DNA from: Actinomycetota bacterium | GTDB taxonomy: Bacteria; Actinomycetota; Actinomycetes; Nanopelagicales; Nanopelagicaceae | Assembly: GCA_026392945.1 (NCBI GenBank) | Contig: JAPLBB010000052.1 | Location: forward strand, 1-64,000 | Length of the DNA stretch: 64,000 bases | Direction: 5' to 3' | Shown: positions 1-64,000 of the stretch, in pieces | How positions within the stretch are numbered: position 1 is the stretch's first letter | How the letters are laid out: every line of letters starts with the position of its first letter | Made by a program: the position numbers and the translations under genes | The notes under the pieces: generated by a model | What the model was told of the DNA's origin: nothing | The model's database searches: none | Seen by the model: only the letters and a program-made list of their open reading frames with translations

Positions 1-1238
1 CAGATTTAACTATTGCTACTGAAGACCACAATGTACCAACCCTTAATATTGATAAACCTATTGCCGATCCAGTATCAAAGTTGCAGGTAGATACCTTGCG
101 GAAAAACTGCGAAGAATTTGGCGTCCGCCTGCACTCACTAGGAGATGTTGAGCAGGGCATTGTCCATGTGGTTGGCCCACAACTTGGAATTACGCAACCC
201 GGAATGACAATAGTTTGCGGAGATTCTCATACCTCAACTCATGGCGCCTTCGGTGCGCTGGCATTTGGAATTGGTACAAGCGAGGTTGAACATGTACTTG
301 CTACTCAAACCTTGCCATTAATTCGCCCGAAAACAATGGCGATAAATGTAGAAGGAACTTTGAAGCCAGGAGTTACCAGTAAAGATATTATTTTGGCAGT
401 GATTGCAAAGATTGGTACCGGCGGTGGCCAGGGTTACATTCTTGAGTACCGTGGCAGTGCAATTAGAGCGCTCTCAATGGAGGCTCGAATGACAGTTTGT
501 AACATGTCAATTGAAGCCGGTGCAAGAGCTGGGTTAATTGCCCCAGATCAAACTACTTTTGATTATGTAAAGGAGAAGCCCCATGCACCAGCCGGAGCTG
601 ATTGGGATGCGGCCCTTGCCTATTGGAAAACTTTAACAACTGATGTAGATGCTAAGTTTGATAAAGAGATCAATTTAAATGCTGATGAATTAGCGCCATT
701 TGTAACTTGGGGGACAAACCCAGGACAAGGACTTCCGCTTAGTGCATCTGTGCCAAACCCTGCTGATTTTAGTAATGCTGAAGATCGAGGAGCTGCCGAG
801 CGTGCCCTTGAATATATGGATTTAAAACCAGGAACACCACTTAAATCAATCAAGGTTGACACGGTCTTTTTAGGATCTTGCACAAATGGCCGGATTGAAG
901 ATTTAAGATCAGCAGCTGAAGTTATAAAAGGAAAAAAGATTGCTCAATCACTTCGCTTATTAGTAGTACCTGGTTCAGCCAGAGTGCGTCTGCAAGCAGA
1001 GTCTGAAGGACTAGATAAAGTCTTTATTGACGCCGGTGCGGAATGGCGAAGTGCTGGTTGCTCAATGTGTTTAGGAATGAATCCTGATCAATTAAAACCA
1101 GGCGAGCGGGCAGCATCAACAAGTAATAGAAACTTTGAAGGACGACAAGGTAAGGGCGGCCGGACTCACCTAGTGAGCCCATTAGTGGCTGCTGCGACTG
1201 CTTTAAAGGGCACTCTAGCTTCACCGGCGGATTTGTAA
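1..1238 (+). CDS. leuC: 3-isopropylmalate dehydratase large subunit, 5'-truncated by window edge
   Basis: Frame is open from base 3 ([13 protein letters not shown]...); aconitase-family motifs [30 protein letters not shown] and [12 protein letters not shown]; followed by leuD. Confidence 0.96.
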
Positions 1239-1239
1239 T

Positions 1240-1836
1240 ATGGAAAAGTTCATTAAACATACCGGCAGTGCATTGCCACTTCACCGAAGCAATGTTGACA
1301 CCGATCAGATAATTCCAGCGGTTTATTTAAAGCGAATTACTAAGAATGGCTTTGAGGATGGGCTTTTTGCTGCCTGGCGCAATGATCCAGCCTTTGTCTT
1401 AAATCAACCGCAACATAAGAGCGCAACGGTTTTAGTTGCTGGCCCTGATTTTGGTACTGGCTCATCCCGAGAACACGCAGTCTGGGCACTTCAAAATTAT
1501 GGTTTCAAAGTTGTCTTATCCAGTCGTTTTGCCGATATCTTCCGTGGAAACTCACAAAAGATGGGCTTATTAACAGTAATTTTGAGCCAAGATGAGATCG
1601 AAAAGATTTGGCAGGTAGTTGAAGGTAAGCCAGAAACGCAGATAACTGTTGATTTAGAGAGTAAAACTGTTTCATACCTTGGGGTAACACTTAATTTTGC
1701 AATTGATGATTACACCCGTTGGCGCCTTATGGAGGGGCTAGATGACATTGGCCTTACCTTTACTAAAATTGATGAAGTAACGAAGTTTGAAGAAAAAAGA
1801 GCGAGTTTTAAGCCTAAAACACTACCTATTCGCTAA
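1240..1836 (+). CDS. leuD: 3-isopropylmalate dehydratase small subunit
   Basis: Motifs [15 protein letters not shown] and [17 protein letters not shown]; adjacent to leuC. Confidence 0.96.
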
Positions 1837-1841
1837 GTAGA

Positions 1842-1876
1842 AACTCTAAAGTAATTATTTAGAGTTATCTTTTTTG
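1842..1876 (+). terminator. Rho-independent terminator downstream of leuD
   Basis: Perfect 9-bp stem AACTCTAAA-GTAATTA-TTTAGAGTT followed by ATCTTTTTT. Confidence 0.75.
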
Positions 1877-1969
1877 CGCTAAAACCCTTGATTTATATTA
1901 AGAATTTGCTTGCGACACACCGAATTAATTAATCAAGGTATATCTAATCACCCCATAGATTAACCCTAG

Positions 1970-1999
1970 TTAAGCAAACGCTTAATGTTTACGCGTAAA
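1970..1999. promoter_or_regulatory. Two adjacent palindromes upstream of the HU-like gene
   Basis: TTAAGC-AAAC-GCTTAA (1970-1985) and TTTACGCGTAAA (1988-1999), just before the RBS/ATG at 2012. Confidence 0.4.
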
Positions 2000-2011
2000 T
2001 AAGGGGATTAA

Positions 2012-2434
2012 ATGAACAAGGGCCAGTTCATCGCTTATCTAGCACCACAATTTGGTGATAGTAAGAAAGAAGCTGCACGCGCCGTTGAGGTTGTTTTTGA
2101 TGCGATTATTCGCAATATCTCAAAGGGTGATGATGTAATGATTAATGATTTCGGTAAGTTCAAAAAGGTAGACCGTCCAGCACGTAAGGGACGTAACCCA
2201 TTTACCGGTGAATCAATTCAAATTAAAGCCAGCAAGAAGGTTCGCTTTCTACCTGCAAAGGGATTGAAAGAAGTTATCTCTGGCGCACGAAAGTTAGGTG
2301 CAGCACCAACACCACCAGCAAAGGCAACACCTGCAAAGGCTGTTAAGAAAGCTGGCAAGGCGAAGAAAGTTTCTCGCAAACCAGCAAAGAAGGTTTCTCG
2401 CAAACCTGCAAAGAAGGCAAAGCGTCGTAAGTAA
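2012..2434 (+). CDS. HU-family DNA-binding protein with Lys/Ala/Pro-rich C-terminal tail
   Basis: HU/IHF core (MNKGQFIAYLAPQFGDSKKEAARAVEVVFDAI...GFGKFKKVDRPARKGRNPFTGESIQIKASKKVRFLPAKGLKE) plus repeated KPAKKVSRKPAKK tail, as in actinobacterial HupB. Confidence 0.93.
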   Translation: MNKGQFIAYLAPQFGDSKKEAARAVEVVFDAIIRNISKGDDVMINDFGKFKKVDRPARKGRNPFTGESIQIKASKKVRFLPAKGLKEVISGARKLGAAPTPPAKATPAKAVKKAGKAKKVSRKPAKKVSRKPAKKAKRRK

Positions 2435-2450
2435 AAAAAGTTGTAAATTA

Positions 2451-2482
2451 GCGGGGTCTCATGCGTGAGGTCCCGCTTTTTT
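2451..2482 (+). terminator. Rho-independent terminator downstream of the HU-like gene
   Basis: GCGGGGTCTCA-TGCG-TGAGGTCCCGC stem (two G.U pairs) followed by a T-run. Confidence 0.85.
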
Positions 2483-2527
2483 ACGCTCATTTATAGCCAA
2501 GGAGATGAATAGTCGTAGAATTACGCA

Positions 2528-3310
2528 GTGTCTACCGATCTAAAGATTTCCTACGCCCCGCCATCGGGCAAACCATTAGGAGCAACAAGTTGGTTTCGGT
2601 TTGGTGCGAATTTAATCCGCCCGCTTTTAAATTTAATTGCAAAGCGAGATTGGCGTGGGACAGAGAATATTCCAAAGAGCGGTGCAGCAATCGCCGTCTG
2701 TAATCACATTTCATATGTAGATCCACTTTTATTTACCCATTTTTTATATGACAATGGCAGAGCGCCTAGGTATTTAGGTAAAGCCTCACTATTTAAGTTA
2801 CCAATTATTGGACGAGTACTGCTTGGTGCAGGCCAAATTCCAGTAGAACGTGAGACCAGCTCTGCTTCTCAATCACTGCAGCATGCAATCGCTTTTTTGA
2901 AATCAGGTCATCTATTAGGTGTTTACCCAGAGGGAACTCTAACTCGGGATGAGAATTATTGGCCAATGAAGGCTAAGACTGGCATTGCTCGACTTGCTAT
3001 TTTGACACAGGTACCAGTAATTCCATGTGCGCAGTGGGGTGCACAAAAGATTTTGCCGGCTTATAGTAAAAAGCCAAAATTATTCCCACGAACTAAGGTA
3101 ACTGTTATAGCCGGAAAGCCGCTTGATTTTTCAAAATGGTACGGCAAGGCTGAAGATCCGGTTGCCCTTGAAGAGGCAACAGCATTTGTAATGAGTTCGA
3201 TTACCAGATTGCTAGAAGATTTACGGGGCGAGAAAGCACCAACTGAAATATTTGATCCAAAGAAATCACAACTGCCACGAACTGGAAATTTTAGGCGGGA
3301 GCAAAAATGA
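2528..3310 (+). CDS. plsC: 1-acyl-sn-glycerol-3-phosphate acyltransferase (PlsC family)
   Basis: NHISYVDPLLF (NHxxxxD) and VYPEGTLTRD acyltransferase motifs. Confidence 0.88.
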   Translation: MSTDLKISYAPPSGKPLGATSWFRFGANLIRPLLNLIAKRDWRGTENIPKSGAAIAVCNHISYVDPLLFTHFLYDNGRAPRYLGKASLFKLPIIGRVLLGAGQIPVERETSSASQSLQHAIAFLKSGHLLGVYPEGTLTRDENYWPMKAKTGIARLAILTQVPVIPCAQWGAQKILPAYSKKPKLFPRTKVTVIAGKPLDFSKWYGKAEDPVALEEATAFVMSSITRLLEDLRGEKAPTEIFDPKKSQLPRTGNFRREQK

Positions 3311-4311
3311 AAAAAGTTGCGATCTTAGGTTCTGGTGCTTGGGGAACCACACTCGGACAAGTAATGGTTGACTCTGGGCAACAGGTATTAATTTGGGGTC
3401 GTAATAAGAAGGTCGTTCGGGAGATTAATCGTCGTCATTCAAACCGCCGATTTTTAAAGGGAATTGATCTACCTAAGGAATTAAAGGCAACTACTGATAT
3501 CAAAGCTGTTTTAGAGTTTGCAGATGTAATCGTTTTAGCAATTCCATCTCAAACACTTAGAGAGAATTTAGAAAATTGGAAGGGATTTTTTCCAACCGAA
3601 CTACCAATAATTAGTACTTTAAAAGGTATTGAGGTTCAAACTCAACTTAGAATGACAGAGGTTGCTCAAGAGGTACTTGGCGCAGATAAATCAAGATTTG
3701 GCTTAATTACTGGGCCAAATTTAGCAAGTGAAATTATTACCAGGCAGCCCGCTGGTGCAGTAGTGGCATCTGAAAATCCGCAGTTGATAGAGCTCATGGA
3801 AGAGTTATTTTCAACTAACTATTTCCGAATTTATCCATCCAATGATCTAACTGGCTGTGAATTCGCAGGTGCGGCGAAGAGCGTAATTGCACTAGCAGTC
3901 GGCATTGCAGTGGGCATGGGGTATGGTGAAAACACTCAAGGCTTAATGATCACTCGTGGGCTCTCTGAGGTTGCTCGTCTTGGTGAAGCATATGGAGCCA
4001 ACCCTTTAACTTTCTTGGGTCTTGCCGGCATTGGTGACTTGGTAGCAAGTGCACAATCACCACTATCTCGTAACAGAAGTTTTGGCGAAGTACTTGGTAA
4101 ATCCGGTTCAATTGCAAAAGCTAGAGCTCAGGTAGTAAAAACTGTTGAAGGTGTTTACTCAGCGGGTGCGATGTTAGAGCTAGCGCACCGGGTTGGCGTT
4201 GAAGCTCCAATTATTGAAGCGGTATCAGATGTTGTTGCAGGTACTTTGACACCAAAGGATGCCATGGCGAATTTAATGAAGGTAAGTATTAAGGCTGAAA
4301 TTTATGAGTAA
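3307..4311 (+). CDS. gpsA: Glycerol-3-phosphate dehydrogenase [NAD(P)+]
   Basis: N-terminal GSGAWGTTLGQV; GPNLASEI; GLAGIGDLVASAQSPLSRNRSFG. Confidence 0.96.
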   Translation: MKKVAILGSGAWGTTLGQVMVDSGQQVLIWGRNKKVVREINRRHSNRRFLKGIDLPKELKATTDIKAVLEFADVIVLAIPSQTLRENLENWKGFFPTELPIISTLKGIEVQTQLRMTEVAQEVLGADKSRFGLITGPNLASEIITRQPAGAVVASENPQLIELMEELFSTNYFRIYPSNDLTGCEFAGAAKSVIALAVGIAVGMGYGENTQGLMITRGLSEVARLGEAYGANPLTFLGLAGIGDLVASAQSPLSRNRSFGEVLGKSGSIAKARAQVVKTVEGVYSAGAMLELAHRVGVEAPIIEAVSDVVAGTLTPKDAMANLMKVSIKAEIYE

Positions 4312-5344
4312 GTTAAGAGTTGGGATAATTTGTGGTGGAAAAAGCAGCGAGCATGAAATCTCATGTATCTCGGCAAACGGAATTCTTAATGCAATTGATC
4401 GAAGTAAATTTGAACCTGTCTTAATAGGAATAACAAAAAGTGGTAAATGGCTACTACTGCCAGATGACACAACTTTTATCACTCAAAACGGGGCACTGCC
4501 TACTGTGCCAGAGTCAGGCATCGAGGTAAGTGTTACCAGTCAGGGATTATTTTCTGGCGGTAAAAATTTAGCAATCGAAGTAGCATTTCCAATTCTTCAT
4601 GGCACATATGGTGAAGATGGAACGATTCAAGGTTTATTTGAAATGGTGGGATTACGTTACGTTGGCTCTGGTGTATTAGCTAGCGCAGTAAGCATGGATA
4701 AGTCATATGCGAAACCAATATTTGCTGCCGCTGGCCTAAAAGTTGCGCCTGGCACTGTTGTAACATCAACTAATTTTGAGTTGCCAAGTACTCTTAAATA
4801 TCCCCTATTTGTTAAGCCGGCACGAAGTGGTTCAAGCCGTGGCACAACAAAGGTGAAGCAAAGTTCAGATTTAAAAGTGGCGGTTGAAGCTGCCTTAGCA
4901 TTTGACTCTAAAGTGATAATTGAACAGGCTGTAGATGGCAAAGAGATTGAGTGCGCAGTATTGCAATCAGAAGGCAAAACAATAGTTTCACCCGTTGGTG
5001 AGATTGTAATTTCAAGTAAGTATGAGTTTTACGATTTCCAAGCTAAATACCTTGATGATTCAATGCAATTAGTTTTTCCAGAGTTGCCAGCAGGTGTTGA
5101 GGAAAAGATTCAATCTAGCGCCCTAACTGCATTTAATGCTGCTGGTTGTGAGGGCTTAGCTAGAGTGGATTTCTTCTACTCAGCTTCTGGTGATGTAGTA
5201 ATTAATGAAATAAATACCATGCCTGGTTTTACACCGCTTTCGGTATATCCAAAGTTAATTGAAAAAAGCGGAATTAATTATCAGCAATTAATTACAACTC
5301 TTATTCAATCTGCACAAGCTAGATCAGCAAGTATTACGCGATAA
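4304..5344 (+). CDS. ddl: D-alanine--D-alanine ligase
   Basis: GGKSSEHEISCISANGIL, HGTYGEDGTIQGLFE, VNEINTMPGFTPLSVYPKL. Confidence 0.96.
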   Translation: MSKLRVGIICGGKSSEHEISCISANGILNAIDRSKFEPVLIGITKSGKWLLLPDDTTFITQNGALPTVPESGIEVSVTSQGLFSGGKNLAIEVAFPILHGTYGEDGTIQGLFEMVGLRYVGSGVLASAVSMDKSYAKPIFAAAGLKVAPGTVVTSTNFELPSTLKYPLFVKPARSGSSRGTTKVKQSSDLKVAVEAALAFDSKVIIEQAVDGKEIECAVLQSEGKTIVSPVGEIVISSKYEFYDFQAKYLDDSMQLVFPELPAGVEEKIQSSALTAFNAAGCEGLARVDFFYSASGDVVINEINTMPGFTPLSVYPKLIEKSGINYQQLITTLIQSAQARSASITR

Positions 5345-5347
5345 GTA

Positions 5348-5836
5348 ATGGATGGCGTATTAGAAAAAAGTGCAGTTAAGCGAGTTAGCGATGCACTTAA
5401 AAGCAATGGAATCTCTGGTCAAATAAAAGTTTTAACGCAGAGCGCTCGAAGCGCTGCTGAAGCAGCAGATGCTCTTGGAATTGAAGTAGGCCAGATTGCG
5501 TCATCAATTATTTTTAAACTACCTAATGAATCTCCACTATTAGTAATTACCTCAGGCCGTCATCGAGTAGACACCGAGTTAGTTGCCAAGGAATTATCGG
5601 TAGGTAATCTAGATAGAGTTGATGCAGATTATGTGAAAGAGTTATCTGGATTTTCAATAGGCGGAGTTGCACCCATTGGTTGGATAAATCCGCCAGCAAT
5701 CACACTTATCGATCTAGCATTAAATGATTACGATGTGGTTTGGGCTGCCGCTGGACATCCGCATGCAGTTTTTCCAACTACTTATGCAGAACTGCTTACC
5801 TGTACTAGCGCTAAGCCAATGATCGTTGGTGATTAG
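5348..5836 (+). CDS. YbaK/EbsC-family aminoacyl-tRNA deacylase-like protein
   Basis: EVGQIASSIIFK, SGRHRVDTELVAKELS, PIGWINPPAITLIDLAL...AAGHPHAVFPTTYAELL. Confidence 0.85.
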   Translation: MDGVLEKSAVKRVSDALKSNGISGQIKVLTQSARSAAEAADALGIEVGQIASSIIFKLPNESPLLVITSGRHRVDTELVAKELSVGNLDRVDADYVKELSGFSIGGVAPIGWINPPAITLIDLALNDYDVVWAAAGHPHAVFPTTYAELLTCTSAKPMIVGD

Positions 5837-5838
5837 AA

Positions 5839-6240
5839 ATGAACACTCTTGGAATGATTACGATTGTTGTGGATGATTACGACTCCGCAATTTCTCATTA
5901 CGTTAACGAGCTTAGCTTTTCACTTATAGAAGACAATATTCTGTCACCTGAAAAGCGTTGGGTTGTGGTTGCTCCCAGCGAAAACGGGTCAAAAATCTTG
6001 TTAGCAAAAGCATCAACTGAAGATCAGCGAGCTGCGATTGGTAACTCAACTGGTGGCCGGGTTGGATTCTTCCTTTACACAACAGAATTTAAGCAAACAT
6101 TTCAAAAATTCAAGTCCAATGGAATTGAATTCATGGAAGAACCACGTCAGGAAGCATACGGTCAGGTTGTTGTATTTCGAGACAAGTACGGAAATAAGTG
6201 GGATTTAATTGAGCAGACTACTAATACAAAAAGCAGTTAG
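5839..6240 (+). CDS. VOC/glyoxalase-family protein
   Basis: Single VOC domain: ITIVVDDYDSAISHYVNELSF...VVFRDKYGNKWDLIEQ. Confidence 0.85.
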   Translation: MNTLGMITIVVDDYDSAISHYVNELSFSLIEDNILSPEKRWVVVAPSENGSKILLAKASTEDQRAAIGNSTGGRVGFFLYTTEFKQTFQKFKSNGIEFMEEPRQEAYGQVVVFRDKYGNKWDLIEQTTNTKSS

Positions 6241-6252
6241 GGTAGGGGAGTT

Positions 6253-6483
6253 ATGAGGATTACCAAAGCAAATATATTTGAGTGGCTAGGTGTATTAACA
6301 GCAATTGTTTATTCACTTTTAGTTGCTGCAAATATTGGAGCAGAGTTCATCGGATTTACACTTTTGTTAGCCTCTTCTGGATTTATTGGAATTTGGGCGT
6401 ATCTAGGTAAACATAAGGGAATTCTCTTCTTACAATTCTTTTATGCAACAGCAGGAATCATTGGGATGATTCGCTGGTTTTAA
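6253..6483 (+). CDS. Small hydrophobic membrane protein, function unknown
   Basis: 76 aa with about three hydrophobic segments; stop overlaps start of next gene. Confidence 0.65.
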   Translation: MRITKANIFEWLGVLTAIVYSLLVAANIGAEFIGFTLLLASSGFIGIWAYLGKHKGILFLQFFYATAGIIGMIRWF

Positions 6484-7736
6484 TGAGACTTCTTGGTAGA
6501 TCAGATTTTCCAGAAACACGTCAACTATTTGTTAAAGATCTAATCTCTGGCGTTACGGTTGCAATAGTTGCTCTGCCGCTAGCAATTGGATTTGGTATTA
6601 CAGCCGGAATGAGTGCGGCAGCCGGAATCTCAACTGCAATTATTGCCGGGTTTATTGCTGGCCTGTTTGGAGGTTCTCGTTTTCAAGTAAGTGGACCAAC
6701 CGGGGCAATGACTGTGGTTTTAATTCCGGTGATAGTTAAGTTTGGTATCGGTGCAATTCCTGCCTTGGGTGTTATGGCTGGTCTTATTGTGATCGCGATG
6801 TCTTTAATCAGATTGGGAAGCTTAATAAATAAGGTTCCAAACTGTGTCGTGGAAGGATTCACGGTTGGAATTGCAATCGTGATTTCACTTCAGCAGCTGC
6901 CATTTGCACTTGGTGTTTCCAAAGGCGAAGGGGAGCGAACTTTAATTGTTGCCATACATACTATTCAAAAAGCGTTAGCTACCGGACTAAATTGGCAAAC
7001 TCTTCTTGTAGTTTTCATAACTTTAGCTATTAAATTTAATATCGTAAAAATTGTAGAATCATTTAAGATCAGAATGTACTTTCCAGCAAGTTTTTCTGCA
7101 CTTTTCTTAACCACTTTAATTGTAAAAGCTGGTAATTTGAATGTTGCAACTATTGGCAATATTCCTAGGAATGTATCTACCTATACTTCACCGATTCTAA
7201 GCTCAGGTGAATATTTAAGTTTGATTACTCCAGCATTATCTATTGCGATATTAGCTGCAATTGAATCATTGCTTTCAGCGCGAGTTGCAGATGATATTTC
7301 AAATGTACCAAGTGACAAAAAATTTAAACCCAATCAAGAGTTATTTGGACAGGGACTAGCAACCACATTCGCTTCAGTTTTTGGTGGCATGCCAGCAACT
7401 GGTGCGATTGCCCGGACAAATGTGAATGTCCGGTCTGGTGCGACCACCCGTTTAGCAGCGATGATTCACTCGATAGTTTTGTTAGTAATAGTTATTTTTT
7501 TAGCCCCAATATTTTCTCAGATTCCAAGTGCCGCTATAGCTGGCGTTTTAATTGGAACGAGCTTTAGAATCTTTAATAAAGCATCGATGTTGGAGATATT
7601 CAAATCTTCAAAAAGTAATATTTTTATCTATATCGCTACCGCAGTAGTTACCGTAAGTGTGGATTTAATCTGGGGAATTGGTTTTGGAATTGCTCTTTAT
7701 TTACTAATAAATTTAGTTAAAAAGAGCAATTCCTAA
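6483..7736 (+). CDS. SulP-family inorganic anion (sulfate/bicarbonate) transporter
   Basis: DLISGVTVAIVALPLAIGFGITAG and GGMPATGAIARTNVNVRSGATTRLAAMIH; lacks a STAS domain. Confidence 0.9.
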   Translation: MRLLGRSDFPETRQLFVKDLISGVTVAIVALPLAIGFGITAGMSAAAGISTAIIAGFIAGLFGGSRFQVSGPTGAMTVVLIPVIVKFGIGAIPALGVMAGLIVIAMSLIRLGSLINKVPNCVVEGFTVGIAIVISLQQLPFALGVSKGEGERTLIVAIHTIQKALATGLNWQTLLVVFITLAIKFNIVKIVESFKIRMYFPASFSALFLTTLIVKAGNLNVATIGNIPRNVSTYTSPILSSGEYLSLITPALSIAILAAIESLLSARVADDISNVPSDKKFKPNQELFGQGLATTFASVFGGMPATGAIARTNVNVRSGATTRLAAMIHSIVLLVIVIFLAPIFSQIPSAAIAGVLIGTSFRIFNKASMLEIFKSSKSNIFIYIATAVVTVSVDLIWGIGFGIALYLLINLVKKSNS

Positions 7737-7739
7737 TTA

Positions 7740-7976
7740 TTAAAAAGAGGTAACTGGGCAGGTAAGTGTTCTAGTGATACCAGATACTGCTTGTACTTTT
7801 GCCAAAACAGTACGGCCTAGATCTTCCATGCTTGCAGATTCAGCTCTCATGATTACGTCATATGGACCAGTAACGCCATCGGCGATGGTTACGCCAGGGA
7901 TGGCAGAGATAGCTTTAGCAACACTGGAAGCCTTGCCAACTTCAGTTTGAATCAGAATGTAAGCCTGAACAGACAT
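7740..7976 (-). CDS. Stand-alone Lrp/AsnC ligand-binding (RAM) domain protein
   Basis: 78 aa: VQAYILIQTEVGKASSVAKAISAIPGVTIADGVTGPYDVIMRAESASMEDLGRTVLAKVQAVSGITRTLT; no HTH. Confidence 0.85.
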   Translation of the reverse strand: MSVQAYILIQTEVGKASSVAKAISAIPGVTIADGVTGPYDVIMRAESASMEDLGRTVLAKVQAVSGITRTLTCPVTSF

Positions 7977-8060
7977 TTCTAGCCTTTCAATTTATAGCTT
8001 CGCGTTCAGCAATGAACCAAAGCGATATTAAAGGGTAGCCTATAGCGAGTTAATTGGGGA

Positions 8061-8996
8061 GTGCCATTGATTGAATCTGAAGCAACGCTGATCGAGCGCC
8101 TACGCGAGCTTTTTCATACCCAGCTTCAATCCGGCGTTGAAGTTGGAATTGGGGATGATGCTGCCGTAATTTCTGCTTCCAAAAGCAAATTAGTTGCAAC
8201 CGTAGATATGGCAATCGAAGACGTGCATTTTAGGCGCGCATGGTCAACACCTTTTCAGATTGGCGCAAAGTTAACTACAGCAAACCTGGCAGATATCTTC
8301 GCAATGGGTGCAAAACCAAAATACTTACTAGTAGCCGCTGCAATCACAGAGACTAATAACTTGGATGTTGTTACCGAATTAGCTAACGGAATTAGATCTG
8401 TTGCAGATAAATTTGAGGTTGAGGTCATCGGAGGAGATTTAAGCCAGGGTGAAAAAATGAGCCTTAGCATCACCGCTCTCGGTGAGTTAGATACGAATCC
8501 AATACTGCGCAGTGGCGCAAAAGTTGGTGATCTAGTTTATGTTTCAGCACTTCCTGGCTTGTCAGCTGCTGGTCTTGCAATTCTAGGTAGAGGTTTAGAT
8601 CGACCTAGATATGTCGTAGAAGCACACTTAAATCCAAAACTTGCCGTTCCTAGCGCCTTAATTGCGGTGGCAACTTCCATGTGTGACATTAGCGATGGAG
8701 TAACAACTGATGGTTCAAATATCGCTAAGGCCTCTGAGGTAGATATAGAACTAAGCAAGCAATTGATTTCAAATGCTGCTGGTTTTAGTGATTTAAAAGA
8801 GTTAGCTGATGAATTAAATGAAGATGTATTTGATTGGATTCTTTCGGGCGGTGAGGACCACTTCTTCTTTGCAACGGTTGACCCTAAGAATGCGAAAAAT
8901 GAATTAGGGGTTCAAATTGGAGTTGTAAAGGAAGGTAAAGGACAGGTAACCCTTGATGGTGCAATTATTCAAAAGGCTGGGTATCAGCACTTTTAA
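8061..8996 (+). CDS. thiL: Thiamine-monophosphate kinase
   Basis: GIGDDAAVI, ATVDMAIEDVHFRR, GGDLSQGEKMSLSITALGE, CDISDGVTTDGSNIAKAS. Confidence 0.94.
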   Translation: MPLIESEATLIERLRELFHTQLQSGVEVGIGDDAAVISASKSKLVATVDMAIEDVHFRRAWSTPFQIGAKLTTANLADIFAMGAKPKYLLVAAAITETNNLDVVTELANGIRSVADKFEVEVIGGDLSQGEKMSLSITALGELDTNPILRSGAKVGDLVYVSALPGLSAAGLAILGRGLDRPRYVVEAHLNPKLAVPSALIAVATSMCDISDGVTTDGSNIAKASEVDIELSKQLISNAAGFSDLKELADELNEDVFDWILSGGEDHFFFATVDPKNAKNELGVQIGVVKEGKGQVTLDGAIIQKAGYQHF

Positions 8997-9182
8997 TTAA
9001 CGAACTGCTTTACCTGCTTTAAGGCATGAAGCACAAACATTCTTGCGCTTAGTCTGACCATTAATGATTGTGCGAATTCTTTGAATATTTGGATTCCAAC
9101 GACGGCGAGTAGCACGCTTTGAGTGGGAGACATTGTTACCAAAGCTTGGCGCTTTGCCACATAGATCGCATACTGAAGACAC
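8997..9182 (-). CDS. rpmB: 50S ribosomal protein L28
   Basis: CDLCGKAPSFGNNVSHSKRATRRRWNPNIQRIR with CxxC pairs. Confidence 0.96.
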   Translation of the reverse strand: MSSVCDLCGKAPSFGNNVSHSKRATRRRWNPNIQRIRTIINGQTKRKNVCASCLKAGKAVR

Positions 9183-9288
9183 GGTATAACTCCCTTTATT
9201 TCGTTGGTTTACTTATTTAGAGGCGAAAGATTACCTCGCAAAGGTATTAAATGGCTAATCCGGTGGGTAATTACGCGCAGTTGGCTAG

Positions 9289-11496
9289 TTGGTCTTGGAT
9301 ACTTCCACCATGGCCTCCCTCTCTACCCGATTAACAAATATCGTCGGTGACCGCACCGCACAGGTACTGGAGAAGTCATTTGGAATTACAACGGTTAATG
9401 AACTACTTCGCCACTATCCGCGCAGATATGTGGTCAGAGGTGAATTAACTGATATCTCTACCTTAATAGCCGATGATGAAGTAACAATTCTGGCTGAGAT
9501 TCAAGCGGTTAATTTAAGGCGAGCAAATGGCAAAAATATTCTTGAGGTAGTAGTCACTGATGGAAGTGCAAAATTATCATTAACTTTTTTTAACCAAGCC
9601 TGGCGCGAGAAAGATTTAAAAGTTGGTCGGGTGGGACTTTTTGCCGGCAAAGTGGGAGTTTTTAAAGGTAGGCGCCAGTTATCTCATCCAGATTATCAAC
9701 TAATTCCGGATGGAAATGATGTTGATGCCGCCGTCGCCGAGTTTGCTGGAAAGTTTTTACCGGTATATCCAGCAACCTCAAAGTTACCTTCTTGGAAAGT
9801 AATGCAGTGTGTAAATCTGGCGCTTGAGTCAATTGATGATTTGCCAGATTATCTGCCAATTGAAATAGCGCAAGAGTTTAAATATCCAAGTTTAAAAAAA
9901 GCATTTCTTGATATTCATCAACCGCCAGATTTAGATTCAGCCGAAAATGCTAGACAACGGCTTACCTTTGATGAGGCGTTATTGTTGCAGTTACTGCTTG
10001 GGCAACGGCGGAATGAAATTCTTAAATTAAGTACTAAATCTAGAACTCCAAATACACCTGTTTTAGTCGCTGCATTTGAAGCTAAATTGCCATTTAAGTA
10101 CACGGCTGGCCAAATCGAGATAAATGCAGAAATTGAAAAAGATTTATCAAATAAATATCCAATGCACCGCCTGTTACAAGGTGAAGTTGGTTCTGGAAAA
10201 ACTGTAGTAGCCCTTCGAGCGATGCTATCTGTAGTTGACTCATCTGGTCAGGCAGCATTGCTTGCACCTACTGAGGTTTTAGCTCTGCAGCATTATCGAA
10301 CAATTACCAAACTACTAGGTGAATTAGCCCAAGCAGGTACTTTGCAAGCGGGCGCAATCGGTACCCAAGTCGAGTTATTAACTGGCTCACTATCTACTGC
10401 TGCTAAAAAAGAAATTCACGCAAAGCTTGCAAGTGGACAAACTGGAATTGTGATTGGTACTCATGCCTTAATCTCAGACGGCGTTGCCTTTAATGATCTT
10501 GGATTAGTTATCGTTGATGAGCAACATCGATTTGGTGTTGAACAAAGAGATGCGCTGCGGATGAAGGCTAAACAACCACCACATCTCCTTGTAATGACGG
10601 CAACACCAATTCCTCGAACTGTTGCAATGACGGTATTTGGTGATTTAGATATATCAACTTTGCGAGAGTTACCAGGTGGGCGAGTAGCAATTACAACTCA
10701 TTTAATTCCAGTACTTGAAAAACCTCACTTTTTAAATAGAGCATGGGAGCGAGTTAAGGAAGAGGCTGAAAAAGGACATCAGATTTATATTGTCGCTCCG
10801 CGAATTGTTAATCCAAGTAAGAAATTAACTGAGCGAGAGATCGCTGCAGCTCAATTACTGGGCGAAGAATTGCTAGATAATGAAGAGATGACTGCGGTTG
10901 AGGAGTTGGCACCACAGCTTGCAACTGGAGCACTCAAAGGTTTAAAAATTGCGGTTCTGCATGGCCGGCTTTCCAGTGAGGTTAAAGAACAGACTATGAG
11001 CGCGTTTGCGCGCGGTGAGATCCAAGTATTAGTTGCAACAACTGTTATTGAAGTTGGCGTAGATGTTCCTAATGCATCAATGATGGTAATTATGGACGCT
11101 GACCGATTTGGTGTTTCTCAACTTCACCAGCTTCGTGGCCGAGTTGGCCGGGGAAGTGTGCCAGGACTTTGCTTATTAGTAAGTAATGCCCAAGAGGATT
11201 CACAAAGTATGAATCGCCTTCAATCTGTGGCCGCCACACTAGATGGATTTGAGTTAGCCAGAATTGATTTAGAGCAACGGAAAGAAGGAGATGTACTAGG
11301 CAGATCTCAATCAGGTGGTAAGTCGCATCTAAGATTACTTAGAGTTTTGCGGGATGAAGATTTAATCCAAAGAGCTAGAGAGGTAGCACTTAAAATTTTA
11401 GGTATCAACTCAGATATGGACCACTTGCCTGAATTAAAAAATGAGGTTGCAAAATTACAAGATGATGAAGCAGCAAGATTTATGGATAAATCATGA
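9289..11496 (+). CDS. recG: ATP-dependent DNA helicase RecG
   Basis: Helicase motifs GEVGSGKTVVALRAML, DEQHRFGVEQR, MTATPIPRT, QLRGRVGRG; RecG OB-fold wedge domain. Confidence 0.97.
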   Translation: MVLDTSTMASLSTRLTNIVGDRTAQVLEKSFGITTVNELLRHYPRRYVVRGELTDISTLIADDEVTILAEIQAVNLRRANGKNILEVVVTDGSAKLSLTFFNQAWREKDLKVGRVGLFAGKVGVFKGRRQLSHPDYQLIPDGNDVDAAVAEFAGKFLPVYPATSKLPSWKVMQCVNLALESIDDLPDYLPIEIAQEFKYPSLKKAFLDIHQPPDLDSAENARQRLTFDEALLLQLLLGQRRNEILKLSTKSRTPNTPVLVAAFEAKLPFKYTAGQIEINAEIEKDLSNKYPMHRLLQGEVGSGKTVVALRAMLSVVDSSGQAALLAPTEVLALQHYRTITKLLGELAQAGTLQAGAIGTQVELLTGSLSTAAKKEIHAKLASGQTGIVIGTHALISDGVAFNDLGLVIVDEQHRFGVEQRDALRMKAKQPPHLLVMTATPIPRTVAMTVFGDLDISTLRELPGGRVAITTHLIPVLEKPHFLNRAWERVKEEAEKGHQIYIVAPRIVNPSKKLTEREIAAAQLLGEELLDNEEMTAVEELAPQLATGALKGLKIAVLHGRLSSEVKEQTMSAFARGEIQVLVATTVIEVGVDVPNASMMVIMDADRFGVSQLHQLRGRVGRGSVPGLCLLVSNAQEDSQSMNRLQSVAATLDGFELARIDLEQRKEGDVLGRSQSGGKSHLRLLRVLRDEDLIQRAREVALKILGINSDMDHLPELKNEVAKLQDDEAARFMDKS

Positions 11497-12077
11497 GCAT
11501 GCGAATAATTGCTGGTATTGGAAAGGGAAGGAAGTTATTTTCTCCGCCCTCAATTACTAGACCAACCTCTGATCGCGCCCGCGAAGGTTTATTTTCTTCT
11601 CTAACATCAACATTTACATCGTTAGAAGGACTTCACTTCCTAGATTTATTTGCTGGCTCTGGTGCGGTCGGGGTGGAGGCACTATCCCGTGGTGCTGCTC
11701 TGGTAGAAGCGGTTGAGAGCAATCAAGTTAGCGCCGATATTTGTAAACAAAATTTTGAATTACTTAGTAGTCAAAGTGGAGTTGGAAAATTTACGGTTCA
11801 TTGTAAAACTACCTTTGAATTTCTTAACCATACCGCCAGTGAACCATACGAAATAATCTACGTAGATCCACCGTATGAAGTAGCAAATTCAGAGATTGAA
11901 AAGATATTGAAAAAAATATTGACCTTAAATTTATTGAATAAACATGGTGTAGTAGCAATTGAACGAGATGCGAAAGCAAAACCATTCTCTTGGCCAGATG
12001 GATTTACTGAGGATAAAATTCGCTCATATGGTGCTGGGAGTATTCACTATGGCGCGCTAACTGAGCGCATGATTTGA
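11493..12077 (+). CDS. rsmD: 16S rRNA (guanine(966)-N(2))-methyltransferase RsmD
   Basis: RIIAGIGKGRKL, LDLFAGSGAVGVEALSRGA, YVDPPYE. Confidence 0.94.
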   Translation: MSMRIIAGIGKGRKLFSPPSITRPTSDRAREGLFSSLTSTFTSLEGLHFLDLFAGSGAVGVEALSRGAALVEAVESNQVSADICKQNFELLSSQSGVGKFTVHCKTTFEFLNHTASEPYEIIYVDPPYEVANSEIEKILKKILTLNLLNKHGVVAIERDAKAKPFSWPDGFTEDKIRSYGAGSIHYGALTERMI

Positions 12078-12120
12078 GAAGAAATGGCTAACTCAGCAAT
12101 TAGTTGCTAGCGTTTTATCC

Positions 12121-12603
12121 ATGAGACGTGTTGTTTGTCCAGGATCTTTTGACCCAATCACTAATGGGCATCTAGATATTATCGCTAGAGCTTGCACTTT
12201 ATTTGATGAGGTCATAATTGCTGTTTTAGTTAATCAAACAAAGAGCTCACTATTTACAGTCGAAGAACGAATTGAAATGATCAGTGAGGTAACGAGTCGA
12301 TACAAGAATGTAACAGTTGATTCTTGGTCTGGATTGCTTGTTGATTACTGCCGGGCAAATAAGATCCCAACAATTGTTAAGGGATTGCGTGCGGTGAGTG
12401 ATTTTGACTATGAACTACAGATGAGCCAAGTAAATCTTCAATTACAAGGAGTTGAGACACTGTTTATGTCTACCGCACCATCCCATTCATTTTTGTCATC
12501 CTCTCTAGTTAAAGAGATCGCCAGTTATGGTGGGGATGTATCGGCATATATGCCCGCTGCCATTGTTGATAAGTTAAAATCTAGACTTAATCGGAAGGAA
12601 TAA
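12121..12603 (+). CDS. coaD: Phosphopantetheine adenylyltransferase
   Basis: VCPGSFDPITNGHLDIIARA, SFLSSSLVKEIASYGGDVSAYMP. Confidence 0.97.
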   Translation: MRRVVCPGSFDPITNGHLDIIARACTLFDEVIIAVLVNQTKSSLFTVEERIEMISEVTSRYKNVTVDSWSGLLVDYCRANKIPTIVKGLRAVSDFDYELQMSQVNLQLQGVETLFMSTAPSHSFLSSSLVKEIASYGGDVSAYMPAAIVDKLKSRLNRKE

Positions 12604-12605
12604 AA

Positions 12606-13082
12606 ATGGATGTAGTTGAGAATTTAGAGGCAGCAATTGCCGCCGTTGAGGAAGCCCGGTCTGTGCCGCTCTCAGCATCCTGCGTCGTAAATAGAAGTGA
12701 AATGTTGCAGTTACTAGATCGAGTTAAAGTGTCTTTTCCAAATGATTTAGCAAAAGCGATTTCAATCCAACGTGATAAAGAAGATATTTTAGAGGAAGCG
12801 CATGAGCAAGCAGATGCAATTATTGCCCAAGCTCGTGATGAAGTTGCAAGACTTGTTGAGCAAACCACAATTGTTTCCACTGCTCGTAAAGAGGCTAATC
12901 GTATTCTGGCTGAGGCTAACGCTGATAGTAAGAAAGATCGAGAAGAGATTGAGGCATATATTGACTCAAGACTTGCAACTTTAGAGGTTATTTTAAATAA
13001 GACTCTAGATGTTATTAGTAAAGGGCGTGACCAATTAGGCGGAGCTGATACCAAGGCCGCACTATCTAATCTAAACAAGTAA
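12606..13082 (+). CDS. DivIVA-like coiled-coil protein (possible cell-division/envelope protein)
   Basis: 158-aa coiled coil; position between coaD and the YceD gene matches the actinobacterial DivIVA-like gene. Confidence 0.65.
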   Translation: MDVVENLEAAIAAVEEARSVPLSASCVVNRSEMLQLLDRVKVSFPNDLAKAISIQRDKEDILEEAHEQADAIIAQARDEVARLVEQTTIVSTARKEANRILAEANADSKKDREEIEAYIDSRLATLEVILNKTLDVISKGRDQLGGADTKAALSNLNK

Positions 13083-13085
13083 TTC

Positions 13086-13667
13086 ATGGCTCGTTCAATT
13101 TTTATCTTTAATACCCATGATCTGCCACACCGTGCTGGTGAGATGCGTGAGTATGAGCTTGATCTAAAGATAAGTGAAGCAGTAGGTGTAGATCTGCTTT
13201 CGGTAAAGCCTGGTGAGGTAATTGAACTCGATCTTAGAATTCAATCTGTCGATGAAGGCGTGCTCGCAACTGGACAGGTAGTAGCAACTGCAACTGGTGA
13301 GTGCACAAGGTGTCTTGAGCCAATTCAATGGCCAATTAATGAGAATTTCACCGAGCTTTATTACTACGAGATTGCTGCTAGCAAAGGCGGGGGCAAGAAA
13401 AAAGGCAAAGAGAGATCTCGCAAAGATGAAGAGATTGATTTAGATGAGGATGATTTAAGTTTTATGGTTGGCGATGAGATTGATTTAGAGCTAGCTATTA
13501 GAGATGCCGTTATCTTGAATTTGGATATCAATCCACTGTGTACTGAAGATTGTGCGGGCCTATGCCAGGGTTGTGGTGAGAAGTGGACCAACCTGCCAGC
13601 AGATCATGCTCACACCCCAGATGACCCTAGATGGTCTGCCTTGAAGGATTTTCCGCTTAAAAGCTAA
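13086..13667 (+). CDS. YceD/DUF177 family protein
   Basis: FNTHDLPHRAGEMREYELDL, GECTRCLEPI, PLCTEDCAGLCQGCGEKW Cys motifs; sits directly before L32/rnc. Confidence 0.9.
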   Translation: MARSIFIFNTHDLPHRAGEMREYELDLKISEAVGVDLLSVKPGEVIELDLRIQSVDEGVLATGQVVATATGECTRCLEPIQWPINENFTELYYYEIAASKGGGKKKGKERSRKDEEIDLDEDDLSFMVGDEIDLELAIRDAVILNLDINPLCTEDCAGLCQGCGEKWTNLPADHAHTPDDPRWSALKDFPLKS

Positions 13668-13742
13668 GCCGTTTTTACAACTTCGAACTTTTCGTAGATA
13701 ATTCTCACCTGCACAAAGTGCATTCATAAAGGAGTAAAAACC

Positions 13743-14510
13743 ATGCCAGTACCAAAGCGAAAAATGTCGCGAGCACGCACTCGCTCTCGTCGCAGCATGT
13801 GGAAGACAACTCCAGCACACCTTGTGTACTCTGGCCTAACCGAGCAACTCGGAATTTCGGTTAAGGATGGGTTGCTTGAACTTGCACTAACTCACCGCTC
13901 TTTTTCTTATGAGGCTGGTGGAATTCCAACAAATGAGCGCTTAGAGTTTTTAGGCGATTCCGTTCTCGGTTTAATTGTTACCGATGAACTTTATAAAAGA
14001 TTTCCAGATTTAGATGAAAGTAGATTGAGCCCACTTCGTTCCGGAGTTGTAAACATGAGAGCGCTCGCACAGATTGCGCGAGATCTTAAATTAGGTGAGT
14101 ATCTTCGAATTGGAAAAGGAGAAGAGAGCACCAACGGTAGAGATAAGAATTCAATATTGGCAGATTCATTAGAAGCATTAGTCGGTGCAATTTATCTAGA
14201 ACATGGTTATATAAAAAGTGCAGAAATTATTTTAAAGTGGATTGAGCCGGCGCTAGCTACCGCAACATCACAGGGAGCAGGTCTTGATGGGAAAACTGCA
14301 TTGCAAGAACTTGCAGCAACGTTAAACCTTTCTGCCCCAGAATATGAGATTACAGAATCTGGTCCAGATCATGACAAGAGCTTTATCGCTGCAGCAATTT
14401 TGGGCGGTGAAAAGTTTCCACTTGGGCATGGCAAGAGCAAGCGAGAGGCTGAGCAAGCTGCGGCAAAGATTGCTCATGAACTATTAAGCATTCGAAACAC
14501 CAAAAAGTAG
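13743..14510 (+). CDS. rnc: Ribonuclease III with an N-terminal L32-derived segment (in-frame rpmF'-rnc fusion)
   Basis: Residues 1-27 MPVPKRKMSRARTRSRRSMWKTTPAHL match the L32 N-terminus; then complete RNase III (LALTHRSFSYEAGGIPTNERLEFLGDSVLGL ... dsRBD). SD aaaggag precedes the L32 ATG; in-frame GTG at 13824 could be an internal start. Confidence 0.9.
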   Translation: MPVPKRKMSRARTRSRRSMWKTTPAHLVYSGLTEQLGISVKDGLLELALTHRSFSYEAGGIPTNERLEFLGDSVLGLIVTDELYKRFPDLDESRLSPLRSGVVNMRALAQIARDLKLGEYLRIGKGEESTNGRDKNSILADSLEALVGAIYLEHGYIKSAEIILKWIEPALATATSQGAGLDGKTALQELAATLNLSAPEYEITESGPDHDKSFIAAAILGGEKFPLGHGKSKREAEQAAAKIAHELLSIRNTKK

Positions 14511-14529
14511 AGTAGTACTTTCGAAAGAA

Positions 14530-15372
14530 ATGCCAGAGCTACCAGAGGTTGAAACAGTCCGGGCAGGACTTGAAAGTTATGTAATTGGAAGAAAGATAAC
14601 TGAGGCAAGAAGTTTTCATCCTCGAGCTGTTAAGCCGAGTTCAATTGCACCACTTTCAGCAATTGTTGGGGCAAAAATTAAGTCAGTAAACCGCAGGGGT
14701 AAATTTATTTGGCTTGGGCTTGACCGAGATTTCACCTTAGCCGCCCACCTGGGTATGAGTGGTCAATTACTTGTACAACCTAGCGATCACCCAGCACAAA
14801 CACACTTAAGGGCAAAGATAGTTATTAGTAGCCGGAAAATGAGTAGTCGCACAATAGATGAAATTAGATTTATTGATCAGCGAACATTTGGTTGGCTCTC
14901 AGTTGAGGAACTTAACAATGGTGTGCCAACCTCTGCTAGCCATATTGCATATGATCCGTTTGAGCCTGAATTTGATTTAAAGCAGGTAGTTGCAAAAATT
15001 AGGACGAAAAAGAGTTCAATTAAATCAGCCATCCTAAATCAAGAGGTGTTGAGTGGCATTGGAAATATCTATGCAGATGAGTCACTTTGGCGAGCAAAGA
15101 TTCACCCAGAGATTATTTGTGAAGATTTATCTGAAAATGAGATAAAGAAAGTTATCTCCTCAGCAGCTTCTGTGATGAAATCTGCAATTAAAGCTGGTGG
15201 CACATCCTTCGATGAGCAATATAAAAATGTAAATGGTGAAAGTGGATACTTTTCCAGGTCATTGAGCGTTTATGGGCGTCAGGGTGAACCATGTTCAAGA
15301 TGCCGCGCACCGATTGCCCGAATCGCCTTTGCTAATCGCTCCTCCCACTTTTGCCCGCGTTGCCAACGTTAG
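14530..15372 (+). CDS. mutM: Formamidopyrimidine-DNA glycosylase
   Basis: MPELPEVETVRAGL; C-terminal zinc finger CSRCRAPIARIAFANRSSHFCPRCQR. Confidence 0.96.
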   Translation: MPELPEVETVRAGLESYVIGRKITEARSFHPRAVKPSSIAPLSAIVGAKIKSVNRRGKFIWLGLDRDFTLAAHLGMSGQLLVQPSDHPAQTHLRAKIVISSRKMSSRTIDEIRFIDQRTFGWLSVEELNNGVPTSASHIAYDPFEPEFDLKQVVAKIRTKKSSIKSAILNQEVLSGIGNIYADESLWRAKIHPEIICEDLSENEIKKVISSAASVMKSAIKAGGTSFDEQYKNVNGESGYFSRSLSVYGRQGEPCSRCRAPIARIAFANRSSHFCPRCQR

Positions 15373-15435
15373 GTAGCACCGATTTCTACCCATTTTTAGA
15401 TAGGTTTGCGCCATGTGGAGTAATTGGGCGAAGCT

Positions 15436-18400
15436 ATGTATTTAAAGAGTATGAACCTAAAGGGGTTCAAATCCTTTGCCTCATCAACAACCCTAAATTT
15501 TGAACCGGGCATTACCTGCGTTGTCGGCCCAAATGGTTCTGGCAAATCAAATGTAGTTGACGCACTCTCTTGGGTTATGGGAGAACAAGGTGCCAAATCA
15601 CTACGTGGTGGAAAAATGGAAGATGTTATTTTCGCTGGTACTTCCGGTCGCGCACCACTAGGACGTGCTGAAGTTTCAGTAACAATTGATAATGCTGATG
15701 GCGTATTGCCAATTGATTTTTCTGAAGTAACTATTACTCGTGTTTTGTTTAGAAATGGTTCATCTGAGTATTTATTAAATGGTGAAACCACCAGGCTGTT
15801 AGATATCCAAGAATTACTAAGTGATAGTGGAATTGGCCGCGAGATGCATGTAATTGTTGGCCAAGGACAATTAGATGCAATTTTGTTAGCAAATCCTGAA
15901 GAGCGAAGAGCTTTCATTGAAGAAGCTGCAGGTGTGCTTAAGCACCGTAAGCGTAAAGAGAAAGCATTGCGCAAACTCGATTCGATGCAAACAAACCTTG
16001 CTCGTATTCAAGATTTAACAGTTGAGCTACGCCGTCAACTTCGACCACTCGGTAAGCAGGCTGAAGTTGCACGTAAAGCCTCGGTAATTCAATCTGATGT
16101 TAGAGATTCCAGATTGCGCTTACTTGCCGAGGATCTTGTACGGATGCGCTCTGAGATGGATGTTGAAGTTGCAGATGAAACAGTTTTGCGTGAGAGAAAA
16201 GAACTTGTTGAGCGTGAGTTAAATAGCGCACGCACACGTGAGATTGAGTTAGATGCAATTGCTGCAAGTGAAAACCCACAGTTAATCACTGCCCAAGAGA
16301 ATTTCTATCGATTAACGTCTCAGCGCGAGCAAATTCGTGGTGTACAAAATCTATCTTCAGAACGGGCGAGATTTTTGGCGGAAGAAGCCGAAGAAGCAAA
16401 AGCAACTGGCCGTGATCCAAAAGCGTTAGAGGATGAAGCGAAAGTACTTCGCACCGAAGAATCAACGCTTGCAAGCCAAGTAAGAATTTCTCAAGAGCAG
16501 CTAACTGTTGATTCAAACTCACTCAAAGCAATTGAAGATCAGTTAGCACTCGAAGAAAATCGCGTTTCCGCATCACTGCGGGCAATTGCAGATCAGCGTG
16601 AAGGAACAGCACGTCAAGAAGGTCACATCAATGGATTGCGATCTCGCATTGATGCAACTATGGGAGAGATAAATCGTTTAACAGAGGCAAAAAATTCTGC
16701 TGAAGGACGACTAAAAACTTATCGGGAGAGTTTTGCGATAATTGAAACTCAAATTTCCTCTCTGGCGGCATCTGAACCGGGCTTAGACGGATTATTTAAT
16801 AAATTAAAAATAGATTTAAAAGCTGCAGAAGGTGAAAATAAAGTACTCACTGAAAAGCTTCAATCAACTGAAAAACTTCGAGCTGGCTCATTAGGAAGAT
16901 TGACTGCATTTAAAGAGATAACCGATCTAGTCCAAGCATCTGCAAATTCAGATTTAATTGAGAAGATCTCAATTTTGACCTCAAATTGTGAGGCAGAGGT
17001 TGCCAAGGTATCGGCAGATTGTGACCGAATTAGGTTTGAATTAAGCACCTCGCAAGATAGCTTTAATAATGTTAATAGAGAGTATGAATTAGCACTTGCC
17101 AAGCTAAATGATTCTGATGCAGCAATGACTGGGTATGCCGAACAATTAGCAGTTGCGGGTCAGAATGTTAAGAACTCAAGTGATGAGGCAGATAGATTAA
17201 TTACAGCTTTAAATGCTGCAAATGAACAGCGTACTTTTGATGAAAGGGATCTTGCAGCAGCGATTGCGCAATTTGAATCTCATCAGACTCCAGTCGAGCC
17301 AGATTTAACTCACTTAGAAGATCTTCGATCACAAGTATCTTCCGCTAGGTCAAAAGAAGTTGAAGCAAGATTAAATCTTAGAACAATTGAGGAGCGCAAA
17401 GATGCCGTTGAACAGCGTGCTATCGCCTTAGAGAATCAAGCAAGATCTGAGCGAGAGGCTGCATCTAAATCAATTTCTCGTCGAGAAAATCGTGCTCAAG
17501 CTGCTATTACTGCGCAAGAGATTGCAGACACTGCTTATGAAGCACTTATTCAAATCGAACTTTCAATTTCTCGTGCCGGATCTGAACGTGAGCGGTTGGA
17601 AATTTCAAGATCACAACGTGAGGGCGAAATATTAAGTTTGCGCACAAGCAGCAGAGAGTTAGCGATTGAATTAGAGCGGCTTACTTCAAGTGTTCATAAG
17701 GATGAAATTGCAAGAGCTGAACAGCGACTTCGCATTGAACAACTTGAAACAAAGGCGGTTGAAGAGCTTGGAATCGATGTACAAACACTGATCGCTGAAT
17801 ATGGACCAGAGAATGATGTTCCAACATTTTATGAGAATGAACAGGGCGAATTTGTTCCGGGTGATCTAATTCCATATCGAAGAGATCAACAGGAGAAGCG
17901 ACTTGCTCAAGCCGAACGTTCCCTAGCATTACTTGGCAAGATCAATCCGCTAGCACTTGAAGAGTACTCATCACTTGAAGAACGTTTGCGCTATCTTGCT
18001 GAACAATTAGAGGATTTAAAGAAGACCAAGAAAGATTTACTAGATATTATTAAAGAGGTCGATGACCGTGTGCAGCAGATCTTTACTCAAGCATATGAGG
18101 ATACGGCTAGAGAGTTCGAAATTGTTTTTGCCAGATTATTCCCTGGAGGTGACGGCAAGTTAATACTTACAAATCCTTCAGACATGTTGACCTCTGGTGT
18201 TGATGTTGAGGCAAGACCACCTGGAAAGAGAGTTAAGAGATTGTCATTGTTATCTGGTGGCGAGAGATCTTTGGTTGCTGTTGCATTATTGATTGCAATT
18301 TTTAAAGCTCGGCCATCACCATTTTATGTAATGGATGAGGTTGAAGCAGCACTTGACGACACAAACCTAGGACGCCTACTTGGAGTGTTTGAAGAATTAA

Positions 18401-18543
18401 GGGAGAAATCGCAATTAATTATTATTTCTCACCAAAAGCGAACGATGGAGATCGCAGATGCACTCTACGGTGTGACTATGCGAGGTGATGGCGTCAGCGA
18501 GGTTATCTCTCAGCGTATCCGTGAAGTTGACGCAGTTTCTTAA
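15436..18543 (+). CDS. smc: Chromosome segregation SMC protein, apparently lacking the hinge domain
   Basis: Walker A GPNGSGKSNVVDALSWVMGEQGAKSLRG; signature LSLLSGGERSLVAVALLIAIF; Walker B YVMDEVEAALDD; about 1035 aa; continuous coiled-coil-like sequence at the mid-point. Confidence 0.93.
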   Translation: MYLKSMNLKGFKSFASSTTLNFEPGITCVVGPNGSGKSNVVDALSWVMGEQGAKSLRGGKMEDVIFAGTSGRAPLGRAEVSVTIDNADGVLPIDFSEVTITRVLFRNGSSEYLLNGETTRLLDIQELLSDSGIGREMHVIVGQGQLDAILLANPEERRAFIEEAAGVLKHRKRKEKALRKLDSMQTNLARIQDLTVELRRQLRPLGKQAEVARKASVIQSDVRDSRLRLLAEDLVRMRSEMDVEVADETVLRERKELVERELNSARTREIELDAIAASENPQLITAQENFYRLTSQREQIRGVQNLSSERARFLAEEAEEAKATGRDPKALEDEAKVLRTEESTLASQVRISQEQLTVDSNSLKAIEDQLALEENRVSASLRAIADQREGTARQEGHINGLRSRIDATMGEINRLTEAKNSAEGRLKTYRESFAIIETQISSLAASEPGLDGLFNKLKIDLKAAEGENKVLTEKLQSTEKLRAGSLGRLTAFKEITDLVQASANSDLIEKISILTSNCEAEVAKVSADCDRIRFELSTSQDSFNNVNREYELALAKLNDSDAAMTGYAEQLAVAGQNVKNSSDEADRLITALNAANEQRTFDERDLAAAIAQFESHQTPVEPDLTHLEDLRSQVSSARSKEVEARLNLRTIEERKDAVEQRAIALENQARSEREAASKSISRRENRAQAAITAQEIADTAYEALIQIELSISRAGSERERLEISRSQREGEILSLRTSSRELAIELERLTSSVHKDEIARAEQRLRIEQLETKAVEELGIDVQTLIAEYGPENDVPTFYENEQGEFVPGDLIPYRRDQQEKRLAQAERSLALLGKINPLALEEYSSLEERLRYLAEQLEDLKKTKKDLLDIIKEVDDRVQQIFTQAYEDTAREFEIVFARLFPGGDGKLILTNPSDMLTSGVDVEARPPGKRVKRLSLLSGGERSLVAVALLIAIFKARPSPFYVMDEVEAALDDTNLGRLLGVFEELREKSQLIIISHQKRTMEIADALYGVTMRGDGVSEVISQRIREVDAVS

Positions 18544-18549
18544 AAAGTA

Positions 18550-19386
18550 ATGAGCTTATTTAAACGTTTAGTTACAGCTCTTCGTTCTGGATCAGTATCA
18601 GCTGATGAATGGAATCAAATTCGAGCGAATCTAATCACTTCAGATCTAGGAGTGAAGTTAGTTGATGAGGTAATTGAAAAGGCTAAATCTGCCAAACCTG
18701 ATGATGCAAAGGCTGCTATTACCCAGATAGCAAGTAGTTGGTTAAGTAGTAAAAGTCGCAATATCTCAAAAAAATCTGATCGAGTTAATACAGTTTTAGT
18801 CGTTGGTATAAATGGAACTGGAAAGACAACCTCTGTTGCAAAGTTAGCTAATAACTTAAAAGATGATGGGGAAACAGTTTTACTAGCTGCTGCAGATACC
18901 TTTAGAGCTGCTGCAACAGATCAATTACAGACTTGGGCTACTCGGATAGGTATTCAGGTGGTAACTGGTGAGATAAATAGTGATCCAGCCTCTGTCGCAT
19001 TCTCAGCTATCAGTAAAGCTACTGAATCTAATATTAATTATTTGCTTGTTGATACGGCGGGAAGGTTACATACTAAGAAAAATTTAATGGATGAATTAGG
19101 CAAAGTTATTAGAGTAATTGAGAAACATTCACCAGTTGATGAGATCCTTTTAATTATTGATGCTACTACCGGTCAGAATGGTATTAACCAGGCTTTAACA
19201 TTTATCGAAGCAGTAAACATAACTGGTTTAATAGTTACTAAGTTAGATGGTTCTGCAAAGGGTGGGATCGCTCTGGCAATTGAGAAGTTAACTTCTGTAC
19301 CTATCAAATTTATTGGCACCGGGGAGGCCCTCTCAGATTTAGCCCCGTTCGACCCAGCCCCATATATTGCTAGCCTTTTTGAATAA
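18550..19386 (+). CDS. ftsY: Signal recognition particle receptor FtsY (short, no acidic A domain)
   Basis: GINGTGKTTSVAKLA, DTFRAAATDQL, DTAGRLHTKKNLMDEL, TKLDGSAKGG; 278 aa starting at the N domain. Confidence 0.95.
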   Translation: MSLFKRLVTALRSGSVSADEWNQIRANLITSDLGVKLVDEVIEKAKSAKPDDAKAAITQIASSWLSSKSRNISKKSDRVNTVLVVGINGTGKTTSVAKLANNLKDDGETVLLAAADTFRAAATDQLQTWATRIGIQVVTGEINSDPASVAFSAISKATESNINYLLVDTAGRLHTKKNLMDELGKVIRVIEKHSPVDEILLIIDATTGQNGINQALTFIEAVNITGLIVTKLDGSAKGGIALAIEKLTSVPIKFIGTGEALSDLAPFDPAPYIASLFE

Positions 19387-19417
19387 GTAACATACATTTA
19401 ACATTTAAGACCAAACC

Positions 19418-19433
19418 GTCACTCATCTGAAAC
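19418..19433. promoter_or_regulatory. Candidate GlnR-type binding site upstream of amtB
   Basis: GTCAC-TCATCT-GAAAC fits the actinobacterial GlnR half-site pair GTnAC-n6-GAAAC; degenerate upstream pair GTAAC-ATACAT-TTAAC at 19387-19402. Confidence 0.45.
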
Positions 19434-19543
19434 CTAATTAAGCACCTGATTTAACCCAGCCTGGCCATAGTTACACCATCTCAAAGGCGAGGTTTCTTTC
19501 AATTCAATTATTAGTACTTTAATAATTTAGCAATGGAGATTAA

Positions 19544-20842
19544 ATGGCCGATATAGTGCTTAATACCGGGGACACTGCTTGGGTTTTAGCAAGTACCGCG
19601 TTAGTTCTTTTAATGACACCAGGTCTTGCTCTCTTCTATGGCGGCATGGTCAGAGCAAAGAGTGTTCTAAATATGATGTTAATGTCGATGGTGACAATTG
19701 GGATTGTAAGTGTGCTTTGGGTTATTTATGGTTTCAAATTAGCTTTTGGCTATGAAGCAAACTCAAAATGGTATGGCGAGATATCACTATCAGGTTTAGG
19801 TAGTGCAGTGAATGAACTAACAAATAATGGTGGGGTATATCCAATCCCATTGCTTGCATTTGCAGCCTTCCAATTAATGTTTGCAATAATTACTCCAGCC
19901 CTTATTTCAGGTGCTATTGCTGATCGAACTAAGTTCACTGCATGGGCAATTTTTGTAACCATCTGGGTAACCATTGTTTATTTCCCAGTCGCACACTGGG
20001 TATTTGCCTTTGGAAATAAAGTTGGCGATACCGTAACTGGTGCTGGATTTTTAGCAGCAAGAGGTGTGGAAGATTTTGCTGGCGGAACTGCTGTCCATAT
20101 CAACGCAGGTGCTGCGGGATTGGCATTAGCAATCGTTTTGGGTAAAAGAGTTGGTTGGCGTAGAGAGTCGATGCGACCACATTCAATGCCACTAGTTTTA
20201 ATTGGTGCAGGCCTACTATGGTTTGGTTGGTTTGGTTTTAATGCCGGATCAGCTCTTGGTGCAAATGGAGTAGCAGCACTTGCATTGCTGAATACCCAAG
20301 TTGCTACTGCAGCAGCAGCACTCGGCTGGTTATTAGTTGAAAAAATTCGTGACGGACATCCAACATCGCTGGGTGTTGCTTCTGGTGCTGTAGCGGGGTT
20401 AGTTGCAATTACACCAGCATGTGCATTTGTTGCGCCGTGGGCAGCGGTAGTAATTGGATTGTTTGCTGGCATATTCTGCGCATTAGCTGTTGGACTTAAG
20501 TACCTATTTAACATTGATGATTCTTTAGATGTTGTAGGAGTTCACTTAGTAGGCGGCATATGGGGCTGCCTATCAATCGGATTCTTTGGCAGCAAAGCTA
20601 TAAATAATCTCGGTCTTGATGGCATCTTTTATGGAGGAGGAACTACCTTGCTTGGTAAACAGGCGTTTGGTGCTTTCTTCGTGCTTGCTTACTCATTCAT
20701 TGTCACATTGATAATCGGATTTATCATTGATAAGACAATTGGCTTTAGAGTTAAGCCAGAGGCAGAGGTTGCAGGCATTGATTACGATCAACATGCTGAG
20801 ACTGGTTACGAATTAACATCTAGCTCAAGAGGAGGGTTTTAA
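19544..20842 (+). CDS. amtB: Ammonium transporter
   Basis: TAWVLASTALVLLMTPGLALFYGGMVRAKSVLNMMLMS, DFAGGTAVHINAGAAGLA, WFGWFGFNAGSA. Confidence 0.97.
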   Translation: MADIVLNTGDTAWVLASTALVLLMTPGLALFYGGMVRAKSVLNMMLMSMVTIGIVSVLWVIYGFKLAFGYEANSKWYGEISLSGLGSAVNELTNNGGVYPIPLLAFAAFQLMFAIITPALISGAIADRTKFTAWAIFVTIWVTIVYFPVAHWVFAFGNKVGDTVTGAGFLAARGVEDFAGGTAVHINAGAAGLALAIVLGKRVGWRRESMRPHSMPLVLIGAGLLWFGWFGFNAGSALGANGVAALALLNTQVATAAAALGWLLVEKIRDGHPTSLGVASGAVAGLVAITPACAFVAPWAAVVIGLFAGIFCALAVGLKYLFNIDDSLDVVGVHLVGGIWGCLSIGFFGSKAINNLGLDGIFYGGGTTLLGKQAFGAFFVLAYSFIVTLIIGFIIDKTIGFRVKPEAEVAGIDYDQHAETGYELTSSSRGGF

Positions 20843-21184
<342 letters not shown>

Positions 21185-21204
21185 ATAAAATGTAAGATGC
21201 CACC

Positions 21205-22635
21205 ATGTTTGAAGCGTTAGGCCAGAGACTTGGTTCCATATTCTCTGGCCTGCGCGGTAAAGTTTCAGATTCAGATCTAATTGAATTCACCGCCCAGATC
21301 AAAACTGCGTTACTTGAGTCAGATGTTGCACTTGAGGTTGCCGAAGGGTTTTCAAATAAAGTACTAGAAAATTGCAAATCAAAATCTGATGAAATAAATA
21401 AGAGTACAAATCCAGCATCTAGAATATTTGAAATTGTTAACACTGAGCTAACTCAAGTTTTAGGTGGCTCAGCACGTCGACTCCAGTTTGCTAAAACACC
21501 CCCGACAGTTATTTTACTTACCGGCCTACAAGGTGCCGGTAAAACCTCTTTAGCCGGCAAACTTGCTTACTATTTAAAGTCACAAGGAAATACACCACTA
21601 CTTGTCGCTTCGGATCTGCAAAGACCTAATGCGGTAACTCAACTTCAAGTTGTAGGCGATTCAATAAAGGTTCCAGTATTTGCACCAGAGCCTGGCAATG
21701 GCATCGGAGATCCAATTGATGTTGCTAAAGCCGGAGTTAAGTTTGCCAAGGACAAACTACATAACTTTGTAATTGTTGATACCGCTGGCCGCACCGGTGT
21801 TGATCAAGCACTTATGCAGCAGGTAATAGATATAAGAGATTCAATAAAGCCTGATGAAACATTCTTTGTTGTCGATGCAATGATCGGCCAGGATGCAGTT
21901 AGGACAGCAAAAGCATTTTTAGATGGCGTTGGTTTTGATGCTGTGATATTAACAAAATTAGATGGTGATGCAAGAGGTGGAGCAGCATTATCAATTGTGG
22001 AATTAACTGGTAAACCAATTATTTTTGCAGCCACCGGTGAAAAAGTTACTGATTTTGATCTTTTCTATCCAGACCGCATGGCTTCGCGAATTCTTGGGAT
22101 GGGAGATGTGGCATCTCTATCAGAACAGGCAAAGCGGGCAATGCCAGAAGAAACCTCTAAGAAATTAGAGGATAAATTTTTAAAAGGTGAAGATTTTACA
22201 TTTGAAGATTTTCTATCTCAGCTTGAGGCGATGAAAAATATGGGCAGTATGAGCAAGCTAATGGGCTTATTGCCCGGAGCTGCTGGAATGAAGAAGCAGA
22301 TTGAAAACTTTGATGAATCAGAGTTGGTAAGAACTCGGGCGATTATTGAATCTATGACCCCAACTGAAAGAAATAATCCGAAAGTTCTAAATGGCTCAAG
22401 GCGAGCTCGGATTGCAAGAGGCAGTGGCAGAGCAATATCTGAGATTAATTCACTAGTAGAACGATTTTCACAAGCTCAAAAGGTAATGAAGCAAATGCGA
22501 GGCGGAGCAAATATTCCGGGCATGGGTGCGTTAGCAGGGATGAGTAATTTGCCTAAGCCACAACAAATAAATTTACCCAAGAAAAAGTCACGGTCAGGTA
22601 ACCCCGCAAAGCGGGCAATTGAGGAGGGAATCTAG
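21205..22635 (+). CDS. ffh: Signal recognition particle protein Ffh
   Basis: LTGLQGAGKTSLAGKLA, DLQRPNAVTQLQ, DTAGRTGVDQALM, TKLDGDARGGAALS; Met-rich M domain. Confidence 0.97.
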   Translation: MFEALGQRLGSIFSGLRGKVSDSDLIEFTAQIKTALLESDVALEVAEGFSNKVLENCKSKSDEINKSTNPASRIFEIVNTELTQVLGGSARRLQFAKTPPTVILLTGLQGAGKTSLAGKLAYYLKSQGNTPLLVASDLQRPNAVTQLQVVGDSIKVPVFAPEPGNGIGDPIDVAKAGVKFAKDKLHNFVIVDTAGRTGVDQALMQQVIDIRDSIKPDETFFVVDAMIGQDAVRTAKAFLDGVGFDAVILTKLDGDARGGAALSIVELTGKPIIFAATGEKVTDFDLFYPDRMASRILGMGDVASLSEQAKRAMPEETSKKLEDKFLKGEDFTFEDFLSQLEAMKNMGSMSKLMGLLPGAAGMKKQIENFDESELVRTRAIIESMTPTERNNPKVLNGSRRARIARGSGRAISEINSLVERFSQAQKVMKQMRGGANIPGMGALAGMSNLPKPQQINLPKKKSRSGNPAKRAIEEGI

Positions 22636-22792
22636 GCCAATTTGGGTTTGAAGCCCACTGCTGGCAAGATTAGGGACCTGCGAATGGGACCCTCTAACCC
22701 ATAGCAATATTTATCCGCAAGGTTAGCTCTGGATGTAAACGCCCCCGCTGTTTACGAAAGATTAAGCCGATTATTTTTCTATAGGGAGTTTT

Positions 22793-23368
22793 GTGTCAGT
22801 AAAGATTAAGTTAATGCGTCTAGGCAAGATCCGCACACCACATTATCGAATTGTGATTGCAGATTCTCGTTCTGCTCGTAACTCAAAGGCGATTGAAGAG
22901 ATTGGTCGTTACTCACCAGCGTCTGAGCCATCATTAATAGAGGTTAATTCAGATCGCGTGCAGTACTGGCTTGGCGTTGGTGCGCAACCAACTGAAGCAG
23001 TTACCGCACTTCTTAAAATCACCGGCGATTACCAAAAAGCAAATGGTCTGCCAGGCAGTGAGGGAACATTAAAGCCACAACCAATTCGTGTTGATAAGCG
23101 AGTTGCATATGAGGCAGCAGTTAAAGAGGCAATGAATGAGCCAGCAGATGGCGCAACAACTTTAAAGAAGAAAGCTGCTGAGCGTTTAGCTGCAAAGGCC
23201 GCTCCTGTTGTCGAAGAGACTCCAGTTGCTGAAGCTGCACCAGTTGCCGAAGAGACTCCAGTTGCTGAAGCTGCACCAGTTGCTGAAGCTGCACCAGTTG
23301 CTGAAGCTGCACCAGTTGCCGAAGAGGTAGCGGTAGAGGCTGCAGTAGAAGAAACCCCACAAGCTTAA
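22793..23368 (+). CDS. rpsP: 30S ribosomal protein S16 with (PVAEAA)n-type C-terminal extension
   Basis: [40 protein letters not shown]; long Ala/Pro/Val/Glu repeat tail. Confidence 0.96.
23218..23325 (+). repeat. In-frame tandem repeat, 18-bp unit (about CCAGTTGCTGAAGCTGCA), in the rpsP 3' end
   Basis: Repeated ccagttgctgaagctgca / ccagttgccgaagagact units encoding PVAEAA / PVAEET. Confidence 0.85.
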
Positions 23369-23381
23369 GTAGTTAATACTC

Positions 23382-24059
23382 ATGCTTAAGAAGGGTTCTT
23401 TCCTTCGAGAATTACCAGTAATTATTGTTGCTGCACTTGTTGTTTCAATAATAGTTAAGACCTTTTTGGTTCATTTTTTCTATATTCCCTCTGGGTCAAT
23501 GGAAAACACATTGCAGGTAGGAGATCGAATTGCCGTAAATAAATTGGGAGCTTTATTTACTGATATCAAAAGAGGTGAAGTAGTAGTTTTTGGTGATCCA
23601 GATAATTGGTTAGGAAATTCTGCGCAATCAGAGGATTCTGGAATTGGCACAGTGGTTAAGAGCGGACTGATCACAGTCGGAGTATTGCCAGATCCAGCTA
23701 AGCAGTATCTGATTAAGCGAGTTATTGGAGTTGGCGGGGATAATGTTGCTTGTTGTGACAAGGCCGGAAAACTACAAGTTAATGGAGTTTCAATAACTGA
23801 GCCGTACATATTTGCTGGCGATAAACCAAGTGATATGCAATTCAACGTTGAGATCCCTAATGGATTTATTTGGGTGATGGGGGATCATCGAGGGGCAAGT
23901 GCTGATTCAAGATTTCATCCAGACAGTGCTAATAATGGGATGGTTCCGCTTAGTAAAGTTGTTGGCAGAGCGATGTTTGTCGTCTGGCCACTGGCAGATG
24001 CTGGTTTAATTCCTAAAGGTGATGATTTAAAGAAGATTCCAGTAAAAAAACTGCCTTAG
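23382..24059 (+). CDS. lepB: Signal peptidase I
   Basis: IPSGSMENTLQVGDRIAVNKL, YLIKRVIGVGGDNV, GDHRGASADSR. Confidence 0.95.
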   Translation: MLKKGSFLRELPVIIVAALVVSIIVKTFLVHFFYIPSGSMENTLQVGDRIAVNKLGALFTDIKRGEVVVFGDPDNWLGNSAQSEDSGIGTVVKSGLITVGVLPDPAKQYLIKRVIGVGGDNVACCDKAGKLQVNGVSITEPYIFAGDKPSDMQFNVEIPNGFIWVMGDHRGASADSRFHPDSANNGMVPLSKVVGRAMFVVWPLADAGLIPKGDDLKKIPVKKLP

Positions 24060-24063
24060 TTTA

Positions 24064-24660
24064 ATGATTGAACAGACTCTGCTTAAAGCAGGAATTAAAA
24101 ATATCGCAGGCGTTGATGAAGCAGGTCGTGGTCCATGTGCTGGGCCTTTGGTAATTGCTTCAGTTATATTAAAAGACCCACTTTCAAAGTCGCTAATTGA
24201 TGTTAAGGATTCTAAAGAATTAACTGAATCAAAGCGAGAAGAGTTATTTGATGTAGTCATAAATAATGCACTTTCCTACTCAATAATTGAAGTATCGGTA
24301 GAAGAGATTGATTCACTCGGCTTACATAAATGTAATATTGAAGGAATGCGCCGGGCTATAAATGCTCTAGAAGTTACTCCAGATTATGTTTTAACTGATG
24401 GATATCCAATACCTGGTTTAACTACACCAAATTTGGCAGTCAGGAAAGGTGATCAAGTTGCAATTTCGATTAGCGCTGCCTCAATCTTGGCTAAGGTTTA
24501 TCGAGACCGAATCATGATTGAGCTAGGTAAAAAGTTTCCGCAATATGGTCTAGCAAGTCACAAAGGGTATATAACTGCGTTACACACTGCTGCAATAAAG
24601 GAGTTTGGTGTGCTTCCGATTCACCGTAAATCCTTTGCTAATATTGCAGCTCTTCTTTAG
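24064..24660 (+). CDS. rnhB: Ribonuclease HII
   Basis: GVDEAGRGPCAGPLVIASVIL, SAASILAKVYRDRIM, GLASHKGY. Confidence 0.96.
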   Translation: MIEQTLLKAGIKNIAGVDEAGRGPCAGPLVIASVILKDPLSKSLIDVKDSKELTESKREELFDVVINNALSYSIIEVSVEEIDSLGLHKCNIEGMRRAINALEVTPDYVLTDGYPIPGLTTPNLAVRKGDQVAISISAASILAKVYRDRIMIELGKKFPQYGLASHKGYITALHTAAIKEFGVLPIHRKSFANIAALL

Positions 24661-24724
24661 ATATTGGTAATTCACAATTTAGAATAATTTACATTTAATC
24701 ATCTGGAATGGATAAATTCCACAT

Positions 24725-25606
24725 GTGTTAACTGAGTCGGAAGCAAGATTGATCCTCTTCTCATCTATTGAACCAGCCGACAACTTCTGGAGCGGTGAGA
24801 TATCTGATAGAGGTGCGCTTGTAGTACTTGAACGACTTATCAATGGTAATCACTACCTAAAGCGGCCAGAGTTTTTAGATCTTCGTAAAAGAGTTTCAAT
24901 CTCAGATTTACCTAATCTTAAGAAAGAAATAATCGATTCGGGGTGTATCTGGTTAACACCAGAGGATGAAGATTGGCCATCTGGAGTCAATGATCTTTTA
25001 TCTCCACCAATTGGATTAGTAATAAAAGGGTATCGACAAGCGTTAAAAGATCTGGATAAATCAATCTCCATAGTCGGAAGTAGAAAACCTACTAGCTATG
25101 GTATTCAGATTGCTAAGTCCTTAGCCATTCAGGCAGTGAAGCAGGATTTAGTCGTAGTAAGTGGTGGGGCGTATGGAATAGACACTGCATCCCATGTTGG
25201 ATCACTGGCTGGGAATGGTAAAACCATTTGTGTATTAGCCGGGGGATTGAACCATTTATACCCGCTTGATAATAAAAGATTATTTAATCAAATCAGCAAA
25301 TCTGGGCTCTTAATTTCTGAGGTGATGCCAAATGTTTCTTCTAAGCCTTATCGCTTTCTGATTAGGAACCGCCTTATCGCTGCATTATCAAAAGCAACTG
25401 TTGTAGTTGAGGCTGAGTTTATTAGTGGATCGATTAGAACAGCTCGGGATGCGGCAGAGATTTTTCGGCCAGTATTTGCAATACCTGGTGAAGTTACATC
25501 TGCTCTTAGCGAGGGCTGTCATCGCTTAATTGCCGAGCGAATTGCAGATATAGCAACCAGCCTAGATGAGATATTGGAGATCATTAAGCCGCTGCAATTG
25601 AGGTAA
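24725..25606 (+). CDS. dprA: DNA-processing protein DprA
   Basis: SIVGSRKPTSYGIQIAKSLA, VVSGGAYGIDTASHVGSL, CVLAGGLNHLYPLDNKRL, VVVEAEFISGSIRTARDAAE. Confidence 0.94.
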   Translation: MLTESEARLILFSSIEPADNFWSGEISDRGALVVLERLINGNHYLKRPEFLDLRKRVSISDLPNLKKEIIDSGCIWLTPEDEDWPSGVNDLLSPPIGLVIKGYRQALKDLDKSISIVGSRKPTSYGIQIAKSLAIQAVKQDLVVVSGGAYGIDTASHVGSLAGNGKTICVLAGGLNHLYPLDNKRLFNQISKSGLLISEVMPNVSSKPYRFLIRNRLIAALSKATVVVEAEFISGSIRTARDAAEIFRPVFAIPGEVTSALSEGCHRLIAERIADIATSLDEILEIIKPLQLR

Positions 25607-25631
25607 TCAAAAAGGTGAGAGAATAACGCCA

Positions 25632-26549
25632 ATGAGTGATTTCAAAGCAGGCTTTGTCGCGATTGTTGGTCGTCCTAATACTGGTAAATCTACCTTGGTT
25701 AATGCCTTAGTTGGCACAAAAATAGTCATTACCTCACATCACCCAAATACAACCAGAAATCCCATACGTGGAATTATTAATAAAGAGAAATTTCAAATGA
25801 TTGTTGTTGATACACCTGGAATGCATAAGCCAAAGAATGCCTTAGGAAATAGATTAAATTCTATGGTGAGTGAGAATATTGATTCAACTGATGCGGTTGT
25901 GATTTGCATGCCGGCAAATGAGGAAATTGGGGCCGGAGATGAGTACATTGCAAAGCAAGTAAAGGGGCAAATGCCAATATTTTTAGTGGTTACTAAAGTT
26001 GATACAGTTTCAAAATCTGAACTTGCCGCTAAGTTAGTTAAGGTAAGTGAATTTACCGAGCGGATAAATCTTACTAGAGCTGAAATTGTGCCGATCTCAG
26101 CCAAAAATTTAGATCAAACAGATTTACTTCTAGATTTACTCTCAAAAAAATTACCAGACTCACCTGCGCTTTATCCAACTGACATCACTACTGATCAGGC
26201 TGAAGAGTTGATGTTTGCAGATTTGATTAGAGAAGCAGCAATTGAGGAGCTTTATGAGGAATTACCTCACTCAGTGATGGTTACTATTGATGAAATGTCA
26301 GAGCGAGAGGGTGGGAAGATATTTGATATTAATGCAACATTACATGTTGAGCGGGATAGTCAAAAAGGAATTATTATCGGACCTCAGGGCAGTAAGTTAA
26401 AAGCGATCGGCACCCTTGCCCGCAAATCAATTGAAAACCTGGTTGGCATACAAGTCTTTTTACAAATTCACGTTAAAGTTTCTAAAGAGTGGCAAAAAGA
26501 TCCAAAGCTTCTAGCAAGACTTGGTTTTACCGACTCACTTTCCGACTAG
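25632..26549 (+). CDS. era: GTPase Era
   Basis: GFVAIVGRPNTGKSTLVNALVGTKIVITS, DTPGMHKPKNALG, KH-domain HVERDSQKGIIIGPQGSKLKAIGTLARKSIE. Confidence 0.96.
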   Translation: MSDFKAGFVAIVGRPNTGKSTLVNALVGTKIVITSHHPNTTRNPIRGIINKEKFQMIVVDTPGMHKPKNALGNRLNSMVSENIDSTDAVVICMPANEEIGAGDEYIAKQVKGQMPIFLVVTKVDTVSKSELAAKLVKVSEFTERINLTRAEIVPISAKNLDQTDLLLDLLSKKLPDSPALYPTDITTDQAEELMFADLIREAAIEELYEELPHSVMVTIDEMSEREGGKIFDINATLHVERDSQKGIIIGPQGSKLKAIGTLARKSIENLVGIQVFLQIHVKVSKEWQKDPKLLARLGFTDSLSD

Positions 26550-27390
26550 CAAAATAAGAACCCACAAGCACTAGCGGAAGACCTAGTGCAATTCCAAGCG
26601 TTAATGGCTCTCCCAGTAAAATCACACCAAGTACAACTGCTACCGCAGTATTTAGATAGGTAACAAGGGAAGCTCTAGGAGGTCCAACCTCGGCAACTAC
26701 TTTAAAGAATAAAATAAATGCAACTGCCGTACATAAAATTCCTAGTCCTAATACTGAACTGATTGTTTCAATTGATGGTATTTCCTTAGGCCAGCTAATA
26801 ATGGCAAATGGCAGGTAAACAAAGGAAGTAATGATCATTGCCCAGGTATTCAAAGCCAACCCTGGAACCTCTGGAATCTTGCGATTAACCATATTTATCG
26901 CATAGGCGTATCCCATTGCGGCAAGAAGTACCATGCCAATTGAAATTATGTCTTGCCGTCCGCTTAGTGATTCAATTCCAACAACTGCTACTACGCCAAT
27001 AAAGCCGATGATTAATCCAAAGAGCCTAGATTTATGCCAAACCGTATGGTCACCAAATATTGAAGCAAGTATTGCTGCCCAAATTGGCACAGTTGCAACT
27101 AACAAGCCAGTCAGACCAGAGGTTATTTTTTGTTCAGCATTTGTGATCAAATACCAAGGGCCAATAAGTTCCGTAACTGTGTAAAGAATTAGTAAAGGCC
27201 AGTATTGCCTAGCAATAAAAAACGTTTTACGTTTTAAAGCAATCGGTAGCAAAACTATGCCACCGATTAGAACTCTTAAAAACACTATTGATGAGGGTGA
27301 CATCTCTTCTACTGCTACCTTTAGGAATAGGTATGGGATTCCCCAGAGAAAACCAAGCAACGCAAATTTACCCCAACCTGATTTAGTCAA
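26527..27390 (-). CDS. DMT/EamA-family transporter
   Basis: About 10 TM helices with EamA repeats; overlaps the 3' end of era. Confidence 0.86.
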   Translation of the reverse strand: MTKSGWGKFALLGFLWGIPYLFLKVAVEEMSPSSIVFLRVLIGGIVLLPIALKRKTFFIARQYWPLLILYTVTELIGPWYLITNAEQKITSGLTGLLVATVPIWAAILASIFGDHTVWHKSRLFGLIIGFIGVVAVVGIESLSGRQDIISIGMVLLAAMGYAYAINMVNRKIPEVPGLALNTWAMIITSFVYLPFAIISWPKEIPSIETISSVLGLGILCTAVAFILFFKVVAEVGPPRASLVTYLNTAVAVVLGVILLGEPLTLGIALGLPLVLVGSYFASRKVSR

Positions 27391-28329
27391 TTATTGTCCT
27401 CTTCCTAAAATTGCATTAATTTCAAAGGTGATATCTGAATAAAGTAAATATGCATCTTCAGTAACACCGCTTAAATTAAAGAAACCATGTATTTGGCCAC
27501 CATACTCCTTATATATAGCTGGCACAGAGCTTGTCACTAATTTTTGGTAATACTGCCTTGCATCATCAGTTAATGGGTCAAACTGGGCTGCAATCACAAT
27601 TGCCGGAGCAACCCCTTTAAGATCTGTTGCCCGAGCTGGAACCGCATACGGGTCGCTGTGATGCTCTGAATTCGTAAGATATTTATCCCAGAACCATCTC
27701 ATTGATTTAGTGGTTAAGCCAAAGCCTTCAGCAAATTCTGTCGCAGATGGATATTGCATTTGCATCTCATTGCAAGGATAAATCAATAATTGAAATGCCA
27801 ATGGAATCAACTTTGTATCTCTAGCTTTTAGTGCAACAGCGGAGGCTAAATTTCCACCTGCACTATCACCACCTACCCCAATCGATTCTGGATCTATGGA
27901 GAGCTCTTGCGCATGGCTTACCACCCACTCCAATGTTGCATAACAATCATTAAAAGGAGTTGGGTAGGGATGTTCTGGTGCTTTTTGATACTGGACGGCA
28001 ATGATTACAAAATTTCCACCCTTTGCAATACTTCGAAGAGCTGGCTCATAGATATCCAAAAAATTTAAAACCCAGCCGCCACCATGAAAGAAAACTAGTG
28101 CTGGTAGATTCTTTTCATCAGTTGGACGGTATATTCGAATTGGCAGATCAGCTGTAGGACCTGGAATAAATTTATGCTCAACTGCAAACAGATCTATTAA
28201 TGGTTGAGTCAAAGCAATATGGGTATGGGTATTTTTTCGAATCTCAGCTAACGGCGCTTGCCATACTGCAGGTAGCCCCAGTGCTGCCCGTTCAGCCAGG
28301 TGCTTGATGATCTCGGGTTTTAGTCCCAT
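27391..28329 (-). CDS. Alpha/beta hydrolase, hormone-sensitive-lipase-like esterase
   Basis: FFHGGGWVLNF oxyanion motif, GVGGDSAGGNLASAVAL nucleophile motif, catalytic His GQIHGFFNL. Confidence 0.88.
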   Translation of the reverse strand: MGLKPEIIKHLAERAALGLPAVWQAPLAEIRKNTHTHIALTQPLIDLFAVEHKFIPGPTADLPIRIYRPTDEKNLPALVFFHGGGWVLNFLDIYEPALRSIAKGGNFVIIAVQYQKAPEHPYPTPFNDCYATLEWVVSHAQELSIDPESIGVGGDSAGGNLASAVALKARDTKLIPLAFQLLIYPCNEMQMQYPSATEFAEGFGLTTKSMRWFWDKYLTNSEHHSDPYAVPARATDLKGVAPAIVIAAQFDPLTDDARQYYQKLVTSSVPAIYKEYGGQIHGFFNLSGVTEDAYLLYSDITFEINAILGRGQ

Positions 28330-28396
28330 TGCGGCAGAGTAGACTTAGCCGTCGGTGTTGACCAATTCAAAAAGATTTAAGGCTGGAGTTTTCTAA

Positions 28397-29422
28397 ATGC
28401 GTATTGGTGTTTTAACTGGTGGCGGAGATTGTCCTGGGTTAAACGCGGTTATTCGCGCCGTTGTTCGCAAGGGCGTCAAAGAGTACGGATATGAGTTCAT
28501 TGGCTTTCGTGATGGTTGGCGAGGACCACTTGAAGGTTTAACAATGAAGCTTGATATTGCTGCAACTCGTGGAATTTTGCCAAAGGGTGGAACAATTCTT
28601 GGTTCATCTAGAACCAATCCATTTAAAATTGAAGGCGGCGTTGAGAAAATAAAAGAGAATTTAGCAAATATGGGTATAGATGCTTTAATCGCAATTGGCG
28701 GTGAAGATACTTTAGGTGTTGCCACAAAGTTGGATTCACTTGGCGTTAAGGTAATTGGAGTTCCAAAAACTATTGATAATGATTTAAATAATACTGATTA
28801 CACATTTGGCTTTGATACGGCGGTAAATATTGCAGTTGAAGCAATTGATCGACTTCACACAACTGCAGAATCACACCACCGCGCTTTAATTGTTGAGGTT
28901 ATGGGTCGTCATGCCGGTTGGATTGCGCTGCACTCAGGACTTGCTGGTGGTGCTTCATGTATATTAATTCCCGAGGTTAAGTTTTCAGTTGAACAAGTTT
29001 GCAAATGGGTTGAATCAAGATTTGAGCAAAGTTATTCGCCAATCATTGTTATTGCCGAAGGTGCAATCCCACAAGATGGCGATATGGTTACCAAAGATCA
29101 AACCCTTGATTCATTTGGCCATGTTAAATTATCTGGAATCGGTGAGTGGTTGGCTGGTCAGATTGAATCTAGGACTGGCAAAGAGGCCCGCACATCAGTG
29201 TTAGGTCATATTCAAAGAGGTGGCACACCAACTGCATTTGATCGAGTGCTGGCTACTCGTTTTGGTTTGCATGCCATCACCGCTGTCCATGATGGTGATT
29301 GGGGCAAGATGGTTGCCCTACACGGCACAAAGATCGAACGGGTTCCGTTGGCATCTGCGACTACCAAATTAAAGATAGTTGATACACAACTCTATAAAGA
29401 GGCGGAGATCTTCTTTGGGTAA
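28397..29422 (+). CDS. pfkA: 6-phosphofructokinase; active-site residues suggest PPi dependence
   Basis: MRIGVLTGGGDCPGLNAVIR; GGEDTLGVA and PKTIDNDL motifs; MGRHAGWIAL. Confidence 0.94.
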   Translation: MRIGVLTGGGDCPGLNAVIRAVVRKGVKEYGYEFIGFRDGWRGPLEGLTMKLDIAATRGILPKGGTILGSSRTNPFKIEGGVEKIKENLANMGIDALIAIGGEDTLGVATKLDSLGVKVIGVPKTIDNDLNNTDYTFGFDTAVNIAVEAIDRLHTTAESHHRALIVEVMGRHAGWIALHSGLAGGASCILIPEVKFSVEQVCKWVESRFEQSYSPIIVIAEGAIPQDGDMVTKDQTLDSFGHVKLSGIGEWLAGQIESRTGKEARTSVLGHIQRGGTPTAFDRVLATRFGLHAITAVHDGDWGKMVALHGTKIERVPLASATTKLKIVDTQLYKEAEIFFG

Positions 29423-29476
29423 TGATGCGTGCTTAATTAGCCACATCAATCCCAATAGATTGCCTACCATTATCTA

Positions 29477-30814
29477 ATGAGCGCTAACTCGATATTCAAA
29501 GCTGGGCTAGTTGCGGCCCAACAGCCGTCGTGGCCAGATCCTGCCGCAGTTAAATCTGCCGTATCTGAACTAGAGAGTTTTCCACCACTTGTATTCGCCG
29601 GTGAGTGTGACAATCTAAAAAAGCGCATCGCGGATGCTGCAGATGGACGTGCATTCTGGTTACAAGGCGGAGATTGTGCTGAGACATTTGCCGGGGCAAC
29701 TGCTGATTCAATTAGAAATCGAATTAAAACCATATTGCAGATGGCAGCAGTTCTTCAATATTTCTCATCCTTGCCAGTTGTAAAGGTCGGGCGAATGGCT
29801 GGACAGTTTGCTAAGCCACGTAGCAATAATGATGAAACTCGAGATGGTGTAACACTTCCGGCATACCGCGGGGACGCTGTTAATGATATTGAGTTCACTA
29901 AAGAGGCAAGAACTCCGAATCCAAAGCGATTGGTTCAGGTGTACAACACCTCAGCTGCGACATTAAATCTTGTGCGGGCATTTACCCAAGGTGGATTTGC
30001 AGATCTGCGCCAAGTTCATAGTTGGAATAAGGGTTTTGCTGCTGATGCCAGATTTAGCGCTCGCTATGAAGAGATGGCAAATGAAATTGGTCGCGCAATT
30101 CAGTTCATGCAATCTGCTGGTGTTGATCCAGAATCTTTTAAATCGGTTGATTTTTACTCAAGCCATGAAGCGTTGATTTTAGAATATGAGAAGGCTTTAA
30201 CAAGAATAGATTCGCGAACAAATAATCCCTATGATGTTTCAGCTCACTTTGTTTGGATTGGTGAGCGCACCAGACAATTAGATGGCGCTCATATGGATTT
30301 TGCTGAGAAAATTCACAATCCAATTGGCGTAAAGCTCGGACCAAAGACAACGGCTGAGGACGCACTTGCAATAATTAAGCGACTAAACCCAAGTAATGAA
30401 CCAGGACGTTTAACTTTTATTACTCGAATGGGTGCAGGAATTATTCGTGAAAAACTACCTGCTTTGGTAGAGGCTGTAACTAAATCTGGCGCTAAAGTTT
30501 TATGGGTTTGCGATCCAATGCATGGCAATACCTATGAGGCACCAAGCGGTTATAAGACTCGTAAATTTGATGATGTTATGGATGAAGTTCGTGGATTTTT
30601 TGAGGTCCATAAAAAGCTTGGTACGCACCCAGGCGGAATTCATATTGAATTAACTGGTGATGATGTTACAGAGTGTGTTGGCGGCGGTGAGCAAATTAGC
30701 CATGAAGATCTTGCAACACGATATGAAAGTGCCTGTGACCCGAGACTTAACCATACTCAGTCGCTGGAACTAGCATTTTTAGTTGCTGAGATGTTACGAG
30801 ATCATAAAAAATAA
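29477..30814 (+). CDS. aroG: Class II 3-deoxy-7-phosphoheptulonate synthase
   Basis: WLQGGDCAETFAGATADSIRNRIKTILQMA, GRMAGQFAKPRS, WVCDPMHGNTYEAPSGYKTR. Confidence 0.96.
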   Translation: MSANSIFKAGLVAAQQPSWPDPAAVKSAVSELESFPPLVFAGECDNLKKRIADAADGRAFWLQGGDCAETFAGATADSIRNRIKTILQMAAVLQYFSSLPVVKVGRMAGQFAKPRSNNDETRDGVTLPAYRGDAVNDIEFTKEARTPNPKRLVQVYNTSAATLNLVRAFTQGGFADLRQVHSWNKGFAADARFSARYEEMANEIGRAIQFMQSAGVDPESFKSVDFYSSHEALILEYEKALTRIDSRTNNPYDVSAHFVWIGERTRQLDGAHMDFAEKIHNPIGVKLGPKTTAEDALAIIKRLNPSNEPGRLTFITRMGAGIIREKLPALVEAVTKSGAKVLWVCDPMHGNTYEAPSGYKTRKFDDVMDEVRGFFEVHKKLGTHPGGIHIELTGDDVTECVGGGEQISHEDLATRYESACDPRLNHTQSLELAFLVAEMLRDHKK

Positions 30815-30852
30815 GTATTCCTTTTAGATCAAAATAGGATTAACCTCAGTAG

Positions 30853-31344
30853 GTGCTTTCAAAGACTTCTTTTAAAACCCCAATCGGACAGCTTTATTTA
30901 ATCGCAGATCAGCAGATTTTATTAGCGGCTGGCTTTAGTGGCTTTGATGATTTAATACCAAGATTATCTCCGGCTGATTCTGTCAGGGAGATTGAACAAA
31001 TTACTGAGATTCCAGTAATTAGTGAACTTATTTCTGACTATTTCAGAGGTGATACTTCCTCACTAAATTCAATCAAAGTTCGCCAACCTGGTGCTCCTTT
31101 TTATCAATCAGTGTGGAAAGAGATGCGCAAGATTCCAGTTGGTAAAACTTGGTCATACTCAGAGCTAGCAAAACGGGCTGGCTCGGCGGGAGCTGTTAGG
31201 GCAGTTGGCACCGCATGTTCTACTAACTTAATTGCGGCAATAGTTCCTTGCCATCGAATTGTTAAAAGTGGTGGATCTCTTGGAAATTATGCTTATGGTG
31301 TTGAGGTTAAAGAGTGGCTATTAAAGCACGAGGGCGCGCTGTAG
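30853..31344 (+). CDS. ogt: Methylated-DNA--[protein]-cysteine S-methyltransferase
   Basis: Active site IVPCHRIVKSGGSLGNYAYG; GKTWSYSELAKRAGSAGAVRAVGTA. Confidence 0.95.
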   Translation: MLSKTSFKTPIGQLYLIADQQILLAAGFSGFDDLIPRLSPADSVREIEQITEIPVISELISDYFRGDTSSLNSIKVRQPGAPFYQSVWKEMRKIPVGKTWSYSELAKRAGSAGAVRAVGTACSTNLIAAIVPCHRIVKSGGSLGNYAYGVEVKEWLLKHEGAL

Positions 31345-32376
31345 TAATTGAGGTAGTACTTGATTTACGGCTTCAATATCACCATCTGTTAGATCTAAAT
31401 GTGTAACGAGTCTTAAGTATTTCGGACCTAGCGCGCTAGCTAATACTCCTTTTTCCTTTAGCTGGGTAGACAAATCACTAGCAGTAATTTTTAATGAAGA
31501 GATATCTAATCCCACTATGTTTGTATCAACGGTGGATGGATCGATTAGCTTTGGTGCTACTGCATAAACTGCATCAGCTATTGATTTAGCACGTTTGTGA
31601 TCATCTTTTAGAAGAGGCAGATTGTTATCTAATGCATAGTGTCCGGCTGCAGCTAAAATTCCAGCCTGACGCATGCCTGCTCCATACCGCTTACGCCATT
31701 GACGGGCTTTTAATACCCGCTCCTTTGTAGAAACCATTAATGAACCAACTGGAGCACCAAGTCCTTTAGAAAGACAAACGCTTATAGTGTCAAAGTAGTT
31801 TCCATACTCTTTAAAATCTACTCCACTTGCAATATGAGCATTCCAAATTCTGGCACCATCTAGGTGCAGAAATATTCCAAGTTTTTCACTCTCTTGTCGT
31901 AATTTCTTTATTTCCTCAAGAGGTTGGACAGTACCGCCACCAAAGTTATGGGTATTCTCAACTGCAATTGCTGTAGTTGAAACAAGATATGGTCCGGAGT
32001 CTGGTCTTGCAATATTTAATGGATCATTAGCAGATAGAAGTCCTCGATTTGCTAGCCAAGTACGAGTTGTTATTCCGCTAAAAACTGCACCAGCACCTAA
32101 TTCCGCTCTAACAATATGTGAATTGGTCTCAGTAATTAATTCTTCACCAGGATTGACTAACATTCGAATTGATAACTGATTTGCTAATGAGCCGCTTGAG
32201 CAAAATAAGGCTGCTTCTTTACCAAATAATTGTGCGACTCTTTCTTCTAGTGAGTTTATAGTTGGGTCTTCACCATATACATCGTCACCAACAGGTGCTG
32301 ATGCCATTGCGTCACGCATTCCAACAGAAGGCTTAGTCACAGTGTCAGACCTAAGGTCAATTAACTGATTAGTCAT
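31321..32376 (-). CDS. ltaE: Low-specificity L-threonine aldolase
   Basis: IDLRSDTVTKPSVGMRDAMASAPVGDDVYGEDPT, LHLDGARIWNA, SVCLSKGLGAPVGSL. Confidence 0.94.
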   Translation of the reverse strand: MTNQLIDLRSDTVTKPSVGMRDAMASAPVGDDVYGEDPTINSLEERVAQLFGKEAALFCSSGSLANQLSIRMLVNPGEELITETNSHIVRAELGAGAVFSGITTRTWLANRGLLSANDPLNIARPDSGPYLVSTTAIAVENTHNFGGGTVQPLEEIKKLRQESEKLGIFLHLDGARIWNAHIASGVDFKEYGNYFDTISVCLSKGLGAPVGSLMVSTKERVLKARQWRKRYGAGMRQAGILAAAGHYALDNNLPLLKDDHKRAKSIADAVYAVAPKLIDPSTVDTNIVGLDISSLKITASDLSTQLKEKGVLASALGPKYLRLVTHLDLTDGDIEAVNQVLPQLLQRALVL

Positions 32377-33247
32377 GGTGGAATGCTCTCACATCTTTTT
32401 TAGGGGCATCAGACCAAATTACAAGCCCCATTGCTGCCATTACCAGCATGCCGCCACTTATGATTTTTAAGGTTAGGGGGTCACTATTGAAATAAAGGCC
32501 GAAAATTACTGCGAATGGTGTTTCTGTGGCTAGCAATACACTAGCAGCGGTTGCACTCATTACTGATTGAGCTTTAGTTTGTACTAGAAACGCCAAGAAG
32601 GTCGCAAAAAATGCCGTAAATAAAACTGCTAACCATACAGACGAATCTGGTGGAAGTTGGAATCCATTTTTAAATGTAAATAGAGATGCCATCACGGCTA
32701 AAGTAGTTATTTGAATCAGAGTTAGAGCATAGGTATTTCCACCATCACTCCACTCGCCGAGAGCGACAAAATGAGCTCCATATAATATGGCTGAGATTAA
32801 AACTAATGTTTCACCTCGACCAATTGAAACTCCGTTGTAAGAGATCAAGAACAAACCAATAAATGCTAGTAGCACGGCTAGCCATTGGATTCTTATCACA
32901 TGTTTGCGAAGGATAATTAAAGAAATCAAAGGTGTAAAAACTAGGTATAGACCAGTAATGAAACCAGTATTTGAAACAGTTGTATTTGTAAGTCCAAAAG
33001 TTTGGAATATATATCCGCTGCCGAGCAGAACCCCAGCAAAAATTCCTCTAAGAATAAATCTCTTACTCAGCCCGCGCAGAGCAGTAGGTCGATACATAAA
33101 CATAAGTATTGATGCCAGGATGAATCTAGATGCTAAAAATGAGAATACATCTTGTTTTTCTAGGGAGTCTTTCATGACTACAAAAGATCCACCCCATATG
33201 GCTGCAGTAGCTAGCATTGCTAGATAAAGCATGTTCCTACTTTTCAT
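32369..33247 (-). CDS. DMT/EamA-family transporter
   Basis: LAMLATAAIWGGSFVVMKDSL; two EamA repeats. Confidence 0.88.
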   Translation of the reverse strand: MKSRNMLYLAMLATAAIWGGSFVVMKDSLEKQDVFSFLASRFILASILMFMYRPTALRGLSKRFILRGIFAGVLLGSGYIFQTFGLTNTTVSNTGFITGLYLVFTPLISLIILRKHVIRIQWLAVLLAFIGLFLISYNGVSIGRGETLVLISAILYGAHFVALGEWSDGGNTYALTLIQITTLAVMASLFTFKNGFQLPPDSSVWLAVLFTAFFATFLAFLVQTKAQSVMSATAASVLLATETPFAVIFGLYFNSDPLTLKIISGGMLVMAAMGLVIWSDAPKKDVRAFHHD

Positions 33248-34113
33248 TTCTTATCTCGCATCTTTTTAAGCAGTGCTACTTCACTTCCGTGTTCAGGTTC
33301 TGCTCCGGGTGTCTCTAAAATCAGCGGCGCATTAGCTATTGCCGGGTGGGAGAGTAGCTCTGCAAATGGCTTGGTGCCGATTTCGCCCTTACCAATATTT
33401 TGATGGCGGTCCTTTAAATTTCCACAAATGTCCATTGAATCATTTACGTGGATTAATTTAATTCTCTCAATCCCCACAATTTTTACCAACAAATCTAAAG
33501 TTTCAGTCATGCCACCTGGCTTTTTAATGTCATGGCCAGCTGCAAACACATGGCAGGTGTCTAGACAAACACCAACTTTTGGGTGCCAATCAAGTGCATC
33601 GAAGTATTTAGTTAGATCGTCAAGTTTTTTAACAAGTGATTGACCCTGTCCAGCGGTTGGCTCGAGCAACAACCAAGGGTCGTCATCTTTAAGATTATTC
33701 AGGATCGGCATTACACCTTCATGGATTTGCTTCCACGCTTGGTCAATATGCGACTCATCAACTGCTGAACCAGTGTGGACTACAACTCCATTTGCACCGA
33801 TCTCCTGACCTCGCTTCAATGAATATGCAGTAGCAGCAAGTGAGTTTTCATAAGTTGAGACTGTTGGTGAGCCTAAATTAATTAAAAATGATGCGTGCAC
33901 ATATGGCTTAATGTCATGCTCATTAGTTTTTGCTTTAAATGCTTCATCCATTGCAGGGTTCGGTGCTGAGGTTGCCCAAGTTCGTGGACTAGATGCAAAG
34001 ACTTGAATGGTTTCAGCTTTAATTGTTAATGCATATTCAATGGAACGGGTAGCCATACCGCCGGATGTAGGCACATGTGCACCAATTCGAATCGAGCTTT
34101 TAGCAGCGGCCAT
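33244..34113 (-). CDS. nfo: Deoxyribonuclease IV (AP endonuclease)
   Basis: RIGAHVPTSGGM, GVCLDTCHVFAAGHDI, KLIHVNDSMDICGNLKDRHQNIGKGEIG, LILETPG. Confidence 0.95.
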   Translation of the reverse strand: MAAAKSSIRIGAHVPTSGGMATRSIEYALTIKAETIQVFASSPRTWATSAPNPAMDEAFKAKTNEHDIKPYVHASFLINLGSPTVSTYENSLAATAYSLKRGQEIGANGVVVHTGSAVDESHIDQAWKQIHEGVMPILNNLKDDDPWLLLEPTAGQGQSLVKKLDDLTKYFDALDWHPKVGVCLDTCHVFAAGHDIKKPGGMTETLDLLVKIVGIERIKLIHVNDSMDICGNLKDRHQNIGKGEIGTKPFAELLSHPAIANAPLILETPGAEPEHGSEVALLKKMRDKK

Positions 34114-34146
34114 TTGGTGAGCCTACCTGAAGTTGGCTTACTTACT

Positions 34147-36048
34147 CTATCGAAGAGTAATAGTGACTACTGTGCCCTGCTTAACTTTACTGCCAATAGC
34201 CGGAGTGATGTTATTTACCTTTCCAGAACCCTTTGCACTAACTTTCAATCCAAGATTTTCCAGGTCGATACTTGCATCATTTTTATTCTTACCTAATACA
34301 TTTGGAACAAAAACAAACTCAGGTCCTTTTGATATGACTAACGCGATTTTACTTCCCTTACCAATTAGGTCAGATTTTTCTGGAGTTTGAGTTATAACCT
34401 GACCCTTAAAAATATTGTCACTAAAACTATATTTAACGTTTACATCAAACCCTAAATCATTTAGTTCAGAAAGTGCCTGCTCTCCACCTTTACCGACATA
34501 AGATGAAAGTGTTATCTGTTCAATTCCTTTGCTTACAACCAGGTTGACTATTGATTTACTTTTCACTTCGCTGCCTTCTTTTGGGTCACTTGAAATTACA
34601 AACCCAGCAGCAATTTTCATATCAAAGCTTTCAGATATTTGACCAACGGTTAATCCGAGGTCAGATATCTGTCCGGATGCCACATCTGGTGTTATTCCTT
34701 GCAACACGGGAATAACAATCCTTTCTTTACCTTTTGAAACAACTAGCCCAACAGTCCCAGATGGGGATATCTTACCGCCTCCACCTGGTTTGGTAGAAAT
34801 AATCTTTCCCTTTGCAACATCTTCACTAAATACCTCTTCAACAACTTCAACAGCTAACCCAAGATCATCTAAATTACTCTTGGCTTCACTCTGGCTCATC
34901 CCCACTAGTGATGGAACAGAAATTTTTCCAGCATTAGATATTTTATAACTCCCAAAAAGAACTATTACTAGCAAAAATAGAGCGATAATTCGATTTCTGC
35001 GCACTCTTCTAGAAACCTTGCGTTTTTTGGTTCTAATTGAGTCTTCTGGTTTAGAAACGTTAATTGGTTTGGAGGATATTAATTGAGAAGTTTTCTCCTT
35101 TAACCCATCAAAAGCAGATGTAACAGAGACTTTTCCTCTTTTACTTTTCTTGATCGCAATTGGTGGTAAATCAAGTTCCAAGCTCATCTGGCGGCGCTTT
35201 GGATCGATATGGGCCTGGATCTCTTTTAATCTATTTAGCAATTCTTCTGCATTACTCGGTCGATGATCTGGATTAGGTGCGGTAGTTTCATAAACCAACT
35301 CTGCTAAGGAAGCAGGAATAGCGGCGTTTATTGTTTGTATATTCGGAATTCGATCATTGACATGTCGATATGCAATTTGAATTGGCGTTTCACCACTGTA
35401 TGGTTTTGAGCCCGTAAGCATCTCAAATAGAACAATTCCAACAGCATAGATATCACTTCTGGCATCTGCTACTCCTCGCTGAACCTGTTCTGGTGATAAA
35501 TAAGAAACACTTCCAAGGACAACACTTGATTCCACAGTCATGGTTTGTCCCATCGCCATATTCCTGGCTAAACCGAAATCAGCAACTTTAATTCGACCAT
35601 CTTTTGAGATTAAAATATTTTCTGGCTTGATATCACGATGAATTATTCCAATCTTATGCGCAGCAGCTAGGGCACTAAGCACCGGATTGATAAGTTGAAA
35701 AGTTTGCTCAACTGTTATTGAACCATTTTCATTTAAGTAATCTCGAAGAGTACTTCCTTCGACCAACTCCATCACAAGAAATACTGCGGGCGGTCCGCCT
35801 TCATTCCAGCCCTGGTCTTGAATCGAAACAATATTTGGGTGTGACAGTGCAGCAGTTGCTTTAGCTTCTTTTATAAATCTTGAGACAAATGCTTCATCAT
35901 TAGCTAAATGGGCATGCATGATTTTTACTGCTACCGGTCGATCTAGGCGAGAATCTAAGCCAGCATAAATTGTTGCCATACCGCCAGATGCAATCTGTCG
36001 CTGCAATAGGTAGCGATTATCAATTAGCTCACCAGTTAAGTCAGACAC
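34147..36048 (-). CDS. Serine/threonine protein kinase with four PASTA repeats (PknL/PknB-like)
   Basis: Kinase motifs VAVKIMHAHL, IIHRDIKPENILIS, DFGLAR, single TM near residue 360, four PASTA repeats. Confidence 0.94.
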   Translation of the reverse strand: MSDLTGELIDNRYLLQRQIASGGMATIYAGLDSRLDRPVAVKIMHAHLANDEAFVSRFIKEAKATAALSHPNIVSIQDQGWNEGGPPAVFLVMELVEGSTLRDYLNENGSITVEQTFQLINPVLSALAAAHKIGIIHRDIKPENILISKDGRIKVADFGLARNMAMGQTMTVESSVVLGSVSYLSPEQVQRGVADARSDIYAVGIVLFEMLTGSKPYSGETPIQIAYRHVNDRIPNIQTINAAIPASLAELVYETTAPNPDHRPSNAEELLNRLKEIQAHIDPKRRQMSLELDLPPIAIKKSKRGKVSVTSAFDGLKEKTSQLISSKPINVSKPEDSIRTKKRKVSRRVRRNRIIALFLLVIVLFGSYKISNAGKISVPSLVGMSQSEAKSNLDDLGLAVEVVEEVFSEDVAKGKIISTKPGGGGKISPSGTVGLVVSKGKERIVIPVLQGITPDVASGQISDLGLTVGQISESFDMKIAAGFVISSDPKEGSEVKSKSIVNLVVSKGIEQITLSSYVGKGGEQALSELNDLGFDVNVKYSFSDNIFKGQVITQTPEKSDLIGKGSKIALVISKGPEFVFVPNVLGKNKNDASIDLENLGLKVSAKGSGKVNNITPAIGSKVKQGTVVTITLR

Positions 36049-36084
36049 AACGAAAGTTTAGAGAAAAAAACTTAAAATTAGAGT

Positions 36085-36630
36085 TTATGGCGCGCCATTA
36101 AGGGTGTAATCCGCAACATTCTTACTTAATTCCGTCAAAAAATGATTGTTTTGATCAATTAGAAATTTAATCATTTCCTGCTCTACCTGCTTTCCATCTC
36201 GGTCTATTACTCTCTGAAAGCCAAGATCTGGATCACAATCAACCCAGATTATTTTATTTATGTAAGGGCGAAACTCTCTCTGCGCAGCGCCAACTCCTTC
36301 TAAAATCAAGTAATTGGATTTTGGAATTGTTTTAAACTCAGTAAATCTGTTTAACTTCCAGTCAAACATCGGGTAAGAAACTGGTAATTGCTTACTTAAT
36401 GGCTCAAGTAATTGGGCTATCACTCGAGCAGTTAGTTTTTGCGATAGGGGATTATTCCAGCCATCATATAGATCATCCATATGAACAACACTTGATCCGG
36501 GTAGGTCATGCGCTAACTTAAGAGCCAGTGTGGTTTTGCCAGACCCTGCAACACCATCTATTGCAATTAAAATTGTGCTCTCATTTTTAATGCTATTAAT
36601 CTCTCGCAAAAGATTTTGGTAATCAATCAT
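36085..36630 (-). CDS. Uridine-kinase-like P-loop kinase (substrate unknown)
   Basis: Walker A IAIDGVAGSGKTTLALKLA; VVHMDDLYDGW; YLILEGVGA. Confidence 0.8.
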   Translation of the reverse strand: MIDYQNLLREINSIKNESTILIAIDGVAGSGKTTLALKLAHDLPGSSVVHMDDLYDGWNNPLSQKLTARVIAQLLEPLSKQLPVSYPMFDWKLNRFTEFKTIPKSNYLILEGVGAAQREFRPYINKIIWVDCDPDLGFQRVIDRDGKQVEQEMIKFLIDQNNHFLTELSKNVADYTLNGAP

Positions 36631-37198
36631 TTTGATATGTTCTAGATTCTCTATTCCAGCGAATCCATCCCCAAACAGCTATTATCGAGAAAATTACATA
36701 GAGAACTCCCGTTAGGTATAACTGCCCTTTAAAGTATTGGTAGGTATAGGCAGTATCGACAATTAACCAAAGAGGCCAAGCTTCAAATCGTTGCCAAATC
36801 ATAAGCAACTGGGCAATTACACTACCGACAAAACCAAACGCTTCAATCGCTGAAGATGCTGCGCCAATTTTTATTAGGATCGGCCACAGAGATATCGAGG
36901 CAATGCATAGAACGCCGATGATAAGTAGGCGCTGATTAGTAGTTGATTTTCTCGGTCTTGCCCCAGTAACTCCCCAGCCAAACCACCCCAATACTCCACC
37001 AGCAATAAAAATTAATTGAAGTGCACTGCTTGCGAAATATGCAGATTGATAAAATAGGACTGCATATAACAAACTACTCACTGCCCACCAAGGCCAGGTT
37101 GTTCGTGGCCCTAGTACACCAAGAATCACACCGATTAGTGAAGTGATGAATGCAGTTATTTCTAAGATAGAAATAGGAAACTCCTTTCCAATTCGCAT
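36623..37198 (-). CDS. PnuC-family vitamin/nucleoside transporter (probably PnuT-like thiamine transporter)
   Basis: LEITAFITSLIGVILGVLGPRTTWPWWAVSSLLYAVLFYQSAYFASSALQLIFIAGGVLGWFGW and IWQRFEAWPLWLIVDTAYTYQYFKGQLYLTGVLYVIF; start uncertain (ATG 37198 or a downstream non-canonical start). Confidence 0.85.
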   Translation of the reverse strand: MRIGKEFPISILEITAFITSLIGVILGVLGPRTTWPWWAVSSLLYAVLFYQSAYFASSALQLIFIAGGVLGWFGWGVTGARPRKSTTNQRLLIIGVLCIASISLWPILIKIGAASSAIEAFGFVGSVIAQLLMIWQRFEAWPLWLIVDTAYTYQYFKGQLYLTGVLYVIFSIIAVWGWIRWNRESRTYQND

Positions 37199-37278
37199 TA
37201 CCGAACTGGTCAACCGGTCGGTCTGTAGATCAGACCCTCTCAGCTAAATCTCTTAGCTCCCGTGGCACTTATCCTAGC
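37183..37278 (-). promoter_or_regulatory. TPP (thi-box) riboswitch-like aptamer upstream of and overlapping the PnuC-family gene
   Basis: Minus strand reads CACGGGAGCTAAGAGATTTAGCTGAGAGGGTCTGATCTACAGACCGACCGGTTGACCAGTTCGGTAATGCGAATTGG; matches TPP consensus blocks ACGGGaGC, gCTGAGAggG, TTGAACCtgatc...gGTAATGCgnnc. Confidence 0.8.
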
Positions 37279-37315
37279 ACAGGAAACCTAGATAAAAGGT
37301 GTATATAGTTTCCGT

Positions 37316-37648
37316 GTGCTTAAGTTTGGTTATATGGCAATGATCCTATTCACAGTATTTGGTTCATTCTGGCTTGAAATCGTTTTAAAGATAGGTGTGC
37401 TAAAAAGAGTTAAGCGAGTAATTTTCAGCATTCTGCCTGTAGCAATCTTTTTTTTAATCTGGGATGCATACGCAATCGACCGTGGTCATTGGTATTTTGA
37501 CCAGGACCAAATTCTTGGAATTTTTGGGCCATTTGATATTCCACTTGAGGAGTTTCTTTTCTTCACCGTGGTTCCAATGGCTGCGATTATGACTATTGAA
37601 GGAGTCAGAACTGTAAAGAAACATTGGAAGATTGGGGATGAGCAATGA
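37316..37648 (+). CDS. crtYc: Lycopene cyclase domain protein, CrtYc-like
   Basis: FLIWDAYAIDRGHWYFDQDQILGIFGPFDIPLEEFLFFTVVP, lycopene cyclase-domain motif. Confidence 0.9.
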   Translation: MLKFGYMAMILFTVFGSFWLEIVLKIGVLKRVKRVIFSILPVAIFFLIWDAYAIDRGHWYFDQDQILGIFGPFDIPLEEFLFFTVVPMAAIMTIEGVRTVKKHWKIGDEQ

Positions 37649-37950
37649 TCTATTCAGATATCGCGATCTTCGCTCTTCTATTTGCCGTTTTTTTTGATCT
37701 ATTTATTATTAAGACTCAACTACTGACTCGGGCTGCTTTTTGGACAAGCTATGCAATCATTTTGCCATTTCAGTTAATTACAAATTGGTGGTTAACCTCT
37801 CGCAATATTGTTATGTATAACCCGGATGCAATTATGGGCGTCCGGATTGCTTCTGCTCCAGTGGAAGATCTTTTGTTTGGTTTTGCTTTAGTGCTTTCAG
37901 TTATGGCAATGTGGGTTTACTGGGGTCGCAAAGGGCTGCAAAGAAAGTAA
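37645..37950 (+). CDS. crtYd: Lycopene cyclase domain protein, CrtYd-like
   Basis: LPFQLITNWWLTSRNIVMYNPDAIMGVRIASAPVEDLLFGFALVL; overlaps crtYc by 4 nt. Confidence 0.9.
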   Translation: MIYSDIAIFALLFAVFFDLFIIKTQLLTRAAFWTSYAIILPFQLITNWWLTSRNIVMYNPDAIMGVRIASAPVEDLLFGFALVLSVMAMWVYWGRKGLQRK

Positions 37951-38883
37951 CTACCGAGAGTTTCGCGCTTTGAGATATGCTGGAAGTGCAACTTTTAATC
38001 TGCGCCAATTAGATGTTTTAGCTCGTTTATCAAATATTTGATAATCAATCTTTTCAACTTCATCAACTATTCCACAATACAATTCACTAGCAGCTTCTAT
38101 ACATGCTCTGCTTTCGGGGCTAAGTAACTTGATACCAACCCTTGCTTCTGCTTGTAAACTTCTCACTCGTTGTATTTGCTCTTTTAATGCATTTTTGATT
38201 TGTGGTGTAACTATTCGCGCTTCTAACATCTCTCGGGTTACTCCGTAGGATTGAAGTTCAGTGACTGGAAGGTAAACCCGACCCCTGGTTAAGTCTTCGC
38301 CAACATCTCTAATAAAATTTGCTAATTGAAATGCAGTGCCGAGTTTTTCAGCGGCAATATTTGCTTCAGCCAGTGATTGCTTTGAAATTGTTCCTAAAAT
38401 CGGCACCATTTGTAAACCAATAACTGCCGCAGATCCGTAAACATATTCGTATAAATCTTCATAAGTATGATATTCAGTAACAGTTAGATCCATGGTCATA
38501 GAATGAAGAAATGCTTCAAAATATGAAATTGGAATACTAAATCTGCTCACAGTATCCACAAGCGCTGCACCAATATGGTCATTACTTTTTCCAGATTTAA
38601 TATTTGCAAGTACTTCATCGCCCCAATTCTTAAGAGACTCTGCCTTTTCATTCTCACTTAAAGTTGAAGCAAGATCATCAACTATCTCGTCGGCGTACCG
38701 AGCAAATCCATAAAGTGCGTGCACGAATGGACGTTTTTCGGGTGGTAGCAATCTTGTGGCTAGAAAGTAGGTTTTGCCATGTAAGTTGTTAAGCCGTTTA
38801 CATTCAAGATAAGAGTTACACAGTTCTGAATCAGTTATGCCAGCAGCTTTTAACTCATCCATATTTCTACTTGACTGGTCCAA
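37951..38883 (-). CDS. crtB: Phytoene synthase
   Basis: YFLATRLLPPEKRPFVHALYGFARYADEIVDD, FQLANFIRDVGEDLTRGRVYLP. Confidence 0.95.
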   Translation of the reverse strand: MDQSSRNMDELKAAGITDSELCNSYLECKRLNNLHGKTYFLATRLLPPEKRPFVHALYGFARYADEIVDDLASTLSENEKAESLKNWGDEVLANIKSGKSNDHIGAALVDTVSRFSIPISYFEAFLHSMTMDLTVTEYHTYEDLYEYVYGSAAVIGLQMVPILGTISKQSLAEANIAAEKLGTAFQLANFIRDVGEDLTRGRVYLPVTELQSYGVTREMLEARIVTPQIKNALKEQIQRVRSLQAEARVGIKLLSPESRACIEAASELYCGIVDEVEKIDYQIFDKRAKTSNWRRLKVALPAYLKARNSR

Positions 38884-40351
38884 CTATTCGTTCTGCAGCA
38901 AGGCGGCCAGAAATTAACACCATTGGAACTCCGACTCCTGGCTGAGTGCCTGATCCAGCAAAAACAACATTCTCATATCCTTTTGCTAAATTTCTTGGAC
39001 GGAATGGTCCGGTTTGGAAAAATGTATGAGCGCTTGCAAACGGTGCACCTTGCGCCATTCCCTGCTTCTGCCAATCAAGGGGAGTAGTTAATTGCTCAAC
39101 TTCAATCCCATCTCCAAACCCTTCATAACCGCGCTCTTCCAATGCTTTAATCATTTCTTCCTTATATTTTGGACCAATTTTTTCCCAATCAATATCAGCA
39201 GTTAAATTTGGGGTTGGAAATAACACGTAGTAAGAAGTTTTTCCGGCCGGAACAAGTGAAGGATCATCTTTTGATGGCACGGTAACTAAAATACTTGGAT
39301 CACTCATTAATGTTTTCTTCTTTATTAATTCATCAAAGACGCCTTCCCAAGATTTACCAAAGTGAATATTGTGATGGGCAAGATGGTCGTAACTCTTATT
39401 CGATCCAACCAGCAATGTGACGCATGAAGGGGAGTACTTAAGCCGTTTCACTGACAAAGGTTCTTTGCCAAGCAGGTCACGCCAAGCAACTGGGAGATCT
39501 GGGTTAAGCACAAAAACATCGGCGGTAATTCGTTCGCCGCTTTCGGTAATTACTGCAGTTGCTCTACCATTTTTCTTTTCGACTGAAGTAACCGTTGTGT
39601 TGTATTTGAAAGTAACTCCGTGCTTTTCAGCAGCTGCCGCAAGTGCTCGTGGTACAGCGTGCATGCCACCTTTAGGGAAAAATACACCGTTAACCGAATC
39701 CATATAAGCAATTACTGCATATATTGCTAAGGCTTGCTGTGGGCTTACGCCAGCGTACATAGCTTGGAATGAGTAAACCTTTTGAGTTCTGGGATCTTTT
39801 AAGAATTGATTTACCTTTGGCGCTAATTTACGAAAACCACCAAGTGCAACTAAGCGAGCTAAGTTTGGGGTTAGCAAATTAAGTGGAGAATCAATATTAC
39901 GATCAATAAAGTCATTCATCTCATACTTATATAACTTAGTAACAAACTCTACATATCGGCCGTAGCCAGCTGCTTCCTCGGGACTAATAGTTTTTGCAAT
40001 TTCAGCTTGCATTTGATTTGTATCAGCATGCACATCAAGTTGGGAGCCATCATGGTAAAAAGCACGGTAAAGCGGTTTTAGCGGCACTAGATCAAGCCAA
40101 TCCTTAATATCTTCCCCAACGCACGCAAGTGCATCTGCGATTAGATCAGGCATGGTTAATACCGAAGGACCTGTATCAAATGAGTATCCAGATTTATTTA
40201 GTAATCCATTTCGCCCACCTGGGACACTTTCTCGCTCGACCATTGTAACTTTTCTGCCAGCACCAGCAAGACGAAGTGCAGCGCTTAAGCCCGCTAGGCC
40301 AGCGCCAACAACTACAACATGATCTGTTGGTCCTTTAACTTTTGCAACCAA
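38867..40351 (-). CDS. crtI: Phytoene desaturase
   Basis: VVVGAGLAGLSAALRLAGAGRKVTMVERESVPGGRNGLL; C-terminal NVVFAGSGTQPGVGVPMVLISGRLAAERI. Confidence 0.93.
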   Translation of the reverse strand: MVAKVKGPTDHVVVVGAGLAGLSAALRLAGAGRKVTMVERESVPGGRNGLLNKSGYSFDTGPSVLTMPDLIADALACVGEDIKDWLDLVPLKPLYRAFYHDGSQLDVHADTNQMQAEIAKTISPEEAAGYGRYVEFVTKLYKYEMNDFIDRNIDSPLNLLTPNLARLVALGGFRKLAPKVNQFLKDPRTQKVYSFQAMYAGVSPQQALAIYAVIAYMDSVNGVFFPKGGMHAVPRALAAAAEKHGVTFKYNTTVTSVEKKNGRATAVITESGERITADVFVLNPDLPVAWRDLLGKEPLSVKRLKYSPSCVTLLVGSNKSYDHLAHHNIHFGKSWEGVFDELIKKKTLMSDPSILVTVPSKDDPSLVPAGKTSYYVLFPTPNLTADIDWEKIGPKYKEEMIKALEERGYEGFGDGIEVEQLTTPLDWQKQGMAQGAPFASAHTFFQTGPFRPRNLAKGYENVVFAGSGTQPGVGVPMVLISGRLAAERIVGPVK

Positions 40352-40353
40352 AA

Positions 40354-41427
40354 TTAAATCTTTCTACTTGTGGCAATTACTGCTAATTGTGTTAGCAAAT
40401 CCCTGCCAATCGGGTGGATCTCATCAAAGTTTAGCGCGCTAAGTGATGTATTAGTTAGTTCCTCAATCATTAATTCAATGTGAGCAAGGGCACCTGTTTG
40501 AGTGATAATTTCCTGCATTTTCTCAACTTGTGAGGCGTTTAGATCGGGATTACCTAAGCCACTCTTAAGTTCTTTTTCCTGCAGTTCATCAGCCTTATCA
40601 ATTGCAACCGCCATTAAAACTGTGCGCTTTCCTTCCCTTAAGTCATCACCAGCTGGTTTACCAGTCTCTGCGGGGTCACCAAACACACCAAGCACATCAT
40701 CTCTTAATTGAAAAGCTTCTCCAAGTGGAATTCCATATTTTGTGTAGGCATTAATTAATGCATTAGAAGCTCCACCAAGTGTTGCGCCAAAATGCAGTGG
40801 TCGCTCAATTGTGTACTTTCCAGATTTATATCTAGCAACTTTTAATGACCGCTCAACGCTTTGAGTACCAAGTGATTGTTCGTAAACATCTAAGTACTGA
40901 CCAGCCATTAACTCAACTCTCATCTCATCGTATACTGGTAACACTTTAATAAGTTGCTCACTTTTTAAACCTGCAGTATGTAACATTTGTGCGGACCAGA
41001 TAAGTGCAAGGTCACCCATTAAAATTGCAGATGAAACACCAAATTGAGAAGGGGAACCAACTAAATTTTTATCTTTATGCATTTTTTCAAATGCTTTGTG
41101 AATACTTAAAGCACCGCGTCTAGTATCTGAGCCATCCATAACATCATCGTGAATTAATGCACAAACATGGACAAGTTCGAGACTTGATGCTGCTTGGATA
41201 ATTTCTGTATTTGGATTAGTCCCAGTACCAAGTAGGCCAACATATGCAAATAGGGGCCTAAGTCGTTTACCACTTTCAAGCAAGAATTTTTCAATTTCAG
41301 TTGCCACTGGATCTAATTCGGGGCCAATTTGTGCCAGATATTTGTTTTCACTTCGGATGAAATCACTAAGCGATAGATTAATCTCAGCACGCATCGATTT
41401 AAGATCGATAGAAGAGGAAAAACTCAC
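40354..41427 (-). CDS. crtE: Geranylgeranyl diphosphate synthase / polyprenyl synthetase
   Basis: LVHVCALIHDDVMDGSDTRRG (FARM) and FQLRDDVLGVFGDPAETGKPAGDDLREGKRT (SARM). Confidence 0.93.
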   Translation of the reverse strand: MSFSSSIDLKSMRAEINLSLSDFIRSENKYLAQIGPELDPVATEIEKFLLESGKRLRPLFAYVGLLGTGTNPNTEIIQAASSLELVHVCALIHDDVMDGSDTRRGALSIHKAFEKMHKDKNLVGSPSQFGVSSAILMGDLALIWSAQMLHTAGLKSEQLIKVLPVYDEMRVELMAGQYLDVYEQSLGTQSVERSLKVARYKSGKYTIERPLHFGATLGGASNALINAYTKYGIPLGEAFQLRDDVLGVFGDPAETGKPAGDDLREGKRTVLMAVAIDKADELQEKELKSGLGNPDLNASQVEKMQEIITQTGALAHIELMIEELTNTSLSALNFDEIHPIGRDLLTQLAVIATSRKI

Positions 41428-41462
41428 GGAGCAAAGGTACCCTGCATGCTGTGAGCCAAGAT

Positions 41463-42317
41463 ATGAAAACCACTACCTTCTCCCTTGAGTTCTTTCCGCC
41501 GAAGGATGGAGCAGGCGAGGAAAGGCTGTGGCAGGCACTGGGGCAACTACAGTCGATAAAACCTGATTTCGTTTCGGTTACATATGGAGCAGGTGGATCT
41601 TCTCGGGATCGCACTATTCGAGTAACAACTGAGATAACTGCAAGAACATCAATCCCAACCGTAGCTCATTTAACTTGCGTAGGTTCAACTAAATCAGAGT
41701 TAATTGAAATTCTAAAACAGTATAAAAATGCTGGGATCAAAAGCATTCTGGCGTTACGGGGTGACCCACAAACTGGGCCAAAGGGAGTTTGGCAAGATAA
41801 TGTTGGTGGGTTCAATCATGCAGATCAATTAGTTGAATTAGCAATACAAACTGGAGATTTTAAAGTCGGTGTAGGAGCTTTCCCAGATGGACATCCAGCC
41901 TCAAATTTTAATTTAGAGAAAGATATTGATGTTCTAATACGCAAAGAGCAACTCGGAGCTTCCTTTGCGACTACTCAATTTTTCTTTGAAGCCAGCAAAT
42001 GGGAAAAATTAGTAGATCGATTAGCAAAGCGGGGTTCAAGTTTGCCAATTATTGCAGGGGTATTACCGATTACTAATTTGAAACAATTAAATCGAATGAG
42101 TGAATTAAGTGGAACCCAGATCCCAACCGATATTTTAAGTCGATTTGAGGGTAAAGAAGAAAAGTCGGAAGAAGTAAAGAAAATCGGAATTGATATTGCT
42201 ACTGAACTTGGTGAGAAATTATTAGAACTCAATGCACCAGGAATTCACTTCTATACAATGAATTCAGCTGAGTCAACGGTAGCAATTGCAAAAAACTTAG
42301 GGTTAATCAAATTATGA
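41463..42317 (+). CDS. metF: Methylenetetrahydrofolate reductase
   Basis: FSLEFFPPKDGAGEERLW, SVTYGAGGSSRDRTI, ILALRGDPQTG, FATTQFFF. Confidence 0.94.
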   Translation: MKTTTFSLEFFPPKDGAGEERLWQALGQLQSIKPDFVSVTYGAGGSSRDRTIRVTTEITARTSIPTVAHLTCVGSTKSELIEILKQYKNAGIKSILALRGDPQTGPKGVWQDNVGGFNHADQLVELAIQTGDFKVGVGAFPDGHPASNFNLEKDIDVLIRKEQLGASFATTQFFFEASKWEKLVDRLAKRGSSLPIIAGVLPITNLKQLNRMSELSGTQIPTDILSRFEGKEEKSEEVKKIGIDIATELGEKLLELNAPGIHFYTMNSAESTVAIAKNLGLIKL

Positions 42318-42931
42318 AAAAAGATGAGTTCTTCTTAACCTGGCGCGGTCTACATGGGGATGCAAATATTTCGGGAATCGTTAAGGCCTGGCTGAGCATT
42401 TCATATATGGTGGTTAAGCCGCTCTCCAAAGTGAGAATAACTCCTAATGTTTTAACAATACTTGGTCTTTTATTTGGTGTGCTGTTGTATGCGAATGCCA
42501 AAACATTTTGGGCACCTGCACTACTTGTTCTGTCCTTAATTTGCGATGGTATAGATGGTAGTTTGGCAATAGTTACTAATAAATCCACAAAATGGGGAGC
42601 GATTTTAGATTCAACAGTAGATAGGTTAACTGAAATTTTCTGGGTACTAGCACTCTATAAAGTTGGCGCAGATTTAAATCTCCTAATTATCGTTTTATTG
42701 GCTGCCTCTGTTCAAGAGTATATGAGGGCTCGTGCTGCTGGGTTAGGAGTTTCAGAGGTTGGAATTGTCACCTTTGCCGAACGCCCAGTACGGGCATCAT
42801 TTGTATTTATTGTATTTATCTCTCTGCAATTTAATTTTACAATCTATAACCAAATAATTATATTTTGGCTTGCACTTCAGTTAATTAGCTTGTTCATGCT
42901 AAGTAGATTTACTTATTCTAAACTGCGCTAA
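42314..42931 (+). CDS. CDP-alcohol phosphatidyltransferase family protein
   Basis: Motif CDGIDGSLAIVTNKSTKWGAILDSTVDR approximates DGxxAR(x8)GxxxDxxxD. Confidence 0.87.
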   Translation: MKKDEFFLTWRGLHGDANISGIVKAWLSISYMVVKPLSKVRITPNVLTILGLLFGVLLYANAKTFWAPALLVLSLICDGIDGSLAIVTNKSTKWGAILDSTVDRLTEIFWVLALYKVGADLNLLIIVLLAASVQEYMRARAAGLGVSEVGIVTFAERPVRASFVFIVFISLQFNFTIYNQIIIFWLALQLISLFMLSRFTYSKLR

Positions 42932-44421
42932 GCCTTACCAACGGCATTCGCAACAATCTCTGCACTTATTCCAACTAATGGCAACCCACCACCAGGGTGA
43001 GCAGAGCCGCCAACACAGAACAATCCATTAATTTTTGATCTATTCCGGGCTCGTAGAAAAGCTGATGCTGCTGAATTGCTTGAAGTTCCGTAGATAGAAC
43101 CACCGGGAGCTAGCGCATAATTTTCTAAATCCGCTGGGGTTCTAAACTTCATAAAATCTAGTCGGTTTGAAACATTTAAACCAAGTTGATCAAGCTTTTT
43201 AATAATCTTCTCAGCATACTTATCACCGCCACTATTCCAATCCCAGCCATTTTCTAAATCATGTCTTGGGGCATTGACCAATACAAACCAGGATTCTTTA
43301 TCTTCCCCTTTTACCATCGAGTTATCTTTTGGTGCGCATACATAAATAGTTGGATCTGATACTGGTATTTTTTTTGTAAAAATATCATCAAACTCTGCAT
43401 CGTAATTTTCAGGAAAATAAACGTTGTGGTGGTTTAGATCTACCTTCTCACCCTTTGTATTATCTAACCCAAGAAGTAATGAAAATCCAGCTAAAGATTT
43501 AGTGGCAATTTTAAGTTTACGGCGCTCAGATTTAGCTTCTGAAACTTCTCTTTTGATTAATTTGTTATATGTGTACTCTGCATCAGAATTGGAAACAACT
43601 AAGTCTGAAGTAACATTCTGGCCGTTTCCAGTCTTTATTCCAGTAGCTCTCCCATTATTTACTAAAATTTCTGTAACTAAAGTATTAAATTCAAATTTAA
43701 CCCCAAGGTCTAAGCACCTTTGCTCAAGAGCAACCGAAAGCTGTCCAATGCCACCCTTAATATGCCAAGCGCCAAATGTGCTCTCAACAAAAGCAATAGT
43801 AAGTAAAACTGCTGGCGCACTCCTTGGATCACTTCCAGTGTAAGTTGCATATCGATCAACAATCATTTTAAGGTGGGGATCAAGATCTAATTTAGTGCTT
43901 AATTTTCGCAATGATGTTAGCGGTGAAATCTCTTTAATTTGCTTGATTAAATTCCGGCGTTTAAGCAGTGGCCAAAATGATCGTAGCTCTGATTCGATAA
44001 ACGGCTCTCTAGAAACCTCCCACATGCGCTCAGATCTTTCAATCAATTTCTTCCATGAATTTGCAGCACTTACACCAAAGGATTTTTCAATCTCACTATA
44101 TGTCATTGGATTTGATAAGTTAGGAAAAATCACTGACTTACCATCTGCGAACTGATAATTAAATGCTGGGTCTACTGGCTCAACATCTAGAACATGTTCA
44201 AGTCGTTTGCCGGTCTTAAGGAATAAGTCGCGATATACCGCAGGCAATGTCAGTAGTGATGGTCCAGTATCAAATGCATAATCTCCAAACCATTCAGTAC
44301 GGCATTTACCGCCAGATCGGTCGCTATTTTCATAAATTGTCACAGCATGCCCATTTTTAGCAAGTCGGGCAGCTGCACTCATACCACCAATGCCAGCCCC
44401 AATTATCGAGATCTTTGCCAT
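42928..44421 (-). CDS. CrtI/CrtD-type carotenoid desaturase (second copy)
   Basis: ISIIGAGIGGMSAAARLAKNGHAVTIYENSDRSGGKCRTEWFGDYAFDTGPSLLTLP; GLFCVGGSAHPGGGLPLVGISAEIVANAV. Confidence 0.9.
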   Translation of the reverse strand: MAKISIIGAGIGGMSAAARLAKNGHAVTIYENSDRSGGKCRTEWFGDYAFDTGPSLLTLPAVYRDLFLKTGKRLEHVLDVEPVDPAFNYQFADGKSVIFPNLSNPMTYSEIEKSFGVSAANSWKKLIERSERMWEVSREPFIESELRSFWPLLKRRNLIKQIKEISPLTSLRKLSTKLDLDPHLKMIVDRYATYTGSDPRSAPAVLLTIAFVESTFGAWHIKGGIGQLSVALEQRCLDLGVKFEFNTLVTEILVNNGRATGIKTGNGQNVTSDLVVSNSDAEYTYNKLIKREVSEAKSERRKLKIATKSLAGFSLLLGLDNTKGEKVDLNHHNVYFPENYDAEFDDIFTKKIPVSDPTIYVCAPKDNSMVKGEDKESWFVLVNAPRHDLENGWDWNSGGDKYAEKIIKKLDQLGLNVSNRLDFMKFRTPADLENYALAPGGSIYGTSSNSAASAFLRARNRSKINGLFCVGGSAHPGGGLPLVGISAEIVANAVGKA

Positions 44422-45486
44422 TTAAGAAAGTTTCCGATCTCTCCAAGTTAATGTATTTGTTAATTTACCAATCCAAGAGTAAATAATTAAACTGATTAGA
44501 AAAACTATTGCCAACGGGTGCAGTAGAGCAGTATTTGGAATTGATCCGGTTCTAATTGATGAAATAACTCTACTTAAAACAATAAGTCCAAATGAGGCCA
44601 AGCCTATTTTTGATCCAAATAGCGCTGCAATAAATGGAGCCACACCGCTAAGCAAAAGAATAATGATTGCTACAAATGTTCCCAGTAGTGAACCGAACGC
44701 ATTCCAAAGAGATTTTCGATACCCATTCACCAATGCACCGGCAGTTTCATACATCCGACAGCTCGCAACCTGGCTGCCCTCCGCGACTCCACCAGAGAAT
44801 CCAAAGGATAATAACTGTCGCGCTAGCATCATGTCGTCTAGCACTTCGGATTTAATTGATTCATGGCCACCAGATTTTAAATATGCAGATTTTTTAATTA
44901 CTAAAAACTGTCCATTTGCAACTGCCATACTTTTAACTCTAAGTTTTTGGCCAATAATTAAAGGCACAGAAGCAAGCCATGACCATTGCAATAATGGCTG
45001 AAACAATCTTTGAACAAACCCCTCCGCAATTTGCTTTGGGTAGGGAGATATGAAATCCCATTTTTCCATTTTTGATATTGCAGAAGCTATGGCGTTGTCA
45101 CTTAACCTGACATCCGCATCAATAAATACTAGATATTTGCCAGTGCTTGCATCAGCTAATTGCTGACATGCCCATGATTTGCCTAACCAGCCATCTGGCA
45201 GGGATTTACCAGTTAGATTCTTTATATTTGGAAATATTGCCAACAGGTTTGCAGTTGCATCTTCAGAGTGGTCATTCAGAGTGATAATTTCGTGATCTAT
45301 TAAACCTACTTGAGAGATAATTGAGTTAATACATTCAGTTACATTTTCTTCTTCATTGCGCATTGGAATTAGGATCGACACTGAGTCATTCACTTTTGAT
45401 GCAGTATCTTTGACAACCCGGATTGTTAATGCATTAAACAAAGTTAATGCTAGGGCTAACCCAGATATTATTAGTAATAGCTCCAT
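44422..45486 (-). CDS. Family 2 glycosyltransferase (CruC-like carotenoid glycosyltransferase candidate)
   Basis: VSILIPMRNEEENVTECINSI, LVFIDADVRLSD, DDMMLARQLLSFG; position in carotenoid cluster. Confidence 0.85.
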   Translation of the reverse strand: MELLLIISGLALALTLFNALTIRVVKDTASKVNDSVSILIPMRNEEENVTECINSIISQVGLIDHEIITLNDHSEDATANLLAIFPNIKNLTGKSLPDGWLGKSWACQQLADASTGKYLVFIDADVRLSDNAIASAISKMEKWDFISPYPKQIAEGFVQRLFQPLLQWSWLASVPLIIGQKLRVKSMAVANGQFLVIKKSAYLKSGGHESIKSEVLDDMMLARQLLSFGFSGGVAEGSQVASCRMYETAGALVNGYRKSLWNAFGSLLGTFVAIIILLLSGVAPFIAALFGSKIGLASFGLIVLSRVISSIRTGSIPNTALLHPLAIVFLISLIIYSWIGKLTNTLTWRDRKLS

Positions 45487-46298
45487 TAAGAGTTAGCAGG
45501 CGGGCCGAAACGTAGTAAGAATAGATACGGGATTAGAAATAATCCAAAAACAATCCCACCACTTACTGCAACTCCCACTCGATCAAAGAAAAATAGATTT
45601 CCTACTACACCAGAAAACCAGGTCCAAAATAACAAGAAATCAGGGATTGAAGTTGACCCTGTTATTTTTCTGCGATCTCTACGAAGTGCCTTATGCAAGA
45701 TAGCCATTAAGCCAATCCCAGTTAACATCCAACCAAATGCATTTGAGAGCGGAATTTCCGGTTGAAGCGGTACATGCGAACCAGAAAAATCCCACTTCCA
45801 TCTTTCAGCGGCAACCATTTGCGGATCTAAGAAGAGATCCCATGCCATCATTCCAAATCCACCATACAAAAATACCCAGTTCTTTGTAACTTTTCTCGCA
45901 GCAATAAAAATTGGGTGGGCAATCATAATCCATGCGAATGGAACAACTAGTGGAACTCCATAAATTTGATAACCTAACGATCCAGAGTATTCATATTCGC
46001 CAAATGGCCAGCCAGTTCTACTTCCAATTTGTTCTATTATCAGAGCGTATGTGAAAGTTATTGATACAAATATTGAAGCATAAGTGAGCCCATAGCTAAG
46101 TAGCGCATGGATGATCATTGCTACGGCGGCCCAGTAAACAGTTGCAATTGTTACAACTCTTAAAGGTTCACCTTTAATTAGCGGATAAGAAATCTGAAGT
46201 CCTATTGCAATAACTAGGGTTGAATAAAGAGCTAATAATTTCCAAGTTGAAACCTGGCGACGGCTATTTCTTTTTGGATAAAACTGGCGCAGCGACAT
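45486..46298 (-). CDS. Carotenoid biosynthesis protein, CruF-like (carotenoid 1,2-hydratase family)
   Basis: Multi-TM; SRTGWPFGEYEYSGSLGYQIYGVPLVVPFAWIMIAHP, WDLFLDPQMVAAERWKWD; ATG at 46298 preferred over the longer ORF. Confidence 0.86.
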   Translation of the reverse strand: MSLRQFYPKRNSRRQVSTWKLLALYSTLVIAIGLQISYPLIKGEPLRVVTIATVYWAAVAMIIHALLSYGLTYASIFVSITFTYALIIEQIGSRTGWPFGEYEYSGSLGYQIYGVPLVVPFAWIMIAHPIFIAARKVTKNWVFLYGGFGMMAWDLFLDPQMVAAERWKWDFSGSHVPLQPEIPLSNAFGWMLTGIGLMAILHKALRRDRRKITGSTSIPDFLLFWTWFSGVVGNLFFFDRVGVAVSGGIVFGLFLIPYLFLLRFGPPANS

Positions 46299-46315
46299 GG
46301 GGTAATTGTGCCGTA

Positions 46316-46978
46316 TTACGCGAGTATGCCTCGCTCTTCGATAACTGCAAACCGAGCGAATAGCTCCTCTGAGTACCACCGATGAGCCGAGGTAGCCCGA
46401 ATCGCCTCAGAATGAGCCTGGCCTTTATAGGCAAAATCTCGAAGTGATGCCGCATCCTTCCAGATTGAAAAAGTTCCTTGTAATCCAATCGGTGCTTCAC
46501 CAATTCCAATTGCGTTTATCAATCCAGGAGATTGGTGCAAACTTTCCGTTACGGGAGGAACAGCGCGCCAAAAAATCAAATTCTTTCGCCAAACTATTCG
46601 AGCCCTCGTGACTGCCGCTATTTTTCCATTCCATTCAAATTTATCTACCGAAAAAGGTTGTTTACTAGACCAGAATCCGTGTGAGGAAATTGGCTTCAAT
46701 ACAACTCGATACTCACTTGTACAAATCTTTTGCCAACTCTTTACTACAAAAGATTTATCAAGTGCATCAATTCGATTCTCATTTATTGTAATTAACATAC
46801 CCCATCGGAATGGGTCAGCATCTCTAGGAGTAAAACTCTCACCCTTACCAGTTCCTAGTAACTTAATAAAAGTTACACCAGACAATCTCTTGAGTTGCAT
46901 TTTATTTATTGCCATGAAAATTATCGCAAGTGGGGTGAATCTTGCTTTTGTTCGCCAGAAGTAGATTATTGTAATCAC
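46316..46978 (-). CDS. Spheroidene monooxygenase (CrtA)-like protein
   Basis: FIKLLGTGKGESFTPRDADPFRWGMLITI, LQGTFSIWKDAASLRDFAYKGQAHSEAIRATSAHRWYSEELFARFAV. Confidence 0.82.
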   Translation of the reverse strand: MITIIYFWRTKARFTPLAIIFMAINKMQLKRLSGVTFIKLLGTGKGESFTPRDADPFRWGMLITINENRIDALDKSFVVKSWQKICTSEYRVVLKPISSHGFWSSKQPFSVDKFEWNGKIAAVTRARIVWRKNLIFWRAVPPVTESLHQSPGLINAIGIGEAPIGLQGTFSIWKDAASLRDFAYKGQAHSEAIRATSAHRWYSEELFARFAVIEERGILA

Positions 46979-47802
46979 AGTTTTATTCTCGTAGTCTCAA
47001 AGATTTCTGCTAAAACTTCATTTGGGCTATCCCACATTGGAGCATGTCCAGTTTGCGGCAGGATCACCCATTTGGAGTGAGCAGGTGCCAGCGAACGTTC
47101 TTGGCAGGTTTTCTCCGGCAAGGTATGGTCGCTATCGCCAAAAACAATCGTGATTGGGATTTCACTACTGATTTGTTTATCAAACCTTTTCCCTAATAGT
47201 GCATCCCAAGCAGGGAAGTAGCCAGTTGAACTTGCCATTGCAGAGGTTGCATCAAGGCAAACTTGATAACTTAAATCTTTCCAGCGTGGTGATACTGTTT
47301 CAAAACCAATTTTTTTTGCCCAGGTATAGTTCAAAAGTGAGGGTGCTATTTTTCCAACTCCTCCTGCCATCATTTTTAGTGCAATTTCACCAGGGTATCG
47401 TGAAGTAAAAGGAGTAAGCCATAAACCAGCCGGTGCTAATGCAGTTACTGTTTTTACTTCAGATGGGTTTAATACTGCCATTTCAAGTGAAACCCATCCA
47501 CCAAGTGAGTTACCAACTAAATGAAAATCACTGACACCTATGTCGCTTAAATTCTTAAATACTAATCTTGCAAGGGATGTTGGATCCATAGACTGCATCG
47601 GAGAGTATGCCGACCGGCCATGCCCAGGTAGATCCAATGTGATTACTTTGAACTGCTTTGCCAGGGATGGAATTATCGGTTTCCATGCAGTAGCAGCTGA
47701 GCCCATCCCGTGTATTAACACAACCGATGGACCTTGACCATAAGTTTCAATGGGTAGCTTCACATAGGTAAGATTACCTGCAAATGATAAATCTTGATGC
47801 AT
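46975..47802 (-). CDS. Alpha/beta hydrolase fold protein
   Basis: VVLIHGMGSAATAWKPIIPSLAKQFKVITLDLPGHGRS, LVGNSLGGWVSLEMA, catalytic His TGHAPMWDSP. Confidence 0.9.
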   Translation of the reverse strand: MHQDLSFAGNLTYVKLPIETYGQGPSVVLIHGMGSAATAWKPIIPSLAKQFKVITLDLPGHGRSAYSPMQSMDPTSLARLVFKNLSDIGVSDFHLVGNSLGGWVSLEMAVLNPSEVKTVTALAPAGLWLTPFTSRYPGEIALKMMAGGVGKIAPSLLNYTWAKKIGFETVSPRWKDLSYQVCLDATSAMASSTGYFPAWDALLGKRFDKQISSEIPITIVFGDSDHTLPEKTCQERSLAPAHSKWVILPQTGHAPMWDSPNEVLAEIFETTRIKL

Positions 47803-48098
47803 CTAAGTTTGCCGAAAAAATAGCCGAATCAGATGTTGTAGTGCTGGATGTTCGAACTCCAAAGGAATTTAACGGCGGCCATATTACAAATGCGATAAAT
47901 ATTGATATCTATAATGATTATTTCAATTCTGATATCTCGGCTTTGGATAAATCGAAAAGTTATGCAGTTTATTGTCATTCTGGTAAACGATCAGTTGATG
48001 CTTCTAGTGAAATGGATCTAATCGGATTTAAAGCCACTTATAACTTAACTGGTGGAATCATCGAATGGGTAGATTCCGGAAGAGAAACTGTTAATTAA
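47784..48098 (+). CDS. Rhodanese-like domain protein
   Basis: VVLDVRTPKEFNGGHITNAINIDI, active-site loop VYCHSGKRS. Confidence 0.92.
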   Translation: MINLDASKFAEKIAESDVVVLDVRTPKEFNGGHITNAINIDIYNDYFNSDISALDKSKSYAVYCHSGKRSVDASSEMDLIGFKATYNLTGGIIEWVDSGRETVN

Positions 48099-48489
48099 AC
48101 AAAGTCGGGATTAACTCTTCAACTAGCTTTCGTATTTGTTCCCGAATTGGACGAACATCTGCAACTCCCTGACCAGCTGGATCTTCTAACACCCAATCAA
48201 GATATCGCTTACCAGGAAAAAATGGACAAGCATCCCCACAGCCCATGGTAATTACTACATCTGATTGTTCTACTGCTGAGGTAGTTAATACTTTTGGCTG
48301 TTCATTAGAAATATCTATACCAACCTCTTTAAGTGCTTCAACAACTGCTGGATTAATCGAATCAGCAGGAGCAGAGCCGGCTGATCTAACCTCAACTTTG
48401 TCGCCAGCAAGATGAGTTAAAAATGCTGCAGCCATTTGGGATCTGCCAGCATTGTGAACGCAAACAAAAAGTACAGACGGCTTACTCAT
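48091..48489 (-). CDS. arsC: Arsenate reductase, LMW-phosphatase/thioredoxin-type
   Basis: VLFVCVHNAGRSQMAAAFL (CX5R P-loop), VITMGCGDACPFFPGKRYLDWVLEDPAGQ. Confidence 0.93.
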   Translation of the reverse strand: MSKPSVLFVCVHNAGRSQMAAAFLTHLAGDKVEVRSAGSAPADSINPAVVEALKEVGIDISNEQPKVLTTSAVEQSDVVITMGCGDACPFFPGKRYLDWVLEDPAGQGVADVRPIREQIRKLVEELIPTLFN

Positions 48490-49150
48490 TATCAGTTGAT
48501 CCCTTAGGATTTGTAATTTTCCGCGCAATCAAAAGTCCGATTGCAGCTCCTATGATTTGAGCAATAATAAATGCAAGGATTGATTCTGGTGCGATTCCGG
48601 TTATAGAGGTGGTGAATACTCGGCCAATTGTTATTGCTGGGTTTGCAAACGCGGTACTTGAGGTTAGCAATATTCCACCAAATATCCATAGAGGTACGTA
48701 TAGGGCAACTAGATCATCACGTTTTGGAAACCGCAGAATAATCCACAGTAATACCGCCGTAGCAATTACCTCTGAAACAAATAAATTAGATCCACTACGG
48801 TCAATTATTGAGATATCAAGAACCTTTTGATCAAAAATAAAGTTAGCAGTTGTAGCTCCAGAAATAGCACCCACAATTTGAGCAGGGATATAGAGAAGAG
48901 ATGAATGAGTGTCAATCTTCTTTAGGTAAAGCATGACAAGCGTTACCGCGGGGTTAAAGTGAGAGCCACTAACTTTCATACCAACTCTAATCACGACTGC
49001 TAGCCCGACTGCAGTAGAAATAGCATTAATGAGCAATCTAAGTGCTGAGTCTGATGTTAAATTTGTTGCCATTATTCCAGATCCAACAATTGCAAAAGCT
49101 AATATCGCTGTTCCTAAAAATTCCATTCCAACTGCCCGCTGAATTTTCAC
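48482..49150 (-). CDS. Aquaporin/MIP-family channel (AqpS-like)
   Basis: NPA boxes SGSHFNPAVTL and FANPAITIGR; overlaps arsC start by 8 nt. Confidence 0.9.
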   Translation of the reverse strand: MKIQRAVGMEFLGTAILAFAIVGSGIMATNLTSDSALRLLINAISTAVGLAVVIRVGMKVSGSHFNPAVTLVMLYLKKIDTHSSLLYIPAQIVGAISGATTANFIFDQKVLDISIIDRSGSNLFVSEVIATAVLLWIILRFPKRDDLVALYVPLWIFGGILLTSSTAFANPAITIGRVFTTSITGIAPESILAFIIAQIIGAAIGLLIARKITNPKGSTDNE

Positions 49151-49164
49151 GCTACCCCTTTAAA

Positions 49165-49920
49165 TTAATTAACAACTCTTACTAAAATAGTAAAGGTAGC
49201 CAGGATAAATAGCAGAAAGGCAAAGCCGCGTCTTAGGTGAACAGTTGGTGACTTTGGGGCAAGTTTTGAGGCAAACCTGGAAACAATTACTGCAGATAAT
49301 GCAATAACCGCTGGATATCGCCAATTAATCTCTGGCCAAATTGCTGACTTTGCAAAAAACGCAGTTATGCAATTGAGGGCGATTATTAGTAAGGAGGTGC
49401 CAGCAGCTTTGTTCTGAGGGGTATGAAAAAATAAGACAAGAACTGGAATGGCTATAAATCCGCCACCTATTCCAAATAAGCCAGTTAGCGTTCCAACCAA
49501 TAATGACAAAACAACTAATGCCCAAATTGGCATAGATTTTTCTGGTCGTTCCCTTATTGGCCCCTTTAACATCGAGTAGCCGGCGGCAATTAAGACAAGT
49601 GAAAACCCTAAAAGAATAAGTTGATCAGGAATTTTAGTAACTACTAAGCCAAAGCCAATATTTGTCACTAAGCCAAGTGCCCAGATTATTACTGCCTCTT
49701 TTACTAATACATCTTTACTTTTAAATTTGGGTTCAAGCCCGGCGGCGGCTGCTAGAAAAACTACGGCCAGAGCTGCGGTTGTGGCATGAATTGGTGTGAA
49801 ATCAAACAGGTATAGAAATATTGGGACTGAGACCATTGCGCCGCCTGCACCAATAAATCCTAAAACCGCACCAATAAAGGCGCCGGAGACAAGAGCGGTC
49901 ATGATTAAGTCCAAGCTCAT
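49165..49920 (-). CDS. TauE/SafE-family sulfite/anion exporter
   Basis: GAVLGFIGAGGAMVSVPIFLYLFDFTPIHATTAALAVVF; GLFGIGGGFIAIPVLVLFFHTPQNKAAGTSLLII. Confidence 0.91.
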   Translation of the reverse strand: MSLDLIMTALVSGAFIGAVLGFIGAGGAMVSVPIFLYLFDFTPIHATTAALAVVFLAAAAGLEPKFKSKDVLVKEAVIIWALGLVTNIGFGLVVTKIPDQLILLGFSLVLIAAGYSMLKGPIRERPEKSMPIWALVVLSLLVGTLTGLFGIGGGFIAIPVLVLFFHTPQNKAAGTSLLIIALNCITAFFAKSAIWPEINWRYPAVIALSAVIVSRFASKLAPKSPTVHLRRGFAFLLFILATFTILVRVVN

Positions 49921-49957
49921 AGGTGGATACTTTCACAGTTAATGGGAATTTGGACAT

Positions 49958-49997
49958 AAAAAATCGCCCCGAAGATGAATATTCGGAGGCGATTTTC
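49958..49997 (-). terminator. Terminator for the doxX gene (potentially bidirectional)
   Basis: AAAATCGCCCCGAA ... TTCGG-A-GGCGATTTT long stem with flanking A/T runs. Confidence 0.8.
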
Positions 49998-50008
49998 TAA
50001 ATTACTAA

Positions 50009-50431
50009 TTAGCTAAAGAAAAGAAGTGTTCCTACATTACTTCCGAAATCAGCTCCACCGCGTAATAATGCGAAGATAATTAAAGCTGCGCCAGCTAAGG
50101 ATAAATCCTTGAAAAATGCGATACTTTCATTTTGCTTAGCAGCTGCATCAGTTTCTTTCCAGAATGTATGGAATAGAAATGCAGCTGGAATAAGAAATGC
50201 AGCAATCAGAAGTGCTCCAAGGTCGGCGTAGAAGCCAAGCAATATATAAACTCCACCGATAAGAATCATTAATCCACTTAGGTAAACCGCAGCCCTAGCC
50301 ATTGGAATTTTCTTATATTTGGCATAGCCAGTCATTGCTTCGTTTTTTGTAAAATGAGCGATGCCTGAATTTATGAATATTAGAGCAAATAGCACTCTGC
50401 CTGCGATTAAAGCGATTTCAGTTACTGACAT
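50009..50431 (-). CDS. DoxX family membrane protein
   Basis: ALIAGRVLFALIFINSGIAHFTKNEAMTGYAKYKKIP; four TM helices. Confidence 0.87.
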   Translation of the reverse strand: MSVTEIALIAGRVLFALIFINSGIAHFTKNEAMTGYAKYKKIPMARAAVYLSGLMILIGGVYILLGFYADLGALLIAAFLIPAAFLFHTFWKETDAAAKQNESIAFFKDLSLAGAALIIFALLRGGADFGSNVGTLLFFS

Positions 50432-50569
50432 TTATTGTCCTTACTATTTTCATGACCAATTTGGCCGCTTGGAAAGATTAGGGGCTACTGTCAGGTATAT
50501 AAACTAACCTTATGGGTGTGTTCAATGAAATTACTAGAAATTACTTATTTGTAAGCGTGGGCAACTTTT

Positions 50570-51748
50570 ATGAGTGAGAATATTGCAACCATTTTGCATG
50601 TAGATATGGATGCTTTCTATGCATCTGTTGAAGAGCGTGATGATCCAAAATTAAAAGGAAAAGCAGTTGTTGTCGGCGTTGGCAAGCGTGGTGTTGTTTC
50701 TGCGGCAAATTATGAAGCAAGAAAATTTGGCATCAGAGCTGCAATGCCAATCTATAAAGCAAAGGCATTAGCACCCCATGCAGTTTTCATTGCACCAAAT
50801 ATGGCGAGATACGCGGAGGTATCTGAACAGGTGATGGCGATATTTAGGGATGTAACACCACAAGTTGAACCAATCTCATTAGATGAAGCTTTCTTAGATG
50901 TAACTGGAGCAAGGCGGCTATTGGGAAGTGGCATAGAGATAGCAGATCAAATACGAAAGCGAGTAGAGAAAGATTTAGGAATTACTTGTTCGGTAGGAAT
51001 TGCACATAATAAATTTATTGCCAAAATTGCATCCGGCCGTTGCAAACCTAATGGGGTATTAGAGGTAGATCCCGAGAAGATGTTGGAGTTTCTGCATCCG
51101 TTGGCCGCAAATGAGATTTGGGGAGTAGGCCCAAAGACAAATGAGCTGTTGGAAAAAATGGGTTTATTTACAATTGCTGACATTGCAAATACACCACGAA
51201 GTACGTTGATAAGAGTTTTAGGTCAAGCAAGCGGTGCCTCTTTATACGAGCTTGCCTGGGGTCGAGATTACCGCGATGTGATTACCGAACATGCTGAAAA
51301 AAGCATTAGCGCATCTCAAACTTTTGATGTTGATCTCTACCAACCAGAGGAAATTTTGAAAGAGTTTTTAAGGTTAACGGAAAAAAGTGCAGATCGAATG
51401 CGCGCAAAAGGATTAGCTGCAAGCACAATTTCGATCAAGGTGAGATTCGCAGATTTTAAAACTATTTCAAGATCTAAATCATTAGATTTACCAACGACTG
51501 GAACCCAGGAAATTTTTGAGGTAGCAAAATCTCTTTATCTAGGCCTTGAATTAGATCGAGTACTCGTTAGGTTAGTTGGCGTCTCGTTGGATTCACTAGT
51601 AGAAAATGATGATGTGACGCAGATGGTATTAGGCGAGCGCATCAGCAGTTGGCAGCAAGCAGACCGCGCAATTGATCGGGTTAAAGCCAAGTTTGGCAGC
51701 GGCAGCCTGCGCCCGGCCCGCTTGGTAGATGACAAAGATGGGGATTAA
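50570..51748 (+). CDS. dinB: DNA polymerase IV
   Basis: ILHVDMDAFYASVEERDDP, VVSAANYEARKFGIRAAMP, ISLDEAFLDVTGARRLLG, SVGIAHNKFIAKIAS. Confidence 0.96.
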   Translation: MSENIATILHVDMDAFYASVEERDDPKLKGKAVVVGVGKRGVVSAANYEARKFGIRAAMPIYKAKALAPHAVFIAPNMARYAEVSEQVMAIFRDVTPQVEPISLDEAFLDVTGARRLLGSGIEIADQIRKRVEKDLGITCSVGIAHNKFIAKIASGRCKPNGVLEVDPEKMLEFLHPLAANEIWGVGPKTNELLEKMGLFTIADIANTPRSTLIRVLGQASGASLYELAWGRDYRDVITEHAEKSISASQTFDVDLYQPEEILKEFLRLTEKSADRMRAKGLAASTISIKVRFADFKTISRSKSLDLPTTGTQEIFEVAKSLYLGLELDRVLVRLVGVSLDSLVENDDVTQMVLGERISSWQQADRAIDRVKAKFGSGSLRPARLVDDKDGD

Positions 51749-51793
51749 AGGCTAAAAGTTTTAAAAATGTGACAAGTGCTCTATATTTAGAAT

Positions 51794-52138
51794 ATGGACC
51801 TTTCAGATCATGAACGCAAGCTCCTGGCAGAGATGGAGGCTGCGCTAGAACAAGAAGATCCAAAGCTGCTTTCAACCTTAACTGGCAAAGCTCGCACTCG
51901 CCAAGGCTCAAGGGCGCTATTAGGTTTTTCAATCTTAGTAGTAGGCCTGTTGGTTTTAATTAGCGGACTTATCGCAAAAGCCACCGTTGTTGGCGTTATT
52001 GCCTTCCTAATCTCATTAACCGGAGTGATCCTAATAATCACCAATATCTCAGTTAAATCTGCGCCAAAGCGGGCTAAGCGAGCTGGCTGGGGAAGCGGTT
52101 TGGAGGAGAGGTGGGATCGACGTAATAATGAAAACTAA
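51794..52138 (+). CDS. DUF3040 family membrane protein
   Basis: MDLSDHERKLLAEMEAALEQEDPKL followed by two TM segments; upstream of mraZ as in other actinobacteria. Confidence 0.85.
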   Translation: MDLSDHERKLLAEMEAALEQEDPKLLSTLTGKARTRQGSRALLGFSILVVGLLVLISGLIAKATVVGVIAFLISLTGVILIITNISVKSAPKRAKRAGWGSGLEERWDRRNNEN

Positions 52139-52159
52139 GTAGCTACCTGCCCCCATTCA

Positions 52160-52183
52160 CCACCCAAGCTGGGTGGTTTTTTT
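52160..52183 (+). terminator. Rho-independent terminator downstream of the DUF3040 gene
   Basis: CCACCCA-AGC-TGGGTGG followed by TTTTTTT. Confidence 0.88.
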
Positions 52184-52246
52184 ATGCCATTTTTATCCCA
52201 ATTCCAGCGTGGAGGGCGGGGGAGGGCAAATGGGTGTTTGGGGTTG

Positions 52247-52276
52247 AAAGTGGGTAAAAAGGGAGTAAAGTGGTGA
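52247..52276 (+). promoter_or_regulatory. MraZ-box-like repeats upstream of mraZ
   Basis: AAAGTGGGTA-AAAAGGGAGT-AAAGTGGTGA: two AAAGTGG copies 20 nt apart with a degenerate copy at 10 nt. Confidence 0.55.
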
Positions 52277-52311
52277 CCTGGCCTATTGTCTAAGCGGGGG
52301 AGGTGCCAACA

Positions 52312-52743
52312 ATGTTTCTGGGCACCCATGAACCAAAGCTGGATGAAAAGGGCCGTTTAATTTTGCCAGCCCGCTTTAGAGATGAATTAGCAGATGGCTT
52401 AGTAATTACTAAAGGACAAGAGCACTGTCTATATGTTTTTCCAGCCTCTGAGTTTGCTTTAATAACTGAGAGATTGCGCCAAGCGTCAGTTACGCAAAAA
52501 AATTCTCGTGATTATTTAAGAGTTATGTTTGCCGGCGCTCATGATGAGGTGCCAGATAACCAAGGCCGCGTAACTATTCCAACTGGTCTTAGAACATATG
52601 CAACTTTAGAAAAGAACTGCGTAGTAATTGGCGCCAATACCAGATTAGAAATTTGGGATTCAACTGCTTGGAATAAATATTTAGCAGACCGGGAAAAAAC
52701 ATTTGCTGATGTTTCCGAGGAGGTGCTACCTGGATTGTTTTAA
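52312..52743 (+). CDS. mraZ: Division/cell wall cluster transcriptional repressor MraZ
   Basis: [26 protein letters not shown] and second AbrB-like repeat [17 protein letters not shown]. Confidence 0.96.
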
Positions 52744-52764
52744 ATCCAATCAAATATCAATTTA

Positions 52765-52849
52765 GGCCACCGCCACTCATAACTATTCGCGGCGCCACTT
52801 CCCCGGTGCCGCGCGTTATTTATCGAAGATCCGTCGAGCGGCGGTGACC
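52765..52849 (+). ncRNA. Structured RNA element between mraZ and rsmH, candidate mraW RNA motif
   Basis: Inner hairpin CGCGGCGCC (52788-52796) / GGTGCCGCG (52805-52813); outer helix GGCCACCGCC (52765-52774) / GGCGGTGACC (52840-52849), one mismatch; GC-rich in an AT-rich genome. Confidence 0.65.
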
Positions 52850-52937
52850 TAAGTAGATATCTGAGGTAGCAGTAAGAAAAAAGCAGTATCAGTAAGAAAT
52901 AGAAAGAGAAGCAGAAATAGATAGAGGGGGAGAGCAG

Positions 52938-53891
52938 ATGAGTGCAGAGATCGCACACATACCAGTCGCACTTGCGCGCTGCGTTGATCTTCTTACCCCA
53001 GCAATTGTTAATAAGAGTAAGCCATATTTAATTGATGCCACATTAGGACTAGGTGGTCATGCAAAAGCTTTCTTAACTACTTTTCCAAACTTACAATTAA
53101 TCGGATTTGATCGAGATAGTAAAGCACTTGAGATTGCCGCCGCAGGCCTTTCCCAATTTTCAGATCGCACCCACTTTTTTCACAATACCTACGATGAGAT
53201 TGATTCAATCTTAAATCAACTTGGAATTACTGCCGTAGATGCGATTCTCTTTGATTTAGGGGTCTCATCGATGCAGCTAGATCAAGCAGATCGTGGTTTT
53301 TCTTACTCACAAGATGCCCCACTAGATATGCGGATGGATCAGAGCGCGCAGCTAACTGCTGAGATTGTCTTAAACACATATAACCATGGTGAGTTAGCAA
53401 AGATCTTGCAAAATTATGGTGAAGAAAAGTTTGCCAGCAAGATTGCCGAAAATATTATTAAAGCCCGCAGTAGTGGCAGGTTAAAGAGCACTAAGGATTT
53501 GGCTGAGATTGTTAAGGAATCAATCCCAGCACCAGCAAGGCGTACCGGTGGAAATCCAGCTAAGCGAACCTTCCAAGCACTTCGGATTGAGGTTAATCAA
53601 GAGCTAGCGGTATTAGAGCGAGCAATCCCAGCAGCATTATCTGCCTTAAGTGTGGGCGGACGGTTAGTAGTGATGAGCTATCAATCACTTGAAGACCGGA
53701 TAGTTAAGAGCCACTTTGCCCAAGCGACAAAATCAAACACTCCACTAGGACTTCCGGTAGATCTACCTAACTCAGCGGCTAGTTACAAGTTACTTATTTC
53801 TAGTAGTCAAGCAGCTGATGAGAGTGAGCAGTTAAGTAACCCAAGATCACAATCAATGAGGCTTCGGGCGATTGAACGGGTGGCTGCCTAA
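52938..53891 (+). CDS. rsmH: 16S rRNA (cytosine(1402)-N(4))-methyltransferase RsmH
   Basis: DATLGLGGHAKAFL, ILFDLGVSSMQLDQADRGFSYSQDAPLDMRMD, RRTGGNPAKRTFQALRIEVNQEL. Confidence 0.97.
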   Translation: MSAEIAHIPVALARCVDLLTPAIVNKSKPYLIDATLGLGGHAKAFLTTFPNLQLIGFDRDSKALEIAAAGLSQFSDRTHFFHNTYDEIDSILNQLGITAVDAILFDLGVSSMQLDQADRGFSYSQDAPLDMRMDQSAQLTAEIVLNTYNHGELAKILQNYGEEKFASKIAENIIKARSSGRLKSTKDLAEIVKESIPAPARRTGGNPAKRTFQALRIEVNQELAVLERAIPAALSALSVGGRLVVMSYQSLEDRIVKSHFAQATKSNTPLGLPVDLPNSAASYKLLISSSQAADESEQLSNPRSQSMRLRAIERVAA

Positions 53892-54274
53892 TGGCGATAT
53901 TTGAATTAGCACCGGCCCTTGAGATCTCACGCAAAATTGTCAGAGAGCAAGCGAATAAAGCTGTACTTCGGTTGGTGCCAGATATTAAGCAAGGCGCAGT
54001 CGCGCCAGATCGCACCTTTGGTATTTTCCTAGGAGCAATCTTCACCGTTGGCTTACTTGCGCTATTGGTTATTAATACTGCGCTCGCCCAAGATGCATTT
54101 GTTCTTAAAGATCTAAAGCAACAGGCCCAAGTTTTAACCGACCAACGAGAAGCAATTTTGCGTGAGGTTGCCCAAAAATCCTCACCAGATCAGCTGGCAC
54201 AAAATGCGGCCAACCTTGGCATGGTGGCATCTACTAATCCGCGATTCCTAGATATGTCAGTAGGTAACAAATGA
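53891..54274 (+). CDS. FtsL-like/septum formation initiator family protein
   Basis: Single TM plus short coiled coil between rsmH and ftsI. Confidence 0.8.
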   Translation: MAIFELAPALEISRKIVREQANKAVLRLVPDIKQGAVAPDRTFGIFLGAIFTVGLLALLVINTALAQDAFVLKDLKQQAQVLTDQREAILREVAQKSSPDQLAQNAANLGMVASTNPRFLDMSVGNK

Positions 54275-56082
54275 ATCAGCAACAATTAGTCCAGGATCGA
54301 ATTCGTAAAGTTGTAGCTATTGTAATTGTAATTTTCCTGCTTTTCGGTTTACGGTTAATTGATATTCAAGCAATCCGGGCAAAGGGCTTTGTGGATCGCG
54401 CTGATAATGAGTTAAGCAAATCTGCAACTCTATTGGCCCCTAGAGGTACTATCTTTGATATCAATGGAGTCGAGTTAGCTCGCAGTATTTCAGCAATAAA
54501 TATTGCAGTGGATCAAACAGTAGTTAATGACCCAATTACCGCAGCAAAAATCGTGGCCCCGATTCTGGGAATGACTACTAGTCAATTGCTACCAGATCTA
54601 ACAGGAGAGCGCCGATATGTATTAATTGCAAAAGACATTACGCCGGCAAAATGGCGTGAAGTGAATTTAGCAATTGAAAGTTATAACACTGAAGTGTTAA
54701 AGAGCAAAGATGGAATAAGTAAGCGAATCGGCGGGTTTGTACCGGAGCGAAGTTATATTAGAGATTATCCAAGTGGCGCAATTACCTCATCACTAATTGG
54801 AATTATTAATGATCAAGGTACAGGTGCTGCTGGTATCGAAAGCAGTTTAAATGGATTACTTTCTGGTGTTAATGGTAAATATATATATGCAAATGGTCGC
54901 GGAAATATTATTCCCGGATCAGAGCAGGTAAGTGTGGAAGCAAAATCTGGTACCAGTATTCGGCTAACCATTGATCGAGATGTTCAATGGGTCGCACAAA
55001 ATGCCATCAGCCAAGCTGTTGCATCATCAAGGGCTAAATCTGGAACGGTAATTGTGATGGACCCTAAAACAGGAGCAATTTTGGCACAAGCAAGTGCACC
55101 GACATTTGATCCAAACTCAAATTCGATCACGCAAGAGAAACTTAAAAACCCAGCTGTGCAAGAGGTTTATGAACCAGGATCTACTGGCAAGGTAATCACG
55201 GTTGCTGCAGCGATGCAGGAAGGGCTGGTTTCACCAGATACGGTGTTTACTATCCCTTACTCAATGAAAGTTTCAGATGGTGTTTTTAGTGATCATGAAA
55301 AACATCCAACTCAAAGATTAACCACTACAGGTTTGTTGGCTGTTTCAAGCAATACAGGTTCAATTCAAATCGGGCAGAAACTAGGAAAAGATAATCTTTA
55401 TGATTACCTACGGAAGTTTGGAATTGGTGAAAGTACTGACTCGAAGTTGCCGGGTGAATCAGTTGGAATTCTTCATCCAGTTAAAGATTGGTCTGGCACA
55501 TCACTTCCTACCATTTCATTTGGTCAGGGATATTCAGTAACTGCAATACAAGCAACATCAGTATTTGCGACAATTGCAAATGATGGCGTGCGCGTTAAAC
55601 CTTCAATCTTGGCTGGTGTAGTTGATGAGAGTGGAAAGTACACACCTGCGAAACCAAATGAATCTATAAAGGTATTAAGTGCTGAAACTGCGATAAATCT
55701 TCGGGCAATGATGGAGAGCGTTGTTTCTAAAGATGGAACTGCCCCAACTGCAGCTATTCCTGGCTATCGAGTTGCTGGTAAAACTGGAACAGCAATGCGC
55801 TACAACACTTCCTGCAGCTGCTACAGCGGATATACCGCGTCATTTATTGGTTTTGCTCCAGCTGATCAACCAAAGTACGTAGTTAGTGTGACCATTCAAG
55901 ATCCGCAAGGACTTCATTGGGGTGGCGCTCTTGCTGGCCCAGTGTTTAAAAAAGTAATGAGTTTTGTTCTGCAAAATGAACGCATTAAACCTACGCCAAC
56001 CGCTGATACTTTTTTCTCCCTAACTGAAGCGGCACTAAAGTCTCCAAAACAAAGCATCAAAAAGAGTGAGCCAAAATTATGA
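54271..56082 (+). CDS. ftsI: Peptidoglycan D,D-transpeptidase FtsI (PBP3/PbpB)
   Basis: APRGTIFDINGVELA, transpeptidase motifs STGK (EPGSTGKVITVAAAMQ), SSN, KTGTA. Confidence 0.95.
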   Translation: MNQQQLVQDRIRKVVAIVIVIFLLFGLRLIDIQAIRAKGFVDRADNELSKSATLLAPRGTIFDINGVELARSISAINIAVDQTVVNDPITAAKIVAPILGMTTSQLLPDLTGERRYVLIAKDITPAKWREVNLAIESYNTEVLKSKDGISKRIGGFVPERSYIRDYPSGAITSSLIGIINDQGTGAAGIESSLNGLLSGVNGKYIYANGRGNIIPGSEQVSVEAKSGTSIRLTIDRDVQWVAQNAISQAVASSRAKSGTVIVMDPKTGAILAQASAPTFDPNSNSITQEKLKNPAVQEVYEPGSTGKVITVAAAMQEGLVSPDTVFTIPYSMKVSDGVFSDHEKHPTQRLTTTGLLAVSSNTGSIQIGQKLGKDNLYDYLRKFGIGESTDSKLPGESVGILHPVKDWSGTSLPTISFGQGYSVTAIQATSVFATIANDGVRVKPSILAGVVDESGKYTPAKPNESIKVLSAETAINLRAMMESVVSKDGTAPTAAIPGYRVAGKTGTAMRYNTSCSCYSGYTASFIGFAPADQPKYVVSVTIQDPQGLHWGGALAGPVFKKVMSFVLQNERIKPTPTADTFFSLTEAALKSPKQSIKKSEPKL

Positions 56083-57545
56083 GCAGCCGCCCAGTAAAAT
56101 TCGATAAAAAGGCGTTATCAAGCTTTGATCAGAAGTTGTTTAATACAGATGTAGAAGTTTCTGGAGTTTCCATTAATGCCGCTGAGGTAAAAAGCGGAGA
56201 TTTATTTATAGCTCTTCCTGGAGCAAAAACTCATGGTATTAATTTTATCGATGAAGCAATTTCCAATGGCGCAGTCGCCGTTCTAAGTGATAGAAAAATA
56301 GATTGCTCAATCCCAGTTTTTATAGATCAAACACCAAGAAATTTAGTGGGCCCGATTTCCGATTGGTTATACAACAACCCATTTAGCCAGTTAGTTGCGG
56401 CAGGAATAACCGGAACAAATGGGAAAACAACCACAACTAATTTAGTCAAACAGTTTTGGGATCTTAACGGTATTCATTCTGGGTTAATTGGAACACTTGG
56501 CGTTGAGATTGGAGTGGAAAAGATTGCTGGGGTTCGAACCACGCCAGAGGCGGATGAATTACAGGCACTTGCCGCCGTGATGGTTGAGCGCGGCAGTACT
56601 CATCTAGCAATGGAGGTCAGTAGCATTGCCATTGATCAATCTCGGGTAAGTGGTGCTAAGTACAAAGTAGTGGCTTTTTCAAATTTAACTCAAGACCATT
56701 TGGATTACCACAAAAGTATGGATGAATATTTCAACGCAAAAGCAAAGCTTTTTACCTCCGAGTATGCGCAAAATACCTTGATCAATATCGATAATTCTTA
56801 TGGCAAGAAGCTTTTCGAAATATGTAAAATAACTAAGAAGTCAGTATCCCGGAATGATAAGAACGCTGATTGGCACTACAGTAAAATTGAATCACAAAGT
56901 GATGGCTATAAGGTTGAGATTTCTGACAAAAATGGAAAAGTAATCAGTGGCAATTTTCCACTAATTGGTGAACACAATTTAGATAATCTTTTGTTAGCAA
57001 TTGCTGTGGTCAGCATTTGTGGTCTTACAAATACTCAGATCTCTAATGCAATTAATAAATTAAAAAGTGTGCCGGGTAGATTAGAAATAATCTCAGCCGG
57101 TCAACCATTTTCAGCTATTGTCGATTATGCCCACACGCCAGATGCAGTGAGTAGAGTTTTAAACAGTGTGAAATCTTTTACATCTGGTCGAGTAATCGGG
57201 ATATTAGGTTGCGGCGGAGACAGAGATAAAAGTAAGCGCTCACCAATGGGCCAGGCACTTTTTGCTGGAAGTGAACTAGCAATTTTTACTAGTGATAATC
57301 CGCGCAGTGAGAAGGCAGAAGAGATCCTTAAGGATATGACTGGCGGAATAAATCTTGGTGAAAAAGGATTTGTTCTAACTGATCGAAAAGATGCAATTAA
57401 TTTCGCAGTAAAAATGGCTAAATCTGGAGATTGCATATTGTTGTTGGGTAAGGGACATGAAAGTGGGCAAGAGATTAATGGTGTTGTAACACCTTTTGAT
57501 GATCGAGTTGAGCTGCTAAGTTCAATCCGGCAGGCGGCTAAATAA
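56079..57545 (+). CDS. murE: UDP-N-acetylmuramoyl-tripeptide synthetase MurE
   Basis: GITGTNGKTTTTNLV, VAFSNLTQDHLDYHKSMDEYF, TSDNPRSEKAEEI. Confidence 0.95.
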   Translation: MSSRPVKFDKKALSSFDQKLFNTDVEVSGVSINAAEVKSGDLFIALPGAKTHGINFIDEAISNGAVAVLSDRKIDCSIPVFIDQTPRNLVGPISDWLYNNPFSQLVAAGITGTNGKTTTTNLVKQFWDLNGIHSGLIGTLGVEIGVEKIAGVRTTPEADELQALAAVMVERGSTHLAMEVSSIAIDQSRVSGAKYKVVAFSNLTQDHLDYHKSMDEYFNAKAKLFTSEYAQNTLINIDNSYGKKLFEICKITKKSVSRNDKNADWHYSKIESQSDGYKVEISDKNGKVISGNFPLIGEHNLDNLLLAIAVVSICGLTNTQISNAINKLKSVPGRLEIISAGQPFSAIVDYAHTPDAVSRVLNSVKSFTSGRVIGILGCGGDRDKSKRSPMGQALFAGSELAIFTSDNPRSEKAEEILKDMTGGINLGEKGFVLTDRKDAINFAVKMAKSGDCILLLGKGHESGQEINGVVTPFDDRVELLSSIRQAAK

Positions 57546-58924
57546 TGATTAATATTTCAGCAGCAGAGTTTGCAAAGGTTGTCTCTGGAAAGCTTAATTT
57601 AATATCGGATGAAATGATAATAAATGAAATTCCGGTAATTAACTCAGATAAAGCAGTCAAAGGAACATTCTTTGTTGCCTTTAAAGGCGAGCATGCTGAT
57701 GGCCATGATTTTGTTGATTCGGCAATTAATTCTGGAGCAAAGTTTGTATTAGTCTCTAAGCAAGTAAATGTACCATCAATACAGGTTGAGGATGTTGGCC
57801 AAGCTTTATTAGCGCTAACTTCATATGTAAGAAGTAAATTAACTGGATTAAAGTTGGTTGGGATTACGGGCTCTCAAGGCAAAACAACCACAAAAGAGTT
57901 TTTGGGTTCGATTTTACAATTAGCAGGCAATACAGTTGCAACTGAAGGAAATTTCAATACCGACATTGGCGTGCCACTTACAATTCTTCGTTGTAATGAG
58001 CAGACCAAATACTGCATTGTTGAAATGGGCGCAAGACATGTGGGGGACATTGCCAAATTAACTAAAGTCGCAGCCCCAGATGTAGGGGTAGTTTTGGTAG
58101 TGGGCCGGGCGCATCTTGGCGAGTTTGGTTCGGTGGAAGCACTTGCAAAAACTAAAGCAGAGTTAATAACCAATCTACTTCCAAATACAATTGCAGTACT
58201 AGGCAGTTACGACAAATTCACGCCGAAAATGGCAGACAACCTTGCAATAAAAAAGATTATTTTTGGTGATGGTCAAACAGTTCGTGCTGCCGATATTGAA
58301 ATGCACGGTGGTTATGCACACTTTGACTTAGTAACTCCAACCGGCAGAAACCCAGTCTCACTTCAGTTGCTAGGTGAACATCAAATTCCTAATGCACTTG
58401 GTGCCGCCGCAGCAGCATATGCACTTGAGATAAATAATGAGCAAATTGCCACTGGATTAATTACTGCAACTTTAGGTAGCAAGTGGCGCATGGAGATTGA
58501 AGAGCTAGATGGGCTAAAAATAATTAATGATTACTACAACGCCAATCCAGAGAGCACAAAAGCAGCAATTAAAACTTTAGTTTTGCTCAGTCAAGAAAGC
58601 GGTGGAGCATCATGGGCGGTACTCGGAAAGATGCATGAGTTAGGTGAAGCAGAGCAATCTGGGCATCAAGAGGTTGTGAAGTATTGCCAGGAGATCGGGG
58701 TTGACCATCTAGTTACCGTGGGGACTGGCCTATATAAACCTGAGGAAAATGAAAATTCTGAGAAACATTTACTCATACATAACTGCGCAAATGCAGATAC
58801 TGTTTTAGAGTTAGTCAGTAACTTTTCTGCCGGTGATGTGATTTTGCTAAAAGCATCCAGATCAGAGAAATTTGAGGATTTGGCTAATTTACTTAGAAGT
58901 AAATGGAGCGGGGGAGTAGTGTGA
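57545..58924 (+). CDS. murF: UDP-N-acetylmuramoyl-tripeptide--D-alanyl-D-alanine ligase MurF
   Basis: GITGSQGKTTTKEFLGSIL, TEGNFNTDIGVPLTIL, NDYYNANPESTKAAI. Confidence 0.95.
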   Translation: MINISAAEFAKVVSGKLNLISDEMIINEIPVINSDKAVKGTFFVAFKGEHADGHDFVDSAINSGAKFVLVSKQVNVPSIQVEDVGQALLALTSYVRSKLTGLKLVGITGSQGKTTTKEFLGSILQLAGNTVATEGNFNTDIGVPLTILRCNEQTKYCIVEMGARHVGDIAKLTKVAAPDVGVVLVVGRAHLGEFGSVEALAKTKAELITNLLPNTIAVLGSYDKFTPKMADNLAIKKIIFGDGQTVRAADIEMHGGYAHFDLVTPTGRNPVSLQLLGEHQIPNALGAAAAAYALEINNEQIATGLITATLGSKWRMEIEELDGLKIINDYYNANPESTKAAIKTLVLLSQESGGASWAVLGKMHELGEAEQSGHQEVVKYCQEIGVDHLVTVGTGLYKPEENENSEKHLLIHNCANADTVLELVSNFSAGDVILLKASRSEKFEDLANLLRSKWSGGVV

Positions 58925-59979
58925 AAGGAATATTGCTTTCAGGTGCAGTTTCAGCAATTTTTGCATTCTTTGCAACCCCTGCGCTAATTCGATTTTTAAC
59001 AAAGAAAAGTTACGGCCAAATAATAAGAGATGATGGCCCAACTACTCATCAGGTAAAGCGCGGAACGCCAACAATGGGTGGCATAGTTTTAATCACAGCA
59101 ACTTTATCCGGGTATTTTATTAGCCACTTAGTCACTACCGTTAGGCCAACCACTTCTGCTTTATTAGTTATTGGATTAATTCTTGGGTTAGGCCTAGTTG
59201 GGTTTCTTGATGATTGGTTAAAAGTTGCTCGTCAACAATCACTAGGCTTAAATGCTAAACAGAAATTATTCGGACAAGCTTTAGTTGCTGGCTGTTTTGC
59301 TTATGCTGGACTACAGTTTCCAGATAGTGCTGGACTAACACCTATCTCTGCAAACCTTTCAACGGTTCGAGATACTTCAATAAAGTTAACACTAGTTGCG
59401 GTAATCATTTGGGTAATTCTAATGGTACTGGGCACAAGTAACGGAGTGAATCTAACTGATGGCTTAGATGGACTTGCAACTGGAGCAGCAGTTATGGTCT
59501 TTACATCATTTATTTTGATCGGCGTATGGGAGTTTGGACAAAGCTGTGCAGTTTCACCAGGACTTAAGTGCTACGCAGTTAGAGATCCCCTTGATCTTGC
59601 AGTATTAGCAGCTGCCCTAGCGGGTGCATGTGGTGGTTTTCTTTGGTGGAATGCATCTCCTGCAAAAATATTTATGGGAGATGTTGGTTCATTGGCTTTA
59701 GGGGGTGCGCTAGCTGGACTGGCAATTACGCTGAGAACTCAACTTCTGCTTGTAGTACTTGGATTTATTTTTGTACTAATAACATCTTCGGTAATCATTC
59801 AAGTTGTTTACTTTAAAATATCTGGTGGTAAACGGGTATTTAAAATGGCACCACTTCAGCACCACTTTGAGTTACTTGGGTGGGGTGAAGTAACTATTGT
59901 GATTAGATTTTGGATCATTGCAAGCCTTGGGGTAGCAGCAGGTTTAGGCCTCTTTTATGCCCAGTGGGTTGTTTCCTAA
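58921..59979 (+). CDS. mraY: Phospho-N-acetylmuramoyl-pentapeptide-transferase
   Basis: GPTTHQVKRGTPTMGGIV, NLTDGLDGLATG, KIFMGDVGSLALGG, PLQHHFELLGW; GTG start overlaps murF stop. Confidence 0.96.
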   Translation: MKGILLSGAVSAIFAFFATPALIRFLTKKSYGQIIRDDGPTTHQVKRGTPTMGGIVLITATLSGYFISHLVTTVRPTTSALLVIGLILGLGLVGFLDDWLKVARQQSLGLNAKQKLFGQALVAGCFAYAGLQFPDSAGLTPISANLSTVRDTSIKLTLVAVIIWVILMVLGTSNGVNLTDGLDGLATGAAVMVFTSFILIGVWEFGQSCAVSPGLKCYAVRDPLDLAVLAAALAGACGGFLWWNASPAKIFMGDVGSLALGGALAGLAITLRTQLLLVVLGFIFVLITSSVIIQVVYFKISGGKRVFKMAPLQHHFELLGWGEVTIVIRFWIIASLGVAAGLGLFYAQWVVS

Positions 59980-59980
59980 T

Positions 59981-61330
59981 ATGAGCTTCGTCGCCGAACT
60001 TTCCGGAAAGAGTTGTTTGGTTATCGGGGCTGGTGTTACTGGCCGAGCTGTTCACGAAGCATTACTTAAGTTTGGTGCTATTTCAAAGATATTTGACGAG
60101 AAGGTCACAGAAAAAAGTGATGTGATAAATGTGTTACCAAAAGGTATTGAATTGGCAGTTGTTTCTCCCGGCTGGAAAATGGATCATCCGGTGATATTGG
60201 AACTGAAAAATAGTGGGGTAAAGATTATTGGTGAAATCGATTTCGCGTGGCAGGTTAAACAAGTTTTGGCTCCAAACCAGAAATGGATTGCACTAACTGG
60301 CACAAACGGTAAAACAACCACAATCAAGATGGTTGAATCAATTTTCAAGGCAGCAAAGGTAAATGGATTGGCATGTGGAAATGTGGGACAAACTGTAATT
60401 GCCTCTGTCTGCTCTGATCCTTCATATGAATATCTAGCAATTGAACTTTCTTCATTTCAAATTCAGTGGAGTGATTTACCTAAATACCAATCGGTTGCGT
60501 TATTAAATATTGCTGAAGACCATATCGACTGGCACGGTAGTTTTGAGGATTACGCAGCTGCAAAACTTAAGCTTTTAAAGCAGGCAGAAAAAGCATTTGT
60601 TAATAAATCTGATCCAGAGCTGTTTAAGCGGGTAGGTAAAGAAACAGCAATCTGGTTTTCACTTGAGACGCCAAATCCAAATGAGCTCGGATTAGTTGAG
60701 AATCTTTTAATCGATCGCGTTTTCTCTGCTACGCCAGCACAAGCAAATGAGATTGCTGAATTAGTGGATATAACTCCAACTGCACCACATAACGTTCTTA
60801 ATGCTTTGGCAGCCTCTGCCTTAGCCCTTTCTATTGGGATTAAGTATGAATCAATCAAGCTTGGGTTACGCAACTTCTCGCCCGACCATCATCGTATGGA
60901 GTTAGTGCTAAGTAAGAATGAAATTAATTGGATTGATGATTCCAAGGCGACTAATCCACATGCAGCTGCAGCATCACTCCTATCTTATTTTAAGGTTATT
61001 TGGATTGCTGGAGGTCTGGCAAAAGGAGCCAGCATGGAGGAGTTAGTTTCAAGATGTGCGAAAAGGATTAAAGCGGTTATTCTAATCGGCCAAGACCGAG
61101 AATTGTTTGCAGATGCATTTACAAAGTTCTCACCCGCAACTCAAATCATAAGAGTTGATCAGATTACTGATTCAAAGCAATTAATGAATGATGTTGTTAA
61201 GCGGACAATTGAGTTAGCAAAACCAGGCGACACGGTGCTGCTAGCCCCAGCATGTGCCTCAATGGATCAATTTAGTTCATATGTAGAGCGTGGCCAATTG
61301 TTTACACAAGCAGTGAAGGCGCAGGTCTAA
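59981..61330 (+). CDS. murD: UDP-N-acetylmuramoylalanine--D-glutamate ligase
   Basis: ALTGTNGKTTTIKMVESI, LNIAEDHIDWHGSFEDYAAAK, WIDDSKATNPHAAAASL. Confidence 0.95.
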   Translation: MSFVAELSGKSCLVIGAGVTGRAVHEALLKFGAISKIFDEKVTEKSDVINVLPKGIELAVVSPGWKMDHPVILELKNSGVKIIGEIDFAWQVKQVLAPNQKWIALTGTNGKTTTIKMVESIFKAAKVNGLACGNVGQTVIASVCSDPSYEYLAIELSSFQIQWSDLPKYQSVALLNIAEDHIDWHGSFEDYAAAKLKLLKQAEKAFVNKSDPELFKRVGKETAIWFSLETPNPNELGLVENLLIDRVFSATPAQANEIAELVDITPTAPHNVLNALAASALALSIGIKYESIKLGLRNFSPDHHRMELVLSKNEINWIDDSKATNPHAAAASLLSYFKVIWIAGGLAKGASMEELVSRCAKRIKAVILIGQDRELFADAFTKFSPATQIIRVDQITDSKQLMNDVVKRTIELAKPGDTVLLAPACASMDQFSSYVERGQLFTQAVKAQV

Positions 61331-61331
61331 C

Positions 61332-62516
61332 ATGAGTAATAATTTACATTTGCGAAAGTACTCTCGCGTTCTTGCTCGGCCTGAATTACCTTACTTTTTA
61401 ATTATCTGGAGCACTATATTCTTATGCGCACTTGGTTTGACAATGGTTTTATCTTCTTCAACTGTTACTTCGCTGCAAGAGAGTGGAAATACATACTCAA
61501 TATTTATTAAACAGTTTTTCTTTTTGATCCTCGGTTCATTTGCTACATTTTGGGCATTCAGAGTTAAAGGTGCAATTTGGCCAGTCATTGCTAGATATGC
61601 ACTTAGTATTTCAATTATTATTTTATTATTGCCATTTGTACCATTTTTGGGAAAAAATATAAAAGGAAACCGTAACTGGATTGAAATCGCTGGCTTTACA
61701 CTGCAGCCATCTGAGTTTGCAAAATTTGGCTTAATTTTGTGGTGCGCGCTTAGGTTGCGCTCACTAGGCCAGGAGCCGGGTACGAAAAACTTAATTTTTT
61801 TACTTGCGCCAGGTCTAGTGGCTATTGAGCTATTAATTCTATCAGAACGTGATCTAGGTACTGCCCTTTTGGTATTAATAATTTTTAGCGGAATTTTGTT
61901 TGTATCTGGCGCTCCAATCAAGAATTTTCTTGCACTCATTACTTTTGGTGCAATTGTTGGCGGAGCATTTATTCTAAGCAGTGATTATCGGATGAGTAGA
62001 TTTGCAGCTTTATTTAATCCATTTGATGATCGGTATTATAAATTTTCTGGTTGGCAGCCAGCTCATAGCATTATGGGTTTAGCTAGTGGTGGCTTATGGG
62101 GAAGTGGATTAGGTGCTAGCAAACAGAAGTGGGCAAATTTACCCCAAGCTCATACAGATTTTATTTTCTCAGTTATCGGTGAAGAACTTGGACTACTTGG
62201 TACCTTGCTAGTTCTAGCCCTTTATGTAGCATTAATTTATTCCATTTTAAGAGTTGCAATTAAAACTAAAGATGATTTTTCTAGATATGCAACTGCTGGA
62301 ATCGCTTGCTGGTTTATCGCACAGGTAGTGGTGAACATTGGATCTGTTACATCTGTTATTCCGGTTATCGGTGTTACTTTGCCTTTTATCTCCTATGGTG
62401 GTTCTTCACTCCTAGCTAATTTGATCGCTGTTGGATATGTATTGGGCGTGGCCCGCAGAACACCTGAGATTGCTGAAGGTATTAGGGTGAGTCGAATGAG
62501 AAAATTGAACCGATGA
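61332..62516 (+). CDS. ftsW: Peptidoglycan glycosyltransferase FtsW
   Basis: SEDS family: GNRNWIEIAGFTLQPSEFAKFGLI, AHTDFIFSVIGEELGLLG, GVTLPFISYGGSSLLANLIAVG. Confidence 0.95.
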   Translation: MSNNLHLRKYSRVLARPELPYFLIIWSTIFLCALGLTMVLSSSTVTSLQESGNTYSIFIKQFFFLILGSFATFWAFRVKGAIWPVIARYALSISIIILLLPFVPFLGKNIKGNRNWIEIAGFTLQPSEFAKFGLILWCALRLRSLGQEPGTKNLIFLLAPGLVAIELLILSERDLGTALLVLIIFSGILFVSGAPIKNFLALITFGAIVGGAFILSSDYRMSRFAALFNPFDDRYYKFSGWQPAHSIMGLASGGLWGSGLGASKQKWANLPQAHTDFIFSVIGEELGLLGTLLVLALYVALIYSILRVAIKTKDDFSRYATAGIACWFIAQVVVNIGSVTSVIPVIGVTLPFISYGGSSLLANLIAVGYVLGVARRTPEIAEGIRVSRMRKLNR

Positions 62517-63604
62517 ATCCCAAAATATTATTTGCCGGTGGCGGAACTGCCGGACATGTCGAGCCGGCCTTAGCGGTTGCACATTGGTTGCGGAATGAAA
62601 AGCCAAATTGGGATTATGTGTTTGTTGGAACGAAGAAAGGTTTGGAGAATCAATTAGTTCCTGCTGCTGGTTTTAATTTACTGCACATTTCAAAAGTAGT
62701 GCTCCCAAGGCAATTGACACCGGAGATATTCATATTGCCAATAAAAATATTTATTGCAACCTGGCAGGCAATTAAATTATGCAAAAAAGTTGATTTAGTT
62801 ATTGGGTTTGGTGGGTATGCATGCCCACCAATTTATATAGCCGCCGCAATTCTTCGTAAACCAATATTTATTCATGAGGCCAATGCTGTCCCAGGTTGGG
62901 CAAATCGGCTAGGAGCCCCATTTGCCTCCCAAATTTTTATCGCATTTAGTCGAGCTGGACAAAAACTTGGTCGTTGGCGAAATGCAAAATTAAGTGGCAT
63001 GCCAATTCGGGCAGAAATAATTGCATCAGCAAATCTTTCTGGCGAAGAAAGCAAGACAAAGAAGAGATTGCAAATTGAAAAGTGGAAACTAGATCAGAAT
63101 AAGCCGACCATATTGGTATTCGGCGGGTCTCAAGGTTCAAGGCATATTAATGAAGCAATACTTCAATCTTTATCTGCCTTTACTGAAAAGGGTGTGCAAG
63201 TTGTCCATTCAGTTGGTCGAAATAATCCACTCCCAACTTCAACTGAGAACTATTTACCACTCCCATATATTGAGGATATGTCATCTGCATATCATGCGGC
63301 AGATTTAGTTATTGCAAGAAGTGGTGCCCTAACTTGTGCAGAGCTAGCAGCGGTAGGAAAATTTGCGATTTTAATTCCATTACCCATAGGTAATGGCGAA
63401 CAAGCGGTGAATGCCTCAGACCTGCAAGCAGCAGGAGCTGCTGAAGTAGTAGATGATAATAAATTTAATTCTGATTGGCTAAGTAGTAATTGGGATGAGA
63501 TATGGCGCAAAGCCAGAAACTATCAGGCGGCCCCAGCAGCTCAGTTCTCTGCGAGCGAGACAATTGGTAGTGAGATTATTAGAGCAATTGATGGCAGCAA
63601 ATGA
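62513..63604 (+). CDS. murG: UDP-GlcNAc:undecaprenyl-PP-MurNAc-pentapeptide GlcNAc transferase
   Basis: FAGGGTAGHVEPALAVAHWL, GFGGYACPPIYIAA, IHEANAVPGWANR, FGGSQGSRHINEAIL. Confidence 0.95.
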   Translation: MNPKILFAGGGTAGHVEPALAVAHWLRNEKPNWDYVFVGTKKGLENQLVPAAGFNLLHISKVVLPRQLTPEIFILPIKIFIATWQAIKLCKKVDLVIGFGGYACPPIYIAAAILRKPIFIHEANAVPGWANRLGAPFASQIFIAFSRAGQKLGRWRNAKLSGMPIRAEIIASANLSGEESKTKKRLQIEKWKLDQNKPTILVFGGSQGSRHINEAILQSLSAFTEKGVQVVHSVGRNNPLPTSTENYLPLPYIEDMSSAYHAADLVIARSGALTCAELAAVGKFAILIPLPIGNGEQAVNASDLQAAGAAEVVDDNKFNSDWLSSNWDEIWRKARNYQAAPAAQFSASETIGSEIIRAIDGSK

Positions 63605-64000
63605 AATCTGGACTTAATTATAAATTATCAGAATTAGCTCAACTTAAAATCCACTTCATTGGAATCGGTGGCGCCGGAATGAGTGGAATTGCCCGCATTA
63701 TGTTGGCAAAGGGCTTTTCAATTTCTGGTTCAGATAAGAGTGACTCTTCTACGTTGACAGCTTTAAAGGCACTAGGTGCAAAGATTTATATTGGTCATGC
63801 CGCAGAAAATCTTGCAGATGCTCAACTAGTTATTATTTCCTCTGCAATTACTGAAAATAATCCAGAGTTAGCTGAGGCTAAGAGCAGAGGCATACCAATT
63901 GCTGCACGAGCAGTGGCATTAGCATGGCTTATGTCTGAATCAACCTCAGTTGCGGTAGCAGGTACTCATGGAAAGACCACAACAACTGCGATGTTAACTG
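63601..64000 (+). CDS. murC: UDP-N-acetylmuramate--L-alanine ligase, truncated by window end
   Basis: ATG overlaps murG stop (ATGA); HFIGIGGAGMSGIARIMLAKGFSISGSD...VAGTHGKTTTTAM; open to window end. Confidence 0.94.
   Translation, partial: MKSGLNYKLSELAQLKIHFIGIGGAGMSGIARIMLAKGFSISGSDKSDSSTLTALKALGAKIYIGHAAENLADAQLVIISSAITENNPELAEAKSRGIPIAARAVALAWLMSESTSVAVAGTHGKTTTTAMLT

Follow-up and report, generated by a model that had tools for sequence, protein, structure and literature searches.

The stretch of DNA analysed here (the window) comprises 64,000 nucleotides from an actinobacterium of the Nanopelagicaceae (assembly GCA_026392945.1, contig JAPLBB010000052.1), the genome being a draft of 69 contigs. 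The minus strand of the window carries a gene encoding a PnuC-family transporter, followed by a P-loop kinase gene and preceded by a leader with the hallmarks of a TPP riboswitch aptamer (Table 1). The transporter is matched by PF04973 with 113.4 bits (cut-off 27.3; E 1.5e-32) and by TIGR01528 with 49.9 bits, above the cut-off of that profile, which NCBIfam names nicotinamide riboside transporter; PDB 4qtn is a distant match. In the latter two scans (TIGR01528 and 4qtn) the reference had one extra N-terminal residue, from which no effect is expected. The nearest PnuC among the relatives in the genus is 74% identical to that of the window. The kinase is PRK06547-like and related to uridine and nicotinamide riboside kinases; its match to NF005115 (1.4e-27) lies below the cut-off of that profile, and a homologue follows pnuC in nearly all of the family loci that were fetched.

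Table 1. Features of the pnuC locus and of the thiamine pathway in the window genome
Feature	Position	Strand	Basis
-10 box TAGGAT of the pnuC promoter	37271-37276	-	conserved hexamer in the genus
Variant TPP-type aptamer (P2, P3, P3a, continuous P4-P5)	37188-37264	-	RF00059, covariation, R1 model
P2 5' strand CGG, paired with CCG 37217-37215	37260-37262	-	identical in 60/60 variants
P3 hairpin GCTAA/TTAGC	37243-37257	-	both-side changes in 4/5 pairs
J3-2 UGAGA, pyrimidine-binding T-loop	37238-37242	-	invariant across 60 pnuC-linked variants
P3a hairpin	37220-37237	-	both-side changes in 3/4 main-helix pairs
Continuous P4-P5 helix CCAGUUCG-GUAAUG-CGAAUUGG, without J4/5 internal loop	37188-37209	-	RF00059 alignment, covariation
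L5 loop GUAAUG, containing AUG 37198-37196	37196-37201	-	UAAUGC invariant in 60 aligned variants
Shine-Dalgarno (SD) AAAGGAG, directly 3' of P4	37181-37187	-	read from the sequence; relatives have similar AAAGG(A/G)G motifs
AUU start codon of pnuC (most likely)	37172-37174	-	aligned codon in relatives
PnuC-family transporter of 183 aa, predicted to be a thiamine transporter of PnuT type	36623-37174	-	PF04973, TIGR01528
P-loop kinase, 8-base overlap with pnuC, predicted thiamine kinase	36085-36630	-	NF005115-like
thiL, thiamine-monophosphate kinase	8079-8993 (C40)	+	TIGR01379, 235.4 bits

The three TPP aptamer blocks that a preliminary description had singled out in the leader are all found on the minus strand by inspection, namely CACGGGAGC at 37264-37256, AGCTGAGAGGG at 37245-37235 and GGTAATGCG at 37202-37194, the last of which contains an ATG starting at 37198. 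The same description had proposed a search with the Rfam TPP model (RF00059); a match covering the whole model was obtained at 37273-37168(-) with an E of 1.2e-7, though its 45.1 bits miss the gathering cut-off of 54.3 bits, and a default Rfam scan of the leader reports nothing. Seven Rfam matches to the leader are returned up to an E of 10, TPP being the sole one with an E below 0.6, and RF00059 has no other match in the draft genome. The variant model (R1), whose training set includes the window sequence, gives 97.3 bits at 37177-37264(-). The TPP-class leader before pnuC is genuine and beyond chance and, as had been described, it overlaps the translation start of the PnuC-family gene.

Two start codons had been considered for this gene. 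The SD is followed by the 6-nt spacer TTTCCT and by ATT at 37174-37172(-), and it is exactly at this codon that the relatives carry their canonical start: in the alignment of 26 genus copies the codon is ATG in 24, TTG in one (L022, genome G016) and ATT solely in the window, the N-terminus reading MSxLE in nearly all of the copies. The AUG in the aptamer (37198), on the other hand, is ruled out as the pnuC start of the family because a stop intervenes between it and the conserved codon in 7 of the 26 copies. From the alignment, pnuC of the window most likely starts at AUU, barring an assembly error for that T. Such an error, by which an ordinary AUG would appear as AUU, is a serious possibility, if one short of an even chance: ATG prevails among the relatives and the genome is a draft, but against an error stand the otherwise undamaged frame and the TTG of one relative at the same codon. 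The layout itself, earlier regarded as unusually compact, is no peculiarity of the window; it is the norm in the family, and a THI element before pnuC has been reported in the acI lineage (PMC5301498).

The secondary structure of the leader was assessed over 60 pnuC-linked relatives, in which 96.5% of cells are paired and 11 pairs are changed on both sides. Doubly changed cells amount to 126, against 36.6 in shuffled alignments (0 of 500 shuffles were as high), and slid controls gave much lower values than the real alignment. Helices P3, P3a and P5 are backed by this covariation; P2 never varies in the 60 sequences and hence lies outside the reach of the test. The motifs UGAGA, ACC and UAAUGC are invariant in the same alignment. 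UGAGA corresponds to U39-A43 of E. coli thiM and has a pyrimidine-binding role (PMC3764141, PMC7824784). Nearly all of the 26 genus sequences share a TAnnAT-like hexamer that precedes ACGGGAG by 6-8 nt; since this -10 box seems to leave no space before P2, a closing P1 helix is unlikely, and the pnuC transcript would begin at about 37265, at P2, without P1.

The most conspicuous departure from the TPP riboswitch concerns the J4/5 loop. In the RF00059 alignment of the window the deletions fall on the J4-5 and J5-4 positions. Equivalents of U59, G60, C77 and G78 are missing from the window as well as from the pnuC-linked set, and covariation in the 60 relatives extends to the pairs that have taken the place of the loop. 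On the 5' side of the former loop there are zero unpaired nucleotides, whereas some family members retain a few on the 3' side, variable in length and sequence and without a conserved sequence. In E. coli thiM these four are the conserved nucleotides of J4/5 (PMC7824784, PMC3764141): C77 and G78 bond the pyrophosphate of TPP (PMC7824784), and in another account a metal ion is held by G60, C77 and G78, G78 making a direct contact (PMC3764141). Judging from the covarying P4-P5 helix and the invariant UGAGA, ACC and UAAUGC, it is the phosphate pocket alone that is gone, with no loss of the pyrimidine pocket or of the L5 contact. The leader thus shares with RF00059 the elements P2, P3, P3a, UGAGA and the UAAUGC of L5, as well as its place before a putative thiamine-uptake gene, but it scores under the gathering cut-off, lacks the J4/5 loop and, it seems, the space for P1, and has a continuous P4-P5. 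Because the pyrophosphate loop is deleted, the pnuC leader is, by its sequence, a variant TPP-type aptamer and not an ordinary TPP aptamer.

Imported thiamine needs to be converted into TMP before ThiL can act on it. In the window genome ThiL alone is present among the four families searched, TPK, ThiC and ThiE not being found. Likewise, 22 mostly complete genomes all encode ThiL and none of them TPK, ThiC being present in one (G271) and a clear ThiE in three (G057, G059 and G271). Genomes with pnuC have ThiL but none of ThiC, ThiE and TPK. As TPK is absent, ThiL is present and a step from thiamine to TMP is needed, the kinase adjoining pnuC may be a thiamine kinase that stands in for TPK. The context of the thiamine pathway expected around a PnuT, that is a TPP-type leader and thiamine auxotrophy, is present, and the genes downstream of the leader likely form an operon for thiamine uptake and phosphorylation.

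The element is found before pnuC in 25 of 25 genomes of the genus, once in each genome except for one with two copies of both, and its RF00059 score is under the Rfam cut-off in every one of them. The named relatives are Candidatus Nanopelagicus, Planktophila and other Nanopelagicaceae (acI lineage). A survey of the order covered 296 genomes, every one of them from this family; R1 matched 275 of them and the PnuC profile (A1) 263; a strong R1 match and pnuC occur together in about 257, the match lists having been compared by hand, and pnuC occurs without R1 in four (G051, G143, G168, G263). In sixteen genomes pnuC is lacking and R1 matches no more than weakly; the matches examined in detail are canonical TPP switches with an intact loop, located before thiC, thiO, ABC substrate-binding proteins or a cytX-like permease. 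In two further genomes, G065 and G265, a canonical-type match is accompanied by nothing closer than a distant PnuC. Among the family members examined, canonical loops occur only on genes other than this pnuC. Downstream of canonical switches in sister genomes (L137, L145, L146, L148-L151 and L153) there is a CCCGTG(CC)-like sequence, complementary to CACGGG of the aptamer and to GGCAC near the next SD, likely a translational expression platform.

Beyond the family, 395 genomes of the class were searched with R1, a model which favours loop-less sequences, so that the counts do not amount to frequencies. Scores above 60 bits are confined to Nanopelagicaceae and a second family (f39), in which the gene is again pnuC with a kinase. 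Switches whose loop is shortened or lost lie before a cytX-type permease in some genomes of family f14 (L207, L208, L210, L222-L224; the TIGR02358 match of the permease is below its cut-off), before thiO in f33 (L215, about 118-270; L259; genomes G545 and G372), and in f32 before pnuC as well as an ECF-type transporter gene. Canonical switches are found on cytX in another f14 genome (L232) and on pnuC in f34 (L242), and the two f33 genomes have two or three of them each, besides the loop-less one. Given such forms in f14, f32 and f33, loop loss has apparently occurred on more than one occasion, without being tied to a single type of gene. The idea that it marks uptake genes alone was dropped, in view of the thiO switches with shortened or lost loops.

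The reading that I regard as somewhat better than evenly probable is that of a TPP-derived riboswitch which controls the translation of a thiamine-uptake operon (a PnuT-type transporter and a kinase) and has lost its phosphate loop. The RNA would begin at the promoter without P1. The aptamer retains the pyrimidine pocket along with L5, the loop of the tertiary contact, and its continuous P4-P5 helix ends directly before the SD. Upon binding of a ligand in the pyrimidine pocket, the aptamer would fold and the ligand-held P2 and P4 would hide the SD together with the AUU/AUG start, which lies 6 nt further on; with no ligand bound, the SD would be exposed and the transporter made, as expected of translational OFF control, and the kinase would make thiamine phosphate for ThiL. 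Thiamine would be the substrate of the transporter, and the need for a diphosphate would have been relaxed or lost. When 26 leaders were folded freely and under constraint, SD pairing was of similar size in both states and no clear switch from SD-open to SD-closed forms, conserved among the leaders, emerged; these models neither support nor exclude a ligand-held occlusion of the SD. Counting against the proposed riboswitch are the loop-less thiO switches in another family, whose genomes also carry canonical ones, and the name that NCBIfam gives to PnuC.

As to the preferred ligand, thiamine or TMP comes close to an even chance; TPP bound in another way is given a substantial but smaller share, HMP or no ligand at all taking the rest. 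It is proposed tentatively, at somewhat less than even odds, that the leader is a natural thiamine/TMP riboswitch, evolved from a TPP riboswitch by closure of the loop into a helix, in acI and a few other actinobacterial families.

The most durable alternative, weighty though less than evenly probable, is that the leader is still a sensor of TPP, only the make-up of J4/5 having changed and the diphosphate being held by other contacts, for example by the purine-rich GGAAA beside P4. It would agree with the retention of every other invariant position of the TPP aptamer, with the canonical switches that genes of these same types bear in further families of actinobacteria (pnuC in L242, cytX in L232) and with the loop-less forms before thiO; yet the four phosphate-pocket nucleotides are missing, the 5' side is fully paired and the 3' side is variable. 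Moreover, in published analogue data a lower phosphate charge costs two to four orders of magnitude (PMC7824784), which weighs against a TPP sensor devoid of the loop. Against the preferred reading, in turn, it counts that known TPP aptamers bind unphosphorylated analogues far more weakly (PMC7824784), for which reason some phosphate contact may persist in an unseen form. Alternatively, the leader might be a decaying TPP riboswitch, unresponsive to any ligand and retained merely as an mRNA leader, as the scores under the Rfam cut-off throughout the genus, the apparent lack of space for P1 and an expression platform that is not clear could suggest; this is improbable, for covariation is strong, the pocket is near-invariant family-wide, and decay would not have left UGAGA and L5 intact while neatly closing J4/5 into pairs. 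Slightly less probable again is a nicotinamide riboside transporter whose leader senses an NAD-related ligand, suggested by the TIGR01528 score, the resemblance of the kinase to uridine and nicotinamide riboside kinases and the NAD+-II riboswitch (pnuC motif) that likewise precedes other pnuC genes (PMC7749635), but at odds with TPP as the sole Rfam match below an E of 0.6 (NAD+-II being absent up to an E of 10), with the retained pyrimidine pocket of TPP, and with a thiamine auxotrophy and a ThiL without TPK that would leave thiamine uptake otherwise unexplained.

The diphosphate preference of TPP riboswitches is due to one small loop. A loop-less form spread over a whole family, beside canonical ones in sister genomes, is a natural experiment on the change of ligand of a riboswitch. 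In most freshwater lakes the acI bacteria are, by one account (PMC5301498), more abundant than any other group; they rely on external vitamin B1, and the ligand of the uptake switch decides their response; the loop-less switch may sense a different form of the vitamin. Along the same line, the HMP-PP riboswitch (thiS motif) responds to a thiamine-pathway ligand other than TPP; going by the title of PMC6478431, its aptamer is embedded in a terminator, and it is not among the seven Rfam matches of the leader. The THI element of PMC5301498 is the same element, before the same gene and in the same lineage, and the gene was proposed there as PnuT; the available passages of that paper give neither structural detail of the aptamer nor the start codon, the kinase or the argument from ThiL. 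In the open-licence literature, to which the search was limited, no report of a loop-less TPP riboswitch was found, nor any of the missing loop in the acI pnuC leader, as distinct from the published THI element.

Farther upstream, the conserved CTATAGACAA was considered as the -35 box of pnuC and rejected, since its spacing varies. Together with its counterparts in relatives, this sequence (37281-37330) probably provides the -10 region for the divergent lycopene cyclase (carotenoid) genes at 37316-37950 on the plus strand.
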